A stretch of DNA of 64,000 bases from Crossaster papposus (lineage: Eukaryota > Echinodermata > Asteroidea > Velatida > Solasteridae): contig JBAIAA010000594.1 of assembly GCA_037893245.1 (NCBI GenBank), positions 806,001 to 870,000 on the forward strand, given 5' to 3'. Shown piece by piece: positions 1 through 64,000 of this stretch (the stretch's first letter is position 1; every line of letters begins with the position of its first letter). The position numbers and the translations under genes are program-made. The notes under the pieces were generated by a model. The model ran no database searches. It had not been told where the DNA came from and was given only the letters and a program-made list of their open reading frames with translations.

Positions 1-751
1 CGGTAATTTTGTTGGGGGAATTGTGCTTTTTAACAATCGACTGTTGCTTCATTATCAAAATCGGACGTAGTAATAGATGCAATGCAAGTCATTTGTTTCA
101 TATTTGTTTCTTAGTTCTTGTAACAATAGTTGTACATGTATTTTAATGCGTTAAATAAGGAACCAGGCCACGTGTTTTTGCATTTGCTTGTTGCCTTGTT
201 TCCGCCATTCATCACCCTTTGTGCATTAATAACTGTGTAAAACATTATTTATTGTGATGTATGGAAATAAAGCAATACCAATACAATACCAATCCGTACA
301 GGAAGAAAACCAAAAGCTGATACTGACAAATTAGTTCCAGGATGGTTCGATTCACCCTTTCCCGTCATTCAAGCCATGCCCAAATCTAGCTTTGATCAAG
401 GGGAGGGGAGAGACGCCCTATAAATTTACGAACTTTAGTATTATGATACACGGTAAAGTATATCATACCATTAGTCCATGGCTAAACAGGGGGGGGGGGG
501 GGGTGTTGCAAGCCCCCTAGACCCGCCATGCACTGCTAGCCTTTGCATTCTTACTATTAGTGGATTTGTTCTGTAACGTATTCCTAACTTTCCAAATTGG
601 ATGTCCTCTAATAAAATAATGGGTAACCTTAAACAAATAATGCAATAGTATAGGTCCCACTTGTCATTTTTTTCTCAAATTAATCTGTTTTAATTTAGTA
701 CCTTTACTTGTGGGATAAATGTATCGTATAACTACCTTTTATATTTTGTAG
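1..751. other. Non-coding lead-in with G15 tract
   Basis: I see no coding exon here. The stretch is AT-rich, has an AATAAA at 266-271 followed by a simple ACCAATAC-type repeat, and a run of 15 G at 489-503. A pyrimidine-rich tract ending in TTTTGTAG at about 744-751 acts as the acceptor of the exon that starts at 752. If the gene beginning at 752 has more 5' exons they lie to the left of the window or are too short to recognise. Confidence 0.5.
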
Positions 752-907
752 GAGATTAAACTGAACAGAAGCCCAACGGATCCGGCAGCTATCCTTTTGG
801 CAGTTGGTACCAACAACCTGCCGAACCTACGAAGCAGCTTTGAATCAACGCAGAGAGAGTTTTCTCAACTAGTTGATTACACCCGCGAGCGATACAGGGA
901 TAGTCAA
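752..907 (+). CDS. SGNH-hydrolase-like protein, internal exon (block III)
   Basis: This internal exon encodes 52 residues and is open in phase 0 from a clear acceptor (TTTTGTAG) to a donor GTATGA at 908. It contains LLAVGTNNL, which matches block III (G-x-N-D/N) of SGNH/GDSL esterases, followed by a helical stretch with Arg and Gln residues. In the family this block supplies an oxyanion-hole Asn. The N-terminal block I with the nucleophile Ser is not in the window, so the gene is only partly seen. It joins in frame to the exon at 1795. SGNH domains also occur inside some non-LTR retrotransposons, but the GT-AG introns here argue for an ordinary spliced gene. Substrate is unknown. Confidence 0.6.
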
Positions 908-1794
908 GTATGAACACTACTAATTCCATTTTGGCACATAATATTTAAGTAATTTTGGATCAGAAATATTTTATTTATCATACAGCTATTAATTAAATTA
1001 CTACACTGTACCAAATAACCGTAAAATAACGGGATATTTTCAAGACACACTACCGTAATTTTACTTCCAAAATGCGTTAAAATACAAATACGGCGATATT
1101 TTTTACAGGTTGAAAACCCCGTTTTTTTACGGTTATTCTGTACAGTGCTATAGTGCTCACTTGCTGTACAAAATGAAGCAGGCCGAACGCATCAAATCGA
1201 TACACCCAAAACCGAAACGCACATTAGACGCTTGGGAAAAGACGCTGGGTCTTATTTGACTCGTATAGACACGATAAGAAGAAAGTTAACCCGTGACGTG
1301 CGAGGTCAACATTTCCGCATCAGCACAACGTTCAATCGTGGCAACTCAGCTGATTGTGTCCCCTGAATTTATAAAAAAATATATGGGGCTCTTGGATCCA
1401 TGGCGGCCGGAGCAACGTATATCTTGCGTACACAGACCCCTGCGCCGCCAACAAGAAAATCAGTCGAATTCTTCCCAATTTTATTAAAAAGTTGAAAACA
1501 ATCCCCGTTCCGCATTCACTTAATTACAAAGCAAGATGGGGGACAACGAAATTAACTAGAACAGCTGATCGTATAGGCGCGGACCAATCACAGGGCTTTT
1601 GCCAATGTTCAACACTCCCATGGCCCACTGGGGCCGTTTTCGCAAAAGGGATTACGCGATGCAATTCGAACGGTCAGGTCAAAACTTCCTCCGGATAAAT
1701 CTGCGAAGCTCGATTAGCGTTTCTCAGCGCCCAATGTGGGCGGTGGGTATGGCACGAGCGAATGATCATGTTGACTTTTTTTTATAAATTATAG
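908..1794 (+). other. Intron of the SGNH-like gene
   Basis: The intron starts GTATGA and ends in a T-rich tract plus AAATTATAG. It contains a short TIR element (1004-1147, listed separately). The remainder, 1148-1794, is not obviously repetitive inside this window and shows no convincing exon. Short open frames at 1293-1487 and 1599-1787 have no recognisable domain and I do not call them. Confidence 0.5.
1004..1147. mobile_element. Short hAT-like MITE
   Basis: The ends are inverted copies: CACTGTACCAAATAACCG at the left and the complement of ACGGTTATTCTGTACAGTG at the right. Both arms contain an ACGGTTAT/ATAACCGT core and the interior is AT-rich. Length is 144 bp with no coding capacity. The CAC(T/A)GTAC ends fit hAT-type MITEs, but I could not identify a clean 8-bp target duplication, so superfamily assignment is tentative. 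Confidence 0.6.
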
Positions 1795-2098
1795 ATCGCC
1801 GTATTATCTATCCTACCAAGACTTGACAAGTTTGGGCAGTCAGTAGGTAGATACAATAACATGCTGCACATAATGTGCAAACAGAAAGGTGTACACTATG
1901 TTGACGTGAACGAAGGATTTGAGGAGCGGCACGACTGGCTATGGTGCGGAGATGGTGTTCATCTCAGCGATGATTATGGAGCACCATTGCTTGTGGAGCT
2001 TGTGCATCAAGCAATAAACAAGACAATGACCCCTGCGCCGCTCCCACCAACAAAGACAAAGGCACCCAAAGTAGTTGCTACACCGCCAAGGAAATCTG
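1795..2098 (+). CDS. SGNH-hydrolase-like protein, exon with catalytic D-x-x-H block
   Basis: The exon encodes about 101 residues in frame with the exon at 752-907. It opens with IAVLSILPRLD, a core beta strand typical of SGNH folds (VAVLSPLPR-like). It continues through YNNMLHIMCKQKGVHYVDV and reaches GDGVHLSDDYG, the family block V, where Asp and His of the D-x-x-H pair (codons at 1951-1953 and 1960-1962) complete the catalytic triad. A proline/lysine-rich linker follows. The donor is GTAATT at 2099, leaving one base that is completed by the acceptor at 2891. The triad Ser should sit in an exon outside the window. A cytoplasmic or secreted location cannot be judged. Confidence 0.7.
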
Positions 2099-2890
2099 GT
2101 AATTGTTACATTTATTTCCATTCAAATGTTGAGTCTAAATGAGCTGAATAAGAGTGTATTTTACAAAAAGTCTCATTCAGTGCTGTAAAAGAAGTTTGTG
2201 GGGCAGTTTGTGGGGCAAACTTTCATTTTGCGTGTTGCAAAATGACTACCAAAAATTCACGATTTTAGTCAAAAACACTTGATTTTGTTTACAAACAATC
2301 AAACCAACATTCTATCTCATTGGCACACAACCCAAACAAAAGACTTTGTATCGTGTAATTTTTCATCTGTTGTAAAAATGATTGCAGTGTGGAATTAATC
2401 ATAATAATATTGTTAACTTTTCAGCAATGTCTACTTTGTGGAATTCCCTTGACTGTGCTATATATTACGAACACCATAATAATATCCACTGCCTATAGCC
2501 GTTGGCCTATAGCATGCTTATGGCGGCTAGCAACTAGCCAGGGGTCTGGTAACCTTGCGACCACAAGTTGAATACCTTACTATAATCGCTACTAGAAACT
2601 TCATCATAATTTGTGATGTGAACTGGGAAAACCCTTCAATTTGTGAAATTGTTTGTTGTCATCAATTCCCGGATCAGATGCGTTGCATCCCCGGAATGCT
2701 GTGAATTTGTGAAGCTATAGCCGCATCAGGGTTTTAGATGCAATGCATATTATTAATTCTAAAGGTACACTATTTTTACCATGTGAAGGGTTTTTGCAGG
2801 TCACATCATATTATACTTATAAATCACAACTTTGTATCACGCTTGTGATTATAATGTATTATGAAGCCTATTATTCGTTCTCTTTAATAG

Positions 2891-3075
2891 CGACAGTTAC
2901 GAGTTCGTGTCAGTCAGAGGCAAACGAGTCACATGAGGCCAAGTATCGTTGTCCCAAAAGAAGCCGCGTCTGCTGGACACCTCTGCTGAAGGCCATGCAA
3001 GATTTTGAGAGGATTTGCGGCGGTTACTCGCAGTACGTTTCCACTGATATACGGAAAGAAAATTGTCAGTTTTAG
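2891..3075 (+). CDS. SGNH-like gene, terminal exon
   Basis: An acceptor (TCTTTAATAG) precedes 2891. With the single base carried over from 2098 the frame stays open for 61 codons and ends at TAG 3073-3075. The peptide is Cys-rich (YRCPKRSRVCW, FERICGGYSQY) and has no domain I recognise. It would add a cysteine-containing C-terminal tail to the esterase domain. The exact phase match across both introns supports the exon chain. A different 3' end is possible because no strong poly(A) signal follows immediately. Confidence 0.5.
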
Positions 3076-3564
3076 AGGGGGTTGAGGGAAGGAAAATGTT
3101 ATCTGGATTTATTGTGTTAACTTAAATATATCGACCATTGAAATATTGCTGAATACGTGCACTTTGGATTTCAAATAGATCGTTTTTTACATAAATCGTT
3201 TTTTAAACTTTTCTTTACACCCCCAGTAATTACCTAGTTATTAGTTTTTCAATGGGATATGTGGGGATGCTGCGCGCGTAGCACTTTAGCATAGAAAGTA
3301 TGAACATTTAAATTTAAACGGATAACAAACAGAGCTCCCAGTGCGGATGCACCTTTTTATAATGGCTTGTTGTAATATCCCGTATAGTTAGAACAAACGC
3401 GTTAAATTCAGGGCTCATCTCGTCATATTTGAGCGTGACCATGCAGTTGGAACAAAACTTTTCTAAAAATCGGCGCTGCGTATCCGACGATGCCGTGAAA
3501 ACAACGCATACGCACATGCCCTTGGTGGAGTGTGATGACGCACTGAATTGTTAGACAACGGCCA
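3076..3564. other. Non-coding gap
   Basis: This is AT-rich sequence between the SGNH-like gene and the first Harbinger element. It shows no domain-bearing frame and no internal repeat shared with the rest of the window. It may include the 3' UTR of the upstream gene. Confidence 0.4.
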
Positions 3565-3846
3565 GGGCCCAATTTCATAAAGCTGTTTACCAGTAAGCAC
3601 ATTTTTCTGCTTACTATAGCAGAAAAAATATGCTAAACGTAAACGTATTTCACCATCGTTTTTCAAAGTCTGCTATGCTAAGCACAACAACTATGTTGCG
3701 CGCGCCTCGTGTCGTCTGCTGCTGACCGCCTGGGGCGGCGCGTCGTCTGCTACTAAACTGTCGTCTGCTCGGCAAAAATAGGTGCACTATTTCGCGCCCA
3801 ATTTCAAGTTAAAAAGTGCACACAATTTATGATCAGCATCGTCATC

Positions 3847-4043
3847 ATGGCAGCCACAGATGAAAGTTGCGATAGCTCTTCTTTGAAGAAAAAGTCCAGT
3901 CCATTCAACCCAGAAATGGATATGGCTCTGGCAACGTCTTATGCCGAAGAAAAGGGGGTAATAGAAGGTGTTTTGCGAGGAACAAAACTCACAAACAAAC
4001 ATAAAACAGCAGCATGGGAGAGAGTAAGGGGGTGTGTCAACTC
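3847..4043 (+). CDS. Harbinger Myb/SANT-like DNA-binding protein, first exon
   Basis: I prefer the ATG at 3847 (context ATCATGG) over an in-frame ATG at 3829. The exon runs FNPEMDMALATSYAEEKGVI, then KLTNKHKTAAWERV. This has the spacing of the Myb/SANT-like domain found in the second gene of animal Harbinger elements (acidic helix, then TxxxKxxAWexI). It ends at a strong donor GTAAGT at 4044. Known Harbinger Myb-like proteins bind the transposon ends and help bring the transposase into the nucleus. The next exon was not recognised. Confidence 0.65.
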
Positions 4044-5991
4044 GTAAGTATTTTAAGTGGCTGTTCTGATCTGCCTAATCAATATGTATTAGGCCTAGTC
4101 CTTATACTCGTTCGCTTCTTTTAGACGATTATACTTTTTATGAAACATAATGGGTGCATTATTAATAATATGGCAGAGTTTTTGTAATATATGCATTGTG
4201 TTTTATTTATTTAATAATGATTGAAATTAGCTGTTTTGTTTATGTAAACATCACGCTGCAGCTAGTGCGAGTATAGTCTAAAATGATTGAACTTTGAACT
4301 TGTTTGATACTGAGCTGAGTAGTTTCACTTTCATCATATCCCATAGGCATTATCCGTGACAAAATTTTGTAGTGTCTCAATAGCACAACCGGAACAATTT
4401 GCCGTTTACGGTACACATTCACTACTTTACTTTCCAAAAATCAAATTAGGCTGGTCACTATCAATCAGTGCACAAAAACAAGTTCATATCATGATACTAC
4501 ATGTACAGTCATCATGAAACCACTCACTGTGACTAAAGTTCTATAAGACTCCAATGCCATGGTTTATCCAAGGCAAACTTTCTACAAAAAGTGTCATTAT
4601 CCTCATCAATTTCCTCATCTTTGCTGACCGCGGTATCCTTTCTTCTGCCATCTAAGTTCTTCGTCGCAGCTCCTTTTTGTTCCCGTTCTCTTCTTTCCCT
4701 GTTTTTGCTTGCTACTCTTTGCGACTGTTTGGCTCTCATTTCGTCTGTTACACTGTCTATAATGCTGTTTGCTTGTGCTTTCGATAAGTCCATACCAATT
4801 CTGTAAATTTGGAAGACAAAATAATGACATTTTTGTTAAACTGCTGTCATATCATAACCGGAATAAACAGTTGAAAAAATGTTGACACCACTTTTTTCTT
4901 CATATGTATCATCTGAATAAAGGTCCGTTAAAAATGTTGAAAAGACATGACTCTAGGGCTAAGACTAAGCATGGAGTACGTTCTTATTCCTCCATGGACT
5001 AATAAACATTTAGAATTTTGTAAGCGCACACACAATGTAAATATTTGGGAAAATTTCATGACTCCATTTGTCTTTGTACACAATCGGCGACGTAGCCGCG
5101 TCTACATACTACATTCTTTCCTAAAGTCTAAACAGTAAATATCATATTGAATAATGTGAAATCCGGTAAAGTTTACCGTCATGACCTTCGGCATTGTTTG
5201 TCGGGCATATGCATATGCGGGGTGGCCCATAACAAAAACTAACAAATCGTGCTTTTGCTGCACATGAGGTCACACATTGGCACGGTACCATAAATGAATG
5301 GGGAGTCTTTCTGGTGAAATAAAAAGATAACAAGATTCTCGCGGTAGGCCTATATCAACTTTCTTTCTCAGCTCCCTTTGTGTACATGTAGTTTTGGCTT
5401 GGTCATAAAATATCAGGTTTTTTTGTGGGCCACCCTGGCTGTGACTGTGTCATATGCTGGCCATGGCATGGGGATGGAGGTTGAGGTATACTAGTCAATA
5501 ACGCTGCATAAAACAGTTCATGATAGTTTATGATACAACTTACATTTTACAACAATTACAACTCAGTACAGTGTGTGGGCCGGCAGCCGGTCACTAACGA
5601 CGTTTTTACCACAAATCCCACAATATTTACGTTAAGCCTACACAGTCTGATTTAAACATACCTGGATTACTCGCAGAATTGAAATGGAGAACGTATCTCG
5701 GACTTTTGGATGTACAGCAAATGAAACCTGGAAGATCGATAAACTAGTGATACACTTGGCGCAGACGTCTTGTAAACATGTAAAAAAGATGTCGACTTCG
5801 CCCTACTTTTGAAGTTGAACTTTTAGACAAAATGTAGAGCAAAGTGCCATGACCAATGGAGGGCAGCAGAGCAGAAAAAAAGACTCGGGTCGTAAGTACG
5901 CACGATGTACATGTACGTAGGTACGGTACGTACGTACGTCCGTTATCATTATTATTATTATTATTTTTTTAGAGATCGGCGTGTACGTTAC

Positions 5992-6445
5992 CAGCGACCC
6001 TGAAGAAACCTTGTTTCAAGGAGAGGAGGCACTGCCTGTCATGGGGAGCGGGAAACTTAATATATTTTCGCTCATTTCCGAGTACTCTCAGCACTGCCTG
6101 CACAACTCTGTCGATTGCTCTCCATGCAGTTGGTGGGCTGACTCTTGGGCATGTATCGCCAACAACAATCGCAAATGTCCCCGAAGACAGATAGCGCAAG
6201 CCCAAACAAACTTGTAGAATCGGGGGAAGTGCCATGTTTCGGTCGGTTGTATGATTAAGAAGGGGCGTCAGTATCGTCACCAAAAATAAGATGGTGCGTG
6301 GTCGAAATCGATATCTTGACCAAACTTGGTCCTCCGTGAACATTTCTAAGGGGTTTTTCCTGTCGCGAAAAATGCGTCTTTGCCGTTCAATTGGATAATT
6401 ATGTCGGCGGTTTTGCCGGCGTCTTGCCTGTCTCCGCACTACCAT
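5992..6445 (-). CDS. HARBI1-like transposase, N-terminal exon
   Basis: The exon encodes about 151 residues from ATG at 6445. It has the HARBI1/DDE_Tnp_4 N-terminal signature: FRPRTILFLVTILTPLL, then NMALPPILQVCLGLRYLSSG and VSPPTAWRAIDRVVQAVL, a helix-turn-helix-like region. It reaches KQGFFRVAG, the position where HARBI1 continues into FPGVxGxIDGTH, and there splices at GCTG/GTAACG (donor at 5991-5990). No continuation with the DDE residues is visible downstream on the minus strand, so the gene is truncated or its next exon has decayed. Confidence 0.8.
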
Positions 6446-6729
6446 TTTGGAGATTTTTGATTGAAAATAAAAATGGCGTCGACAATAGGCACAAAATCTA
6501 CCAGTAAGCAGACGTTTTAGGTTGTTTAGGGCTTTAAGCAGAAAAAGGTTGCTTACGCGTTTTATGAAATAGAAATACCGCTAAGGGACACCCTGTAAGC
6601 ACAAAACGTGTGCTTACATGTTTTATGAAATTGGGCCTAGTTGTTTCAGCTGAACGCTTCGGAGATGCTCCGTAAAACGGTCAACTATAGTCGGCGCTTG
6701 GTATCTACGGCCACCTAAAATGCACTATT

Positions 6730-6846
6730 AATCTTGTCTACTGTATCACGTGTACTCGCAGTGGCATGCTCTACATTGGAATTACCAAGCGCCGACTTGC
6801 CGATCGTTTTCCGGAGTATCTCCCAAGAGTTAGGCTGAAACAACCT
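6730..6846 (+). mobile_element. GIY-YIG endonuclease fragment, Penelope-like
   Basis: One frame reads NLVYCITCTRSGMLYIGITK, then RRLADRFPEYL and VRLK. This is the GIY-YIG motif pair (VYxIxC...xYIG) with the downstream Arg helix (RRLxDRFxEHL) found at the C-terminus of Penelope-like retroelements. Only about 39 residues remain, wedged between the Harbinger at 3566-6638 and the MITE beginning at 6848. No reverse transcriptase is nearby. Some LINE-like elements carry related endonucleases, so the family call is probable rather than certain. Confidence 0.6.
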
Positions 6847-6847
6847 T

Positions 6848-7483
6848 GGGCCAATTTCACGGAGCTGCTAAGCACAAAATTTGCTTACCACAAAATAGTT
6901 TTGCTCATTAAAAACAGGTTACCAGCACAAATTATAATTATCTGATTATCAATCAAAAAAAATAAAGATCACGGGGGTTATGCATATCAACTATTTTTAA
7001 CGCGCTACTCACGCGTTGGCCTAAAACGTTCTAGTGTGACAGGGCCAGAAGGTCAGAGGAGAGCTTCTGCCGCCGGCCGTTGATCGCTGGCCACTCGACA
7101 GGCACACTACAGATGCCCGTCCGGCCGCCGTACGACCTGTACGAATTGGTTGGCACCCTGCCGGATACCGCAGGGGTATCGCAAGGACATAAGCAGGGCA
7201 CCGGACGAGTGCCTGCCGGACACCGGCCGATAAATGGGCCAATAATTCGACCCCATTTCCAAGAAAGTCGGCCGATTGCCGGTCGGCGACCCCCCGGGCC
7301 TCGTCATGGCAGCGTACGGGGCACTTTTAATTGTGACTGCGACCGCCATATCGCACGATCTTTCGCCGGCCTCTACACGCCGGCCGATGCCTAGAAATCG
7401 CACACGCCGCCCGGGCTCCGCTTTAATTGTGACTGGGGTATTAAGCAAATTGTTGTGCTTACATGTTTTATGAAATTTACCCC
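6848..7483. mobile_element. Harbinger-type MITE, GC-rich centre
   Basis: The left end GGGCCAATTTCACGGAG with GCTAAGCACAAAATTTGCTT pairs with the right end AAGCAAATTGTTGTGCTT plus ATGTTTTATGAAATTTACCC. The termini clearly belong to the same family as the 3566-6638 Harbinger (shared AATTTCA and TAAGCACA motifs). The 636-bp interior has no transposase. Its 7020-7440 section is GC-rich and full of GCCGGC/GGCCGG-type short palindromes, unlike the AT-rich surroundings. Frames of 65-129 codons there overlap on both strands and look like composition effects. Confidence 0.7.
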
Positions 7484-7535
7484 ATGTCAGTTTCAAAAGT
7501 TATTGCTTTGATTTATTTTTTGATTATCTGCGTAG

Positions 7536-9008
7536 GAGTTCCTTAGTTTGAAGGAAGAGGTGGGCGGCGGACGAAAGAAGGTAACTGGCAACAAAAAGGT
7601 GGACCGCATCGCCCGAGTTCTGGCCGACGTACTGGAAGAATTCCCCGGGCAAGACAGAAATATCCACATTTCAATCAATACTGTGGTAAGTTTGCGGAAA
7701 CAAATTCAGTCTTTCCGAAAACGAAATTCTGCAAAATTGGTTAAAAGGATGTGGAGAGATAATTATTTAGGCATAAGGGAAAAAGTACGGGACATAATCC
7801 GATCTGGTTTAGTTGGTTCCCCAAACCCTCTCACCGACGCAGACCCCGACATCAGTGACGCAGACCCCGACGTTAGTGACGCAGACCCCGACATCGCCGA
7901 CGCAAACCCCGAGGTCAGTGACGCAGACCCCGACATCACGGACGCAGACCCCGACGTCAGTGACGCAGACCCCGACATCACCGATGCAGACCCCGACATC
8001 ACTGACGCAGACCCTGACGTCAGTGACGCAGATCCCGACATCACCGACGCAGACCCTGACGCCAGTGACGCAGATCCCGACATCACCGACGCAGACCCCG
8101 ACGTTACCGACGCAGACCCCGACGTCAGTGACGCAGACCCCGACGTTAGTGACGCAGACCCCGACATCGCCGACGCAGACCCCGACGTCAGTGACGCAGA
8201 CCCCGACATCACCGATGCAGACCCCGACGTAACTGACGCAGACCCCGACATCACCGATGCAGACCCCGACATTACTGACGCAGACCCCGACATCACTGAC
8301 GCAGACCCCGACATCACCGACGGTGTTAAGTTTTCTGATATTAAAGTAAAGACCCAAAATAGTCCAAATTGTTCACCCGTCTCTCCCAATATCACTTCTT
8401 CTGATGGTCATTCCAAGAGCTATCCACCTTCCCAAAATGAACCATCTTCCATCACATTATATTGCATTTGCAGGCAGCCCTATCATGATTCTAGGAGTAT
8501 GATTGCCTGCGATGACTGCAACGAGTGGTATCATTACCCATGTATTGATCTCGAACCTCAATCAAGACGCAAGTCATATCTAGACAAAGTTCAATTTTTA
8601 TGTGGTCGGAACGGTTGTAATGACGGAGAAAGGGTTTTTTCGATCAGTTTGTTTAATCAAAATTCATCAAACAAGCAGCATACATCGACATTTTCCAGTC
8701 CACCAAAACATCAATTAGATCCCAAATCTAAGGTAACTGGTTGGATGCAATCAAACCTAAATACTCCTGATCAACATGTCAAAGACAATAATTCATCAAC
8801 CGTCGATCCAACTTTCAATATTTCCCCCATACTCCCAACCAGATCACCCGAAAACACATCCTCAATCAAACCGCCAGATAATGATAGGTTCAAAGTAGAA
8901 AATACACCCTGCTCTTCCGAAGCAGTTGATTTGTCAAAGTTGATTTTGAAAATTCAATCAGTACACATGAAAATGAATCAATGCCTGAGACTGGGACTGG
9001 GAGTTTAA
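7536..9008 (+). CDS. Composite gene part 1: Asp-rich heptads and PHD finger
   Basis: A good acceptor (TTTGATTATCTGCGTAG) precedes 7536 and the frame is open from there. The first in-frame ATG is at 7749, so an upstream exon probably supplies the start. Section 1 (to about 7830) is basic. Section 2 is 23 Asp-rich heptads (7833-8315). Section 3 is a PHD finger (about 8457-8612): CICRQPYHDSRSMIACDDC, EWYHYPC and FLCGRNGC give the C4HC3 zinc ligands and the WYH core. A Ser/Asn-rich linker follows. PHD fingers usually read histone H3 tails. The frame stops at 9008 while the next frame, open from 8930, carries the continuation. It is not a family I can name. Confidence 0.75.
   Translation, partial: EFLSLKEEVGGGRKKVTGNKKVDRIARVLADVLEEFPGQDRNIHISINTVVSLRKQIQSFRKRNSAKLVKRMWRDNYLGIREKVRDIIRSGLVGSPNPLTDADPDISDADPDVSDADPDIADANPEVSDADPDITDADPDVSDADPDITDADPDITDADPDVSDADPDITDADPDASDADPDITDADPDVTDADPDVSDADPDVSDADPDIADADPDVSDADPDITDADPDVTDADPDITDADPDITDADPDITDADPDITDGVKFSDIKVKTQNSPNCSPVSPNITSSDGHSKSYPPSQNEPSSITLYCICRQPYHDSRSMIACDDCNEWYHYPCIDLEPQSRRKSYLDKVQFLCGRNGCNDGERVFSISLFNQNSSNKQHTSTFSSPPKHQLDPKSKVTGWMQSNLNTPDQHVKDNNSSTVDPTFNISPILPTRSPENTSSIKPPDNDRFKVENTPCSSEAVDLSKLILKIQSVHMKMNQCLRLGLGV
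7833..8315 (+). repeat. 21-bp repeat, 23 copies, coding Asp-rich heptads
   Basis: Twenty-three exact-length units encode (S/T/A)-D-A-D-P-D-(I/V), varying only at the first and last positions apart from one unit with ANPEV and one ending in A. No unit is out of phase, so the array stays coding. The resulting segment carries about 69 Asp residues in 161. Antisense frames through this array (7763-8395 and 7809-8357) are by-products of the 21-bp period. Confidence 0.95.
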
Positions 9009-10507
9009 CATACGAAATTGACAAAGTAATTCCTGAGGATGTGAGAAAAAATATGTGTGTTGAAAATGAAGAATATACCGATCAGTGTTGTAAATTTTGG
9101 ACTGTCGATTTACCACCACAAAAAAGATCGTCGTTCCACGTTGATAGGTCAGAGTGGAAAAAGTTAAAATCACAGCAATCAAAGAACACATTTCCGAAAT
9201 CTTGGATACATACATTCATTAAGGGACTGAAGAAATTACACCCTTACTGTTCATTTCAATTTATACGTCATTACGTTTCTAATTCGTTCAGACAACGCAT
9301 CAAATGTGCTTTTCGCGCAAATGGCTATTGTAGTTTTAGTGATTGTAGCGTAAAATTTCAATTAATCATGCAAAGTGAAATCAATTTAAAAGTGAATGTA
9401 ACATTTACAGGGAAAGTAAAGCATCAAAAAAATGAAAGACGAGCCAGATTTGTCAGAAATACCAAACGAGAGGCACTGAAAAAGGTTTTAAAATACAAAA
9501 AATCTAGACGCGAGCATCTGGACAATCTGAAAACTCTGGATGACGAAGTATTTATGTCAGGTTGTCGTGACGAAGCACCGAATAAGGGGGTACTTTATCA
9601 AATAAGTAGTGAGGGAAATCAACTTTCAAATTCTAGGGAAAGTGAGATACAGGCTCTTATTAGGATGATGACAAAACAACACGATTCAAATAAACGTATT
9701 CCAGGAATTCTAAGACACGTATCTTTAGGTCCCCCGTATGTGATTCTATATTCCCAAGACAGTGTAAAAATATATCATCATATTTCGTCAAGGGACATCA
9801 TTTATTTAGATGCAACTGGGTCAATCATACGCAATAATTCAACTTTTTGTGGATCAAAAAAGTACCAATTATATGATCTTGTAATCAGGCATCCACTAAT
9901 AATAATAGCAATCAAGTTAACATTTAAGAACAAACCGAAACGAAATCGATCTAGAAATACACAAGACATCAAACACACTGACAAAGACTCCTGTGCTTCA
10001 CCTTCCCCTAAAAAGAGGTGTGAAAACCCAAAAGTAGATCGAAAAACAAAAACACCCATTCCAAAATATCCCAAAGCAACAAAACTCCTCCCACGAGGCA
10101 TTCAAAACAACGCGGTATCTTGCTGGTGGATTTCAACTATACAAGCAATGAAGCCTTTCATTACATCTTCCAAATTAACCGAAACCAAATTCCAAGGAAG
10201 TGGCGTTTCTCTTTGGCGACAACTTCTACAAATTTTCCAAAGTTTAACATCAAATCAACAAAATGCAGTCTCCTTCGCTGCCGTTAAGAAAATAATAGAA
10301 CAGTGTGCACTTGAAATGGGCATTAACTGCAAACAACAACAAGATGCAGCGGAATTTTATTCACAGATTATGGTGCCGTTTTTAGAAAGTTCGTGTTTGA
10401 CAAATGAAATAGAAATTGCTAAAAGCGTTATGTGCCTTGATTGTGACGAAAGTGTGGTTGTTGAAAGTTCAACAATGGGTACCTTGCCGTTCAGGGAAGC
10501 AGTATAG
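8930..10507 (+). CDS. Composite gene part 2: DDE-like segment and USP N-terminal half
   Basis: This frame is open from 8930 (its stop TGA is at 8927-8929) and its first ATG is at 8981. It holds three pieces. First, a conserved-looking region with FRANGYCSFSDC and a basic stretch leading to IIYLDATGSIIRN (Asp codon at 9809). That motif resembles the first-Asp strand of DDE/RNase-H-fold transposases, but no second Asp or Glu strand follows. Second, a basic linker with nuclear-localisation-like clusters (KNKPKRNRSR, PKKR). Third, the start of a ubiquitin-specific protease: GIQNNAVSCWWISTIQAM is the Cys box (G-x-x-N...C...Q) and QQQDAAEFYSQI is the QQDAxEF box. The frame ends at 10507 in the middle of the USP domain. 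Confidence 0.75.
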   Translation, partial: FVKVDFENSISTHENESMPETGTGSLTYEIDKVIPEDVRKNMCVENEEYTDQCCKFWTVDLPPQKRSSFHVDRSEWKKLKSQQSKNTFPKSWIHTFIKGLKKLHPYCSFQFIRHYVSNSFRQRIKCAFRANGYCSFSDCSVKFQLIMQSEINLKVNVTFTGKVKHQKNERRARFVRNTKREALKKVLKYKKSRREHLDNLKTLDDEVFMSGCRDEAPNKGVLYQISSEGNQLSNSRESEIQALIRMMTKQHDSNKRIPGILRHVSLGPPYVILYSQDSVKIYHHISSRDIIYLDATGSIIRNNSTFCGSKKYQLYDLVIRHPLIIIAIKLTFKNKPKRNRSRNTQDIKHTDKDSCASPSPKKRCENPKVDRKTKTPIPKYPKATKLLPRGIQNNAVSCWWISTIQAMKPFITSSKLTETKFQGSGVSLWRQLLQIFQSLTSNQQNAVSFAAVKKIIEQCALEMGINCKQQQDAAEFYSQIMVPFLESSCLTNEIEIAKSVMCLDCDESVVVESSTMGTLPFREAV

Positions 10508-11898
10508 AACAGTGCTTGCAGGTTTACTTTGAGGATGAAATGGTAAACGGGGGTGCGGAATGTCTTTATTGTAAGGAAAGTCGGCCAAAGAAACTGATCA
10601 CTTCTCGTATACTCAACTCCCCGTCATTATTAGTATTGCAATTATTACGATTTAGAGCTAACGAAGGACAAGGGGAAAAACTAACAACAGAGGTCACTCC
10701 CAACATCATGATAAACTTGACAAGGTATTGCACCAACAACACTCCCTCACTATACCAACTACGGTCTGTAATTTCACACGAGGGTGGCTCGTTAAACAGT
10801 GGGCATTACATAACTTTTGTGTACAACACAGACGACAAAACATTTACAATATTCAACGACCAAAACGTGCAAGAATCCAATATACACAATTTTGTTCAAC
10901 AAACATCACAATCTGGCTACTTATTTTTCTACGATAAAATTGAGAATACAGAAAGCATGTGTCATTCAGAACCGTTTGTTAAGCAGCCTGTCCTTAATGT
11001 AACTGAGGAAGATGAAGAATTTGTGTGTCTTCTTTGGGCATCTTTCAATGAGAAGAATTTAGACTATGTTGCTGTGCGAGATGACGCAAGTCATAATTTT
11101 CTTTCATTTCACCATTTAGCAACAATCTGCAACAACCCAAAATCTGCACTTTTAAAGCGACTGAAAAATATATATCCAATGTATCAGCCTGGGTGGCTAA
11201 GTGAAGTTACAGTTAATTTTTACATCGGTCAATTATGTGAAATTGCGAATCGAAAATGTCCGAGTAAATTTGCAGTAGCTCATTGCAGCGACACATTAAA
11301 AATTGTAAACAATCAGCAAACACCAGAAACATTCAAGATAATTTCCAAGAAATGCTTTGTCAACAAAAAGATATCTGGTTGCATATTTTTTCCCTTAATA
11401 GAAAACAGGCATTTCACTCTGTACGTGATGGACAATGTCAGCAACCCTATAACATGCTACGACTCATTAAGTTGCAGCAGGGACAACCGACAAAAACTGA
11501 TCAGACATGGAACTGCCTTTTTCCGGTTCCTTCGCAATGGTAAAATGAATAGATACTGGAGTGAAATGCCTGGAGTCTTCCGTGACAACCAATCAGTTCC
11601 AATTAAACAAGCAAAGTGCCCTCAGCAGAAAGACGCATCCAGCTGTGGAGTATTCGCATGTCTCTATGCAGAAATGATATGCCTCAACGATCATACAATT
11701 AAGGACAATTCGGATGCTTATAGAATATACCTCACGCTTCAAATACTAAAAAGATCTCGTATAATAGATCCTACTTTGCGAAATCTGTTTGAAGCTTACA
11801 ATACTGAATACAAATACAACAGTATTATGTGCATTGCCGTCAATTTTTGTCAACATCCCCAAGAAAAAGAAGTAGGCCTATACGACTTCGCTATCTGA
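10498..11898 (+). CDS. Composite gene part 3: USP C-terminal half and Ulp1 protease
   Basis: No ATG starts this frame. It picks up the USP domain at SSIEQCLQVYFEDEMV, shows the zinc-ribbon pair CLYC, the LLVLQLLRFR strand (USP L-x-LxRF), and the His box YQLRSVISHEGGSLNSGHY followed by FNDQNV and GYLFFY. These are the general-base His and its Asp/Asn partner. After about residue 165 an Ulp1/SENP (C48) domain follows: WLSEVTVNFYIGQL, HFTLYVMD (His), CYDSL (Asp), and QQKDASSCGVFAC (Gln plus nucleophile Cys). All Ulp1 catalytic positions are present. Ulp1 proteases cleave SUMO or related modifiers; USPs cleave ubiquitin. The frame overlaps part 2 by about 10 bases, which looks like one frame change in an otherwise continuous USP domain. 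Confidence 0.8.
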   Translation, partial: SSIEQCLQVYFEDEMVNGGAECLYCKESRPKKLITSRILNSPSLLVLQLLRFRANEGQGEKLTTEVTPNIMINLTRYCTNNTPSLYQLRSVISHEGGSLNSGHYITFVYNTDDKTFTIFNDQNVQESNIHNFVQQTSQSGYLFFYDKIENTESMCHSEPFVKQPVLNVTEEDEEFVCLLWASFNEKNLDYVAVRDDASHNFLSFHHLATICNNPKSALLKRLKNIYPMYQPGWLSEVTVNFYIGQLCEIANRKCPSKFAVAHCSDTLKIVNNQQTPETFKIISKKCFVNKKISGCIFFPLIENRHFTLYVMDNVSNPITCYDSLSCSRDNRQKLIRHGTAFFRFLRNGKMNRYWSEMPGVFRDNQSVPIKQAKCPQQKDASSCGVFACLYAEMICLNDHTIKDNSDAYRIYLTLQILKRSRIIDPTLRNLFEAYNTEYKYNSIMCIAVNFCQHPQEKEVGLYDFAI

Positions 11899-11965
11899 AC
11901 GGCTAGATATTACATTTTTTCTCAATCGCGTTAACTGCAACAAAACTGACGATAAAGGGTTCATT

Positions 11966-12736
11966 AACAGGTCAAAAGAAATAAGTCCCCCCTGGGAAAT
12001 GTGCATTTTTATGGAAAACAGTTAGGCTCCTTGACCTGTTACAAAAATTTAAAATGTAGTCTGAAATGTTACACATTTATTGTGCACTAAAGTTTCACAG
12101 TTAACCTTCGCCTTGAAATGCTGCCATTTGTTAAATGTGGTGACCAAAATGACACTTCCTTGCATAGAGATTGGACAAATGGAGAAAATCATGTTTTACA
12201 AAACAAAATTATATTCTTTCCTCACTTCAATTAATTTTCCTAAAGTGTACAAATGTACACATGCATTTAATGTTTTTGTTTTTGTTTTAAATTTTCTAAA
12301 TTTACGAAGTACAGTAAATTAGAGTCACCCAAGCAAAACAATTTGTTTAAAGCATAAAGGTTTTGTGGAAATGGAAGGGTTTTTTGGGGTCCTTTCGTTT
12401 CAGTAATGAAATTAAAAACAAAAACAAAAACATTAAATGCTTGTTTACATTTTGTACACTTGAAAATTAATTGAAGTGAGTAAAGAATATTAAACAATTT
12501 TGTAAAAACATGATTTTCTCGATTTGTCCAATCCCTATGCAAGAAAGTGTCATTTTTTATTTAATAAATGGCAGCATTTCAAGGCGAAGGTTAACTGTTG
12601 GGTGAAACTTTATTGCACAATAAATGTGTAACATTTCAGACTACACTTTACATTTGTGTAACAGGTTATAAGGAGCCTAACTGTCTTCCAAGAAAGTGCA
12701 CATTTCCCAGGGGGACTTATTTCCTTTGACCTGTTT
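11966..12736. repeat. Foldback with ~310-bp imperfect inverted arms
   Basis: The left arm begins AACAGGTCAAAAGAAATAAG and the right arm ends with its complement CTTATTTCCTTTGACCTGTT. The arms (about 11966-12275 and 12425-12736) match along their length, including TGGGAAATGTGCA, CAGTTAGGCTCCTT, TTCGCCTTGAAATGCTGCCA and ATTGGACAAAT with their complements. About 150 bp of AT-rich spacer separates them. It starts 68 bp after the Ulp1 stop codon. It may be an independent foldback or a structural part of the element that carries the composite gene; I found no matching arm upstream of 7536. Confidence 0.8.
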
Positions 12737-14698
12737 AGTTGCATTGTCTTCAAATCATAAAATGTTGCTTTTCAGAAATGTTTCTTATCCTTTCTAGAGT
12801 TGCTCGTGCGACAAAACACCTAGAGAATACCAGTATAGTGATAACAAAAAAGAAAAGAATGGCCTCTAATACCTTACATCTAACCCGCGAAACATAAAAT
12901 GATTTCTATCCATAAATACCACCGTCCCAAATAATACGCAAAATGCGCTGTAAACACTGATCTCTATATTAGACTGAATAGGTCATCTAGTCCAGTCAAT
13001 TTACGTTAAGACCTAGGACAGAATAAAAAACGTTCAAGCGTCAAAGAACTTTAAATAAATAAACAAACAACATCTGAACAATCTAATGTTTTCTATTGAG
13101 TGGAAGGTTGTTTTTTCCAAGCCTTTTATGAAGATTAACATTCAGAACTTGTTGTCTTTCCCTGGTTACTTGCTTTAATAGACACGCCTGTGTAAAGCTA
13201 ATGTTTAGGATTCAAGACCAATCGCGGATACAGCGGACGACTGTGCGTCGGAAACGTAGGCCATTTAAAAAAACCTGGCCTCGGTCCGTAAAAGGCTTCC
13301 TCCTTAATATTGTCATACTGAACGAAAAAAGGCCAAATTCCGTCGAAGTTTGGGTTTGGGAAACGGCCCTAAACAATAATAAAGTTTTCAATGTTTAAAA
13401 ACACTATACAGTACGTTATATATTCAGAATATATTCGTTATGTAATACATTTTTTTATAAAACTCTACAATAATTGACGGAAAAAATGTAGTTTTCAAGA
13501 CATAACTTTATTCACGGTCCTAGTCACTTTTGACAGAGTTGATGACTTTCACCCGACAGTGCGCAAGTCCATAGATCAAATACGTTTATTATTTTTCAAA
13601 ATTAACATTTTCAGTGAAAGATTTTAACCCGGCCCGTTTTTTCTTCATTAAGGCTTTTGGCGTAAACATTATTTTGTGTACGTTAAGAACTTTAATTTCT
13701 CTGGAAACAAACACACGATTTCTGGATTTCGGATATATTCCAAAATTGGGCTCAAAGTTACGTGCATGGACGCATATAAGTTTAACTTCAAATGGGTCAC
13801 TTCATGAACATCATAAATGTCTTCCCCTGTTTTAATTTGACCTATTTCTGCAAAAACATTCTAAAACAAATGGTTTATTAGACATGGGGTGATTTATTTT
13901 AAAAGACTAATATTTTTGACAGCCAAAACTATCCGAAATCCTGACCGTTTTCAAGAAAATAACTATTATTGTGTGGCAAGGTAGCAGTATTAGGTAAATT
14001 GGTAGAAAGGTCGTCTGCTTGTGACAAGTCTAGTTTCGCGCTGTCGCATGCGTGATGTGAACGAATTTATTAACGGTTAACATACAGACGCAAAAGATGA
14101 ACGACACCTTTCCACTCATTGGGGGACATTAGATTTTTAGTATGTAAAAGGGTGACACTTCCCCTTCGGGACAGTGTTAACATGAATTATATTGAAATTA
14201 CTTTCAGGTTCCTATTTTGATGTAAATTGACCGCACTAATCCCGTGCAGTGCTATCCATATCTGAATGTTTTTGTTGACCAGTACTTCCGGGGTCCTTCC
14301 AAAATTATCATGCCCTGTTTTAATCTGAATGTTTATGTTATTACCTTTTTTTCAAGTAATAGTACATGTATGACAATTCTTTGCCGAAATTTGAATTGTT
14401 TTCGAAAGACACAGCACATTCAAGGTGTGCATTTTTGAACAAACATCCAGATCTACAATTTCCTGAGTCTCAATCCGAAGTAAAAATAAATTGCGTTCTC
14501 GTCCACAGTTCTCGTTTCAGTTTTAGGTCCCGCTGATTTCTAATTTTAGTAAAATCAACCTGTCTTATCAATAATTTATCTCCTTATTTTTTTTCTTGAG
14601 AAGAAAATAGACGGGGGGGGGGGGGGGGGGGGGGTGCCCCCCTCCTCGTAACTCTACATATCCGCTTCTGGCATCATGCAACCGGCAATTGCGCTTAG
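12737..14698. other. Unique AT-rich stretch with G22 tract
   Basis: No domain-bearing frame and no repeat shared with the rest of the window was found in these 2 kb, which is unusual for this locus. Scattered frames of 60-75 codons (for example at 13201, 13614 and 14244) have no recognisable motif. A run of 22 G occupies 14613-14634, just before a candidate exon. Confidence 0.4.
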
Positions 14699-14874
14699 CC
14701 TCAGGAGGCTCAGTCCATCACAACCATCGCATCCCACACGGGGCGTCCAGCCAGCAGCTTCGACATGGACACCCCATCCTATGAATCAAGCGGACGAGTG
14801 CCGTCTTTAGAGTTGGGCAACGGCGGGTCTGGGGGACAAACTATAGAAACACCTGAGCCAACCTCTGTAAAATC
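14699..14874 (+). CDS. Candidate exon, Ser/Thr-rich C-terminal tail
   Basis: An acceptor-like GCGCTTAG precedes 14699 and a strong donor GTAAGC follows 14874. Between them one frame is open for 58 codons with protein-like composition: ASHTGRPASSFDMD, SYESSGRVPSLELGNGG and TIETPEPTSVKS. It resembles a cytoplasmic tail or disordered linker. With the acceptor at 15013-15014 (TTTTGCAG) the next codons are Ser and stop, so this could be the last coding exon of an otherwise unseen gene. No domain is present, and the call rests on splice sites and composition only. Confidence 0.3.
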
Positions 14875-15018
14875 GTAAGCTGTCGGACTGTGGCCGATTT
14901 ATTTATGGCGGTTCTCTAGGAGATGGACAGGTGTCGAGTTTGATTGGCACATTATGAGTCTCTGGGCATTGAGGTCTGTTTCCGCGTCTGTACCTTTACT
15001 TTTATATTTTGCAGTTAA

Positions 15019-16030
15019 TAAGGATGTCAGAAAGAATGTGGGCAAACGAATTTGTAGAATTCGGCTTGTTGCTTCATCTCTCTCCAGCTTTACCCAGCAA
15101 GATATGGTTTCAGAAGGAAAACAAGGTTGAACTTAAAATAGTAAGACTTGCAGTGCCCTTCCAAAACTTGCCGCTAGAACTGTTTGTGTAAGCCCAATTG
15201 GATTAGTTCCTAAATAAAAACAAACAGCCTGTGGGGCATTTCTAATCAATCACCATTGGGCCAAATAAAAAAAAAGAGAGTTGTTGATCGCCTTAGTCGT
15301 GTCCAGAAACAGTTCAAATCACAAAATGGTATACCAGATTGCTATGCAACGGTCAAGTACACATCAAACAGATGATGCAATTACATTTTTAGCATAACGT
15401 CTGCGTTCAAAATGTTTACAGTTCATTCAAGTGATCACAACCTGTTTGGGTTCTCTCTAGAAAACTAGCGAAAAACATTTTAAAAGCTAGGGCAAATTAG
15501 TTCTAAATTAATACATTAGTTTCATGAGAAATTGTGACTCATCGTGGACTCTTTAGACTCCCGAGGCATATTTTAATCGAAGCTCCGAAATGCCACCCGT
15601 TGGGTATTCTGCCAATTGCGCTGACGGAGTTATAACTTGGTTGCCACTGTATTAAGTGGAGCCGGATGAGAATTTCCCCTTTTTTTTCTCAAAAGGTTTT
15701 TGTTTGTGGGTTTTCGCCCATCCCGTAAATCAGAATTGGCCTTAAACAATACTGTTTTAAAAGTTAAAGTACAGGGTATCTGTGCTTTTTTTAATATATA
15801 TAATTTTTTCGAAAGAATTCGGAAGGAAGATAGTACTCAAATTATTAATTCAATTAGATTTTTTGGGGGGAGGATGCAACACCCCTAAAAGCACGGACAC
15901 ACTATCTCTAATGTACAGACTTAATACCTCATGATAAGGTTTTGTATTCCTGTAAATATCCTTGTACGTTTGCAAATAATAATGCTTGTATTTTTGTGTA
16001 AAATGTTGTTAATAATAAATATTTAAAACA
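15019..16030. other. Non-coding stretch, UTR-like
   Basis: The DNA is AT-rich with several AATAAA hexamers near 16010-16020 and no coding signature. It could be 3' UTR of the candidate exon above. No internal repeats were noticed. Confidence 0.35.
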
Positions 16031-16033
16031 AAT

Positions 16034-16100
16034 AGTCAATTCTTATATAGCGCCAAATCCCTCAAAAATTGACGCTCAAGGCGCTTTACATTAAAACATG
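16034..16100 (+). repeat. Short inverted repeat with TATAGCGCC/GGCGCTTTA
   Basis: The sequence CTTATATAGCGCC is followed 25-30 bp later by CTCAAGGCGCTTTACA, giving complementary GCGCC/GGCGC cores. I believe this motif pair is a common dispersed repeat end in marine invertebrate genomes. Only this copy occurs in the window. Confidence 0.4.
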
Positions 16101-16340
16101 TTTATTTAAAACCCGTATTTATATATGTTTTCCCGGCGATTTTAAACATAAATTTAATCAATTTAATACCCGGCTCATTCAATTTCATTTGAAAATAAAT
16201 GCTTCGTTGCATCAGCATTCAACAGTCAAAAGAAGTAATTCCATTTCAGCAGTTAAGCATAGTGTTATGCCGATTTTTCCATTTAATAATTTGCATATGA
16301 CTGCTCTTTACCTGTTGGGAAATTGACAAGTCTGAGCAAC

Positions 16341-16620
16341 AGTGCCGTGGCCTCGTGGTACGGTCTGGAGCATTACATTTGTAATCTGTAGATAAAGCTA
16401 CAGGTTGTGGGTTCGAGTCCAGCCTGGGACTATGGTTCGTGTGCCCTTGGGCAAGGCACTTTGTCACTCATTGCTTCTCTCCACCCAGGAGTAAATGGGT
16501 ACCTGTGAGGGCAGAGATGGTTATTGTTGTTGATTTAGCTGCTTTGCGCTCTGACTCACGCTAGTCATACTTGTGCACGTGCGACTAATGCTACTTTATT
16601 TAATTACCTAGTGCTTTTAT
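16341..16620 (+). mobile_element. tRNA-derived SINE
   Basis: The 5' part has a pol III A-box-like TGGCCTCGTGGTACGG and a B-box GGTTCGAGTCC about 60 bp later, the spacing of a tRNA gene. The following body contains GCCCTTGGGCAAGGCACTTT and CTCCACCCAGGAGTAAATGG, a conserved-looking domain seen in many invertebrate SINEs. The tail is AT-rich. It is not a tRNA gene because no acceptor stem closes around the boxes. The 3' end is approximate. Confidence 0.75.
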
Positions 16621-17654
16621 AACGTCCTGATTATACAAAGAAGTGTAAAATGATTTGTAATGTAATGAACATGTAAATGAAATGTAAATGTGCACGACGA
16701 TGGAGAAAGGAATCCTGCCTAGACGTTGTGTAATATAGTTCTATTCATATTGTAGCGGCTGTGTATTTTGTTGTTGTAATAAATGTTACATGCGTCTGCA
16801 GACACAAAAGAATACTAATTTTTGAGCGTTTCAGTGTGTTCAGCTTGTATGGTCTTTTATTACCGTCAGTCATTGCCTGCAATTCTCCAGGTACTAGGAG
16901 TGCCGGTGTCGCTGGTTCCCGCTGACTTCCGAGATCCCTGGTGCCTCTCACATGCCAATGCCCTGGGGACTTTTGTATCCCTGAGAATTATTAAGGTCTG
17001 AACGATAATAATACACTGGGCCAAATAAGATCATTCAAATTCAAGAGGTCGCAAAGATCATTTACTTTTTTAAAACCAAGCAGCAAGAGACCGGTGAACC
17101 CTTTATTTTAATCAATATTATTAACATGTTTCAAAATGTTTAAACTCAAATTCATTTTTATGGTACATGTAGGGCCTATGTGCTTTTTGATTTCGTATGT
17201 GCCCCGTTTTCACAAAGAATCGAATTTTAACTTTCACGTTCTAAACAAACAATATAGAAAAACGCGTGTAAATGTTGGTCCCTTTTTCACAATTTAAAAC
17301 GTACATAATAGAATGTGCAAGATTCAGTTATCAGAAGAAAGAACAGATTTTAATCAGCATAAATGTAGCAAATTTTGAAAAAAACATGTAATTAGTTTTG
17401 CACAAGAAGCGCCTTTTCGTGACAAAAGAAAAAAATAATTAGCAAATTTGACCTGTGGCTTAAATTGTAAATGTGAATATTTTTTTCGCGCTACGCATGC
17501 GCCCCAAATTCACCTCTACTCTATGTGCGAACGCTAAAAGCAAGTAGGCCTATGCGCACCAAAGCGCCAACTTCGACTCTTCGTGAAAACGCTAACGTCA
17601 GTACACCCACCAAAGCGCCCCCCCCCCCCCCCCCCCCCACTTTTTTTGGTTTTA
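16621..17654. other. Non-coding stretch with C21 tract
   Basis: AT-rich sequence without a coding signature. A run of 21 C lies at 17618-17638, immediately before the satellite that begins near 17655. Confidence 0.4.
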
Positions 17655-18594
17655 CGTGAGGGGGATTTGGTTTATAGACGTCTTTACACTCCGTGCACAA
17701 TATTAAAGCATAATAAATGGGAAAATGATGTCATTTTGGTGAGGCTGAAAATAATTATTATAGTAACTGATTTACCCTTTAATATCCAAAATTAAGTGTG
17801 CCCTGTAGAATGATCTTTCAGATTCTGCAATAAAAAAAATTACTTTGAAGATTTTGGGAGGGATAATCTTTTTTAAAGACGTCTTTAAACTTTGTGCATA
17901 AAGTCTATGGAGAAAGGTGTAATTTTGAGTTGTCGAGGATGGACATTATTAGTGGCCCGATTCAGCCTTATCCAAAATTAAGTGTGCCCTGTAGCACGAT
18001 CTTTCAGATTCTGCAATAAAACAAATTACTTTGAAGGTTTTGGGAGGGATAATCTTTTTTAAAGACGTCTTTAAACTTTGTGCATAAAGTCTATGGAGAA
18101 AAGTGTAATTTTGAGTTGTCGAGGATGGACATTATTAGTGGCCCGATTCAGCCTTATCCAAAATTAAGTGTGCCCTGTAGCACGATCTTTCAGATTCTGC
18201 AATAAAAAAAATTACTTTGAAGATTTTGGGAGGGATAATCTTTTTTAAAGACGTCTTTAAACTTTGTGCACAAAGTCTATGGAGAAAAGTGTAATTTTGA
18301 GTTGTCGAGGATGGACATTATTAGTGGCCCGATTCAGCCTTATCCAAAATTAAGTGTGCCCTGTAGCACGATCTTTCAGATTCTGCAATAAAAAAAATTA
18401 CTTTGAAGATTTTGGGAGGGATAATCTTTTTTAAAGACGTCTTTAAACTTTGTGCATAAAGTCTATGGAGAAAGGTGTAATTTTGAGTTGTCGAGGATGG
18501 ACATTATTAGTGGCCCGATTCAGCCTTATCCAAAATTAAGTGTGCCCTGTAGCACGATCTTTCAGATTCTGCAATAAAAAAAATTACTTTTAAT
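17655..18594 (+). repeat. 186-bp tandem satellite, about five copies
   Basis: The phrase AGTGTGCCCTGTAG recurs at 17795, 17981, 18167, 18353 and 18539, exactly 186 bp apart each time. The three central units are nearly identical. The leading unit (about 17655-17794) is clearly diverged and the last is cut off after AATTACTTTT. Each unit contains CAATAAAA and GACGTCTTTAAA. The block carries no reading frame and is short for a centromeric array, so it is a local satellite or a piece of a longer element. Confidence 0.95.
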
Positions 18595-18767
18595 ATGTTT
18601 ATTTATTTTGAATTTCGTTCAATGAAATCGTAAGACTGATTGGGCAGCTTGCGTGGTACGTTCTCGCGCAGACGACGTCTTTTTGGGCCTCCTTTTGATG
18701 CATGTGTTTTATATTTCAGGAGTTCGAGGATGAGTTCGCGGATGAGTTCGAGGATGGAAATCGCGGA

Positions 18768-18830
18768 TAGCTTTGGACTAGATTTGGTGCCAAGTCGGTA
18801 ATAGCGGTCCACTCGGTATATACAGGGGGG
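18768..18830 (+). mobile_element. Fragment of TAGACTTG-type MITE
   Basis: The stretch TGGTGCCAAGTCGGTAATAG followed by CGGTCCACTCGGTAT is nearly identical to the left 60 bp of the complete copy at 39022-39168. The rest of the element is missing here and a G6 run follows. Confidence 0.6.
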
Positions 18831-18894
18831 AGGTTGCGGTTGCCTCGTACCCAATTCGCAGAGTTCGAAGTTAAATTACCGACTTGGACAATAA

Positions 18895-19055
18895 AGTTAA
18901 TGCATGTGATGTCACACGCGCTACGCGTACGCGCTAATCGCACGTACAACCGGGCGGAGCGGTGAGGTCAAACACACTTTGTTTGCCCTCACCGCTCCGC
19001 ATGGTTGTATGTGCGATTAGCGCGTACGCGTAGCGCGCGTGACGTCAATGCAACC
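18895..19055. repeat. 160-bp near-perfect palindrome
   Basis: The left arm contains ACGCGCTACGCGTACGCGCT and ACAACCGGGCGGAGCGGTGA. The right arm carries the complements TCACCGCTCCGCATGGTTGT and AGCGCGTACGCGTAGCGCG. The arms meet with almost no spacer near 18978 (CACACTTTGTTTGCC). The DNA would form a long GC-rich hairpin. It lacks a coding frame and may be a small foldback MITE with no autonomous relative in the window. Confidence 0.85.
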
Positions 19056-20120
19056 CTTTATTCGTTTTCAGTTTTGTACACAACCTATGACAATCGCTAG
19101 CGAATTCTATGCGAGCACTCTGATTGGTTCAGATTCCAGAGGGGATAAAAAAGGATGAGCAGCTTTATAGAGCATGTATTCTACGCTGCTTCGCGTATTG
19201 TAATGGTACCCGGTACCACTGATCTCTACAAACTGGATAGGTCGAGCGTACATTGATAGGACTAGCGAGCCGTGAAGTGTTGCCTTCGTATCGTGCATGC
19301 GTACCGTATACCGTACCGTAGACCGTCGAAAGTGACACAGTGGCAGTACCCCACGAACAAACCAATTAATGTGCCAATTGAATTTTCATGAAGCACACTG
19401 ACATTTTCTCTGTTTAATTTTATCATAAACCTGGCACTTTTTTATTGTCTGAATGTAAAATTAAATCAACAATTTCGAAAAATGTCGTTTTTCCTTTCCC
19501 TATGGTTTGTGCATAAAGTTATGATGTGGAATTATCCTCCCCCCCCAAAAAAAAAAAAAAATAATAATAATAAATAAAAAAGTAAAAATCTTGAAAATAC
19601 TTGTCCGACATTTCCCATAGACTTTGCACTGCATTGCATCTTCTTACACGAATGTCTTGTATCTTTTCCCAAAAATAGGTCTATTTAGCATTCAAACTTG
19701 GCGTAAACATGTAATTCTTGGGTGTTATAGTTATGTTTAACTTAATCTTCCTCATCAAACTGGATTGTTTTTGTGATATTAACTTCGTTTCCTGCGATAT
19801 TATATTCGTTTTCTCGGTCGTGCGCTAATACTAGCACGAACGTGTGTACGCCGGCAGTGTTTTTAAACCACCTTCACAGATCTCGTACAACACATGCGGT
19901 TAAAAGAGGTGTTTAGATACTATTCTTTTTTACGTAGATCATTTTCATTACTTCAAGGGTTCCCAAAGTATTGAGAAGAACTCCCCATGTAACGGAATGG
20001 ATGAGTCAACATTTGCATAGCAGCGCGCCATTGGATCTCACCGCAGAAATACATTGCATATGTATTGCGCTGCACGCATCTATATAATAATACGCTACTC
20101 TCTGTCTGTCTGTGTGTCTG
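19056..20120. other. Non-coding stretch before the 144-bp array
   Basis: Mixed sequence with an A-run and AAT triplets at about 19546-19575 and a (TGTC)n stretch at 20102-20120 leading straight into the array. Frames on the minus strand (19107-19365) have no recognised motif. No gene is called. Confidence 0.4.
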
Positions 20121-21415
20121 TCTGTGCGCGCTTTTTCGTCCCCTTCCCGGGGTCGTGCGGCGTTCGAACTCGGTGGGTGGGTCCGGCTCGGTCCCCGCGA
20201 GAACCAGTTTGCATTCGCTGGGGCGTGCGAGGTCAAAGGTCATCTAGGGGTCACCTTTTTGAATCTGTGCGCGCTTTTTCGTCCCCTTCCCGGGGTCGTG
20301 CGGCGTTCAAACTCGGTGGGTGGGTCCGGCTCGGTCCCCGCGAGAACCAGTTTGCATTCGCTAGGGCGTACGAGGTCAAAGGTCATCTAGGGGTCACCTT
20401 TTTGAAGTCTGTGCGCGCTTTTTCGTCCCCTTCCCGGGGTCGTGCGGCGTTCAAACTCGGTGGGTGGGTCCGGCTCGGTCCCCGCAAGAACCAGTTTGCA
20501 TTCGCTAGGGCGTACGAGGTCAAAGGTCATCTAGGGGTCACCTTTTTGAAGTCTGTGCGCGCTTTTTCGTCCCCTTCCCGGGGTCGTGCGGCGTTCAAAC
20601 TCGGTGGGTGGGTCCGGCTCGGTCCCCGCAAGAACCAGTTTGCATTCGCTAGAGCGTACGAGGTCAAAGGTCATCTAGGGGTCACCTTTTTGAAGTCTGT
20701 GCGCGCTTTTTCGTCCCCTTCCCGGGGTCGTGCGGCGTTCAAACTCGGTGGGTGGGTCCGGCTCGGTCCCCGCAAGAACCAGTTTGCATTCGCTAGAGCG
20801 TACGAGGTCAAAGGTCATCTAGGGGTCACCTTTTTGAAGTCTGTGCGCGCTTTTTCGTCCCCTTCCCGGGGTCGTGCGGCGTTCAAACTCGGTGGGTTGG
20901 TCCGGCTCGGTCCCCGCAAGAACCAGTTTGCATTCGCTAGAGCGTACGAGGTCAAAGGTCATCTAGGGGTCACCTTTTTGAAGTCTGTGCGCGCTTTTTC
21001 GTCCCCTTCCCGGGGTCGTGCGGCGTTCAAACTCAGTGGGTGGGTCCGGCTCGGTCCCCGCAAGAACCAGTTTGCATTCGCTAGGGCGTACGAGGTCAAA
21101 GGTCATCTAGGGGTCACCTTTTTGAAGTCTGTGCGCGCTTTTTCGTCCCCTTCCCGGGGTCGTGCGGCGTTCAAACTCGGTGGGTTGGTCCGGCTCGGTC
21201 CCCGCAAGAACCAGTTTGCATTCGCTAGAGCGTACGAGGTCAAAGGTCATCTAGGGGTCACCTTTTTGAAGTCTGTGCGCGCTTTTTCGTCCCCTTCCCG
21301 GGGTCGTGCGGCGTTCAAACTCAGTGGGTGGGTCCGGCTCGGTCCCCGCAAGAACCAGTTTGCATTCGCTAGGGCGTACGAGGTCAAAGGTCATCTAGGG
21401 GTCACCTTTTTGAAG
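20121..21415 (+). repeat. 144-bp tandem array, nine copies, each with DR1 and DR5 sites
   Basis: Units begin TCTGTGCGCGC at 20121 (143 bp long), then at 20264, 20408, 20552, 20696, 20840, 20984, 21128 and 21272 (144 bp each). Every unit has AGGTCAAAGGTCA, a perfect direct repeat with one-base spacing, and this continues as AGGTCATCTAGGGGTCA, a direct repeat with five-base spacing. These are the DR1 and DR5 layouts bound by RXR/HNF4-type and RAR-type nuclear receptors. Because 144 is a multiple of three, a 523-codon frame runs through the array by chance. Units 6-7 and 8-9 share the same variant pair, indicating a recent 288-bp duplication. Confidence 0.95.
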
Positions 21416-21548
21416 TTGGTCGGATCGTGCTTAAACTCGGTCAACATGTATCCACAATCCCCATCCATCCAGGGAAGTAGCTACAAACCCGAGAACCGAC
21501 AAACCCCGGGTGACCGCCTAGTATATATGAATAACAGTCGAGAACGTA

Positions 21549-21672
21549 TTGATCAAGTCGTTAGATCTGTCGCCACTCGGCACGTTACTAGTCTTAAACC
21601 AGCCGTGCCGATGAATTTCGACTGAAATTCACGGATTAAACACGACTATCTAACGACTTGTCATCAAGTCTA
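21549..21672 (+). mobile_element. TAGACTTG-type MITE, second copy
   Basis: The sequence from CACTCGGCACGTTACTAGTC through CATCAAGTCTA matches the right three quarters of the copy at 39022-39168. The left end is altered: TTGATCAAGTCGTTAGAT replaces the TAGACTTGGTGCCAAGTCG form. It directly follows the 144-bp array by about 130 bp. Confidence 0.7.
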
Positions 21673-22159
21673 GGGGCTTGGGGCTAGGCGCGGCTCGGGC
21701 TTGGATTGGGCTTGGTGTACGTATGACGCGTAATTATGAACGTTCCCGGATGTCCGCCCTGAACTACAGTAAGCAGGGATTTTTCGCTAACGAGTAAAAT
21801 TAACGGTAAGCAGAGCCAAGAAATTGGGCCCTGATGAGTGGCCCTGATCCTATAGTTTCCAATCTCATTTCTCCACACTTTCGTCGTTCCAGTATTTTCT
21901 AATCAGAAGTTGACTCGTTATAATCAAACCAGGTTGACCTAAATTACATCCTAAGTTATCCTTATCCTGTGTGGCTGTGCCTGTGCGTACCGGTACTCGG
22001 TAAGTATATAATTTCTGGTAATTTATTAATATCAATGGAGTTGGAGACTTTTATAACTGCTGGATTGAACATGGATTGTAACTGACTGTGCCCATTTTGA
22101 GTATACATGTATGTACAAATGTATACGTACACGTACATTGTACGTTTGTACTGTACATA
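21673..22159. other. Non-coding stretch with a solo Harbinger-type end
   Basis: No gene is evident. Around 21800-21833 GTAAGCAGAGCC followed by AAGAAATTGGGCCC resembles the right terminus of the Harbinger family seen at 3566-6638, but the partner end was not found. Confidence 0.4.
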
Positions 22160-22178
22160 AACTATACGGTGTCAGGTC

Positions 22179-22432
22179 AACTCGCCCCCTGACCGACTCG
22201 CCCCCTGACCGACTCGCCCCTGACCGACTCGCCCCTGACCGACTCGCCCCCTGGCCGACTCGCCCCCTGGCCGACTCGCCCCCTGGCCGACTCGCCCCCT
22301 GGCCGACTCGCCCCCTGGCCGACTCGCCCCCTGGCCGACTCGCCCCCTGGCCGACTCGCCCCCTGGCCGACTCGCCCCCTGGCCGACTCGCCCCCTGGCC
22401 GACTCGCCCCCTGGCCGACTCGCCCCCTGGAT
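22179..22432 (+). repeat. 16-bp minisatellite, left arm of foldback, 16 units
   Basis: The unit is GACTCGCCCCCTGGCC. The outermost four units have GACC in place of GGCC and two of them are 15 bp long. Inner units are near-identical, which suggests recent homogenisation. Open frames on both strands (22032-22448 and 22111-22434) reflect the 48-bp (three-unit) reading cycle and are not genes. Confidence 0.95.
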
Positions 22433-22945
22433 AATCGTGAGTGCTCATCCCGTTTGTGTGTAGTTTGAGTTACTTACATGTGTTTTTAATTCTATAAATT
22501 GTATCATTTGCCCTCGTAGAACAACTGAAAAGACGATGTGGGTAAACTTTTCCCTTGATTAATTCTCTTGCATAATCTCGATTATTTTTATCTGAGTTTT
22601 AGAAAATACCTTTTGATGTTCGATCGTTTCAATTCACAAATCGATTTCGGTGGTGGAAATTAATGACAAAGCAGTAGGCCTAAATCCTCGAAGCCAAAAA
22701 AGTTAAACTCATAACTATTTATTTATACATATATATATATATTTGGGGGGTTTTTTTGGGGGGAATAATCATGTTTGAGGGTTTTTTCGGAGCGCGGGGG
22801 GACAAGATGATCGCATATTAAATTTGATGCGATTTCGTTTACTGCTTTCCAACCCAATAGGGCTTTTCAAGGAAGCTATAGGGAATCTGTCATTCACTCC
22901 ATCATTATTTGTTAGGAAAACCAACGCTATAATGAGGGATTGAGT

Positions 22946-23155
22946 GAACTGGGTGTTACGACGCCCAGCTCCACAAAACTGTCGGCTCCCTTTGATCAGT
23001 CCGCCAAACGGGGTGAAAGATGGTGAATCGCTCCATTATTACTTACGCTATTAAAAATGAAGAATTGAACTGCAGGTGTTACCACGCGCAGCTCCACAAA
23101 ACTCCCTCTGATCAGTCCGTCAAACGGAGTGAAAGATGGTGAACAACCCAGATCA
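22946..23155 (+). repeat. Diverged direct duplication inside the foldback
   Basis: Two copies about 124 bp apart share GTGTTAC, GCCCAGCTCCACAAAACT / GCGCAGCTCCACAAAACT, TGATCAGTCCG, CAAACGG and GTGAAAGATGGTGAA. The copies differ by substitutions and a short deletion. No coding frame spans them. Confidence 0.75.
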
Positions 23156-23984
23156 AAGAGCTGACAGTAAATACAATAAAGTCGCTAATTTGACCAATGA
23201 GGTTGCTACTTTTGGAGAAGGGGGCTGCATGTTCGTTTTTTGATATTTTGTATGTCTGATGGTGTTAAATTAGATTTTCACATTTTATACATGTTGGTTT
23301 CTAAGACGTTTGGTATGTCGTGACGTTTAGGTATGTCGTGTTAGACCTGAGAATATTCAGAACATAAAAAGCACAAACTTTTTAAAGACACATCCATAGA
23401 CCGTTTTTATGCATGCTTTAGGGTGGGTTTTCGCGGGGAACGCGAAGGATGCGAATGCCGAAAAAATGGCAAAGTCCAACATTAGTATTTTAGGTTCCAA
23501 ACGTTCGCCAAACATGCGCGGGGGTTCGGAATCGTCATCAATTGTTCGCGGGAGTCCAGTCCAGTCCCTCACAGTTTACTAGTTTTGTAGATTTCTCCTT
23601 AATTATAATATTTGATTCATTTCTTTGTAGGCCTGATGTAAATAAATTGTACATAACTTTACTTGAGGAAGAATATTAGAAAATTGTCAGTTTCCGTTGA
23701 TTTCTTGGAAGTCGCATTCTTGCAGCCTATTTTTGGTTGTTATTGAAATATGTAAAACAAATTATTCTTGTGCATGGAATACTTCAAGAAGAAAACATAG
23801 GCCTATTAAATAAACGTATTTGCACATGTACGTAGGTCTAAAAAGTAAACACAAATAACACCTGGGGCCTAAACACACACACAAATTCAGTTTTCTGAGT
23901 TAGCTTGAGAAGTTAGCTTGAGAATGACGAATTTTATGGTAACGAATATATGTACATTGTACAAGGTCTATAAATCAAACGAGA

Positions 23985-24128
23985 GGGGCGAGTCGGCCAG
24001 GGGGCGAGTCGGCCAGGGGGCGAGTCGGCCAGGGGGCGAGTCGGCCAGGGGGCGAGTCGGCCAGGGGGCGAGTCGGTCAGGGGGCGAGTCGGTCAGGGGG
24101 CGAGTCGGTCAGGGGGCGAGTTGACCTA
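23985..24128 (-). repeat. 16-bp minisatellite, right arm of foldback, 9 units
   Basis: This is the same unit as the left arm on the opposite strand. The three units nearest the outer end have the GACC-type variant (read on the minus strand), mirroring the order of variants in the left arm, so both arms share outer and inner unit types. Confidence 0.95.
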
Positions 24129-24141
24129 CAATCAACTATAC

Positions 24142-24725
24142 ATGTACATGGTTAAAGTGTTATTTAGAAAGGCCATAATTATTGTACTAGTGATTAAGTG
24201 TAATGTGCTAAACACCCAATATGTACCTTTGTGTTTACCTTATTGTTTAGTGTTCAAACCATAATAGCTAGGCCCATGAACATGTAGATCACATGTCATA
24301 TTCCTCTTAATTCTCTATTAAAATGTAATTAGAACACAAGACTCGCATATGTCTGCTAGTGCCAAGTATTTATTTCCTTCACTGTTTTATTTCTTTATTT
24401 AGAACCACTGGAAATCTGTAAATCCTCACCTTCCACCGGGTTAAACAGAACAGGGTTGAATATCTGGCATAACTGGTTCACTTTCATTCAACCGGATAGA
24501 TGTTAAATAAACATTCTACTTGGTTTAAACCGGTCTATACTCCCTCATGTTTTTTTCAAATGGCAATGTAAAAGTAAAACCAGATAAAATAAAAGTGATG
24601 ACAGATTGAAGAGGATGTGCAGTTTGTAAGGGTGTGATTTTGCACTTCTTTCAAATTTACATCTAGAGCTCTGGTTGTTGTCGATCCCTATTAATAAATA
24701 CATGAACACATTCTTCTTCTTTTTC
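24142..24725. other. Upstream region of the TRIM-NHL gene
   Basis: AT-rich DNA without repeats. A polypyrimidine tract TTCTTCTTCTTTTTCCCAG ends at 24729, ten bases before the TRIM start codon. This implies a 5' UTR intron, with the promoter and first exon further upstream and not identified. Confidence 0.4.
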
Positions 24726-24739
24726 CCAGACAAAACGAA

Positions 24740-26039
24740 ATGGCAACCGGACCTGCAGTAGGTTCAGCTCTAGAAACGATCTGCAGACATCATCTTGAGT
24801 GCTGTAGTATATGCCAAGAGAAATATCAACAGCCAAAGATATTAGAATGCCTGCACAACTTCTGTGAGCAATGTCTGCTGAATTACTACAGCACGAAGCA
24901 CCAGGGCTGTACAAAGATTCCTTGCCCCGTGTGTCGACAGGAGACGAAACTTCCAAAGGCAGGGGTGAAGGGTCTGAAAACCAACTTTTATCTAATCGGT
25001 TTGGTAGAGGAGATTGAACTTCAGGAGAAGGTAGTGAGCTTGGGTGATGCTGGTATTTTGTGTGGTATTTGTGAGGAAGCCAATGAAGCAACACATAGAT
25101 GTCTGGATTGCGAGCATAATTTGTGCTCGGCCTGTAGCAAAATGCATCTTCGATTCCCAGTAATGTCAAACCACAAGGTGACTCCACTAAAGGACATTCG
25201 TGAGGGAAAGGTTACACTAACAAAAAAACATCTAAAACAACATCCAAAATGTCTGATCCATGAGGGCGAAACGACACGGTTCTTTTGTACCACGTGTGAA
25301 GTGCTCATCTGCCGAGATTGTACCGTCCTCGACCACCGTATGCCAGAACACGTGTATATTGACAGAAATCTAGCCACATCAACATACAAGGAGTCGTTGG
25401 GTGAACTGTATTCTCCACTTGAAAACGCCATAAAAGAACTGCAGAAATCACAAGAGAAGGTCTCAAGAATGAAAGAAGATTTGAGTGTCGCAGCCAAGGG
25501 GGTCACGACTGAAGTGCAAAACAGAGCAGCTAAGATACGAGCAGAAGTAACGGCTCAGGAAAATCGCATCCTTGACGACATCAAAAACATCCAAACGGAT
25601 CGTGAGCAGAAACTGGAAGAATGTGAGAAAACCGCAGGCTTGGCTGTGGAGAGGTTTCAGTTTTCACTAGATACGGCTAGAGAGGTAACAAGGACTGCAA
25701 CGGATAGTGACTTCCTGTCACTTTATCCTACAATCAGCAAAGACTTGAAACTGTTGGCCAGTCAGGCTATTCCTAGAGTTGATGACAAGCTGGCATTTCT
25801 GAAGTTCAAGCAGAGTAAGGGGATTGGTGACATCAATCTGGGTGAGGTGGTGACGGAAGGCAAGTGGGAGCTGTGTGGGGAGTTTGGTGAACTGGGAAGC
25901 GGTCCAGGAGAGTTCAATTGGGCTTGGGGTATTGCTGCTAGTCAACCTGATGAGATTGCAGTGACTGACTGCAACAACAAACGAGTTGTGATCTGCAGCA
26001 TCGATGGCTACCAGAAAAGCACAATCCCGATGCAAGGAT
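24740..26039 (+). CDS. TRIM-NHL E3 ligase, exon with RING, B-boxes and coiled coil
   Basis: The start ATG is in strong context (ACGAAATGG) ten bases after an acceptor. Residues 22-65 form a C3HC4 RING (CSIC, CLHNFCEQC, CPVC). B-box 1 spans about 108-147 (CGIC, CLDC, LCSAC, HLRF) and B-box 2 about 170-205 (CLIH, FFCTTC, ICRDC, HRMPEH). A coiled coil follows to about 325. The first NHL blade starts near 380 (GEFGELGSGPGEFNWAWGIA). There is no filamin domain. RING TRIM proteins transfer ubiquitin; NHL propellers bind RNA or protein. The exon ends at donor GAT/GTAAGT and joins in phase 1 to 29592, giving 639 residues in total. TRIM-NHL genes are strongly expanded in invertebrate deuterostomes, so no orthologue name is given. 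Confidence 0.92.
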
Positions 26040-26224
26040 GTAAGTTAAAATTACATGCCATCTGCTAAATTATGCACTTGAACAATTTGCCTTTGGTCTT
26101 CACTAATATTTTTGAACAAATAAGGTCAAACAAGTAAATAAAACTCCATTGAAACTGTAAATTTGTAACAGAATAACATCTATTGAATAAGTTGGTATTC
26201 AAGACATGGGAATGTTTTTCAACC

Positions 26225-26314
26225 TTAACCCTAACTCCCTACACAACAAAGGAAGTTGGAGGATTTTGAAGGAATTGTATTGTTCAATAACAATGGTGAG
26301 GGAGTTAGGGTTAA
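26225..26314. mobile_element. 90-bp palindromic MITE, copy A
   Basis: The ends are TTAACCCTAACTCCCT and AGGGAGTTAGGGTTAA, with a conserved middle (GGAAGTTGGAGGATTTTG, TATTGTTCAATAACAATGG). A near-identical copy lies at 27605-27694. Both begin and end in TTAA, the kind of target used by piggyBac-like elements. It sits in the TRIM intron. Confidence 0.85.
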
Positions 26315-26860
26315 TGTACAATGTAAATTCCATTAAAACAAAATGTCAAAATTAAACAAACCCAAAAATTGCTTTATTCCTGAAGCTCTTTGCAAAAGAT
26401 GGGAAGTCCAAGACAAATACATATAATAGTTACAGAGAAAAAAACAGTAATAGTAATACTTTGGATTTGATGAAAGAAATATTTTTGTGTAAACATGGGT
26501 ATACGCGGGTTTACACTCCAAAACCTGTATTTACCGAGTAAACAGACTTTGTTTAGCTAACAGTTAACATGTTTGGCAGCTGAACACCTGTGTCCAATAA
26601 ACATCATTATAACACACCTCTTGATAGTTCTGTATTCTGGTTGGGTGAAACACGGTCATGTGGGGTATAGGCTAGTGCATGAGATTTGCGCCACCGTGAA
26701 TTTGCGGGAAATAGTTCCCGAAGCGGGCAATAGACTTAAAATGTTTGACTGGTTACAGCGCCCTCAAGAGGTTTGCCAGGCTCATCTTAATATTCAAAAA
26801 TGGCGGCGTCTGGATCGGATCACGATTATTTCACATATGGACTGTCCTGATTCGGTCACA

Positions 26861-26944
26861 AGAGCACGTCTATCCACCCTCGGCCCTGTGAGAGACCAGA
26901 AGGGGGACCTATTTCCCTCTTCTCAAGGGCAATAGACGTGCTCT
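26861..26944. mobile_element. 84-bp MITE with AGAGCACGTCTAT ends
   Basis: The 13-bp ends AGAGCACGTCTAT and ATAGACGTGCTCT are perfect complements. The middle also has complementary segments (CCCTCGGCCCT, GAAGGGGGACC). It lies in the TRIM intron and no second copy is present in the window. Confidence 0.7.
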
Positions 26945-27604
26945 ATTAACCTCCTTGCCTGTCTATATGTGTATAATGTTCAATGACTAAACATTATCAA
27001 TCCACATGTTTAGCATGTTTACAAATTGATAGCAATAAAGTGTTTAGAAAAGTGCATGCTTACTCGCTAAACATTTTGCAGTGTATTTTGATCACTCGTT
27101 GGCATATCGCCTATTATTCACAAAGAAAGATAAATCACAGTAAAGCATAACAAGATCATGCAAAATGAATTATAAGACGCAGTCATTTCTCAAGCATGTA
27201 GACTTAACCTTAACCCTAACCCTAACCCCCTAACCCCCTAACCCCCTAGGCCTTACTTTGGGCTAAAGAACTGAGTACTAAAGAATACTACTTACATGCA
27301 GTATTTTGTAGCACTGGGTCTCTCTGTAACTGATAATTGGGTGTGTACTGACAGAGTACACATACTACTAAATACTAATAGTGGTAATACAGGTCAGTTA
27401 CTGGATACTATATACTAATAGGGTGTAGTATTTTTTAGTATTTGGTACTTCAACCCCACTATTTGTATTTGGCTTTTTCGCTTTCAGCGAAAAAGCCTTT
27501 GTGTTTCTTCTGTTTGTTTGGGGTTTTTCTTCTTCTTCTTCTTGTTCTTCGGCCATACATCGCATAGACTTTGTACACGTTCCTTCTGGAGATCACTTTT
27601 GTCA

Positions 27605-27694
27605 TTAACCCTAACTCCCTACACAACAAAGGAAGTTGGAGGATTTTGGAGGAATTGTATTGTTCAATAACAATGGTGAGGGAGTTAGGGTTAA
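27605..27694. mobile_element. 90-bp palindromic MITE, copy B
   Basis: This differs from the copy at 26225-26314 at about one position. Its right-hand TTAA is also the first four bases of the next element at 27691, so the two elements abut over a shared TTAA. Confidence 0.85.
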
Positions 27695-28076
27695 AGGTAG
27701 TATACACCATTTGCAGATATCGAAAATATTTACTACTGAATTATTAAGAAATACCTTACTCAATTGAAAGTAAATAATGATTCTAGGCATTCAGCAAAAG
27801 GATTGGGCTAGATATCCTGTAATTATTCAAACAAATTGAATTTTATAAAGAAAAATCACTCTCGCCAAACGGCGAGAGCGAAAAAACAAAGATAACATAA
27901 GAATAACTGCTCGACCCCGGTTGAAAACAAACGCTGTTTTTCGTGCTTTTCTTGGCATCCATGATTGTAAAACTTCGGAAAAGTCAGTTAAACGATATTT
28001 ACTATGAAATACAACCCCCCAAATCTACCCATTCATGATAATTCAAGCCATTACCAATGGTGTAGACTACCTTTAA
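27691..28076. mobile_element. TTAAAGGTAGT MITE, copy A
   Basis: The ends are TTAAAGGTAGTATACACCAT and ATGGTGTAGACTACCTTTAA. The interior includes a CTCGCCAAACGGCGAGAG hairpin and ACCCCGGTTGAAAACAAACG. The copy at 59026-59412 has the same contents in opposite orientation. No gene is present, and the TTAA ends suggest a piggyBac-like target. Confidence 0.85.
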
Positions 28077-29236
28077 ACAGACTTCAATTTCATTGAAACT
28101 TTGCACATACTCGGAACTCATACTGGACTAGTGCCTAAAACTCGGATGTCATGATGACGTCATCACGTGACATGTTACGTCATCTTAAAGGTGCAATATA
28201 TTTAATCTTTGAAAATCAATACAAAATCAACCACGAAAGACCGGGACTTGAAGTTTGTGGGGACTAATAGAATAACGAAGGATCTTGAATTTATCTCGTG
28301 TGCGTAAAATCACGTGACCCTTGCTTCCGGTCGAAACCGGAAGTGCCTTATAATTTGAAAGTGGAAAATGATGCGAACTTACTTTCAACGGTGTTAGTCT
28401 CTGGCTATAGTGCTTTTCAAAAAAATACCGGTGACGTCATAACATGTTACAGCGCCCTCTAGCGGCAGGTTGAAAACTGTTAAAAATGAATAACCAGTTT
28501 ATGTGTGTGGCGAAGTTTGCTCAAATCACTTTATAACTTGTGTATATAATCGGCTTCATGTTAGGAACAAGTTGGCAAAAAGGAACAAATATGACGTCAC
28601 TAGACCGGAAGTTACAATGAAAAGACCTTTAAACATTAAATAATTGCTGAAAAATCAACTGCGATAGATATAATTCATTTTTGTGCTTTAAATAGACAAG
28701 TTCAGACAGCTCTCGAGTTTTCTGTTAATGGCGTCACGATGACGTCATCAGGTTTTAGATTACAAGCAACCAATGATTTATAGATTTAATCTTCGAAAAT
28801 TAATGTAAAATCAACTGTGAAAGATCAAATTTTGATTTTTACGGTAATTGATAGAATAATCCAGGCTCTTCATATTTCGTATAACATGCAAAATGATTTG
28901 ACCCTTCCTTCCTGCCCAAACCGGATATGCCTGAAAATCATACGCTAGAGATATCAAATATAATCGTATACAATGAAAAATAAATGAAAAGAATCATAAA
29001 TGTGATGAACAATGACCAAAAAAAATGCGAAAAAGCCATATGCTCTGTTCATAGAACAGACATATTTCTAGTTTTTAGCATTGGGTTTTTTATTTCAAGG
29101 CTGGACTACTGCATTTGTTTGCCAGGTAAGTAATAAACTTATGAATAATAAAACTATAGCTTATATGATATAAATACAGCATATTGTTATTTATATTATT
29201 TTGGATATGGTGATAAAATTGGCCAATCCGAACCGC

Positions 29237-29331
29237 ACATGTACTACATATTACTATATACACTATTTGGGGTGAAGCACTATTTGGTACTTCCCCCCAA
29301 ACAGTGTACATAACAATATGTAGTACATGTA
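29237..29331. repeat. Palindrome followed by a partial third copy
   Basis: The left arm CATGTACTACATATTACTAT with ACACTATTTGGGG is complemented by CCCCAAACAGTGTACAT and ATATGTAGTACATG. A further direct copy (TACTACATATTACTATGTAC) follows at about 29330-29360. It lies inside the larger intron element. Confidence 0.7.
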
Positions 29332-29591
29332 CTACATATTACTATGTACACTGTTTCGGGTGAAGTACCAAATACTAACAATTACTACAGGCATTGCACA
29401 CAAGTAGGTGAGAGTACTGCATACTACTTTTTACTACTGTTTAGTCGCATTAGTTTAGGGTTAGGGTTAATAATATATTCATTGACATGCATTTTTCTAC
29501 TGCAGTTTTCACTCTTTCAATAATGTCTGTATTGAAAGGATTGTGCAATAACTGCATAATGTCGTTTGTTTTGACATCATGACTCCTACAG

Positions 29592-30211
29592 TTGTACGTG
29601 GCATCGCAACTACACGCACAAACAATCGTTTGGTGGTCGTCGAGCAAGGCGCATCGCATGTGAAGGTGTTCAACAACGACAACACGCTGGCCTACAAGTT
29701 CCCAACAGTGCCACCGAGTGAGGTCGGTAAGACCGCAGTTGACTTCCGGAGTGTAGCTGTCAAGAATGATGGTACCATTGTAGTAGGTGACGTCAAGAGG
29801 CTGTTGTTGACTGAACACAGCCCCACTGATGGTGAGCTCCTACGTACCATACCAGTCAAGGTTGCACCTTACTTTATGGCTGTAGACAGCAATGATAGAA
29901 TTGTCATTAGTTCAGAGTCACATACAGTAAATGTTGCTGATGACAATAGTACTACACAGCGCACGATCAAACCCACCATCAATGGTCAACCAGTACAGTG
30001 CTGCAACGGTGTGTACGCTGATAGTTCAGGTACCTATGTTGCAATGTATAATGGTATTAACACAGGTCATATCCACCACTATGACCCTCAAGGTGGCTTT
30101 CTCACGTGCATTGCACAGGGTCTGTGCTGGCCCAACGGAATCACATTCACATCAGATGGGCAGCTGGCAGTGGCTGACTACCACTCAGTCAAGATGTATC
30201 ACCAGGTGTGA
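29592..30211 (+). CDS. TRIM-NHL, terminal exon with NHL blades
   Basis: The acceptor CTCCTACAG at 29583-29591 puts this exon in phase with the donor at 26039/26040 (207 codons including the shared one). It continues the NHL propeller: GIATTRTNNRLVVVEQG, DFRSVAVKNDGTIVVGD, YFMAVDSNDRIVISS, GVYADSSGTYVAMYNG and WPNGITFTSDGQLAVADYHS are successive blade motifs ending in a terminal VKMYHQV. A frame start at 29579 is only the in-frame ATG just before the acceptor. The stop is TGA at 30209-30211. The antisense frame at 29450-29818 is a shadow. Confidence 0.88.
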
Positions 30212-30428
30212 TGCTACATTGCAATCAAACATGCTGCTCGAAAACCGATAGTAAATGTTTCACCTTGAAATTACTGGTCAAAGCTCTTATATCAGCGAAT
30301 TGATTTCTTCCAAAAAACTATGGATGGATGATACATTTAGAAGCGTTAGTTTTGTTTGTGTAAATACATGTACATCAATGAATAATAATAAACATATCAA
30401 TCAATTTGCTATGGATGTAAACTATTAC

Positions 30429-30434
30429 AATAAA
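30429..30434 (+). promoter_or_regulatory. Poly(A) signal of the TRIM-NHL gene
   Basis: AATAAA lies 218 bp after the TRIM stop codon in an AT-rich 3' UTR-like stretch. It is the first canonical hexamer downstream of the stop that I noticed. Confidence 0.5.
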
Positions 30435-30439
30435 TTCAT

Positions 30440-31854
30440 TTAGACTTCCAGCTTTAATTTTAACTGACAGAGTGATGACCTCTAATTATGAAGATTGTAA
30501 ATGCCGAGTTGACCTATCAAAACAAGAATTAACTTTTTATTTTTTTTTAAACCGACTGCCCTTTTGTCTAATGGATCTTGGGTATGCAGCAGCCATCTTG
30601 GAATTGTATTTAATAATTTAAACTCCTGGGCAAGAATAGATTAACTAAAAATCTGCATTCAAATTTGCTTAGTTATATTGTGGGTCAAAATAGAAAACTC
30701 TTTGGGATCAAAATTATGTACCTAGATAAAAGGTCAATTTGACCCAGGACTGTGCAAATAGGCCGTATTATTGAACGTAGAGGGCGCTGTGCTCACGGTA
30801 TTTATAGGGTATGCAGATTCTGGGTCAAGCTTTTTAAGGTGTTGTCGTAAAGGACCACTGTTTTTCCAACAGCCATATATATATAACCCCAAAGTTGTCT
30901 TTCACACCATACCTATGTTGCTTACACATTTTACGTGTGGCATTCCGTTATATTTTGTTTACATTTGTCGTGGTAACGCCGTCTAAAGGAGGACACAAAC
31001 AACTACCAGGTGGGAAAGTGAGGACACTTTGGAAAAGTGAGGACACTTTGGAAAAGTGAGGACAGTAATATTCTCGTAAAGGGGGTCTAGAGGTAGTGTT
31101 GGGGTTAGGGTATAATGGAAGGAAATGGAGAGAAATACATATTAGGGTGATGTTAAACAAATTTGGGTCGAAAACATTTTCATGGTGTGAGTATAGAGAG
31201 ATTTTCGTTAAGTACACAAACCTATGGGCTGTCCTCACATTATATAGATTCGTCATGATCGGTGTTTTGACACTGTATTAATCCACGGCAGAATACAAAG
31301 GAACGTTTAGTGTATTTCGTGCTGTACTAATACATCATAATATATGTTCAGCTTATGGGTGCAGGGTTGTAAATAGGCCCAAAATTGCTTGCGCCGACCA
31401 GATCACATTTTGCATGCCCAGGAAATAATTTTCTAAAGAGCATTTTGAGAGCCATGCATTTGAAGGATTGTCAAAATACAGTGTACCACCTCGGTCCGGG
31501 AGTGTGAGCTTATAATTCTGAGCATTTGGGATGAATCTGGCCCTGGAATTGGCACTACTTGGATGTTGAGCGAGAGGATATTTTTTTCAAAATGGACGCT
31601 CTGCAGATTGGGCTTCAGCACTCGTTTTAGGGGTGGTCTCCTTTGGAGGGAAATATCACCCAAAAGTTATCAGATGACCCCACACAAATTGAAAAGAAAA
31701 TGAAAGATGGTAAAATAAGCTTCATTTCGGTGTATAGTTTAGTCACCTTGGAGAGTTGTGAGTATTTTTTCAAATTTTTTGAAGTTGGGGTATTTATCAT
31801 TGTTGTCTATGGGACTTTATTTGGATGTGCGCAACCTTATAGACCTGAGACGCA
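30440..31854. other. Non-coding stretch with a short minisatellite
   Basis: No gene is evident. At about 31011-31065 a 19-20 bp unit GAAAAGTGAGGACACTTTG is repeated about three times, and a complementary GTCCTCAC occurs at 31230. Small frames on both strands (30771-31281, 31433-31663) show no recognised motif. Confidence 0.45.
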
Positions 31855-32054
31855 TATGAAGCACGACATGTGGCAGAGAACCCCCCCCCCCCCCCCCCCC
31901 CCCCTCTTTTGTGTTGACCATTGTGTTCCCGGAATATCAGGAATTCCTTTTAGGTTTCAAGGAGGGAATGGGTTAGGTTACAAAAGTGTTGAGTGTGTAT
32001 AAAGTATAGGGATAAGAGGGGGGTACCCCTCTGCCACATATCGTGCTGGGTATA
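31855..32054. mobile_element. GATATGTGGCAGAG MITE, copy 1
   Basis: The left end AAGCACGACATGTGGCAGAG is complementary to the right end CTCTGCCACATATCGTGCT, and the interior reads CTCTTTTGTGTTGACCATTG and CGGAATATCAGGAATT. Related copies are at 53446-53667 and 59494-59675. This copy has a run of 24 C just inside its left end (31881-31904). The right boundary touches the Harbinger TIR that starts near 32056. Confidence 0.85.
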
Positions 32055-32383
32055 CTAGGTATCTAGCATGAAACGCTACCTAAGCGAACGTATGACTTAT
32101 AATATGACGTATAACGTAAGTTGCACTGACGTTGCCGAGTAGTGACCGGCCATAAACTCCCTTTCAATGGCTATCGGATTAAGACGCTGGGTGACTGGGA
32201 ATCTGCCCGGCGCACATTGTCCACTTGACAGTTATTACTGGCGATTGCGTAATACATTACTAAAGAGGCCTTAGACACTATAATAAAATGCAAAGTAAGA
32301 TGAAATAAACGTCACATGATTTTGTAGAGCTATTTAGGGTCCGAACAAGCTTTTTCAGCAACAGTACTTCAAACACCGATAGA

Positions 32384-33103
32384 GTGCTAAACATGGATAG
32401 GCGAATGGTCGTTGGAGCATTGGCTGCTTGTGCGAGTAGTCTTCCTCCACCACTTAGCTCGGTTTCTGAGACAGGAATTGTGGACATCCTATCGACACTA
32501 GACGCTGGTTTACCAATGCCGAATGTGCCCCCTCCTACGTTCTATGAACTCGTTTTTACGGGGCCTTCCAACAACTTCAACGGACGGGATGTCTACACTA
32601 CCCTGATTCGTCAACCTAAGTCCTTTTGGATGGAGACTGGGGAAACGCTGGAGTCATTTCGAAACCTTTTGGCGTTTGTCCCACCAGCATTGCAAGAGGA
32701 GGAAAAGGAGAATGTTGAAGGGCGGAGGAGAACAAGACTCCTCGATGCGAACAATCGGCTGCTACACACACTGATATGGTTAAGGAAGTACCATGACTTC
32801 AATTCATTATCAGTTCTCTTTGATGTGAGTGAATCGACCGCCCAAAGGATAACGAAGATGGTGACTGGTGTGCTTTGGGACTATCTGACGGGGGAAATAC
32901 AATGGCCAAACGAAGCTGATTGGAACTCAATGCGGAACGTGTGGGACACATTTCCGAATGCAGTTGGTACCATAGATGGGACGTCTCACGAAATTTTGAT
33001 ACCAGAAGATGACCAACACCTGTACTACAGTGGCCATCGTCATCGACATTGCCTTCAATCACAAGTAATAGCTGATTCAAAGGGAAATATAAGATACCTG
33101 CAC
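32384..33103 (+). CDS. Harbinger transposase, exon 1
   Basis: The exon encodes 240 residues ending at donor CAC/GTAAGT. After an N-terminal region with SFRNLLAFVPPAL comes a helix-turn-helix-like segment (LIWLRKYHDFNSLSVLFDVS, ESTAQRITKMV). It then reaches the first catalytic strand NAVGTIDGTSHEI with Asp198, followed by YYSGHRHRHCLQSQVIAD, matching the WSGKxKxHxxKxQ region of HARBI1/DDE_Tnp_4. The start at 32384 is followed closely by a second in-frame ATG (codon 4), and either may be used. The encoded enzyme would cut and join transposon ends in the nucleus together with the minus-strand partner. Confidence 0.9.
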
Positions 33104-33504
33104 GTAAGTAAGATTTCTCGCCGTTATCCCGCTCAAAATAAATGAACATCATTGGTTCACAACCTTACTATATAGTTAATTACTTTTTGTATTCGGATAT
33201 TGAATGTCAATGTAACCTGGTAGAATGTTACTTGGGGAACTCACACAAACCAAACTAGGATTAACAAACCGTCTTTAAACTAAGGATCTTTGGAAAGAAA
33301 ACCCACGAGAAACTGAATTAAGACACCACTTCCAGGAGAAAATCATGTATAATAATACATACATTTAGTATATACCTATACCTGCAACATTACCTCATTC
33401 AAAGCGAACTTAATAATTAAACAACTATCATCAAAGGTGCGTGACAATCAAAAACGTAAATTAGTTAACTCTTATAACAAATGAAGTATTCTTTTTCCTT
33501 TTAG

Positions 33505-33873
33505 TCCGGTTTCCTTGGACACACAAACGACGCTGCACAGTATCGCCTCCTCCCCGAGATAGGTCACCAACGTCAGCTTCATCTTCCGGAGGGAACTTAC
33601 TTGCTGGCTGACAAGATTTATCCAAACGAGGAGCCGCTCCTAACACCCTGGAAGGCAAATCAACTTCGTGGTGGAGAGAACTTCAGAAAGAAAATGTTCA
33701 ACAAAGAACATGCGTCTGCTCGAGTGGCGATTGAACACACCATCCGATATCTGAAGACATACCGCATAATGCAGGGGAGATACCGAAATAACCCGAATTT
33801 GTTTTCGCAAATTGCCGATATCTGTGTTTGCCTCGCCCAGCGCCACGTCAAATTCTTTGGACAACTCCGTTAA
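33505..33873 (+). CDS. Harbinger transposase, exon 2
   Basis: The acceptor TTTTTCCTTTTAG precedes 33505 and the phase is 0 on both sides, so the protein totals 362 residues. It contains SGFLGHTNDAAQYRLL (the SVHDSRIL-like region), LLADKIYP with the second Asp (Asp276), and ASARVAIEHTIRYLKTYRIM with the Glu (Glu317). The Asp198-Asp276-Glu317 triad is complete and its spacing suits the family. The gene is followed by AT-rich sequence separating it from the convergent second gene. Confidence 0.9.
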   Translation, partial: SGFLGHTNDAAQYRLLPEIGHQRQLHLPEGTYLLADKIYPNEEPLLTPWKANQLRGGENFRKKMFNKEHASARVAIEHTIRYLKTYRIMQGRYRNNPNLFSQIADICVCLAQRHVKFFGQLR

Positions 33874-34894
33874 CCTCCGTGAGTATAAATTTTAATCAAA
33901 ATCCAGAATGTAACTTCAACTAGCATTCATTGGTTAGCTATGTAAAAATAAAAGTGATTAAAAGTTGGTTAACTCTAAAACAAAACTTGAAGGTGATGAT
34001 TTTTTTTAAGTTGGCCTTTGAAGACAATGTGCTTCTTGCTTGAGTTGTTAAGCAATGTGGTCGAAGTGGTTGCTTATATTAAAGCAATAGTTTCCTAACA
34101 AGAAATTTCAAAGGACCAAAAACTCTTACAATTATTTCACACACTACTGAACAAGTAAATATTACAACCAAATATACATTTGTTTATGTATTTATCACTT
34201 TATTTTGAAATATCTTTCTTTTCTATTTTTATATAATTGTGGATTTTACAAGAAATAATTACAAAACAATTTTTTTGAACTTCCAAAATTAGCACAAAAA
34301 AACAAAATGGGAGAATGTTACGTTTGTGACACCTGTTTTCCTCTGCATGAAACATACAAATTTGTATTTTCATAACAAGCAATGTGTCAATTGTGTTTTT
34401 TCCCCAGATGGTAAAGGACATCAAGAAGGTCCATAGTTGAAAGTGTCAAGCAAGTATGAAACTGAAAATAAACACGTTGTTCTGCTGTTGTGAGAAAATA
34501 AAACGGAATTTAATATAAAACACACAGAAAATTTGTGAGTGTGAGTTGTTTTTGTCATTAAATTTTTCCTTAAAAAACTCACAATTTTGTGAATGGTTAA
34601 AAAAATATAAATTTCTTGCATATACAATAGGAACCAATAGCTGTGCCATTGAAATATAAAATATTTAAAATAGAAATAAATTAAATTAAATAAACACGTA
34701 ATTAAAAGTAGTTCACATCCACTTCCCTGGCAAGTAATCAAACATAGTTATGGTTCGGTTTCTTTCTGTCATAATTAATACTTAGCGCTCGTAAAAACAA
34801 ATAATATCTGCATAAATCGACTGCATTTTATCAATTTTTATGTTCAAAAATCAGAAAATATTAAAAATACAAAGCAAAAAATGCAAAAAGAAAT

Positions 34895-35138
34895 CTACAC
34901 GTTCTGTTCAATAGCATCCAAAAACCTATCCACCCTCTCCATTCGCACTTGATGGGCATCTAGCATGTCTGAGAAACGCTCCTGGTTTCTTCTTGCTAGT
35001 GCCCACAGTGGCTCTCTCCGCCGTGCTGGTGCATCTGGCTCTGGTGGTGGTTGATCTGGATCATGTTGTGCATCATTAGCGTCGTCTTCATTGTCATTGC
35101 CAGGGGCTAAAATTGGCGGGGGTGGTTGTTGCACCGCA
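34895..35138 (-). CDS. Harbinger second protein, exon 2 (Pro/Asp-rich and coiled coil)
   Basis: On the minus strand the acceptor TTCTTTTTCAG precedes 35138. Joined in phase 2 to the exon at 35417-35667, the frame is open to the stop at 34895. It has a Pro-rich, acidic part (PPPPILAPGNDNEDD, DPDQPPPEPD) and then a helical segment with regularly spaced hydrophobics (LWALARRNQERFSDMLDAHQ and RMERVDRFLDAIEQ). Harbinger partner proteins often end in such a self-association or transposase-binding helix. Confidence 0.75.
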
Positions 35139-35416
35139 CTGAAAAAGAATGGAAAAGAATGTCGTATTCAGTTACAGGGGCTTACATATGAATTTGATGA
35201 TGGGCTTAGAAATCACTTAAGATTAGTTAAGTTCACATGGGTTGTAAAAAAAATAATTGCATGAACATCAATGCCAGGAGACAAAAAGAAACAGTACATT
35301 ACTCGCTATTATAATATCATGCCATAACCACATTGTGCACAGTGAGCAGTGGATGTGAGGAACAAAATTATAAAAATAAATAATTTGCATATTGATTGAT
35401 TTTGTTTATAACTTAC

Positions 35417-35667
35417 TCTTCTAATTCTCTTTGGACGTAATCCCGTATCCTTCTTCGAAGGGTTACATCTCTCCGCCCTTCGTATACCTCTCGCAAATTA
35501 GCTGGGATATGGCGCCTGACGTACGCCAACATTCTCACATAATTGTTTCGATGTACATTGTACGCATCTCTAATTATAGCTTGTTCCTCTTCGGTCATGG
35601 CACGACGCCTACGATTTACTCTCTCAGCCATTTTCTCTGATTTCCTCCTACCGCGTAGGTAAACCAC
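35417..35667 (-). CDS. Harbinger second protein, exon 1
   Basis: ATG at 35667, with a second in-frame ATG at 35631 (MAERVNRRRRAMTEEEQ). The exon is rich in Arg and has a helical domain (EEEQAIIRDAYNVHRNNYVR, MLAYVRRHIPANLREVYEG) that could be a divergent Myb/SANT-like or other DNA-binding fold. It ends at donor GAAGA/GTAAGT. The full protein would be 164 residues. I assign its role from its position in the element, since the domain is not a clear match to Myb. Confidence 0.7.
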
Positions 35668-35921
35668 ATGCTTTTAAAAAGCCCGCATTCCGGGGCCAGC
35701 CCTTTAGTAGATCAATACCAAACAATGTATTACCAATCGCCAGTGTAAAGCGGACAATGCATGCAATGTGCGCCGGGCAGATTCCCAATCACCCAACGTC
35801 TTAATCCGATAGCCATTGAAAGGGAGTTTATGGCCGGTCACTACTCGGCAACGTCATATACGTTATACGTCATATTATAAGTCATACGTTCGCTTAGGTA
35901 GCGTTTCATGCTAGATACCTA

Positions 35922-37132
35922 ATGAGACGTAATGACGTCGTAGCTTTGTTAACATAACGCTCTTTCCTAGGGGAGATAGGTCGGGGCGCTAGACGACGTA
36001 GGGACAGACATCCGTGTGAGGTTTTGGGCGTTCGTGCTTATTATGCTAATAGTAATGCCTAAAAGCTGACCCGTTTATTATTGGTCGGTTGTTGTGTAGA
36101 AAATGTACGTTTAGAGTCAGCGGTGAAAGGTCATAACATTAACACGGTCATGCTCAAAATAGCGGAGATTATCGGACTAGCTATCCGTATAGAGCGATTT
36201 TAACGAAGTCTTTTGAAGAATTGTGCATTATGTAGGTTTTAACTGTCCCCGGACTGCCTGGCTTGATTTTGCTCGTTTTGCTTGGTATGATTTGCTTAAA
36301 TGTTGACAATGTTATGGTCAAAACTATCTGTACATGTAGTGTATGTGCCTAACCGACGTATGTGTGCCAGCTAGCAGAATGGGGCCGCCGGCTACCTGAA
36401 AAATGATGGATTACCCATGCCTGTCGGAAAATTCAAACATCGTTTGATTATACTGATTGGTGTGTCCAACTGGGTTTACAGACTTCCCTTTGTTTCAATT
36501 GTGTTTGTTGTTAAATGTTTGCATAACAAACTATACATTTCATTTGATAATTACAATGTTGTCAATGCTAGACAACGATGTTGTGAAGTTTCATCGCCAA
36601 AGAGCCAGGTGTAATGCTGTTCATCACTCTCTTTTTCATAGATTTCCCAGATTATGAGAGGCATGGATATGGTTGTTTTCGGGTTATCATCATTAGTACA
36701 AACTCGCTTTAGACAACATTTTTTGATTACGGGTTCACTTGCGATATACCCTAATAAAAATTGCTTAGACTTTTTATTTGTAACGTTTTAGGTTTTATTA
36801 ATGTACCAATTGCATATATTTTCTATAAAATGCTGGGTGAGAATGCGTTTGATTTTTTTTCCCCAACAAAACAGTACAGTTTTCTAAAGTTTTAATCGTT
36901 AGTTTTGCATGTGTAAATTTAGCTTTTGTTCTACCTGTCAAATGTTATCTTAGTCGCTAGGTGTTTGTATCATAGGAATGTCAGTGTTTTGTTTTTGTAC
37001 TTGATAGCATTTCAAGAGAGCCAATAGATAGTGATAAGTTCGCTTTTGGAAAACCTACAGTAATTGTGTTATCGATATTGTTTGTGTACAATCATTTTGT
37101 TAATTGACTGTACTGTTCTTTGTGTCTGAAAC
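35922..37132. other. Non-coding stretch
   Basis: No repeat family shared with the rest of the window and no coding signature. The sequence is AT-rich, especially 36780-37100. Confidence 0.4.
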
Positions 37133-37133
37133 A

Positions 37134-37355
37134 TGTGACACGATCAAGCGGAATGAGTCGGATGTCGGCCCCGGTCCAAAAATGAGTTTTCATATAGTTT
37201 TAAAGAGGGCATCTGTACGTTTTAAAAACTGAAAACCCCATGTTGATACGATGTTTTGTTGTAGAGTTATGTAAATTTGTTTAAATACCAATGAAGAACA
37301 CAGTTCATTTTTAAAATTCCCCGACATCCGACTCATTCCGCTTGATCATGTCACA
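37134..37355. mobile_element. 222-bp MITE with TGTGACA ends
   Basis: The left arm GATCAAGCGGAATGAGTCGG with ATGTCGG is matched at the right by CCGACATCCGACTCATTCCG and CTTGATCATGTCACA. The arms are about 38 bp with a single mismatch near the tip. The interior is AT-rich and non-coding. A minus-strand frame (37311-37553) begins outside and runs into this arm, so its C-terminal part is transposon sequence. Confidence 0.8.
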
Positions 37356-38197
37356 TATTTTACCTGAGAAACAATACATGAAAACAATTAAATCGTGACC
37401 ACGAAAAAAAAATGATTCAGAGGCGTTCCAATGCTCAGGTTGACAATCTTCGATAAATAATGTATCCGCTGCAGAATTCTTCGGAAGACAAACGACGCTG
37501 AATCTCCGCCATTGTGTCGTGGTTTGCGTGCAATGTAGCTGCATTACCTCCATTCGGAGTCAGGTGAAATTGCATTGTCTGCTATTCAAGGAACGTACCC
37601 ATTCAAAGAAAGCACTTAGTGCGCCTATGGAACGCATTCGGCGCGGGACCACTTTATGTGGCCACTCATTTGCAAGTCGCTATGACTGACGTGTGCGCTA
37701 TATTAATCCATGCAAATGCCTCGGATGAATCGCTCGTCGTTTCTTGCTTGGAAGATTAGCTATCTGATCTTACACGGCCGCAAAAGGCATGCCAAGCCAC
37801 CCACACCTGCTAAGAAGCGTGGTAAACGTAAACCTAACGCAAAAGCTGCTACGCCTGCTGTCGCTTGAGGCGCGTCTGAGCCCAACACTGCAAGTAGGTC
37901 TGATGATAAATGTAGTTTTGTTTGGAAGTTAGTCATTGTGCGTATTACGTAATGCCATACCTTGCATTCCTTTCACATGCCACAGTTCACTCTCCGAAAC
38001 GTATATAAGTCTCGCATTGTGATAGTTTAATCACTTCAGGTTCTGGCACCACGCCTTATGTCCACACGCTATTAGCACCGTAGAGTACCTAGTACGTAAT
38101 GTCGACCGAGCAAGGCCAATCTAGTACAAACCCATCGTTAATAATCGACAGAATAAAAGAATACTTCGACGACAAATTGGAGGCCATATCTGCTCGT

Positions 38198-38535
38198 AAA
38201 GGCCTATTTACACACGCGCGCGGTAACGGAATTCCGCGCGGTGAAAAAAATAGAACACATGGTTTTCTATGGGAGCGTTTACACTGAGAGCGGACAAGCC
38301 GCGCGGTAGGGCGATAAACCGCTGCGTTTAGAAACCTGAGCGTTTTTTTTGAAATACCGCGCGGAGACTCCGCGTTCTAGCCAATCGGCGGTTTCGCCAA
38401 TTTCCGGAACGCTTCGATCTCTAAAAAACAAATACCGGACGGCTTTCCACCCCGTGTGTAAATGGACAATATCGCGCGGCATACCGCTTTCCGTTACCGC
38501 ATTTCGTTACCGCTCGTCTGTGTAAATGGGCCTTT
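38198..38535. mobile_element. MITE with TAAAGGCC ends, GC-rich palindromes
   Basis: The left end AAAGGCCTATTTACACA is complementary to the right end TGTGTAAATGGGCCTTT. Sub-terminal GCGCGCGGTAACGGAA and TTCCGTTACCGC also pair. It splits the gag-like fossil cleanly and the host frame resumes on the other side. The interior has repeated CCGCGCGG motifs and no gene. Confidence 0.85.
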
Positions 38536-39021
38536 AGGCAGATTCCAATTCCATTCGGGAACTCGAAAATAAACTGGAAGCGAAAGATTTGACTAAACCA
38601 GGCAACAGGGACATTTGACCAAAACCTGCCCTTCAATGTCTTCAATGGGAAAGCATGGTTCAATCAGGGATCCAGATCTGCCCCCTTTGGCTTCACAGAA
38701 AGAACCGGTCAAGTCCCTCAGGTCACACCCAGACATTGGTTCCCCATTATTACCAGCTCAGCCACCCAGCTGTCCAAGGGCGCCACCGACCCAACCGCTT
38801 AAACCAGGAGCATTCCCATTCTCGTATCCGCATTCGGGATAAATTTGCCGTATTATTCAGGTGCATTGCAAGACTATTTTGCCCTCATTTGACATGAGAT
38901 GACATTTTTGTGAATGGAAGGTTGAGGTCAGGGGGGGGGGGGGGGGAGGGGAGTGGGGGCCAAACAAAGTGCGCCGCCAACGTTGAAATGTATCTCATTC
39001 ATTCTTCCACGCTCGTGAGCC
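38536..39021. other. Fossil flank with G16 tract
   Basis: The first 90 bp look like continuation of the gag-like fossil (SIRELENKLEA). A proline-rich, non-conserved-looking stretch follows and then a run of 16 G at 38931-38946. No other gene is supported. Confidence 0.35.
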
Positions 39022-39168
39022 TAGACTTGGTGCCAAGTCGGTAATAGCGGTCCACTCGGTATCTGTCGCAACTCGGCACGTTACTAGTCTTAAACCAGCC
39101 GTGCCGATGAATTTCGACTGAAATACACGGATGAAACCCGACTATCTAACGACTTGTCATCAAGTCTA
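39022..39168 (+). mobile_element. TAGACTTG MITE, complete copy with 9-bp target duplication
   Basis: The ends TAGACTTGGTGCCAAGTCG and CGACTTGTCATCAAGTCTA are inverted repeats with two mismatches. The element is flanked by the perfect 9-bp direct repeat TCGTGAGCC (39013-39021 and 39169-39177). The interior (ACTCGGCACGTTACTAGTC, GCCGTGCCGATGAATTTCGA) also occurs at 21549-21672, and the left end at 18768-18830. A 9-bp duplication would fit a Mutator-like element, but no transposase is linked. Confidence 0.85.
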
Positions 39169-39215
39169 TCGTGAGCCACACATCTCACACAGTAAATACG
39201 TATAGATCGCTACCG

Positions 39216-39440
39216 CGAAGCTCACCATTGAAACACGTACAAATTTGCTCCGTGCATTGCTCCCCGAATTCAGTGATTTATACAACGTCCGCAAAGCCAG
39301 GTACACAGGCACGATCTACACGAATTTTTTTGGGGAAAATGTCATTTTCTGCCATTTTCGTTTGAAAACAACACGTTAAAACGCAAGGGGTTCACAGGCA
39401 GATTTTTTTTAAAATTAAGTATATCACTGCTACATCATTT
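39216..39440 (+). repeat. Dispersed repeat, also at 57969-58162
   Basis: TTGAAACACGTACAAATT, CGAATTCAGTGATTT, CAGGCACGATCTACACG, GGGTTCACAGGCAGATTTTT and GTATATCACTGCTACATC occur in the same order in both places. The copies differ by substitutions and small gaps, and neither has a gene. In the second copy it directly follows a TIR element that ends at 57968. Confidence 0.75.
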
Positions 39441-40771
39441 GTTAACGAATCCATGGAAAAAAATGAGTGGGATTTTTCACAATTTATCGATTATTATTGC
39501 CCTTTTTAGGGGAGGTATTTGTCAACGTCGTTTGAGTATTTGTGCACAATCTCTACGTGCATCAACGGTACGTCAACGTAAAAGAATTTCGACTGCTTTT
39601 TATATTTTCAATACAATTCTTGTCATTGGATGATAAAAATTAAGGTAAATAACAACGTTGTACAACTACAAAAGACAAGATGTTAAGATTGGATGCCAAA
39701 AACTTTTTCGCGTGAGATAATTGTTCCCCCTATTTTGAGAATGGACGGTTCCACAGCGTTTCGCAATCACAGCCTCGAAGGCCCCCCCCCCCCCCCCCCC
39801 CCCCCCCCGGCCCCGGTTGAGGTTTTACATTGAGATTTGGTCATTTCCATTATTAGCGTCCCTTGTGTGGTTCGGTATGTGTTGGGACTCTGCTCAGGGA
39901 ATTCTAAAGGTAGTTGACAAGCGTATTAGAAAACTTAAGGACTCCATGCATTAATAATTCGCCTTTCTATACAATCAAAAATGTGCACTCTGTAGTAAGG
40001 CAAGTCATTTCTCTGTCGCCTGTTGCAGAAAATGTGACCCGGTAATTGACTAGATATTGTCAAATGGTGATAGCTGATGGTCAGGTGCTAGTGCATCGCA
40101 CCTCGCCAACACATACGGGAAATGGGACAGCGATTATCCGTCGCTAAAGCTGTTTTGTTATAGTTACATCATTATCGACACCACTGCTCAGCATTGTCTT
40201 GCGTCAGATGACAAATACATTTCTTTCTTGTAACAAGACTGGTACTTTTCGTTTGAAGAGTACACTTTCCAAAATGGGAGTAGAAAAGCCCCTTGGGCTG
40301 GAAGACGGTAGATTCTGTAAGTTAGCCAAGCAGGCGATATTGATAAATTGAGTGTATACAAATCAAGCAGATACCGTATATAGTATTTATTATTTATTAA
40401 TATTTTATTTTTAATGTGAATTCCGACTGATTTTGTTTGTTCCTTTCTTGTAACTAAACATTTATAGTTTGCTTTAAAAGTGATTTCCCAGATGGGAGTA
40501 GTATACATGGTTAAGTGTATACAACCAATATTTGAAAATGGAGTCTATGAAACGGATCTCTATGTATTAATACAAGCAGATGCTGTGTACAACGTGAAGA
40601 TGGACATTATGCGTGCCCGTGCGCAGGCCAGCCCCCATGATGTACATTTAATACATTCTAAAATGCATTTATTGTCTCCCTTCTCCTTATTCAATGACGT
40701 TCTGTAAAACAAAACTGTTTTTCATGCGTATGAGCGAAGCGAAGTAGCATGAAACACTGATTTGCGCGAAG
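39441..40771. other. Non-coding stretch with C27 tract
   Basis: AT-rich, with a run of 27 C at 39782-39808. Two short related segments (around 40250-40290 and 40490-40510, both with ATGGGAGTAG) occur. No gene is called. Confidence 0.35.
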
Positions 40772-41575
40772 TAGTCAATGCATTGCCGAACACGGTTGCT
40801 AACCTTTCAGACGCACTTGCTCGCCAAACCAAACAACCAGCTAATGCAGCTATTGGCGCTTGACAAACTCCAGAGTAGCGCTGGGCGAGTCATTTTGGGG
40901 CTTCCCCGGAGATCCCCTACACGCATGGTTTTGTCGACTCTTGAGTGGAATATTTTAGAAGATAGACGTATTTTTCATTTAAACACATTAGTTTATAAAA
41001 GTCTTTTTTTTTTTAAATTGCCACCACAACTATGCAATTGTTTTACTCTCACAAGTAATGCGCATATTTATAATACCAGGTCTGGTTCTCATGGTAACTT
41101 AGTTCCCCCATTTAGTAAATCTAATTCTGGCAAGCGTATGTTTGTGGCTCGCGGAGTGTCTGTTTTTAACATCTTACCCACAATACTTAAATGCCCACTG
41201 CCTGCTACTCTAGCCAATTTCAAAAACACATACAAAAGCCTGCTTTTCAAGAAATGAACATGTCTGTTTTCTTGGTGTCTTATATTATTTTTGTCCTTTT
41301 GGTGTGCTTTTAAATTTTTTGGTATTTTTAACGAATTTTATAAATGTGTTATGTTGCTGTTTTTATCTTAAACCTGTTATATTTATTTTATTGTAATTGT
41401 ATAACTGCTGGGGCCCTCTGAAAAACAGTGTTTCACTGAGAGGTTACCCCAGGGTAAATAATAAATAAATAAATAAATAAATAATAGTCAATGCATTGCC
41501 GAACACGGTTGCTAACCTTTCAGACGCACTTGCTCGCCAAACCAAACAACCAGCTAATGCAGCTATTGGCGCTTG
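40772..41575 (+). mobile_element. 5'-truncated LINE with 91-bp target site duplication
   Basis: The LINE body is 40863-41484. It encodes the C-terminal end of a reverse-transcriptase ORF2: LDKLQSSAGRVILGLPRRSP, WNILEDRRIFHLNTLVYKSL, YNTRSGSHGNLVPPFSKSN and FNILPTILKCPLPATL, ending at TGA 41255-41257. A 3' UTR and a TAAATAAATAAA tail follow. The 91 bp immediately before (40772-40862) are repeated exactly after the tail (41485-41575), so they are the target duplication. The type is CR1/L2/Jockey-like; the clade cannot be fixed from the C-terminus. It landed in the gag-like fossil. Confidence 0.9.
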
Positions 41576-42129
41576 CGTGGCTATTGGCGTAGCTGGAGAT
41601 GATTTCGCACCCCGGGCCGAAAGGGGCGAGATTTAGTATACAAGATTCATACCCGAAAGGGATGATATGCAACGTGCCATAACAGTACCCGAAAGGGACA
41701 CAGATGTCTACTCTGATGATTAGGTAAAGTAAACTGCTTAAGAATCCTTCAGACGATTCAAATCCAGAAGCCAATGACGAGTTGCTTGCTAAAATGGCAG
41801 CACTCGTTGATAGTGAAAGCAAGGAATTCCCTTCCATAAATTAAAATTTGGCGAAGACAATTAATTTCTTTGCACGGGGACAAATTCAGCAAGAAAAGCT
41901 GGATGAAAATCTGAAAAGCTACAACAAACCTAAGAATTTTGAAAATCTCTGCATAACAAAGGTAAACACTGAGATCTGGGCGTTTTTTAAGCCTGCCACC
42001 AGGGCGAGAGACGTAAAGTTTTAAAAGATACAAGTTCTTTTGTTCATGCCTTTGTTGCTGTAACACATGTCGCTGACCAACTATTGCAGATACGCAATTC
42101 AAAGGAAGATAACGATAAGCCCCAGTCCC

Positions 42130-42610
42130 ACTGAAGCCGGATATGCTACGGATCGCCCCGAATGGCCCCGGTTGAAACAGACGTTTTATCCTGGGTCATC
42201 CGGGGTGGAAAGGGAAGCCAATCGAAAAAAAGTGACATGTTCCCCGGTTCTACTACAGTTCTACTACGGTTTGACTACGGTTCCGCCACGGATGGGCCCG
42301 GATCATCCCGGTTCAAGCCTGTTGTTCCCCCATGACCCCGGATGGTCACGGACTCACTACGGTTCCGACGCGGTTTCACTACGGATGCGCCACGGTGTAA
42401 CCCGGATGTGCCACGGTTCACCCCGGATGACCCCAGATACACTACGGTTCATCCCGGTTCATCCGGGAAAAACCGTAGTGAATCCGTAGTGACACCGTGG
42501 TGATCCGTAGTGGAACCATAGTGGAACCGTGTGTGAACCAACTCCCGTTTCATCCCGGATAAACACGGTTACACTCCGGTTACGCTACGGTTTATCCCGG
42601 ATACACTACC
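42130..42610. repeat. Degenerate ~11-bp tandem motif, strand switch near 42469
   Basis: Short phrases of the type CTACGGTTC, CCACGGATG, CCCGGATGA and CCCGGTTCA follow one another every 10-12 bp. From about 42469 to 42530 the complementary form appears (ACCGTAGTG, CCGTGGTGA), after which the first orientation returns. No two units are identical over more than a few copies, unlike a normal minisatellite. A frame through it (42067-42489) is a composition effect. Confidence 0.7.
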
Positions 42611-42795
42611 AGGCCCGTACGCAGGATTTGTTATGGGGGGGGGGGTGCGAATTTGTACTTGATGGGACCAAAAATGGGACCAACAATGGGACCAAACATT
42701 TTCGTGTGCCAGTACCGTTATTTCTAAATCAAAATACCATGTGGACCTTTTGGTAATTATTTTTTTGGTGGGGGGGGGGGGGGGGGGGGGGGGTG
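42611..42795. repeat. CCCGTACGCAGGATT repeat end with G24 tract
   Basis: GGCCCGTACGCAGGATTTG is followed by a G10 run, a threefold ATGGGACCAA phrase and a G24 run (42770-42793). The complementary form (AATCCTGCATACGGGCC, preceded by C17) occurs at 50438-50482. I take both to be ends of one dispersed element family whose other end is not in the window. Confidence 0.55.
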
Positions 42796-42925
42796 CGTGC
42801 GTAAATCTGGAGGGATTTTCTATTCAATTAAGAAAATACTCACCTTCGTTACCTACATATGCGTTTCCAATGCGCTTGCGCACGCAATACCACTGAGAAT
42901 AACAAAGCCCATGCACTGCCCGGCC

Positions 42926-43311
42926 GCGAATTTTTTTTTCCCAAACAGGTTTGCACAATTTCATGAATTATTCAGTAGTTGCGTTGATCGCTGTACAACA
43001 CTTAGGTTCTAGGTCTCCTTTTCCCCTTAAATTAAAAATACTCTAAAGATATCAATTTGACTAGGAAAAACGAGGTGACCTACTACAGCAGGATTCGAAC
43101 CCGGGATCTTTGATCCAATCCCACTATCCACTACACTACGTATAGCAGCTCGACAACAGCTGTTCTTTAAAGTGATTTATTGTAACTAGTTAACTAATAA
43201 CAACAATGCTGTGACGTCATGTTTTATTCCGATGAATAAACATAACTTCTCATCCAAACTACTGAATAATTCATGAAATTGTGCAAACCTGTTTGGGAAA
43301 AAAAAATTCGC
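42926..43311. mobile_element. 386-bp TIR element with 9-bp target duplication, in DIRS terminus
   Basis: The left end GCGAATTTTTTTTTCCC with AAACAGGTTTGCACAATTTC is complementary over about 55 bp to the right end GAAATTGTGCAAACCTGTTT plus GGGAAAAAAAAATTCGC. It is flanked by TGCCCGGCC on both sides (42917-42925, 43312-43320). The terminal repeat of the DIRS-like fossil continues on each side, so the insertion is younger than the fossil. The 9-bp duplication and long TIRs fit a Mutator-like MITE. It contains a tRNA-like segment. Confidence 0.9.
43080..43148 (-). mobile_element. tRNA-like segment inside the 386-bp element
   Basis: Read on the minus strand it has GTAGTGTAGTGGATAGTGGG (A-box-like), then GGGTTCGAATCCTGCTG (B-box). 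GATCCC and GGGATT segments lie between where an anticodon arm would be. The acceptor stem does not pair convincingly, so this is a tRNA-derived relic or SINE head rather than a functional tRNA gene. Confidence 0.5.
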
Positions 43312-43820
43312 TGCCCGGCCCTCCCAGGAAGGACGCCCTCATGTGTTAATCAACCCTTCTTTCTCCACAAAAAAAGTTACATGTAAGTCGAGGTAGTAAG
43401 GGAGGGATGGTAACGAAGGTGAGTATTTTCTTAATAAAATAGAAAATCCCTCCAGATTTTGGGGGATTCTATTACAGAAAATAATCACCTTCGTTACCTA
43501 CATATGCAAAGTAGCACCGTAAAGTTAGAAAGGGTGGGAGAGGGCCATGCAGTGCAGTGTTAAGCAGCAAGTCTTAAACTATAGGTCTATCTAGAGAACA
43601 AGATTAAATGATAGTAGTTAAGACATACCCGTGAGTTGACCTAACTATGTCCAAGTAGTTTTGGGACTAATGGGTTGCTGATCGTGCTGATGCTTGCAAG
43701 ACTTTTCTGCCCATGGATCCTTCCTTTTGCAGAACGTCCCGTAGATAGCACGAAGTGAAGGTAGATGGATTTTTCCAGCAGGCTGCCTCCATTATTTCTT
43801 TTATAGGGACTCCCTGGAAA

Positions 43821-45998
43821 TTAATGAGCCAATGAAGTAGACAAGCTGCGTGTCTGATGTGCTTTTACAGTAGCTCGGGTAGTTGCATCTTCGTCAGTAT
43901 GAGATGCTTGGGAAGTGCCAGAATTGTTACTTGGTTGGGTTGTAAGAGCCTGGGAAGCGCTATCAATCCCTTGTGGCTTATCTGGAAGAGCCCGTGTCAG
44001 TAAACCCACGTGGCTTATCTGGAAGAGCCATGGTAGCGTTAGCATACCAACGTGGCTTATCTGGGAGAGCCCGGGTAGCGTTAGCATACCCACGTGGCTT
44101 TTCTTGGAGAGCCCGGGTAGCGTTAGCATACCCACGTGGCTTTTCTTGAAGAGCCCTGGTAGCGTTAGCATACCCATGTGGCTTTTCTTGGAGAGCCCGG
44201 GTAGCGTTAGCATACCCACGTGGCTTTTCTTGGAGAGCCCGGGTGGCGTTAGCATACCCACGTGGCTTTTCTTGGAGAGCCTGGGTATAGCGTTAGCATA
44301 CCCACGTGGCTTTGATTGGAGAGCCCGGGTAGCGTTAGCATACCCACGTGGCTTATCTGGAAGAGCCCGGGTAACGTCAGCATACCCACGTGGCTTATCT
44401 GGAAGAACCAAGGAAGTGGTCTTGTCGGATACTTCCAGGGAAGACTGAGGTTCATGAGTAGTTTTGGAAGGTACATCTGTGTTCTGAACCTGTCGAGTCT
44501 GTGGTTGTGCCCCCGATTCTGGCATCAAAATAGCCTCAAGTGTTTGGAGAACGACAGCTATACGTCTCCATGCGGAAATGTTTCGGTCGAATGAAGGCGT
44601 TCAGTGGCCGAATATTTATAATTGGACCCCGGAGCAGGGGGCGTGGGAATAGTATTGGCGTGATAGTCATTTGCCCCTGTACTGTCGCGAACCCTGGGAC
44701 TTGAAGGATCGCGTATCTGGGGGAGATGTGATTTGCCAGTCGACGAGAAGCGGTACTTGTACGTGGACATGGAAGTCACTGATGATGACGCTTTAGGTTC
44801 GCGAAAAACTCTGGAATGTGGTTGTTGCAGAAGGCCTCGGTTGTGCTTGGAACCACTGTATCTAGAGCTAGAACTAAAGCCCCTTCTGTGAGATGAGGAA
44901 CCTGGGCGACGCAAATCGATCCTTTCCTGGGTTTTGAGGCGTTTGGCTTCTTGTAGTAAGGATTCATCAAATTTGTTGTTGAACAAATCGGTGCCGGTCA
45001 AGGGAAGAGACTCCATTCGTTCCCTAGAGCCTTGTGGAGGCAAAAACATGTTGTCGAGGATCATAGACCTGCGAATAGATGTAGTGATCGCATATCCGAC
45101 TGCAAATTCACGTAGGCAGGAACTCAGGCAGTCATCAATGAACTTGAACATCGTTCGAAGAAGATCAGGGTCCACCGCTGTGGGATCTTCAGAAAATCGT
45201 GCAAGGGAGTCTGGAAGAAGCAGTGAAAAACTGGAGACCTTAGTCCCATGGCGTAGGTGGCGGTCTGCATTCTCCAACATTCTATTCAGTTCCCTAGAGC
45301 GTTTGTCAGGGAAGACATATTTCTTGTTGTACGAAGGATTGTACTTATCGGCAATAAGTTTGTCTTTGACCTCGGTAGCAATTTAAGGGACGTTGAAGTA
45401 TTTGTTGCTACCAGCTTCATGAGTCTTAAAGAGATTTAGTTCTCGTACAGGAATGGTCGATTTTTTTCTTCAAGACACTATTGAAAGCATTATCTATAAT
45501 GTCTGCACATGAACTGTCCACAGGAAATTGTGTTTTCTTTGGGGAGGGACAGTGTGAAGAATCCCTGCGAAAAGAAGGACGATCGAGTTCTTTAGGTGAC
45601 GGTGGAGGGAATTGAAGTAACCGACCTACTTCAGGATTCACCACGTTGCCCCTTTGGGTCATGGACTCGTATGAGAAATCTGGAAGGTCCTGATCCGAAA
45701 CATCGTCTGGTGAGACTGAACTAGAGTCCAAGTACCGACTGGGTGGGGAGCCAGAACTGCTACGTGAGGGAGATCGTTCGCGGGCACAATGTCGAAGTGG
45801 TGAACGAGATCTGGAGTGATAATCTCGGCGGGAAGAACGATGGGATCCGGAAGGAATCTCATTATAAACTTCTCGATGTCGGTGTGAGGAGCGAGGACGA
45901 AAAGATACATGCTTATCCTTTGATCTTTGAACAGGATGGGAACTGTCCCCATGATAGCAGGGAAAATGGTCTGAAAAAGAAGGGTTGATTATTAACAC
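43821..45998 (-). pseudogene. Gag-like region of the DIRS fossil
   Basis: On the minus strand the pieces show, in order, a basic Ser/Arg-rich part (SRSRSPLRHCARERSPSRSS), a middle part with helical composition (DRHLRHGTKVSSFSLLLPDS, FKFIDDCLSSCLREFAVGYA), a Ser/Arg part, and an array of about ten 14-residue repeats (KPRGYANATRALPD type, 42-bp units, about 43985-44400). Such Arg/Ser-rich gag proteins are usual in DIRS elements. The region is a broken fossil. Confidence 0.6.
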
Positions 45999-46280
45999 AT
46001 GAGGGCGTCCTTCCTGGGAGGGCCGGGCAGTGCATGGGCTTTGTTATTCTCAGTGGTATTGCGTGCGCAAGCGCATTGGAAATGCATATGTAGGTAACGA
46101 AGGTGATTATTTTCTGTAATAGAATACTCTAATAATGAGTCGCAACTTATTTATGAAGAAGTCAATAGTCTGTAAAAAAGGGGGGCCATTGTGCAAGCCA
46201 ATCGATCCTTGCAACGGGCAATATTTGTCGAACATATTCCTTCGTCCCAAGAAAGATGGCTCCATGCGTACAATAATTAA

Positions 46281-46768
46281 CCTTAAAGGATTACAGAAAT
46301 AGAAAAATAAACATTCCTTATAATGATATAAAACATAGGTTACAGTATTAATACACCCAATAAAAAAAATTGTGTGTGATTTTAGGGTTATTTGAGCCAT
46401 TACAAATTTCAAATTTCTCTTCGATCGCCCCGCCCAGAAAAATTCCTCCTGTCGAAGTCGTGACGTCACGTAAAGAATAGCTTTCTTCGCGATTGATCGC
46501 GATCGCGTGCGTACATACGTAACCACGCGATCGCAATCAATCGCGAAGAAAGCTATTCTTTACGTGACGTCACGACTTCGACATCCAGGCATTCTGTCAA
46601 AGGAGGAATTTTTCTGGGCGGGGCGATCGAAGAGAAATTTGAAATTTGTAATGGCTCAAATAACCCTAAAATCACACACAATGTTTTGTATTGGGTGTAT
46701 TAATACTGTAACCTATGTTTTATATCATATAAGGACTTTTTATTTTCTATTTCTGTGATCCTTTAAGG
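46281..46768. repeat. 490-bp near-perfect palindrome (foldback MITE)
   Basis: The left arm begins CCTTAAAGGATTACAGAAAT and the right arm ends ATTTCTGTGATCCTTTAAGG. Through the arms ATAAAACATAGGTTACAGTA, TTTGAGCCATTACAAATTTC, GATCGCCCCGCCCAG and CGTGACGTCACGTAAAGAAT are mirrored. The centre is near 46510. The right arm has a short extra stretch near 46582-46603. There is a CTTAAAGG tip but no gene. Confidence 0.9.
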
Positions 46769-46779
46769 GTCTCAACAAG

Positions 46780-46934
46780 TTTGTGGTGACTAGCGGGATG
46801 CCGCGCTTTGCGCGGCACCCGCTAGCTGGGTAGAATCGTAACTTATAGATGCACCTTGTTGACGTCCTAAAAACATAATGAATTTTATGACAAACAAACC
46901 GAGAACATTTCGAGCTCACGAAAATATTTTTTTC
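46780..46934. repeat. Short GC hairpin and TTTCGAG motif leader
   Basis: CCGCGCTTTGCGCGG forms a small hairpin at about 46801-46815. From 46900 the DNA carries the TTTCGAGC/GCACGAAAT alternation that dominates the next 1.1 kb. Confidence 0.5.
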
Positions 46935-47928
46935 GAGCGCACGAAATCATTTAGTGGGCACGAAATCATTTCGAGCTCACGAAATACAATCCACGATCGC
47001 CATACAATTTCGCGACATTTTTGCACGATCAAAGTTAAAATTGAGGCAATAGCGATATGTTTCGGAGTGTTTTTAGAGAGATAATGTTGTAATATTAAAG
47101 TATTGACAATGTGAAAGGAAGAAATTTGCCCAGAAGGCAACACGAAAGGAATAGGCCTAAATCATTGCTTTTACGTTCCAAAACTGTGACATAAAAATGG
47201 TCGACGCGGAGGAATTCGGAGGCAAAGCCGAAGCCAAAACGCAGTCACGTTTCTAAATTGCATATTCATATCCACGATCGTCATACAATTTAGCGACATT
47301 TTTGCATGATCAAAGGTAACATTGAGGCAATAGCGATGACAAACAAACCGCGAAAATTAGCGAGTAGAGTACCAGCTAGAAATTATTTCGAGCGCACGAA
47401 ATTATTTCGAGCGCACGAACAGATTATTTAGGAGCGCACGAAATCATTTAGTGGGCACGAAATCATTTCGAGCTCACGAAATACAATCCACGATCGCCAT
47501 ACAATTTCGCGACATTTTTGCACGATCAAAGTTAAAATTGAGGCAATAGCGATATGTTTCGGAGTGTTTTTAGAGAGATAATGTTGTAATATTAAAGTAT
47601 TGACAATGTGAAAGGAAGAAATTTGCCCAGAAGGCAACACGAAAGGAATAGGCCTAAATCATTGCTTTTACGTTCCAAAACTGTGACATAAAAATGGTCG
47701 ACGCGGAGGAATTCGGAGGCAAAGCCGAAGCCAAAACGCAGTCACGTTTCTAAATTGCATATTCATATCCACGATCGTCATACAATTTAGCGACATTTTT
47801 GCATGATCAAAGGTAACATTGAGGCAATAGCGATGACAAACAAACCGCGAAAATTAGCGAGTAGAGTACCAGCTAGAAATTATTTCGAGCGCACGAAATT
47901 ATTTCGAGCGCACGAACAGATTATTTAG
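46935..47928. repeat. 497-bp tandem duplication, two essentially identical copies
   Basis: Copies 46935-47431 and 47432-47928 match over their whole length as far as I could compare them, including AATAGGCCTAAATCATTGC and GGTCGACGCGGAGGAATTCG. Each copy ends in a cluster of ATTTCGAGCGCACGAAAT, a near-palindromic motif that continues to about 48010. Identical short minus-strand frames in the two copies are not conserved genes. Confidence 0.9.
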
Positions 47929-48387
47929 GAGCGCACGAAGTCATTTCGTGTCCACAAAAACATTTCGAGGTCACGAAATAAGTTATTTTGAGTGCACGAA
48001 ATAAAAAACGTAAATTATTTCGTAACGGTGATTTGTATTCGTCATATGTCCCTTTAGGGGCTCCGTAGAATACCATTGACTCCGAATAAAAACAATCTTT
48101 GTAAAAATACTTCCCGACTTTCGAACTAATAATACTCAATAGGCAGTCCATCTTCGCTTGCATGCTGCCTGCGTCTCATGATTTTTTAACAGGAGTCGTA
48201 CGGGAAACAATACGAACCACTTCGGGATTTCTGATTTGCATCATCGTGAAAATCATGATTAAATAAACCAACAGGCCGGCCATCTGATGACAGTGCGCCC
48301 TCAACTGACGTAATGCAGTCACGTTTCTAAATTGCATATTCATATCCACGATCGCCATACAAATGAATTCGTTTCTTCTTGAAACCC

Positions 48388-49589
48388 ATTAGCCTCTGTC
48401 ATGACCTTTCTAAAAGGTCAACGCGCGGAAAATTGTCAAAATGGCGGCGCTTACCAACAGCAACACGTGTGTGTGTCGTCAATGTCTGAACTTTATGGCT
48501 TAGGACGGAGCTCTAAAGGCTGTGGCTATTTCGGAAGAATAAATCGTAGGCATAAGGCTGAATGTCATCCAAAACCGTAAAATTACGAAAGAGAATGAAA
48601 CAGCGGACTGAAAAAATGGTCAGTTTGTGAAAGTGTGCTGCGCTATATACGTACGTGCGTAGCTATAGCTGTACTTCGACGTTTACATTGTTTATAAACA
48701 GTTAATGTTGGGCCGACTTTCCTCATGCAATGTTGCCAAACTTCTTTGTTGACAAACTGCAAATTCATATATTGTACCTTAACCATGTTAATGTTATTAA
48801 TGCTTGCTATTTACCCTCTGTTAACAATTTAGGTGTAAGCTTAGTCTGAAAAAAACCCAAAAAACGGTGGCGTCCAGAAATTTGGCACACAATCGACCGA
48901 GTGTTCCCGAAGTCGTGGCGCAATTGAATAATTCTTGGAAAATCCAAGTTTAATATTTACGAACTTCTTTTAATAGTAAATGTCATCCATGTAAGGTTTC
49001 AGTCAATAAAAGGGTAAAATATTACTAGATTTCACAGGCGTCTACATTTAATGTGACATTATTTAAAACTGGTTGGTTTTTAAATTAACATTGCAGGATC
49101 AGGAAGGTTGAGGGTTTCTGGTTAACGTTCATATAGTAATTATGTGAACAAATTGCTTGTGTGTAAAGCCCCAAATTTATATTTGATGTAAAAAAAAAAA
49201 AAAAAAATGCAAAAAGAATAATGCTTGTATCAAGTTGTATGAATTGGCCCCAGAATTTGTTTACTGTATGGCATTCAAATATATGGCATTCAAATAAAGC
49301 TTCAGTTCAGTGCCACTGAAAAAAAAATTGTTAAAATGTTGGGCCTAACCGGTTTTCTAAGGAGCATAAATACACGGCGGGTCTTTTCAAGTGCAGGAAA
49401 GAAAATCTAGTTTTATGATTGGCCATTTTTTATTAAGTATTTCCCCGAAATTCACTAACTATCTGTTGTCTTTCCTCCATGGTATAGCTAATTACGTTAG
49501 TCTTACGCGAGAGCTCGGAAGCCATATTGACAAATTTCCGCAAAACGCCCTCTTCGGTTGATTTTCGTCATTTCATGACAGAGGCTAAT
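48388..49589. mobile_element. ATTAGCCTCTGTCATGA TIR element, copy 1
   Basis: The ends ATTAGCCTCTGTCATGA and TCATGACAGAGGCTAAT are perfect inverted repeats. The interior (AATGGCGGCGCTTA, ACAGCAACACGTGTGT, AGTTAATGTTG, CGCGAGAGCTCGGAAGCC) is shared in order with 56864-57968. Length is 1.2 kb, with no transposase frame. Confidence 0.9.
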
Positions 49590-50974
49590 GATATTACTAC
49601 CTGATAATCCACTCCACGTGATCGAGTCTCGACCAATCAGAAGCCAGCAACTCTCCTAGGTATTTATTAAAATGAAATAATATAGATTTAAAGACGGAAG
49701 AACAAATCCCGAGTGAATTGTTTCCTAGTTTCAGCATGTTTCATCTTAAAAAAGAAGAGAGATCACGTGTTAAAATACATTGACAATCAACACATAGTCA
49801 ATTTACAGTAAACAAAATACAGTTTTAGAGGTGGGAGGAAACCCGGAATATACTCAGGGACCGAAAGAAATAAGTATTAAAAAACACAAAACCTGCCATC
49901 AGATTGGCAAAAATAAATCTTTGACATGACAAGGCTGTGATTATAGGTTTGTTCATGTGACAGTATTTTTTTTTGTAATGAGAGGTTGCACGTTATAAAT
50001 TGCCCGTTTTAGCTGTGTCCTTGCCTTACAAATCACTATGTTAAGAATACAATGTAAAAATGATTTACCCATTGGGAATTAAAGTCAACTGTATAACGGA
50101 TTGTTCCAGTTTTCGGTATAATGAATCGATAGAAACCATAAAGTAATGTTCTTTTTATTATAAATCAGGGTGCGCACTTGTGATATTGTGAGCAAAAATG
50201 AAACCTTGTCTGACAGGAGATTCCTCAGTAATTTAAGATATTGTCATTTCTCAATATTGTAATCACGCGTACATGGATAAAGGGGACACCATTTATGCTA
50301 TTTTGCGATAATAAATTCATGCTCAATGTGGCGTGTATACTTTAAAATGTGTATATTTCTCTTACCCAGAATATTAAACATCAAGGTTTATTGTGAAAAT
50401 AACTCGATTAGACTGTTTGTACAAATTTGCACAACCACCCCCCCCCCCCCCCCCTACAAAATCCTGCATACGGGCCTGAGACAAAACCAAACTCGATCCA
50501 TGACTCCGTATTGGTGACACAAATTAATTAATGATGATACATTCAGATTTGCTAGCGAACCTAGTTATCTTTTTATTTCTAAGAAACATTACACAGATTT
50601 CCCGTGTCAAGGGACACCCAAAAAATTGGTCTCGTTTACAGGTGAAACGTTTTAGGCTAACGTACCGTAAATCTCGCTCAAAAAGTTAAATCATTTAAAT
50701 ATAGTGCCATACTTAAAGATGGACTACAACGAAAACTCACACATTAAATTTATTATCGGACCTTTTTTATGTTGTGTTCAGGTAACACTTTATTGTTACG
50801 GTCATGTTTTTCTCTAAATAATTTTGTTGCAATTTGACCGAAAAAATTAGACCTCGATTCTTCGATTTTGAAATTTCCCGCCCTGTACTGGTTCCCGGCA
50901 AAGATCCACTGAAAACCACAATGAAATCCACGATATAGTACCAGCGGACTTGTAAACCAGCGAACTTTTGGGGA
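49590..50974. other. Non-coding stretch
   Basis: AT-rich sequence without a coding signature. The complement of the CCCGTACGCAGGATT repeat end, with a C17 run, lies at 50438-50482. Confidence 0.4.
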
Positions 50975-51070
50975 AAGTCGTGAATATCGACGTCAAATTT
51001 GACGTCAATATTCGCGACTTTTTTAGAAAGTCGTGAATATCGACGTCAAATTTGACGTCGATATTCGCGA
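50975..51070. repeat. Two tandem 43-46 bp perfect palindromes
   Basis: Each unit reads AAGTCGTGAATATCGACGTC, then AAATTT at the centre, then GACGTC(A/G)ATATTCGCGA. The first unit (50975-51020) is symmetrical around AAATTT with one or two mismatches, and the second (51028-51070) repeats it. Each centre is GACGTCAAATTTGACGTC, a perfect 18-bp palindrome with two CRE-like GACGTC cores. Confidence 0.9.
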
Positions 51071-51075
51071 TCTGC

Positions 51076-52984
51076 GGAGTCCCTTCAGGGCCACCATGTA
51101 TGCGTTTTCATGGGTAGTACGTCACACACATTGCTAATTAGAACTTAATGGAAGTAACGTACAGGTAATCAAATATATGATAGTAACTAATGGCGCTTAC
51201 GACGGACAGTGTAAATTATGCAAATCCGCTCTGTCCGCCACATACTTTAGTCAACCGTCCATTTGTGTGAAATAATTAACTCCTGCCGGAGAGACACGAT
51301 TTGTCACGTACGCCACGTCGCGTAAGCGTATACATGGGTCTATACGTTCAGATCGGTACAACAGCTTTCAAACAATGTTTTATACTACATGTATAACAAT
51401 GTGATTATTTAGGCATGTCAACTGAGATAATGGATATAGAATGTAAAACCCCTATGGAAAAAAGTTGAGTACACCATAGAACTACATTTGTACGTTATGT
51501 GGATATGGGCACTATAACTTAAGTCAGCGTGACGTGTAAAAACAATTGTTAGACTTGTTTCAATTAAGTCTGATCGCCACATATAATAAGAACCAAACAA
51601 CGCCTTTCAATTAACTGCAGTTTTTAACAATGTCAAAGCTTTGGTGTACCTTTTTTACATGCACGTTAAAATTGTAAAGTATTTTAGAACACCATACTGT
51701 CAGAAAATTAGTCAGATGTTTCATCCTTTGCTACCAGATATTCAGGTACTACTACTACATGCACTACTATAAAATTAGCAATTCATGTGTAACTATATTT
51801 CACTGTTATATATACACAAGGCGTATACACATTAAAACGGAATACCACACGTAGAATGTGTAACTAACATCGATAATATAGATGGTGTCAAAGAGGCTGG
51901 TTTCCACTTTAAAATGAGACATCAAACGTCAAAATCTGACAATATTTGACAGAGTTCTGAATAATTGTCCAAGGATTTTGTTTGGCTACTGTGCAAGTGT
52001 AGACTTGAAATTAAGTCGCCACCGAAATGAACCAGCGCCGAGCCACCATTATGCTCGTTGTCGACCTGTCGTCAGCTCTTGGTCTGTTCCATGCGCACTA
52101 CTTTGCGCTACCTGTACTAAACTCATACAATCCATACATCCAAACACCAATTATAATTGGAGTAGCCTGCCACATGGCTAGCGTCGGCCAATTTATTTAC
52201 ATCAATTCACATTTTTAACAAAACATTCTACAATCTTTACTACTTGGTTGAGGCTTTCCCTTCTATTAATAAAAGAACGTGAACGAGAACCAATTCAAGA
52301 AAGCCTAACTCTTCTTTCCCCCCCCCCCCCCCCCCCCCCGCCTCCCCCGGGTAAAAAAAACAGAAATAAAACTCAATAAGCTAAAAAAACTTGAAAACCT
52401 TATGGCAGATCCCTTATACATTAATGTTGATTCATAACGTAAATTGTTTGTATATTTAACTAAGGTTAAGATATCTCCATCTTTTGAAAAAAAATGTACC
52501 ACGGTGTTTAAAAGTCTACCAAAGTAGACATAATTCGAATACACATGTTTACAGATTGTTTATACGGTTATAAATGGGGATTCCAGTATCATTAAAATAA
52601 CTCGTCATCTTAAATTGAATATTTTGCGGTCTTTAACGTGGACCGACCGACTCTTTATAGGAATATTCCAAGATAAAAGATTGTTCGAGCAATGATGGAC
52701 ATGTACGGATGTACCGGAGAGCAGACGTTTGCAGTCATCTAGGAGGAGATCATGTTTTGAGGGACGCATTGCAAGACAGTAGATTACAAACTTTTCCCTC
52801 AAATGTGATAAAACCCAAGAGATTTAATTATATATACTCAATTCAAATACGTACAAAAAACAGTCGGGAGTAAGATGTGCCATTAGATGTTAAGTTTGAA
52901 AATCAAAGTTTATTTGATAACTAATTATTTTTATTATATTTCATCTTTAGGTTTAAAGCCCCTTTGCACAGGATGGTGACCTTT
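51076..52984. other. Non-coding stretch with C22 tract
   Basis: No gene is supported. A hydrophobic 63-codon frame at 52027-52218 has no flanking splice signals that convinced me. A run of 22 C lies at 52318-52339. Confidence 0.35.
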
Positions 52985-53390
52985 GTGTCTCCCTTGTGCG
53001 ACCATAACATTTGCCAGGTCGCCGTTGGAGGCTCAATTGGAGGCAGAATGGTTGCCTAGGTCGTTCAAAGCATGGAGGAATTCCCCCATGTTCAAAGGTA
53101 GTACACAGGAGGTTCAGACATCCCCATGGATGCCGTATTTTTTTGAACATGTTCAAAACAGTCGCACAAAGGTCGCTGAGGAATTGGTTGCTCAGAGGTG
53201 GCTCAAAGGAGGCAGAAGGGAGGTTCAAGCATTGCCGTGTTTGCAGAGTGGAGGCAAAGTGGTCGCCTAATGGTCGCGCTCTTAGATCGCCGTGAAAATG
53301 GCCGAAAATTGCATTATTGGTGGTTCAAGGGAGGCACAAGTATCGCGGAAGCAGTTACATAGAAACATGATTGTCTGGGTTTAGGCGGCT
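52985..53390. repeat. Degenerate GGTCGC/GGAGGC/GGTTCA motif stretch
   Basis: Phrases such as GGTGGCTCA, GGAGGCAGA, GGAGGTTCA and GGTCGCTGA follow at 10-12 bp intervals, especially at 53170-53260. The pattern resembles the one at 42130-42610 but uses a different word set. The frames at 52983-53295 are by-products. Confidence 0.45.
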
Positions 53391-53445
53391 ATATTGAGCG
53401 TCCTTCTTCCAACAATACGGTCATTAAGCCTATTCATTGCCGTCA

Positions 53446-53602
53446 TATGAAGCGCGATATGTGGCAGAGAACCCCCCCCCCCCCCCCCCCCCCCCTCTTT
53501 TGTGTTTACCATTGTGTTCCCGGAATCTCAGGAATTATTTTTAGGTCAAGGGGGATGTGTTAGGTAACAATAGTGTTTAGTGTGTATAAGGTATAGGGAT
53601 AA

Positions 53603-53636
<34 letters not shown>

Positions 53637-53667
53637 TACCCCTCTACCACCTATCGTGCTGGGTATA
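53446..53667. mobile_element. GATATGTGGCAGAG MITE, copy 2, with C24 and G31 tracts
   Basis: The same ends and interior as 31855-32054. It has a run of 24 C inside the left end (53472-53495) and 31 G inside the right end (53605-53635), complementary positions in the TIRs. Confidence 0.9.
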
Positions 53668-53930
53668 ATTGCCCTCGCGCTTCTGTTGTACAATGCTTTT
53701 TCGACTACAAAAATGCAATATTGAGTTTGAACTAAAAAGCAAGTGAACGAATTGCATCAGACTGTCGGATTGCATCTGCGGCTTGCAATGCAAACTTACC
53801 AAATTTAATCATGATGTGTGTATTCTCACAAGAAAACGTAAATAGCAGTTTCTGTTGTAGTCGATAACCTGCTGTGATCAGCAATTATTGTGTTTCTCAA
53901 CTTATTGACGATGTGTAGATTAAAATTCTG
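53668..53930. other. Region 3' of the GPCR gene
   Basis: A short AT-rich stretch on the 3' side of the minus-strand GPCR. No strong poly(A) hexamer was noticed on that strand within it. Confidence 0.3.
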
Positions 53931-55043
53931 TCAGCTTGTCCAGCATTTCACGATTCTAAGTTTCATCAAAGTCAGGTGTTGCGTCAGAATCCCCCTGTAT
54001 TCTTTTCCCTTCAGCGTGTACACCAGCGTAGCGAATGCAGACTGGTTGACAGCCACCATCCCAAAGATTCCAATGACGACCGGGGAGACGGCGAGGGAAC
54101 TTAAAGCGTGCACGTTGACCAGAATGACGGCAGGGGTCCAAGCCAACGTGAAGGTGCAAGCGTAGACGGTGAAGCACAGCCTCCTCGATCTGGACCGGGG
54201 CCTCGGGCGCGGTTCGCGGCGCGATCCTCCTGTCTGCGTTGGCCCCGGTTCTTGCACATAACACGGGCCGGACTCGGTCGATACTGACTCGGTCGGTAAC
54301 TGAATGCTGAACACCAAGTCGTGCCTCCAATTCAGACTACTCCCTGGTTCCGTCACCACAGCGGGCCTCGGATAGATCCTCCGGTGCTGTTTGTAAGCCA
54401 GGCGAATTACAGCAATATTTGACAGGGTTATAAAAGCTACATTTAGGGCCACCACTCCGTCCAAAGATAAGACGATCACCCACGTGTTTTGTAAAATGAA
54501 AAGCGGAAAGGTGGCGGCTCCGATTTTATTACCTTTGGTGATAACAAGTCGAACAAACACAAACAAGGCGACTAGAAGCGCGGTGCCCCATGAAATCACC
54601 AAAGAGATCACAAAGCAGCGCAAGGTAGCCAGGCGAGGGTAGAGAAACGGTTTGAACAACTTTATGTTTTTGTCGGCCACCAAAAGTGATGCGCTCAGGA
54701 AAAATCCCGACAGTACAAAGACGCAGACGAATACAATGCCAGCGTTCGACTTGACAGCTCTTGTGTCGCTGTTCCCTTGTTGTAGGACCACCGCGAAAGC
54801 CAGTGGGATCAGAACGGCGCTAAACAGTAGCTCCGCTACGCACAGGTTCACCAGGAACAAGTTGGATACGGCCCACAAATGGCTGTTCATGACCGTAGCG
54901 ATAATAATCCAAGAGTAGCCGATCGAGTTGAGACTGACTATGACTGCCAGCACGACCTGAGCCACGGCTTCAATGACGGGAGGAAAAGCCAATACATCCT
55001 GGCTTGTATAGTTCGCATAGCTTGCCCCATCATAATATTCCAT
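53931..55043 (-). CDS. Orphan rhodopsin-type GPCR, single exon
   Basis: A 370-residue protein with seven hydrophobic segments: TM1 about 24-51 (N39), TM2 61-86, TM3 101-122, TM4 143-166, TM5 185-215, TM6 288-312 and TM7 320-342. An N-glycosylation site (N11-Y-T) lies in the short N-terminus. Signature positions are recognisable but changed: TM2 has E71 where Asp is usual, the DRY site is ADKN (123-126), TM6 keeps W302-x-P304 (AWTP), and TM7 has NQSAF in place of NPxxY. I see no Cys pair for the usual ECL1-ECL2 bridge. The third intracellular loop (216-286) is long, Arg/Pro/Ser-rich and less conserved-looking. It is a class A-like orphan receptor of the plasma membrane; ligand unknown. A TAG/GATCC acceptor-like site just before the ATG suggests a 5' UTR exon upstream. 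Confidence 0.88.
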   Translation of the reverse strand: MEYYDGASYANYTSQDVLAFPPVIEAVAQVVLAVIVSLNSIGYSWIIIATVMNSHLWAVSNLFLVNLCVAELLFSAVLIPLAFAVVLQQGNSDTRAVKSNAGIVFVCVFVLSGFFLSASLLVADKNIKLFKPFLYPRLATLRCFVISLVISWGTALLVALFVFVRLVITKGNKIGAATFPLFILQNTWVIVLSLDGVVALNVAFITLSNIAVIRLAYKQHRRIYPRPAVVTEPGSSLNWRHDLVFSIQLPTESVSTESGPCYVQEPGPTQTGGSRREPRPRPRSRSRRLCFTVYACTFTLAWTPAVILVNVHALSSLAVSPVVIGIFGMVAVNQSAFATLVYTLKGKEYRGILTQHLTLMKLRIVKCWTS

Positions 55044-55193
55044 GGATCCTACCAGCTAGAACAGTATAGACCAGTGTTGTAGGTTTAGAGACCTGGTCTT
55101 GGTCTCGAGACCGTTTCGAGACCTTGTTTAGGTCTCAGTCTCGGTCTCGGTCTCGTCCTAACAAAGTATCGGGTCTCGGAGGGCTGGTCTCGG

Positions 55194-56720
55194 CAGTGCT
55201 GGGCGAGTAGTAATTGTTCCCACTCGAGTACTCGCGTAGAAATTACTCGCGAGTACTAGTACTCGCGAGTAGTCACAATTTTCACAAGGTGTAAAATGAC
55301 GATCATGTGTTTTCATAACGATAATTTCGCAGCGACTTCTGGCGCAATTTGGTTTCCTTTATCGCTCAAGTTCCATTTTAGAATGTGTTTTTAATGGTAG
55401 AATTGAACATTCTATGTTCAATAAAAATCATATTCATATCGTAAAACCATTGCAATTGTCATTAGTATAGCAGTAGAGTCCGACCGTGTTGCAGTACATG
55501 TATAACCAGCTCCATGGAAAAACGCACCGACACTGAGAAACGACGGTCCGCTATCTTTTCTAAAACATGTGTTTGGGGAGTAGCGAAATCCATTCAAAAC
55601 GTGTGGGATGAAGTAAAGATGTCCATCAAGTCGCAAATAAAACACATGCAGTCTGATACTGGTGGATGATAATTTATAGATTATCTTTCTGTAAAGATAT
55701 ATACAAATATGGGCCTCAGTTATTTAATTGTTTAAAATTGTGCCGTAAAATGTTTTATGCGCTCCTACATGTAATTGACCACCCCAAACTGCTCAATGGT
55801 ATAACCTTCAGAAACCCATTCGATAAAATCGCCTCACTGTCCACACCACGTGAATAAATCGCCAGTGAATCGTGCATGTTTGAATAATTTAGTGGACAGT
55901 GGTTACATAAACTTGTGTGTAAGAATCGCCCTCTCTCTTCAATTCGATGTACGTACAAGTAAGTGTAGTGCATTCTCATCGGCGTAGTTGCCGACAGTGT
56001 AACAGTGCAGTGGGCGGTGCCAAGCCGGCCAGGGAAGCCAAGTCACGTCGGAAGACCATCCAGCAACCACGTGGTGGTACGTAATCACGCCGCACTCATA
56101 AATCACGAACATGCTTTTAAATATGAAGACCACTTTTTCGTCATTTTCCTTAACAACATCTGCTGGTCAGGGTTTTAACGTACGGGGCTGGAGGGATCTG
56201 ACCTGGAAACAAACTCAAAATCTGCTCCACCATCGTGGCGCGCGTGGGTGAAGCTACAATTAAAGAAACTTCAGAAGAAACAAATCGTCCAAGGCATTTC
56301 AATTAATTCATAAATACACAGTCGATGTATTAAACTCTAGACTTGTGTATTATGTGGCAGATTGCAGACTTGTAATCTTACTACAAACAATAAATTTAAA
56401 CAATATTAACGTCCAAGGCCCGTCATAACAATTCAAGAAGAAAAAACCTTATGTTGTCTGATTACGTTTATTGTGCGGATTTAGTTAGTTGAACCTTAAT
56501 TATTTGTGAATAAGACGTTCCATTGTACTTGTAGCGTGCGTCGTTCCATCATACGACCACAATTAACTTATAGGTACTTGCAATCACTACTCGCGAGTAG
56601 TTATTGCTACTCGGGCTGGCACGAGTAATCGAATAGTTTTTAAAAATGCGAGTAGTGCTACGATCTAGTAGCAAAAACTGATCACGAGTAGGCAAGTACT
56701 CGAGTTACTTGCCCAACACT
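55194..56720. mobile_element. Inner hAT-like element (CAGTGCTGGGCGAGTA ends)
   Basis: The left end CAGTGCTGGGCGAGTA is matched by TACTTGCCCAACACT at the right. Sub-terminal CGAGTACTCGCG, ACTCGCGAGTAG and similar short palindromes occur near both ends. CTCGG on both sides may be part of the target duplication. The 1.5-kb interior has no recognised transposase. Confidence 0.75.
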
Positions 56721-56863
56721 CTCGGTCTCGAATGCTCGGTTTTGGGTCTCGAACGCCACGCGGCGTCTTGGGGTTTACCCTCGAGACCTGTCGCTGAATA
56801 CCATGCCACAGCAACGTTACATGCGCGATCGATAAGCGCCACACTAATCTAGTCTTTCTAAAC

Positions 56864-57968
56864 ATTAGCCTCTGTCGTGACCTTTCTAAAAGGTCAACGC
56901 GCGGAAAATTGTCAAGATGGCGGCGCTTAACAACAGCAACACGTGTGTCGTCAATGTCAGAACTTAATGGCTTACGACGAAGCTCTAAAGGCAGTAGCTA
57001 TTTCGGAAGAATAAACCGTAGGCATAAGGCTAAATGTCATCCAAAACCGTAAAATTACGAAAGAGAAAGAAACAGCGACTGAAAAAAATGGTCAGTTGGT
57101 GAAAGCATGGTGTGTTGTGCTATATGTACGTGCATAGCTATAGGGATAGCTGTACTTCGACGGACGTTTACATTGTTTATAAACAGTTAATGTTGTGCCG
57201 ACTTTCCTCATGCAATGTTGCCAAACTTCTTTGTTGACAAACTGCAAATTCATTGTACCTTTACCATGTTAATGTTATTAATGCTTGCTATTTACCCTTA
57301 ACAATTTAGGTGTAAACTTAGTCCGAAAAAAACAAAAACGGTGGCGTCCAGAAAGTTTGGCACACAATCGACCGAGTATTCCCAGGCTAAGTCGTGGCGC
57401 AATTGAATAATTCTTGGAAAATCCAAGTTTATATTTACGAACTTTTTTTTATAGTAAATGTCATTTATGACCCATGTAAGGTTTCAGTCAATAAAAGGGT
57501 GAAAGATATTAGATTTCACAGGCGTCTACATTTAATGGGACAGTATTTAAAACTGGTTGGTTTTTAAATTAACATTGCAGGATCAGGAATGTTGAGGTTT
57601 AACGTCCATATAGTAATTATGTGAACAAACTCACAAAGTGCTTGTGTGTAAATAAGAATATTGCTTGTATCAAGTTGTATGAATTGGCCCCAGGATTTGT
57701 TTACTGTATGGCATTTAAATATATGGCATTCAAATGAAGCTTCAGTTCAGTGCCACTGAAAAAAAAAAATTGTTAAAATGTTGGGCCTAACCGGTTTTCT
57801 AAGAAGCATAAATAAGTATTTCCCCGCAATTTACTAACTATCTGTTGTCTTTCCTCCATGGTATAGCTAATTACGTTAGTCTTACGCGAGAGCTCGGAAG
57901 CCATATTGACAAATTTCCGCAAAACGCCCTCTTCGGTTGATTTTCGTCATTTCATGACAGAGGCTAAT
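56864..57968. mobile_element. ATTAGCCTCTGTC TIR element, copy 2
   Basis: Collinear with 48388-49589 but about 100 bp shorter, with several small gaps and substitutions (for example GTCGTGACC for GTCATGACC near the left end). It is inserted in the outer hAT-like element. Confidence 0.9.
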
Positions 57969-58162
57969 TGAAACACGTACAAATTATGAGCTCCATGCAT
58001 CGCTCCCGAATTCAGTGATTTCCGCTACGTCCGCAAAGTCAGGTATCATACAGGCACGATCTACACGGATTTTTCGTTCGAAAACTACACGATAAAACGC
58101 TTGGGGTTCACAGGCAGATTTTTTTTAATTAAAAAAGTATATCACTGCTACATCCTTTTTTA
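57969..58162 (+). repeat. Dispersed repeat, second copy
   Basis: See 39216-39440. This copy starts right at the end of the TIR element at 57968, so the TIR element may have inserted at its edge. Confidence 0.7.
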
Positions 58163-58515
58163 ATTTGGATAAAGTAATTAAACAAATTGACCTCATTGCC
58201 AGTTCATATGTGTATAATAATTTGCATAATTATTAAAGATAGTAGCCCTTTAATACAGCAGACTTTACCTAAACATGTATGCATGTGTAAAACACCCACT
58301 GCCTTGTGTATTAGATGATCCCCCACAAAGGTCAAGTTGTGGACATTGGCTTTATTAAACACATAAACAATATATATTTCTTTTTTTGTCCCCATATTTG
58401 GTATCGGTCTCGGAAGTTGTGGTCTCATTCTCGGCCTGCAAAACTCTCGGTCTCGGCCACGAAAGCCTTAATTGTTGGTCTCGCGTCGAAAACCTTGGTC
58501 TCGACTACAACACTG

Positions 58516-59025
58516 GATACCACTCTATCGAGCACTTTCTTGTCAGTTTTACATCTGATAACGCACTCACTCATCAGTGTTTTTAGTTGTCTCTCTGGCG
58601 TTCGAGGTCGAGCAGGGGTATCACGCCGATTCCGAGATCGGTACCACCATGGAATCAATACATATAGCCAATGTGTGGAGCCATTACAGGACAACTGACG
58701 TCAAACTTTGGTACTCTAACTCCACAAAATTAACAATGCATGTATCCCCGGAAGTGTACACAATTACTTGTTTGTTAACTAGTTTGCAAGCGTGTTAAAA
58801 AAAAAATCTTGATAGACCCATGCACTTTCCTTTATGGGAGTGAAGTCGAGACGTCAGACAAAGTAGGGGCAGAAAGGCTCATAGGAAAGCGCACCTGTAA
58901 ACAGAACGTGGTGGCGTTCTAATTAGGCCTATTGAAGCGAGTCTCCGGGACATGGTGCGCGATTCCACAAACCGTGATGGAGAACGCCTTTCTCAGACAG
59001 CTTTTGTTGTCATTGTCGAATTCAG
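58516..59025. other. Non-coding stretch upstream of the transposon nest
   Basis: This is the sequence that would have lain directly upstream of the GPCR before the nest inserted, so it may hold its promoter or 5' exon on the minus strand. I see no clear TATA box or splice donor. Confidence 0.3.
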
Positions 59026-59412
59026 TTAAAGGTAGTATACACCATTGGTATTTGCTTGAATTATCATGAATGGGTAGATTTGGGGGGTTGTATTTCATAG
59101 TAAATATCGTTTAACTGACTTTTCCGAAGTTTTACAATCATGGATGCCGAGAAAAGCACGAAAAACAGCGTTTGTTTTCAACCGGGGTCGAGCCGTTATT
59201 CTTATGTTATCTTTGTTTTTTCGCGATCGCCGTCCGGCGATCGCGAATTTTTCTTTATAAAATTCAATTTTTGGGAATTATTACAGGATATCTAGCGCAA
59301 TCATTTTGCTGGATGCCCAGAATCATTATTTACTTTCAATCGAGTAAAATATTTCTTAATAATTCGGTAGTAAATATTTTCGATATCTGCAAATGGTGTA
59401 TCCTACCTTTAA
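59026..59412. mobile_element. TTAAAGGTAGT MITE, copy B
   Basis: Inverse orientation of the element at 27691-28076, with the same TTAA ends. The internal hairpin here is CGCGATCGCCGTCCGGCGATCGCG, split as TTTCGCGATCGCC and GGCGATCGCGAA, in place of CTCGCC/GGCGAG in copy A. The hairpin arms have changed together. Confidence 0.85.
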
Positions 59413-59493
59413 GACCGTTAAGTCCTCGACCGCCGTAATTGATCAATGATATATAAATGAGATGTAGTTGGGATTTAGGCGCAATCCGAAGCG

Positions 59494-59675
59494 TATAAGC
59501 ACGTATGTGGCAGAGAAAAAAAACCTCTTTTGTGTCGACTATTGTGTTCCCGGAATCTTAGGATTTTTTTTAGGTTTCAAGGGGGATATATGTGTTAGGT
59601 AACAATAGTGTTGAGTGTGTATAAGGTATAGGGATAAGAGGGGGTACCCCTCTGCCACTTATCGTGCTGGGTATA
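59494..59675. mobile_element. GATATGTGGCAGAG MITE, copy 3
   Basis: The same family as 31855-32054 and 53446-53667. At the site of the C24 tract this copy has A8CC, and its G run is only 5 long, so it has no homopolymer expansion. Confidence 0.85.
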
Positions 59676-59751
59676 ATCCGAAACAAAATTAGAAAAGAAC
59701 TTTTTGTTGAAAGTATATATTTACCAAACAAAACGTACCCCATAGTACCGT

Positions 59752-60455
59752 TAAAACCCATTTCACACTAGACGATTTCCCCGGCAATTCCCCGGGGAAT
59801 TGCCGGGGAATTTCGGTCGGTCTGTTCACACTGCCAAAGAAATCCCCGGGAAACTGCTTTTCCCCGGGAAATATTTACCCCTGCTCGGGAGTAGGGTTAA
59901 ACATGGAGGAAGGAAAGGAGAAATCCCCGGGGTTTAACGTTTTTCTCGGGGAAAAGCAACTAGTGTGAACGTCGCAGGGTTTGAACTTACCCCACCGTTT
60001 TGCGTCCGCGGGTAATCTCGAAAGGTCACAGGGTCACAAATAGCGAGCCAAATAATTCGCGCGGTGACTTAGTATTGTATTGCAGTACCTTTCAAACTTG
60101 TCGTAAATATATTTACAGTTAAGTACAAAAGACAAATAATAACGTTTGAAAATTATACAAATAATTTAATTTTAAAGAATATGAGCAAAATGAATGGTTT
60201 TAATATTTAATAAAAGAAGTGTCGTGAACAAGACTGTGTTTAGCTTCCTTCTCGTGTACGTGTATTTATAATTTCCCGGGGTTTGATGGCCAGTGTGAAA
60301 CGACCGTGCAGATTCCCGGAAAATAGTGTCCCCGGGAGTTACCAAATGGGTCTAGTGTGAACGGTTGCTGGGGTGTTGGTGGGGTAAAAAAAAACCGGGA
60401 ATTTCCCGGGGATTTATTTCCCGGGGATTGGCTCTGCAGTGTGAAAAGGGCTTTA
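59752..60455. mobile_element. 704-bp MITE rich in CCCCGGGGAATT palindromes
   Basis: The ends TAAAACCCATTTCACACTAG and CTGCAGTGTGAAAAGGGCTTTA are inverted repeats with some mismatches. More than ten TTCCCCGGGGA-type short palindromes sit in the two outer 200-bp regions (for example GGCAATTCCCCGGGGAATTG), while the middle is plain AT-rich DNA. There is no gene. Confidence 0.75.
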
Positions 60456-60497
60456 CACAGCAGATATACCCTTACAGCTCTGAGTGGTGTCACAACT

Positions 60498-60882
60498 TTA
60501 AGGTGCAGTATATTTGGTAGCATTCTGATTATGGCAATTTCGCATAAATCGTCCGATAGAGCGATCAGCGTTGAATTGCGAATTACTAGTTTTGGTCACC
60601 GTTTACTCTAAAACGTTACGGTAATTATAGGAAATCAATTGTAATGACCAAAGCGGTTAAAACAAATGACAAAATTAATTTGCTATTTCGATTCAAAGCC
60701 GATCGCCCGATGAGACCACGGAGGAAGGAACTCCACTGTTTAAAACGTTGGATTGTTCATTTAAACACCGCACATTGTTGTTTATAAGCTTGTTTTGAAA
60801 AGTTTTAACAGAGTTTTAACAGTGTAGGACGGATCAGAATGCTACATAGGCCTAGGCCTATTTGAATTATACTGCACCTTAA
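60498..60882. mobile_element. MITE with TTAAGGTGCAGTATA ends
   Basis: The ends TTAAGGTGCAGTATA and TATACTGCACCTTAA are perfect inverted repeats of 15 bp. AGCATTCTG and CAGAATGCT pair further in. It starts and ends in TTAA like two other families in the window. Confidence 0.8.
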
Positions 60883-62999
60883 ACATAATCCATTGCCAAA
60901 CATTTTGAAATTGATATTTCGAGACTCGAATCTGCAACCTCCGGAATACCAGACTGGCGCTTTTCTTAATTAAAGGATGATTTAATGCACATTTATAAAA
61001 TATTATTTTGTCACGATTAATAAATATAAATACATACATTTAAAACAAAATATAATTCAACTCGTCAGGGCCTCCGGTTTCTTATTTTATTTGGTTTCTC
61101 ATCAGTTATATACATTGTTTCCTTTAATTGTTATTGTTTATTTCAGAATGTTAACTCGCCAATTGCTAGTAAAGATGGGTAGTAATCTATGAAATTATTA
61201 CTAAATCAAAGATATATTATAGGAAAACTGAAATCAAAGATATATAGGAAAACGAGCCAAAGCATTAAATTAAAACACAAGTTAGATACAAATGATTATT
61301 CATCACAAATTGTTTGCACCACTAAAATAAATCATCGACTACAATTCGACAGCAGATTCGAAGAAGCTCTCAATGCTTCACTCATTGTGATGATTACTTT
61401 TATGACCTTTGAAACGTATTCAGCCCGCTGTTTGACATCCGACACATTGCGTATTCGTCGCAATTAAGTACTTACAACTAAACAAAACGAGTGCTCTTTC
61501 GGGGGGGGGGGGGGGGGGGGGTGTGTCAAGCTCTACATTTGTCAATTAATTTCCACAAACGGGGCATCAATCTTGTTTAAATATATATTTCGACACACCG
61601 ACAGAAATCAGGAATTGTTTTCTTCCTTGTAGCGTGATGGCGGCGAGACACAACATCGTCACAGCGAATGCCGGGACCATGATGGTAGTCATAGAAACGC
61701 TGTTTGGGGTCTGGAGATGCCATTATGCGAACGCTGGGCCTTAATCTTAAAGTAATTACTAGAGACCATGACGCAGATGTCACGCCATAACCGTCCTCAT
61801 GGCAAGGATCCCCCTTAAAAAAAGGGGGATCCCCCAAACAACAACAAAAACAAACAAACACCCCCAACAACCCCCCCCCCCCCCCCCCCCCCACCAACAA
61901 ACAACAAAAACAAGAACATTTTTTTTATAACCAATTTAGGAATTGGTTATAACACAGATGAAAACCATTTTTGTTCTCATTCTATAGGGACAATGTTTCA
62001 CCGAGGTGTTTTAGGAAAAAACAACACACTAGGTTACCCGCAATGCAATTATTAGTTTTATTTACAACACGGGGTACGTGCATGATGTGTTGAGTTGAGT
62101 CTATTTGAGATTTCTTGTGAGTTACCACAGATTTCCATAATATTGAATATTTAGATTTCACTTTATATATTGTTTTCAAGATGGCTTTAGTGACTGACCC
62201 CACAAAGTTCATGGTCCAAAATTAATGCCCAAAAGACCAAAATGAGTCTCATGGAAGAGAACACCTAAAACACTACAACCTATTGTTTTTATTGTTGTCT
62301 TTGAAATAGGCACGGTAAATGTGAGCACGCTTAGATTATCGAGTTTTATCGAGAAGGCTCCAAATGACGTGCTTTGCTATATCTACCAATCGCAAGAAAA
62401 CTGTTCCGTGCATGTACAGTGCGCAATGACTTGACTGACTCGCCTGGGTCGTGCTCGATGTGAGCAGAATAAAATTGCTTTCGCTTATTACTGTATAAAG
62501 CATTGACCTATTTATAAACCAATTCGATGTTTGGTTCGAGCATGCGCCAACTTCATACATTACGCACATCCTGGACACGCGTTGGTCTATTTTTTGTTTG
62601 GTTTCCATCATATTCTATATGGTTTGAATCAGCAATGTTTAAATATAATTGACAGGTAGATGAAATATTCCACAGAACTATATTTCAGTGTCCGGTAAAA
62701 AACTACAACATGTAGCTCGGGGTACAAAATTCTATACAAAAACATTGAGTAGATAAAAGCCTGATTTCATGACTCTGCTTCACTGTTGGCAAAACAATCA
62801 CCACTAGACTCGTGCCTCCAGTCGACATCTTTCATGGATTTTTTGCTTACAGGTCGAAACAGGGTGTGTTTTATTAAGGGGGGGGGGGGGGTGGTTAGCA
62901 CGAAATTGTGTGGTTAGCAGAGGCATACAATGTTGTCCTGGTTGATATTTATACTGCATGCAAGATTTAAATTTGGTAGTTAATATATTTCGTGCACTT
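60883..62999. other. Non-coding stretch with G21, C22 and G14 tracts
   Basis: No gene is supported. It has homopolymers at 61501-61521, 61871-61892 and 62878-62891, and a 14-bp-arm hairpin GGATCCCCCTT...AAGGGGGATCC at about 61806-61833. A 92-codon frame at 61189-61467 is Lys/Ile-rich with no motif. Confidence 0.4.
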
Positions 63000-63869
63000 T
63001 TACATCATAGCATATAGCAGAAAGCCCGAGAAATAGGAATACTTAAAATGACTGCTATAAAAGCCTCTGCCATCACTTATAAACCTCATCCACAATCTGT
63101 CTCCAACAGCCAAGACAAGAACTGCAGAATTGCTGGATTGGTGGTGAGCACCAACATGAGAATCGTATATCGTAAAAATGATTATGTCATTCTTAATCAG
63201 GTGTAACCCGGGCCGTGTCGCTGTGTCAAAACTCAAAACACTTGTCGTGAAAAAATAGGCACCGGGCATGGAACATGTGAAGACGCCAGATTGCGAATCG
63301 TAGCCACTGCCCAGATTCGTCTCGATGTTATCAAAGATGATTGCTCCGCCAGTATTGTCGGTGACGCCTGTTGTGCGATAAGCGCTGAATGCCACGGCAG
63401 AGGGCGGTGTTAGCGCTACAACTTGGGTAGCTTCACCAGGCGGTCCCCGGACCCCTGGTTCCCCCTGGTCACCCTTCTGCCCCTCACCAATGCGACCCGC
63501 AAGACCCAGCTTTCCTGAAACTCCCTGCATCCCTGCCTCGCCTTGATCCCCCTTCCGTCCCTGGTCGCCGGTCTCTCCTTCGGGTCCAGGGAGGTCCAGC
63601 CCAGGGTCACCTTTCGGGCCGATAGGTCCTTGAACCCCAATTCCTCCCGGAATTCCTGGGATTCCTGGTACACCTGGAGTCCCGGCCTGGCCTTGGAAGC
63701 AAGCACCACAGCAACTCGATGAGCCTTTGTGTTCCTGAGCGATACACTGGCAACTTAAAAGCCACAGCAACAAAATCCCCGAAAGCAGACTTGTGGGTTT
63801 TCTTTGTTTCTGATAAGGAAGGTGAAACATTGGACAGAAAATGTACGGTACAAACAACACACCTCCCAT
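63000..63869 (-). CDS. Collagen-C1q domain secreted protein
   Basis: A 289-residue frame. The hydrophobic stretch LLSGILLLWLLSCQC (about 28-42) should be the signal peptide. The ATG at residue 14 (63830) gives a more typical signal peptide than the first ATG. SSCCGACF (51-58) supplies cysteines for inter-chain disulphides. Residues 60-146 are Gly-X-Y collagen repeats with two short interruptions (GLDLPGPEG, GRIGEGQKG). Residues 155-289 are a C1q globular head: SAVAFSAYRTT, GVFTCSMPGAYFFTTS, NSAVLVLAVGDRLWMRF and the terminal YSYFSGFLLY. C1q/collagen proteins trimerise and act as secreted lectins or complement-type recognition factors. The gene seems intronless in the coding part shown. Confidence 0.9.
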   Translation of the reverse strand: MGGVLFVPYIFCPMFHLPYQKQRKPTSLLSGILLLWLLSCQCIAQEHKGSSSCCGACFQGQAGTPGVPGIPGIPGGIGVQGPIGPKGDPGLDLPGPEGETGDQGRKGDQGEAGMQGVSGKLGLAGRIGEGQKGDQGEPGVRGPPGEATQVVALTPPSAVAFSAYRTTGVTDNTGGAIIFDNIETNLGSGYDSQSGVFTCSMPGAYFFTTSVLSFDTATRPGLHLIKNDIIIFTIYDSHVGAHHQSSNSAVLVLAVGDRLWMRFISDGRGFYSSHFKYSYFSGFLLYAMM

Positions 63870-64000
63870 ATTTTGTTACCTCAAGTTAATTAGTTTATCT
63901 GGCTAAAATAAAATATCGAACCGGTAATTAACATATCAAATTGTTTAAAATGTGACAAGTCTGGGGTCGAGCAAAAGTACAACATGTAGGCCTACATATA
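63870..64000. other. Upstream region of the C1q gene
   Basis: 131 bp of AT-rich sequence upstream of the minus-strand start. It ends in TAGGCCTAC, a short palindrome that recurs across the window. No promoter element is evident. Confidence 0.3.

Follow-up and report, generated by a model that had tools for sequence, protein, structure and literature searches.

A decayed DNA transposon in the sea star Crossaster papposus with remnants of PHD, transposase, USP, and Ulp1 domains

What brings a PHD finger, a ubiquitin protease, and an Ulp1-type protease together in three successive reading frames of a sea star genome? The stretch that raises this question, here called the window, comprises 64,000 nucleotides of Crossaster papposus (contig JBAIAA010000594.1, positions 806,001 to 870,000); features given in window coordinates lie on the + strand unless noted otherwise. 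The mitochondrial genetic code agrees with an echinoderm source; some flatworms use this code as well. All three domains are present where the original prediction had placed them. The PHD finger (8457..8612, core motif 8457-8543) matches Pfam PF00628 at E 1.7e-7 and a family profile at E 5.5e-43. The USP (UCH) domain (10088..10938), recognized by Pfam, PDB, and motif matches, is broken by a frame lesion near 10480. Its second half gives the UCH match of frame 3 (E 3e-22), and its first half, at the end of frame 2 (10088-10492), matches a family-built profile at E 2.6e-71, a value that signifies family identity and is not independent proof, the profile having been made from the same family. An intact relative matches positions 2-254 of the UCH profile (E 1.7e-25). 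The window copy retains a Cys box (GIQNNAVSCWWISTIQ, 10097-10144), a QQD box (QQQDAAEF, 10334-10357), a His box (HEGGSLNSGHY, 10777-10809), and the FND motif (FNDQNV, 10852-10869); it thereby combines a UCH profile match with the Cys, His, and Asp/Asn boxes of C19 peptidases. Likewise, the Ulp1 (Peptidase_C48) region (10993..11805; Pfam E 1.1e-10, PDB, and motifs) combines an Ulp1/SENP profile with the His, Asp, Gln, and Cys of C48 proteases and includes HFTLY (from 11410), CYDSL (from 11455), and QQKDASSCGVF (11623-11655). Frame 3 found USP36 and USP2 (~1e-9) and SENP1 (7e-7) in the PDB and had no match in the viral contigs scanned. A profile search of all three frames had been proposed; frames 1 and 3 matched as expected, whereas frame 2 alone had no Pfam match. 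No reverse transcriptase was found when the main-exon frames were scanned by Pfam.

In the main exon, frame 1 (7536..9008; open frame and Pfam) encodes a basic N-terminal region, a 21-bp coding repeat, and the PHD finger, the repeat being a minisatellite of 23.4 copies of the 21-bp unit (TRF, 7831..8322) that specifies a DADPDxx repeat. The open frame 2 (8930..10507) contains the N-terminal part of a transposase and then the first half of the USP domain, and the open frame 3 (10465..11898) continues up to the stop codon. Within frame 2, the first catalytic Asp of the transposase is kept (YLDATGSI, 9803-9835). An internal-deletion scar at 9901..9907, located by blastn against the C7 copy and by residue positions, marks the loss of ~1.2 kb or ~400 residues (C7 residues about 989-1388), including the second Asp, HxCxxH, and the Glu. 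Used alone as a query, frame 2 retrieved 0 relatives among 3,225 candidates; it brings together the two sides of the transposase deletion. Both shifts of frame are lesions, as other copies are open in a single frame here; for the same reason, introns or splicing joining the three window frames were ruled out. Directly 3' of the stop codon lies an imperfect palindrome of 0.77 kb (11966..12735, no strand assigned) that is also present in the C7, C362, and C146 copies. The window locus is a decayed copy of a transposase gene. The "composite gene" proposed at the outset is not a composite host gene but the remnants of a single transposase gene, and the suggested domestication is unsupported for this decayed copy.

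A search of the genome for the same domain order, copy number, and termini returned single-frame relatives and inverted repeat termini, with the USP/Ulp1 part matched at at least 48 loci of the 1.02-Gb genome. This count is a lower bound, obtained by joining 79 pieces with a 10-kb limit; within it, C146 probably represents the same locus as the window. A transposase piece lies within 10 kb at at least 26 of the 48; the 22 without such a piece among the matches listed are likely explained by decayed copies. Other copies read through in one open frame, of 1807, 2024, or 2088 aa, that contains all four domains in the order PHD, DDE transposase, USP, and Ulp1. The first Asp, the second Asp, and HxCxxH are identical in 18/18 aligned relatives, as is the Glu in all 16 that extend to that position. 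A PHD finger was found in four of five families, the main exon of C241 having no match. Between families, pS is saturated (0.72-0.89) and pN ranges from 0.23 to 0.47, alike in transposase, USP, and Ulp1. As judged from these comparisons, purifying selection acts on all three.

Long copies measure ~20-34 kb, and in the two families read their inverted termini are built of 186-202-bp tandem repeats. The arrays are opposite in orientation at the two ends of C96, C594/window, C146, C362, and C164. For the window copy, the 3' terminal array comprises about 4.3 units of 186 bp (TRF, 17783..18593) and is followed by the 3' terminal segment of the element, with a degenerate family terminus at its end (18594..18778); the inverted partner of the array lies 7.5-8.4 kb before the window start (C594:797593-798464). 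The inverted arms of C96 are 93.6% alike across 4,024 bp. Arrays of 186-415-bp units are found 3' of the ORF, and the coding repeats have units of 21-147 bp. Target site duplications (TSDs) were read in the seven C96-family copies with both ends readable, C911 and C738 being left out for their truncated 5' ends. A 9-bp TSD was present at 9/9 positions in four copies, at 8/9 in two, and not at all in one, and its sequence varied between copies. No clean TSD was seen in the two copies examined of the window's own family: C164 had none, and C362 showed 8/9 only assuming three lost terminal bases and was therefore not counted. C364 had no clean TSD either. The original description of the locus as mobile is borne out in the sense of a multicopy DNA transposon, with 9-bp TSDs in a sister family.

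Conserved SGNH esterase exons precede the main exon in the intact-frame relatives, and two of their counterparts lie inside the window. The exon with block III (AVGTNN; 752..910) was found by tblastn with the C7 exon (E 1.3e-32) and with exons from other families (4.6e-12 and 5e-13), and the exon with block V (DGVHLS; 1795..2088) at E 5e-36, 1.7e-30, and 4e-83. The GDS exon was seen in the flanking sequence, slightly upstream of the window start (-863 to -705). The joined esterase exons of relatives match Pfam Lipase_GDSL_2; the counterpart of exon 1795..2088 alone gave E 5e-4 and 1e-5 in two relatives, neither of which passes the curated cut-off. CR1/L2-type LINE ORF1 likewise carries an esterase and a PHD finger, and PDB 4c1b, an "ORF1-encoded protein," presumably belongs to this type. 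The SGNH esterase and PHD modules are shared with another mobile element, but here they are located upstream of and inside a DDE transposase gene. The esterase exons, the transposase with its middle deleted, and the terminal repeat arrays had all been overlooked in the original prediction.

To which class does this transposon belong? Judged by its features, the nearest kind is Mutator/Rehavkus-like, membership by sequence being unproved. The 9-bp TSDs of the C96 family agree with the 8 to 11 bp, typically 9, of MULEs. The MULE profile PF10551 gave no significant match, listing one of 18 members (E 2.6) and none of the rest up to E 5, and its matches listed for this genome include none of the copies read. 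The residues expected of a MULE-type DDE layout (a DAT motif with an Asp, a further Asp, C(2)H, and Glu) are all present, but an hhalign comparison of 17 cores, which covered no more than two MULEs from this genome, gave E 0.002 and probability 13%, with both Asps in register; four controls gave E 0.15-0.51. The transposase profile had a single match in the PDB (E 0.035), to an unrelated protein, and a search of a phage collection with the transposase yielded no match. Rehavkus, as described in PMC6446971 and not by comparison of sequences, shares the 9-bp TSD, a PHD finger in the transposase, a minisatellite, and a DDE transposase. It differs in its TIRs, tabulated there at 26-400 bp versus ~4-kb inverted arms in C96, in its arthropod and annelid hosts versus an echinoderm here, and in the USP, Ulp1, and esterase of the present elements; the main text of that paper is without the words ubiquitin, protease, or peptidase. 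Foldback-type elements such as Tetris resemble ours in their inverted termini of ~200-bp tandem repeats and 8-10-bp TSDs, and sea urchin is listed among their hosts (PMC4079207). The authors found no transposase-gene copy for Tetris, however, whereas the copies described here have a long open transposase frame. Ginger1 transposases bear a C-terminal Ulp1 or OTU, and one family, Ginger1-9_HM, has Ulp1 and PHD, but the transposase is of Gypsy-integrase type, the TSDs are CCGT-type, and the proteases tabulated by family in PMC2836005 are Ulp1 or OTU, with no combination of USP and Ulp1. The varied 9-bp TSDs and the lack of an integrase Pfam match speak against membership in Ginger1. Ulp1-bearing Mutator elements and a C19-bearing transposase of Trichomonas, both cited in PMC2836005, also have a modifier protease that is part of the transposase or accompanies it, but one only in each case as described there. 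Ulp1, OTU, C19, and PHD are each already known on transposases; in the literature searched, no report of USP and Ulp1 paired on one such element was found.

The order transposase, USP, and Ulp1 recurs in the pearl oyster Pinctada imbricata and in two further proteins, with 26-27% identity to the query. The bivalve-type proteins are without PHD, and a further relative, P0014, has an OTU protease instead of USP, together with Ulp1. With all three domains in the same gene in the families of this genome and in three foreign proteins, the adjacency is genuine and not a chance join.

Taken together, the locus is very probably a dead copy of a large DNA transposon of the foldback type, with kinship to Mutator/Rehavkus elements. 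Removal of ubiquitin and SUMO from chromatin, as originally predicted, is plausible given the folds and conserved catalytic residues. The transposase would bind the repeat-built termini, cut via its Asp-Asp-Glu site, and insert with a 9-bp stagger, and the PHD finger may recognize a histone tail. Anchored at the transpososome, USP and Ulp1 might deubiquitinate and deSUMOylate either the transposase or proteins of silencing and repair where the element leaves and inserts, which would stabilize the enzyme and maintain permissive chromatin.

Alternatively, the proteases of the same transposon could mature its own long protein by cutting it so as to separate the esterase, PHD finger, transposase, and proteases. 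The main exon product of 1,807-2,088 aa has many domains, and the C48 fold belongs to a clan that includes viral maturation proteases. We consider this unlikely, as UCH is a ubiquitin-removal fold, and the unrelated deubiquitinase fold OTU beside Ulp1 in P0014 fits modifier removal better. Still less probable is that the proteases are functionless passengers taken from host genes: Mutator-like elements are prone to acquire host gene fragments (PMC6446971), but here the catalytic residues are kept, both proteases are under purifying selection across families, and the domain order is shared with distantly similar proteins of other animals. From the three frames of the window one might suspect that three unrelated pieces were joined by chance, or that this is a host gene; both readings are refuted by the many copies with a single frame, by the terminal repeats, and by the target duplications, and their probability is negligible.

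Transposases that carry one modifier protease have for a long time pointed to a role of ubiquitin and SUMO, and participation of both pathways in transposition has been proposed (PMC2836005). Having both proteases, the signature of selection, and near-identical copies makes such a role directly testable. More tentatively, and with somewhat less than an even chance of being right, the elements could form their own animal-wide transposase lineage, perhaps a superfamily apart from Mutator, with a deubiquitinase and a deSUMOylase as accessory set and esterase and PHD modules exchanged with LINEs. If true, the deubiquitinase fold would be swappable (USP or OTU) with Ulp1 kept, and removal of both modifiers would belong to the mechanism of transposition or of escape from silencing. 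Apart from this reading, the elements provide foldback-type termini with a long coding partner, which is missing from described foldback elements such as Tetris, and their tandem-repeat termini may seed satellite DNA. In a DNA search, the flank beside the C7 terminus was found to have paralogues.

The composite PHD/USP/Ulp1 gene that the original prediction placed on the + strand of the window (7536-11898), with two frame changes, very probably belongs to a transposon. All three domains were confirmed in place by Pfam, and those of the last frame also by sequence comparison with the PDB. The expected Pfam matches came from the first and last of the three frames: the PHD finger in frame 7536-9005 (E 1.7e-7), and the second half of the UCH domain (E 3e-22) and Peptidase_C48 (E 1.1e-10) in frame 10465-11895, which in the PDB resembles USP36 and USP2 (about 1e-9) and SENP1 (7e-7). 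The middle frame (8930-10504) alone had no Pfam match. In open frames of relatives elsewhere in the genome, ~650 residues separate the PHD finger from the USP domain. This region is a DDE-type transposase: its DAT motif, second Asp, and HxCxxH are identical in all 18 aligned relatives, and its Glu in all 16 that reach its column. The coding order is PHD, transposase, USP, Ulp1. Single open frames span 1807 aa in C96 and C364 (both of a sister family), 2024 aa in C7 (of the window's own family), 2062 aa in C489, and 2088 aa in C360. The C489 frame stops short of Ulp1; C64, 98% identical to C489, encodes USP together with Ulp1 within a single 839-aa frame, and C241 has its Ulp1 in the following frame. 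Compared with C7, the window copy lacks ~1.2 kb at 9901-9907, so that C7 residues ~989-1388, including the second Asp (1038), HxCxxH (1082), and Glu (1308), are deleted, while the first catalytic Asp is retained. Lesions account for the frame changes near 8930 and near 10480.

The window corresponds to C594:806001-870000 of a 1.02-Gb assembly, in which its USP/Ulp1 frame matches at least 79 pieces. Merged at 10 kb, these give at least 48 loci, with the window and C146 probably one locus counted twice, and a transposase piece lies within 10 kb at at least 26 of the 48. Since C146 is 99.7% identical to the window across 13.2 kb, shares its frames, and has flanks like those of the window copy, it represents an allele or duplicate rather than an independent insertion. 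Selection on the coding regions is apparent between families, where synonymous differences are saturated (pS, 0.72 to 0.89) and nonsynonymous differences amount to 0.23 to 0.47, alike for transposase, USP, and Ulp1. All four aligned families retain the catalytic motifs of USP (Cys, QQD, GHY, F/Y-N/D-D) and of Ulp1 (H, D, Q, C). Between C96 and C364, less than 2% of synonymous sites differ in each region. A distant relative on C767 (129501-135500, segment L046) encodes a PHD finger and transposase; in the region behind them, YLDNTCTIDNMLLML by eye resembles a degenerate USP Cys box, and the family USP profile did not match there.

Conservation between families extends to exons that precede the main exon and encode an SGNH esterase with the blocks YGDSQWRS, VGTNN, and DGVHLS. 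Three joined C360 exons match Lipase_GDSL_2 (E 1.4e-11), as does the C96 join (1.3e-10); single exons remain below the cut-off (5e-4 and 1e-5). In the PDB, the C360 join is most similar to 4c1b, an "ORF1-encoded protein" (E 4.6e-4) that represents a zebrafish LINE esterase. In the window's family, the GDS exon falls outside the window (-863 to -705) and the other two inside it (752-910 and 1795-2088). C7 and C362 also have a C2H2-like finger exon, which has no Pfam support and no match in the window. The esterase and finger exons would be spliced to the main exon.

The C96 element (C96:1485295-1508468; 23,174 bp) has inverted arms that match each other at 93.6% over 4,024 bp and are built mainly of ~202-bp tandem units. 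In the window element, arrays of 186-bp units run in opposite orientations at C594:797593-798464 and window 17783-18593; the related C362 element is ~34 kb long. The terminus of the window's family, ACCTGTCCAAAGC, is found at C7, C362 (3' end), C164, C617, and C535; in the window copy itself, the 3' end is degenerate and the 5' terminal segment absent. The C96-family terminus is ACCTGACTG. Among seven C96-family copies with both termini readable (C911 and C738 left out), four have identical flanking 9-mers (C96, C584, C671, and C762), two match at 8/9 (C259, ~1 kb long, and C601, ~5 kb), and C364 shows no match. In the window's family, two copies were tried: C362 flanks match at 8/9 only if three terminal bases are assumed lost, and C164 has unlike flanks and no target duplication. 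C164 is probably non-autonomous or rearranged, since it has arrays at both ends yet no match among the listed USP/Ulp1 and transposase protein-search matches. Long arrays of the 186-bp unit, 80 to 97% alike among the matches listed, occur at C447:136-146 kb, C1153:276-287 kb, C1021:10-18 kb, and C657:592-596 kb, contigs on which two protein searches gave no USP/Ulp1 or transposase match; we read them as satellite-like offshoots of transposon termini. A flank of the C7 element (C7:2696701-2697000; L051:1-300) has nine paralogues on C518 and C632, 84 to 87% identical, a possible source of empty sites.

The target duplication and layout fit Mutator/Rehavkus. The MULE profile did not match the transposase. 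When 17 cores were aligned by hhalign with two MULEs from the same assembly, both Asps fell in register, at E 0.002 and a probability of 13%, against E 0.15 to 0.51 for four controls, which is only suggestive of a likeness. We therefore describe the element as foldback-type and Mutator/Rehavkus-like, short of proven membership. Rehavkus, a Mutator outgroup of arthropods and annelids, shares with it the 9-bp duplication (C96 family), PHD finger, and minisatellite; ubiquitin, protease, and peptidase do not occur in the main text of that report (PMC6446971), nor Ulp1, ubiquitin, protease, or PHD in that of a recent arthropod MULE survey (PMC13359780). Drosophila foldback elements have 8- to 10-bp duplications and 220-bp terminal repeats, and sea urchin is listed among foldback hosts (PMC4079207). 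Ginger1 transposases carry Ulp1 or OTU, in one case Ulp1 plus PHD; the same paper (PMC2836005) cites Mutator elements that bear Ulp1 and a Trichomonas transposase that bears a C19 peptidase. Among the papers listed in literature searches, Repbase reports and most subscription papers aside, no element with USP and Ulp1 together was seen.

Against 5.8 billion proteins, a profile search that scored the 7,986 candidates with most words in common gave at least 16 matches, 12 with transposase motifs and four host-USP-like (P0015 to P0018). UCH and C48 occur together in three of the 12, P0004 (Pinctada imbricata), P0005, and P0006; P0003 has UCH and ends early, P0011 (Actinia) shows a sub-threshold start of UCH, and P0012 has a PHD finger. 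Five have no Pfam domain, among them goby P0007, with Ulp1-like motifs at its end by eye. P0014 has an OTU protease ahead of the transposase and Ulp1 (C48) after it, pairing another deubiquitinase fold with Ulp1. In a midpoint-rooted tree of 18 cores, a single group (100/99) unites our families, a fish clade, a bivalve-type clade, and Actinia, with C767, P0012, P0013, and long-branch P0014 outside. If this rooting is right, the main group has long had USP plus Ulp1, and USP was lost from the fish copies. As for the host, 600 bases of mitochondrial COX1 were aligned to mouse-type COX1 of the PDB; counted by eye, Asn falls at 5 of 5 AAA codons, Ile at 10 of 13 ATA codons, and Ser at 2 of 4 AGA codons. 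Echinoderms and flatworms use this code, and the strong match to vertebrate COX1 makes an echinoderm the most likely host. The DDE domain would perform cut-and-paste and the PHD finger might read chromatin, while the two proteases might strip ubiquitin and SUMO near the transpososome, a role to which we give roughly even chances. The proteases could instead serve protein maturation, which is less favored by P0014, where the exchange of OTU for USP beside Ulp1 speaks for modifier removal, albeit in a single long-branch protein.

Upstream of the main exon, the window copy carries a ~3.07-kb insertion (3567-6633) that C7 and C362 lack. The insertion has inverted ends of 16 bp (GGGCCCAATTTCATAAA-like), and its 203-aa minus-strand frame (5972-6580), which has no Pfam support, may encode a Harbinger-like transposase. 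A sub-threshold GIY-YIG match (6691-6945; Pfam E 8.5e-4) lies in a stretch common to C7 and C362 and thus predates the split of the three copies. Directly 3' of the stop codon, a 0.77-kb palindrome (11966-12735), kept in C7, C362, and C146, is either part of the element's own structure or the product of an old nested insertion. Further downstream lie a 144-bp array (20120-21416) and two mutually inverted arrays of 16-bp units (22180-22430 and 23985-24121), perhaps the termini of another element.
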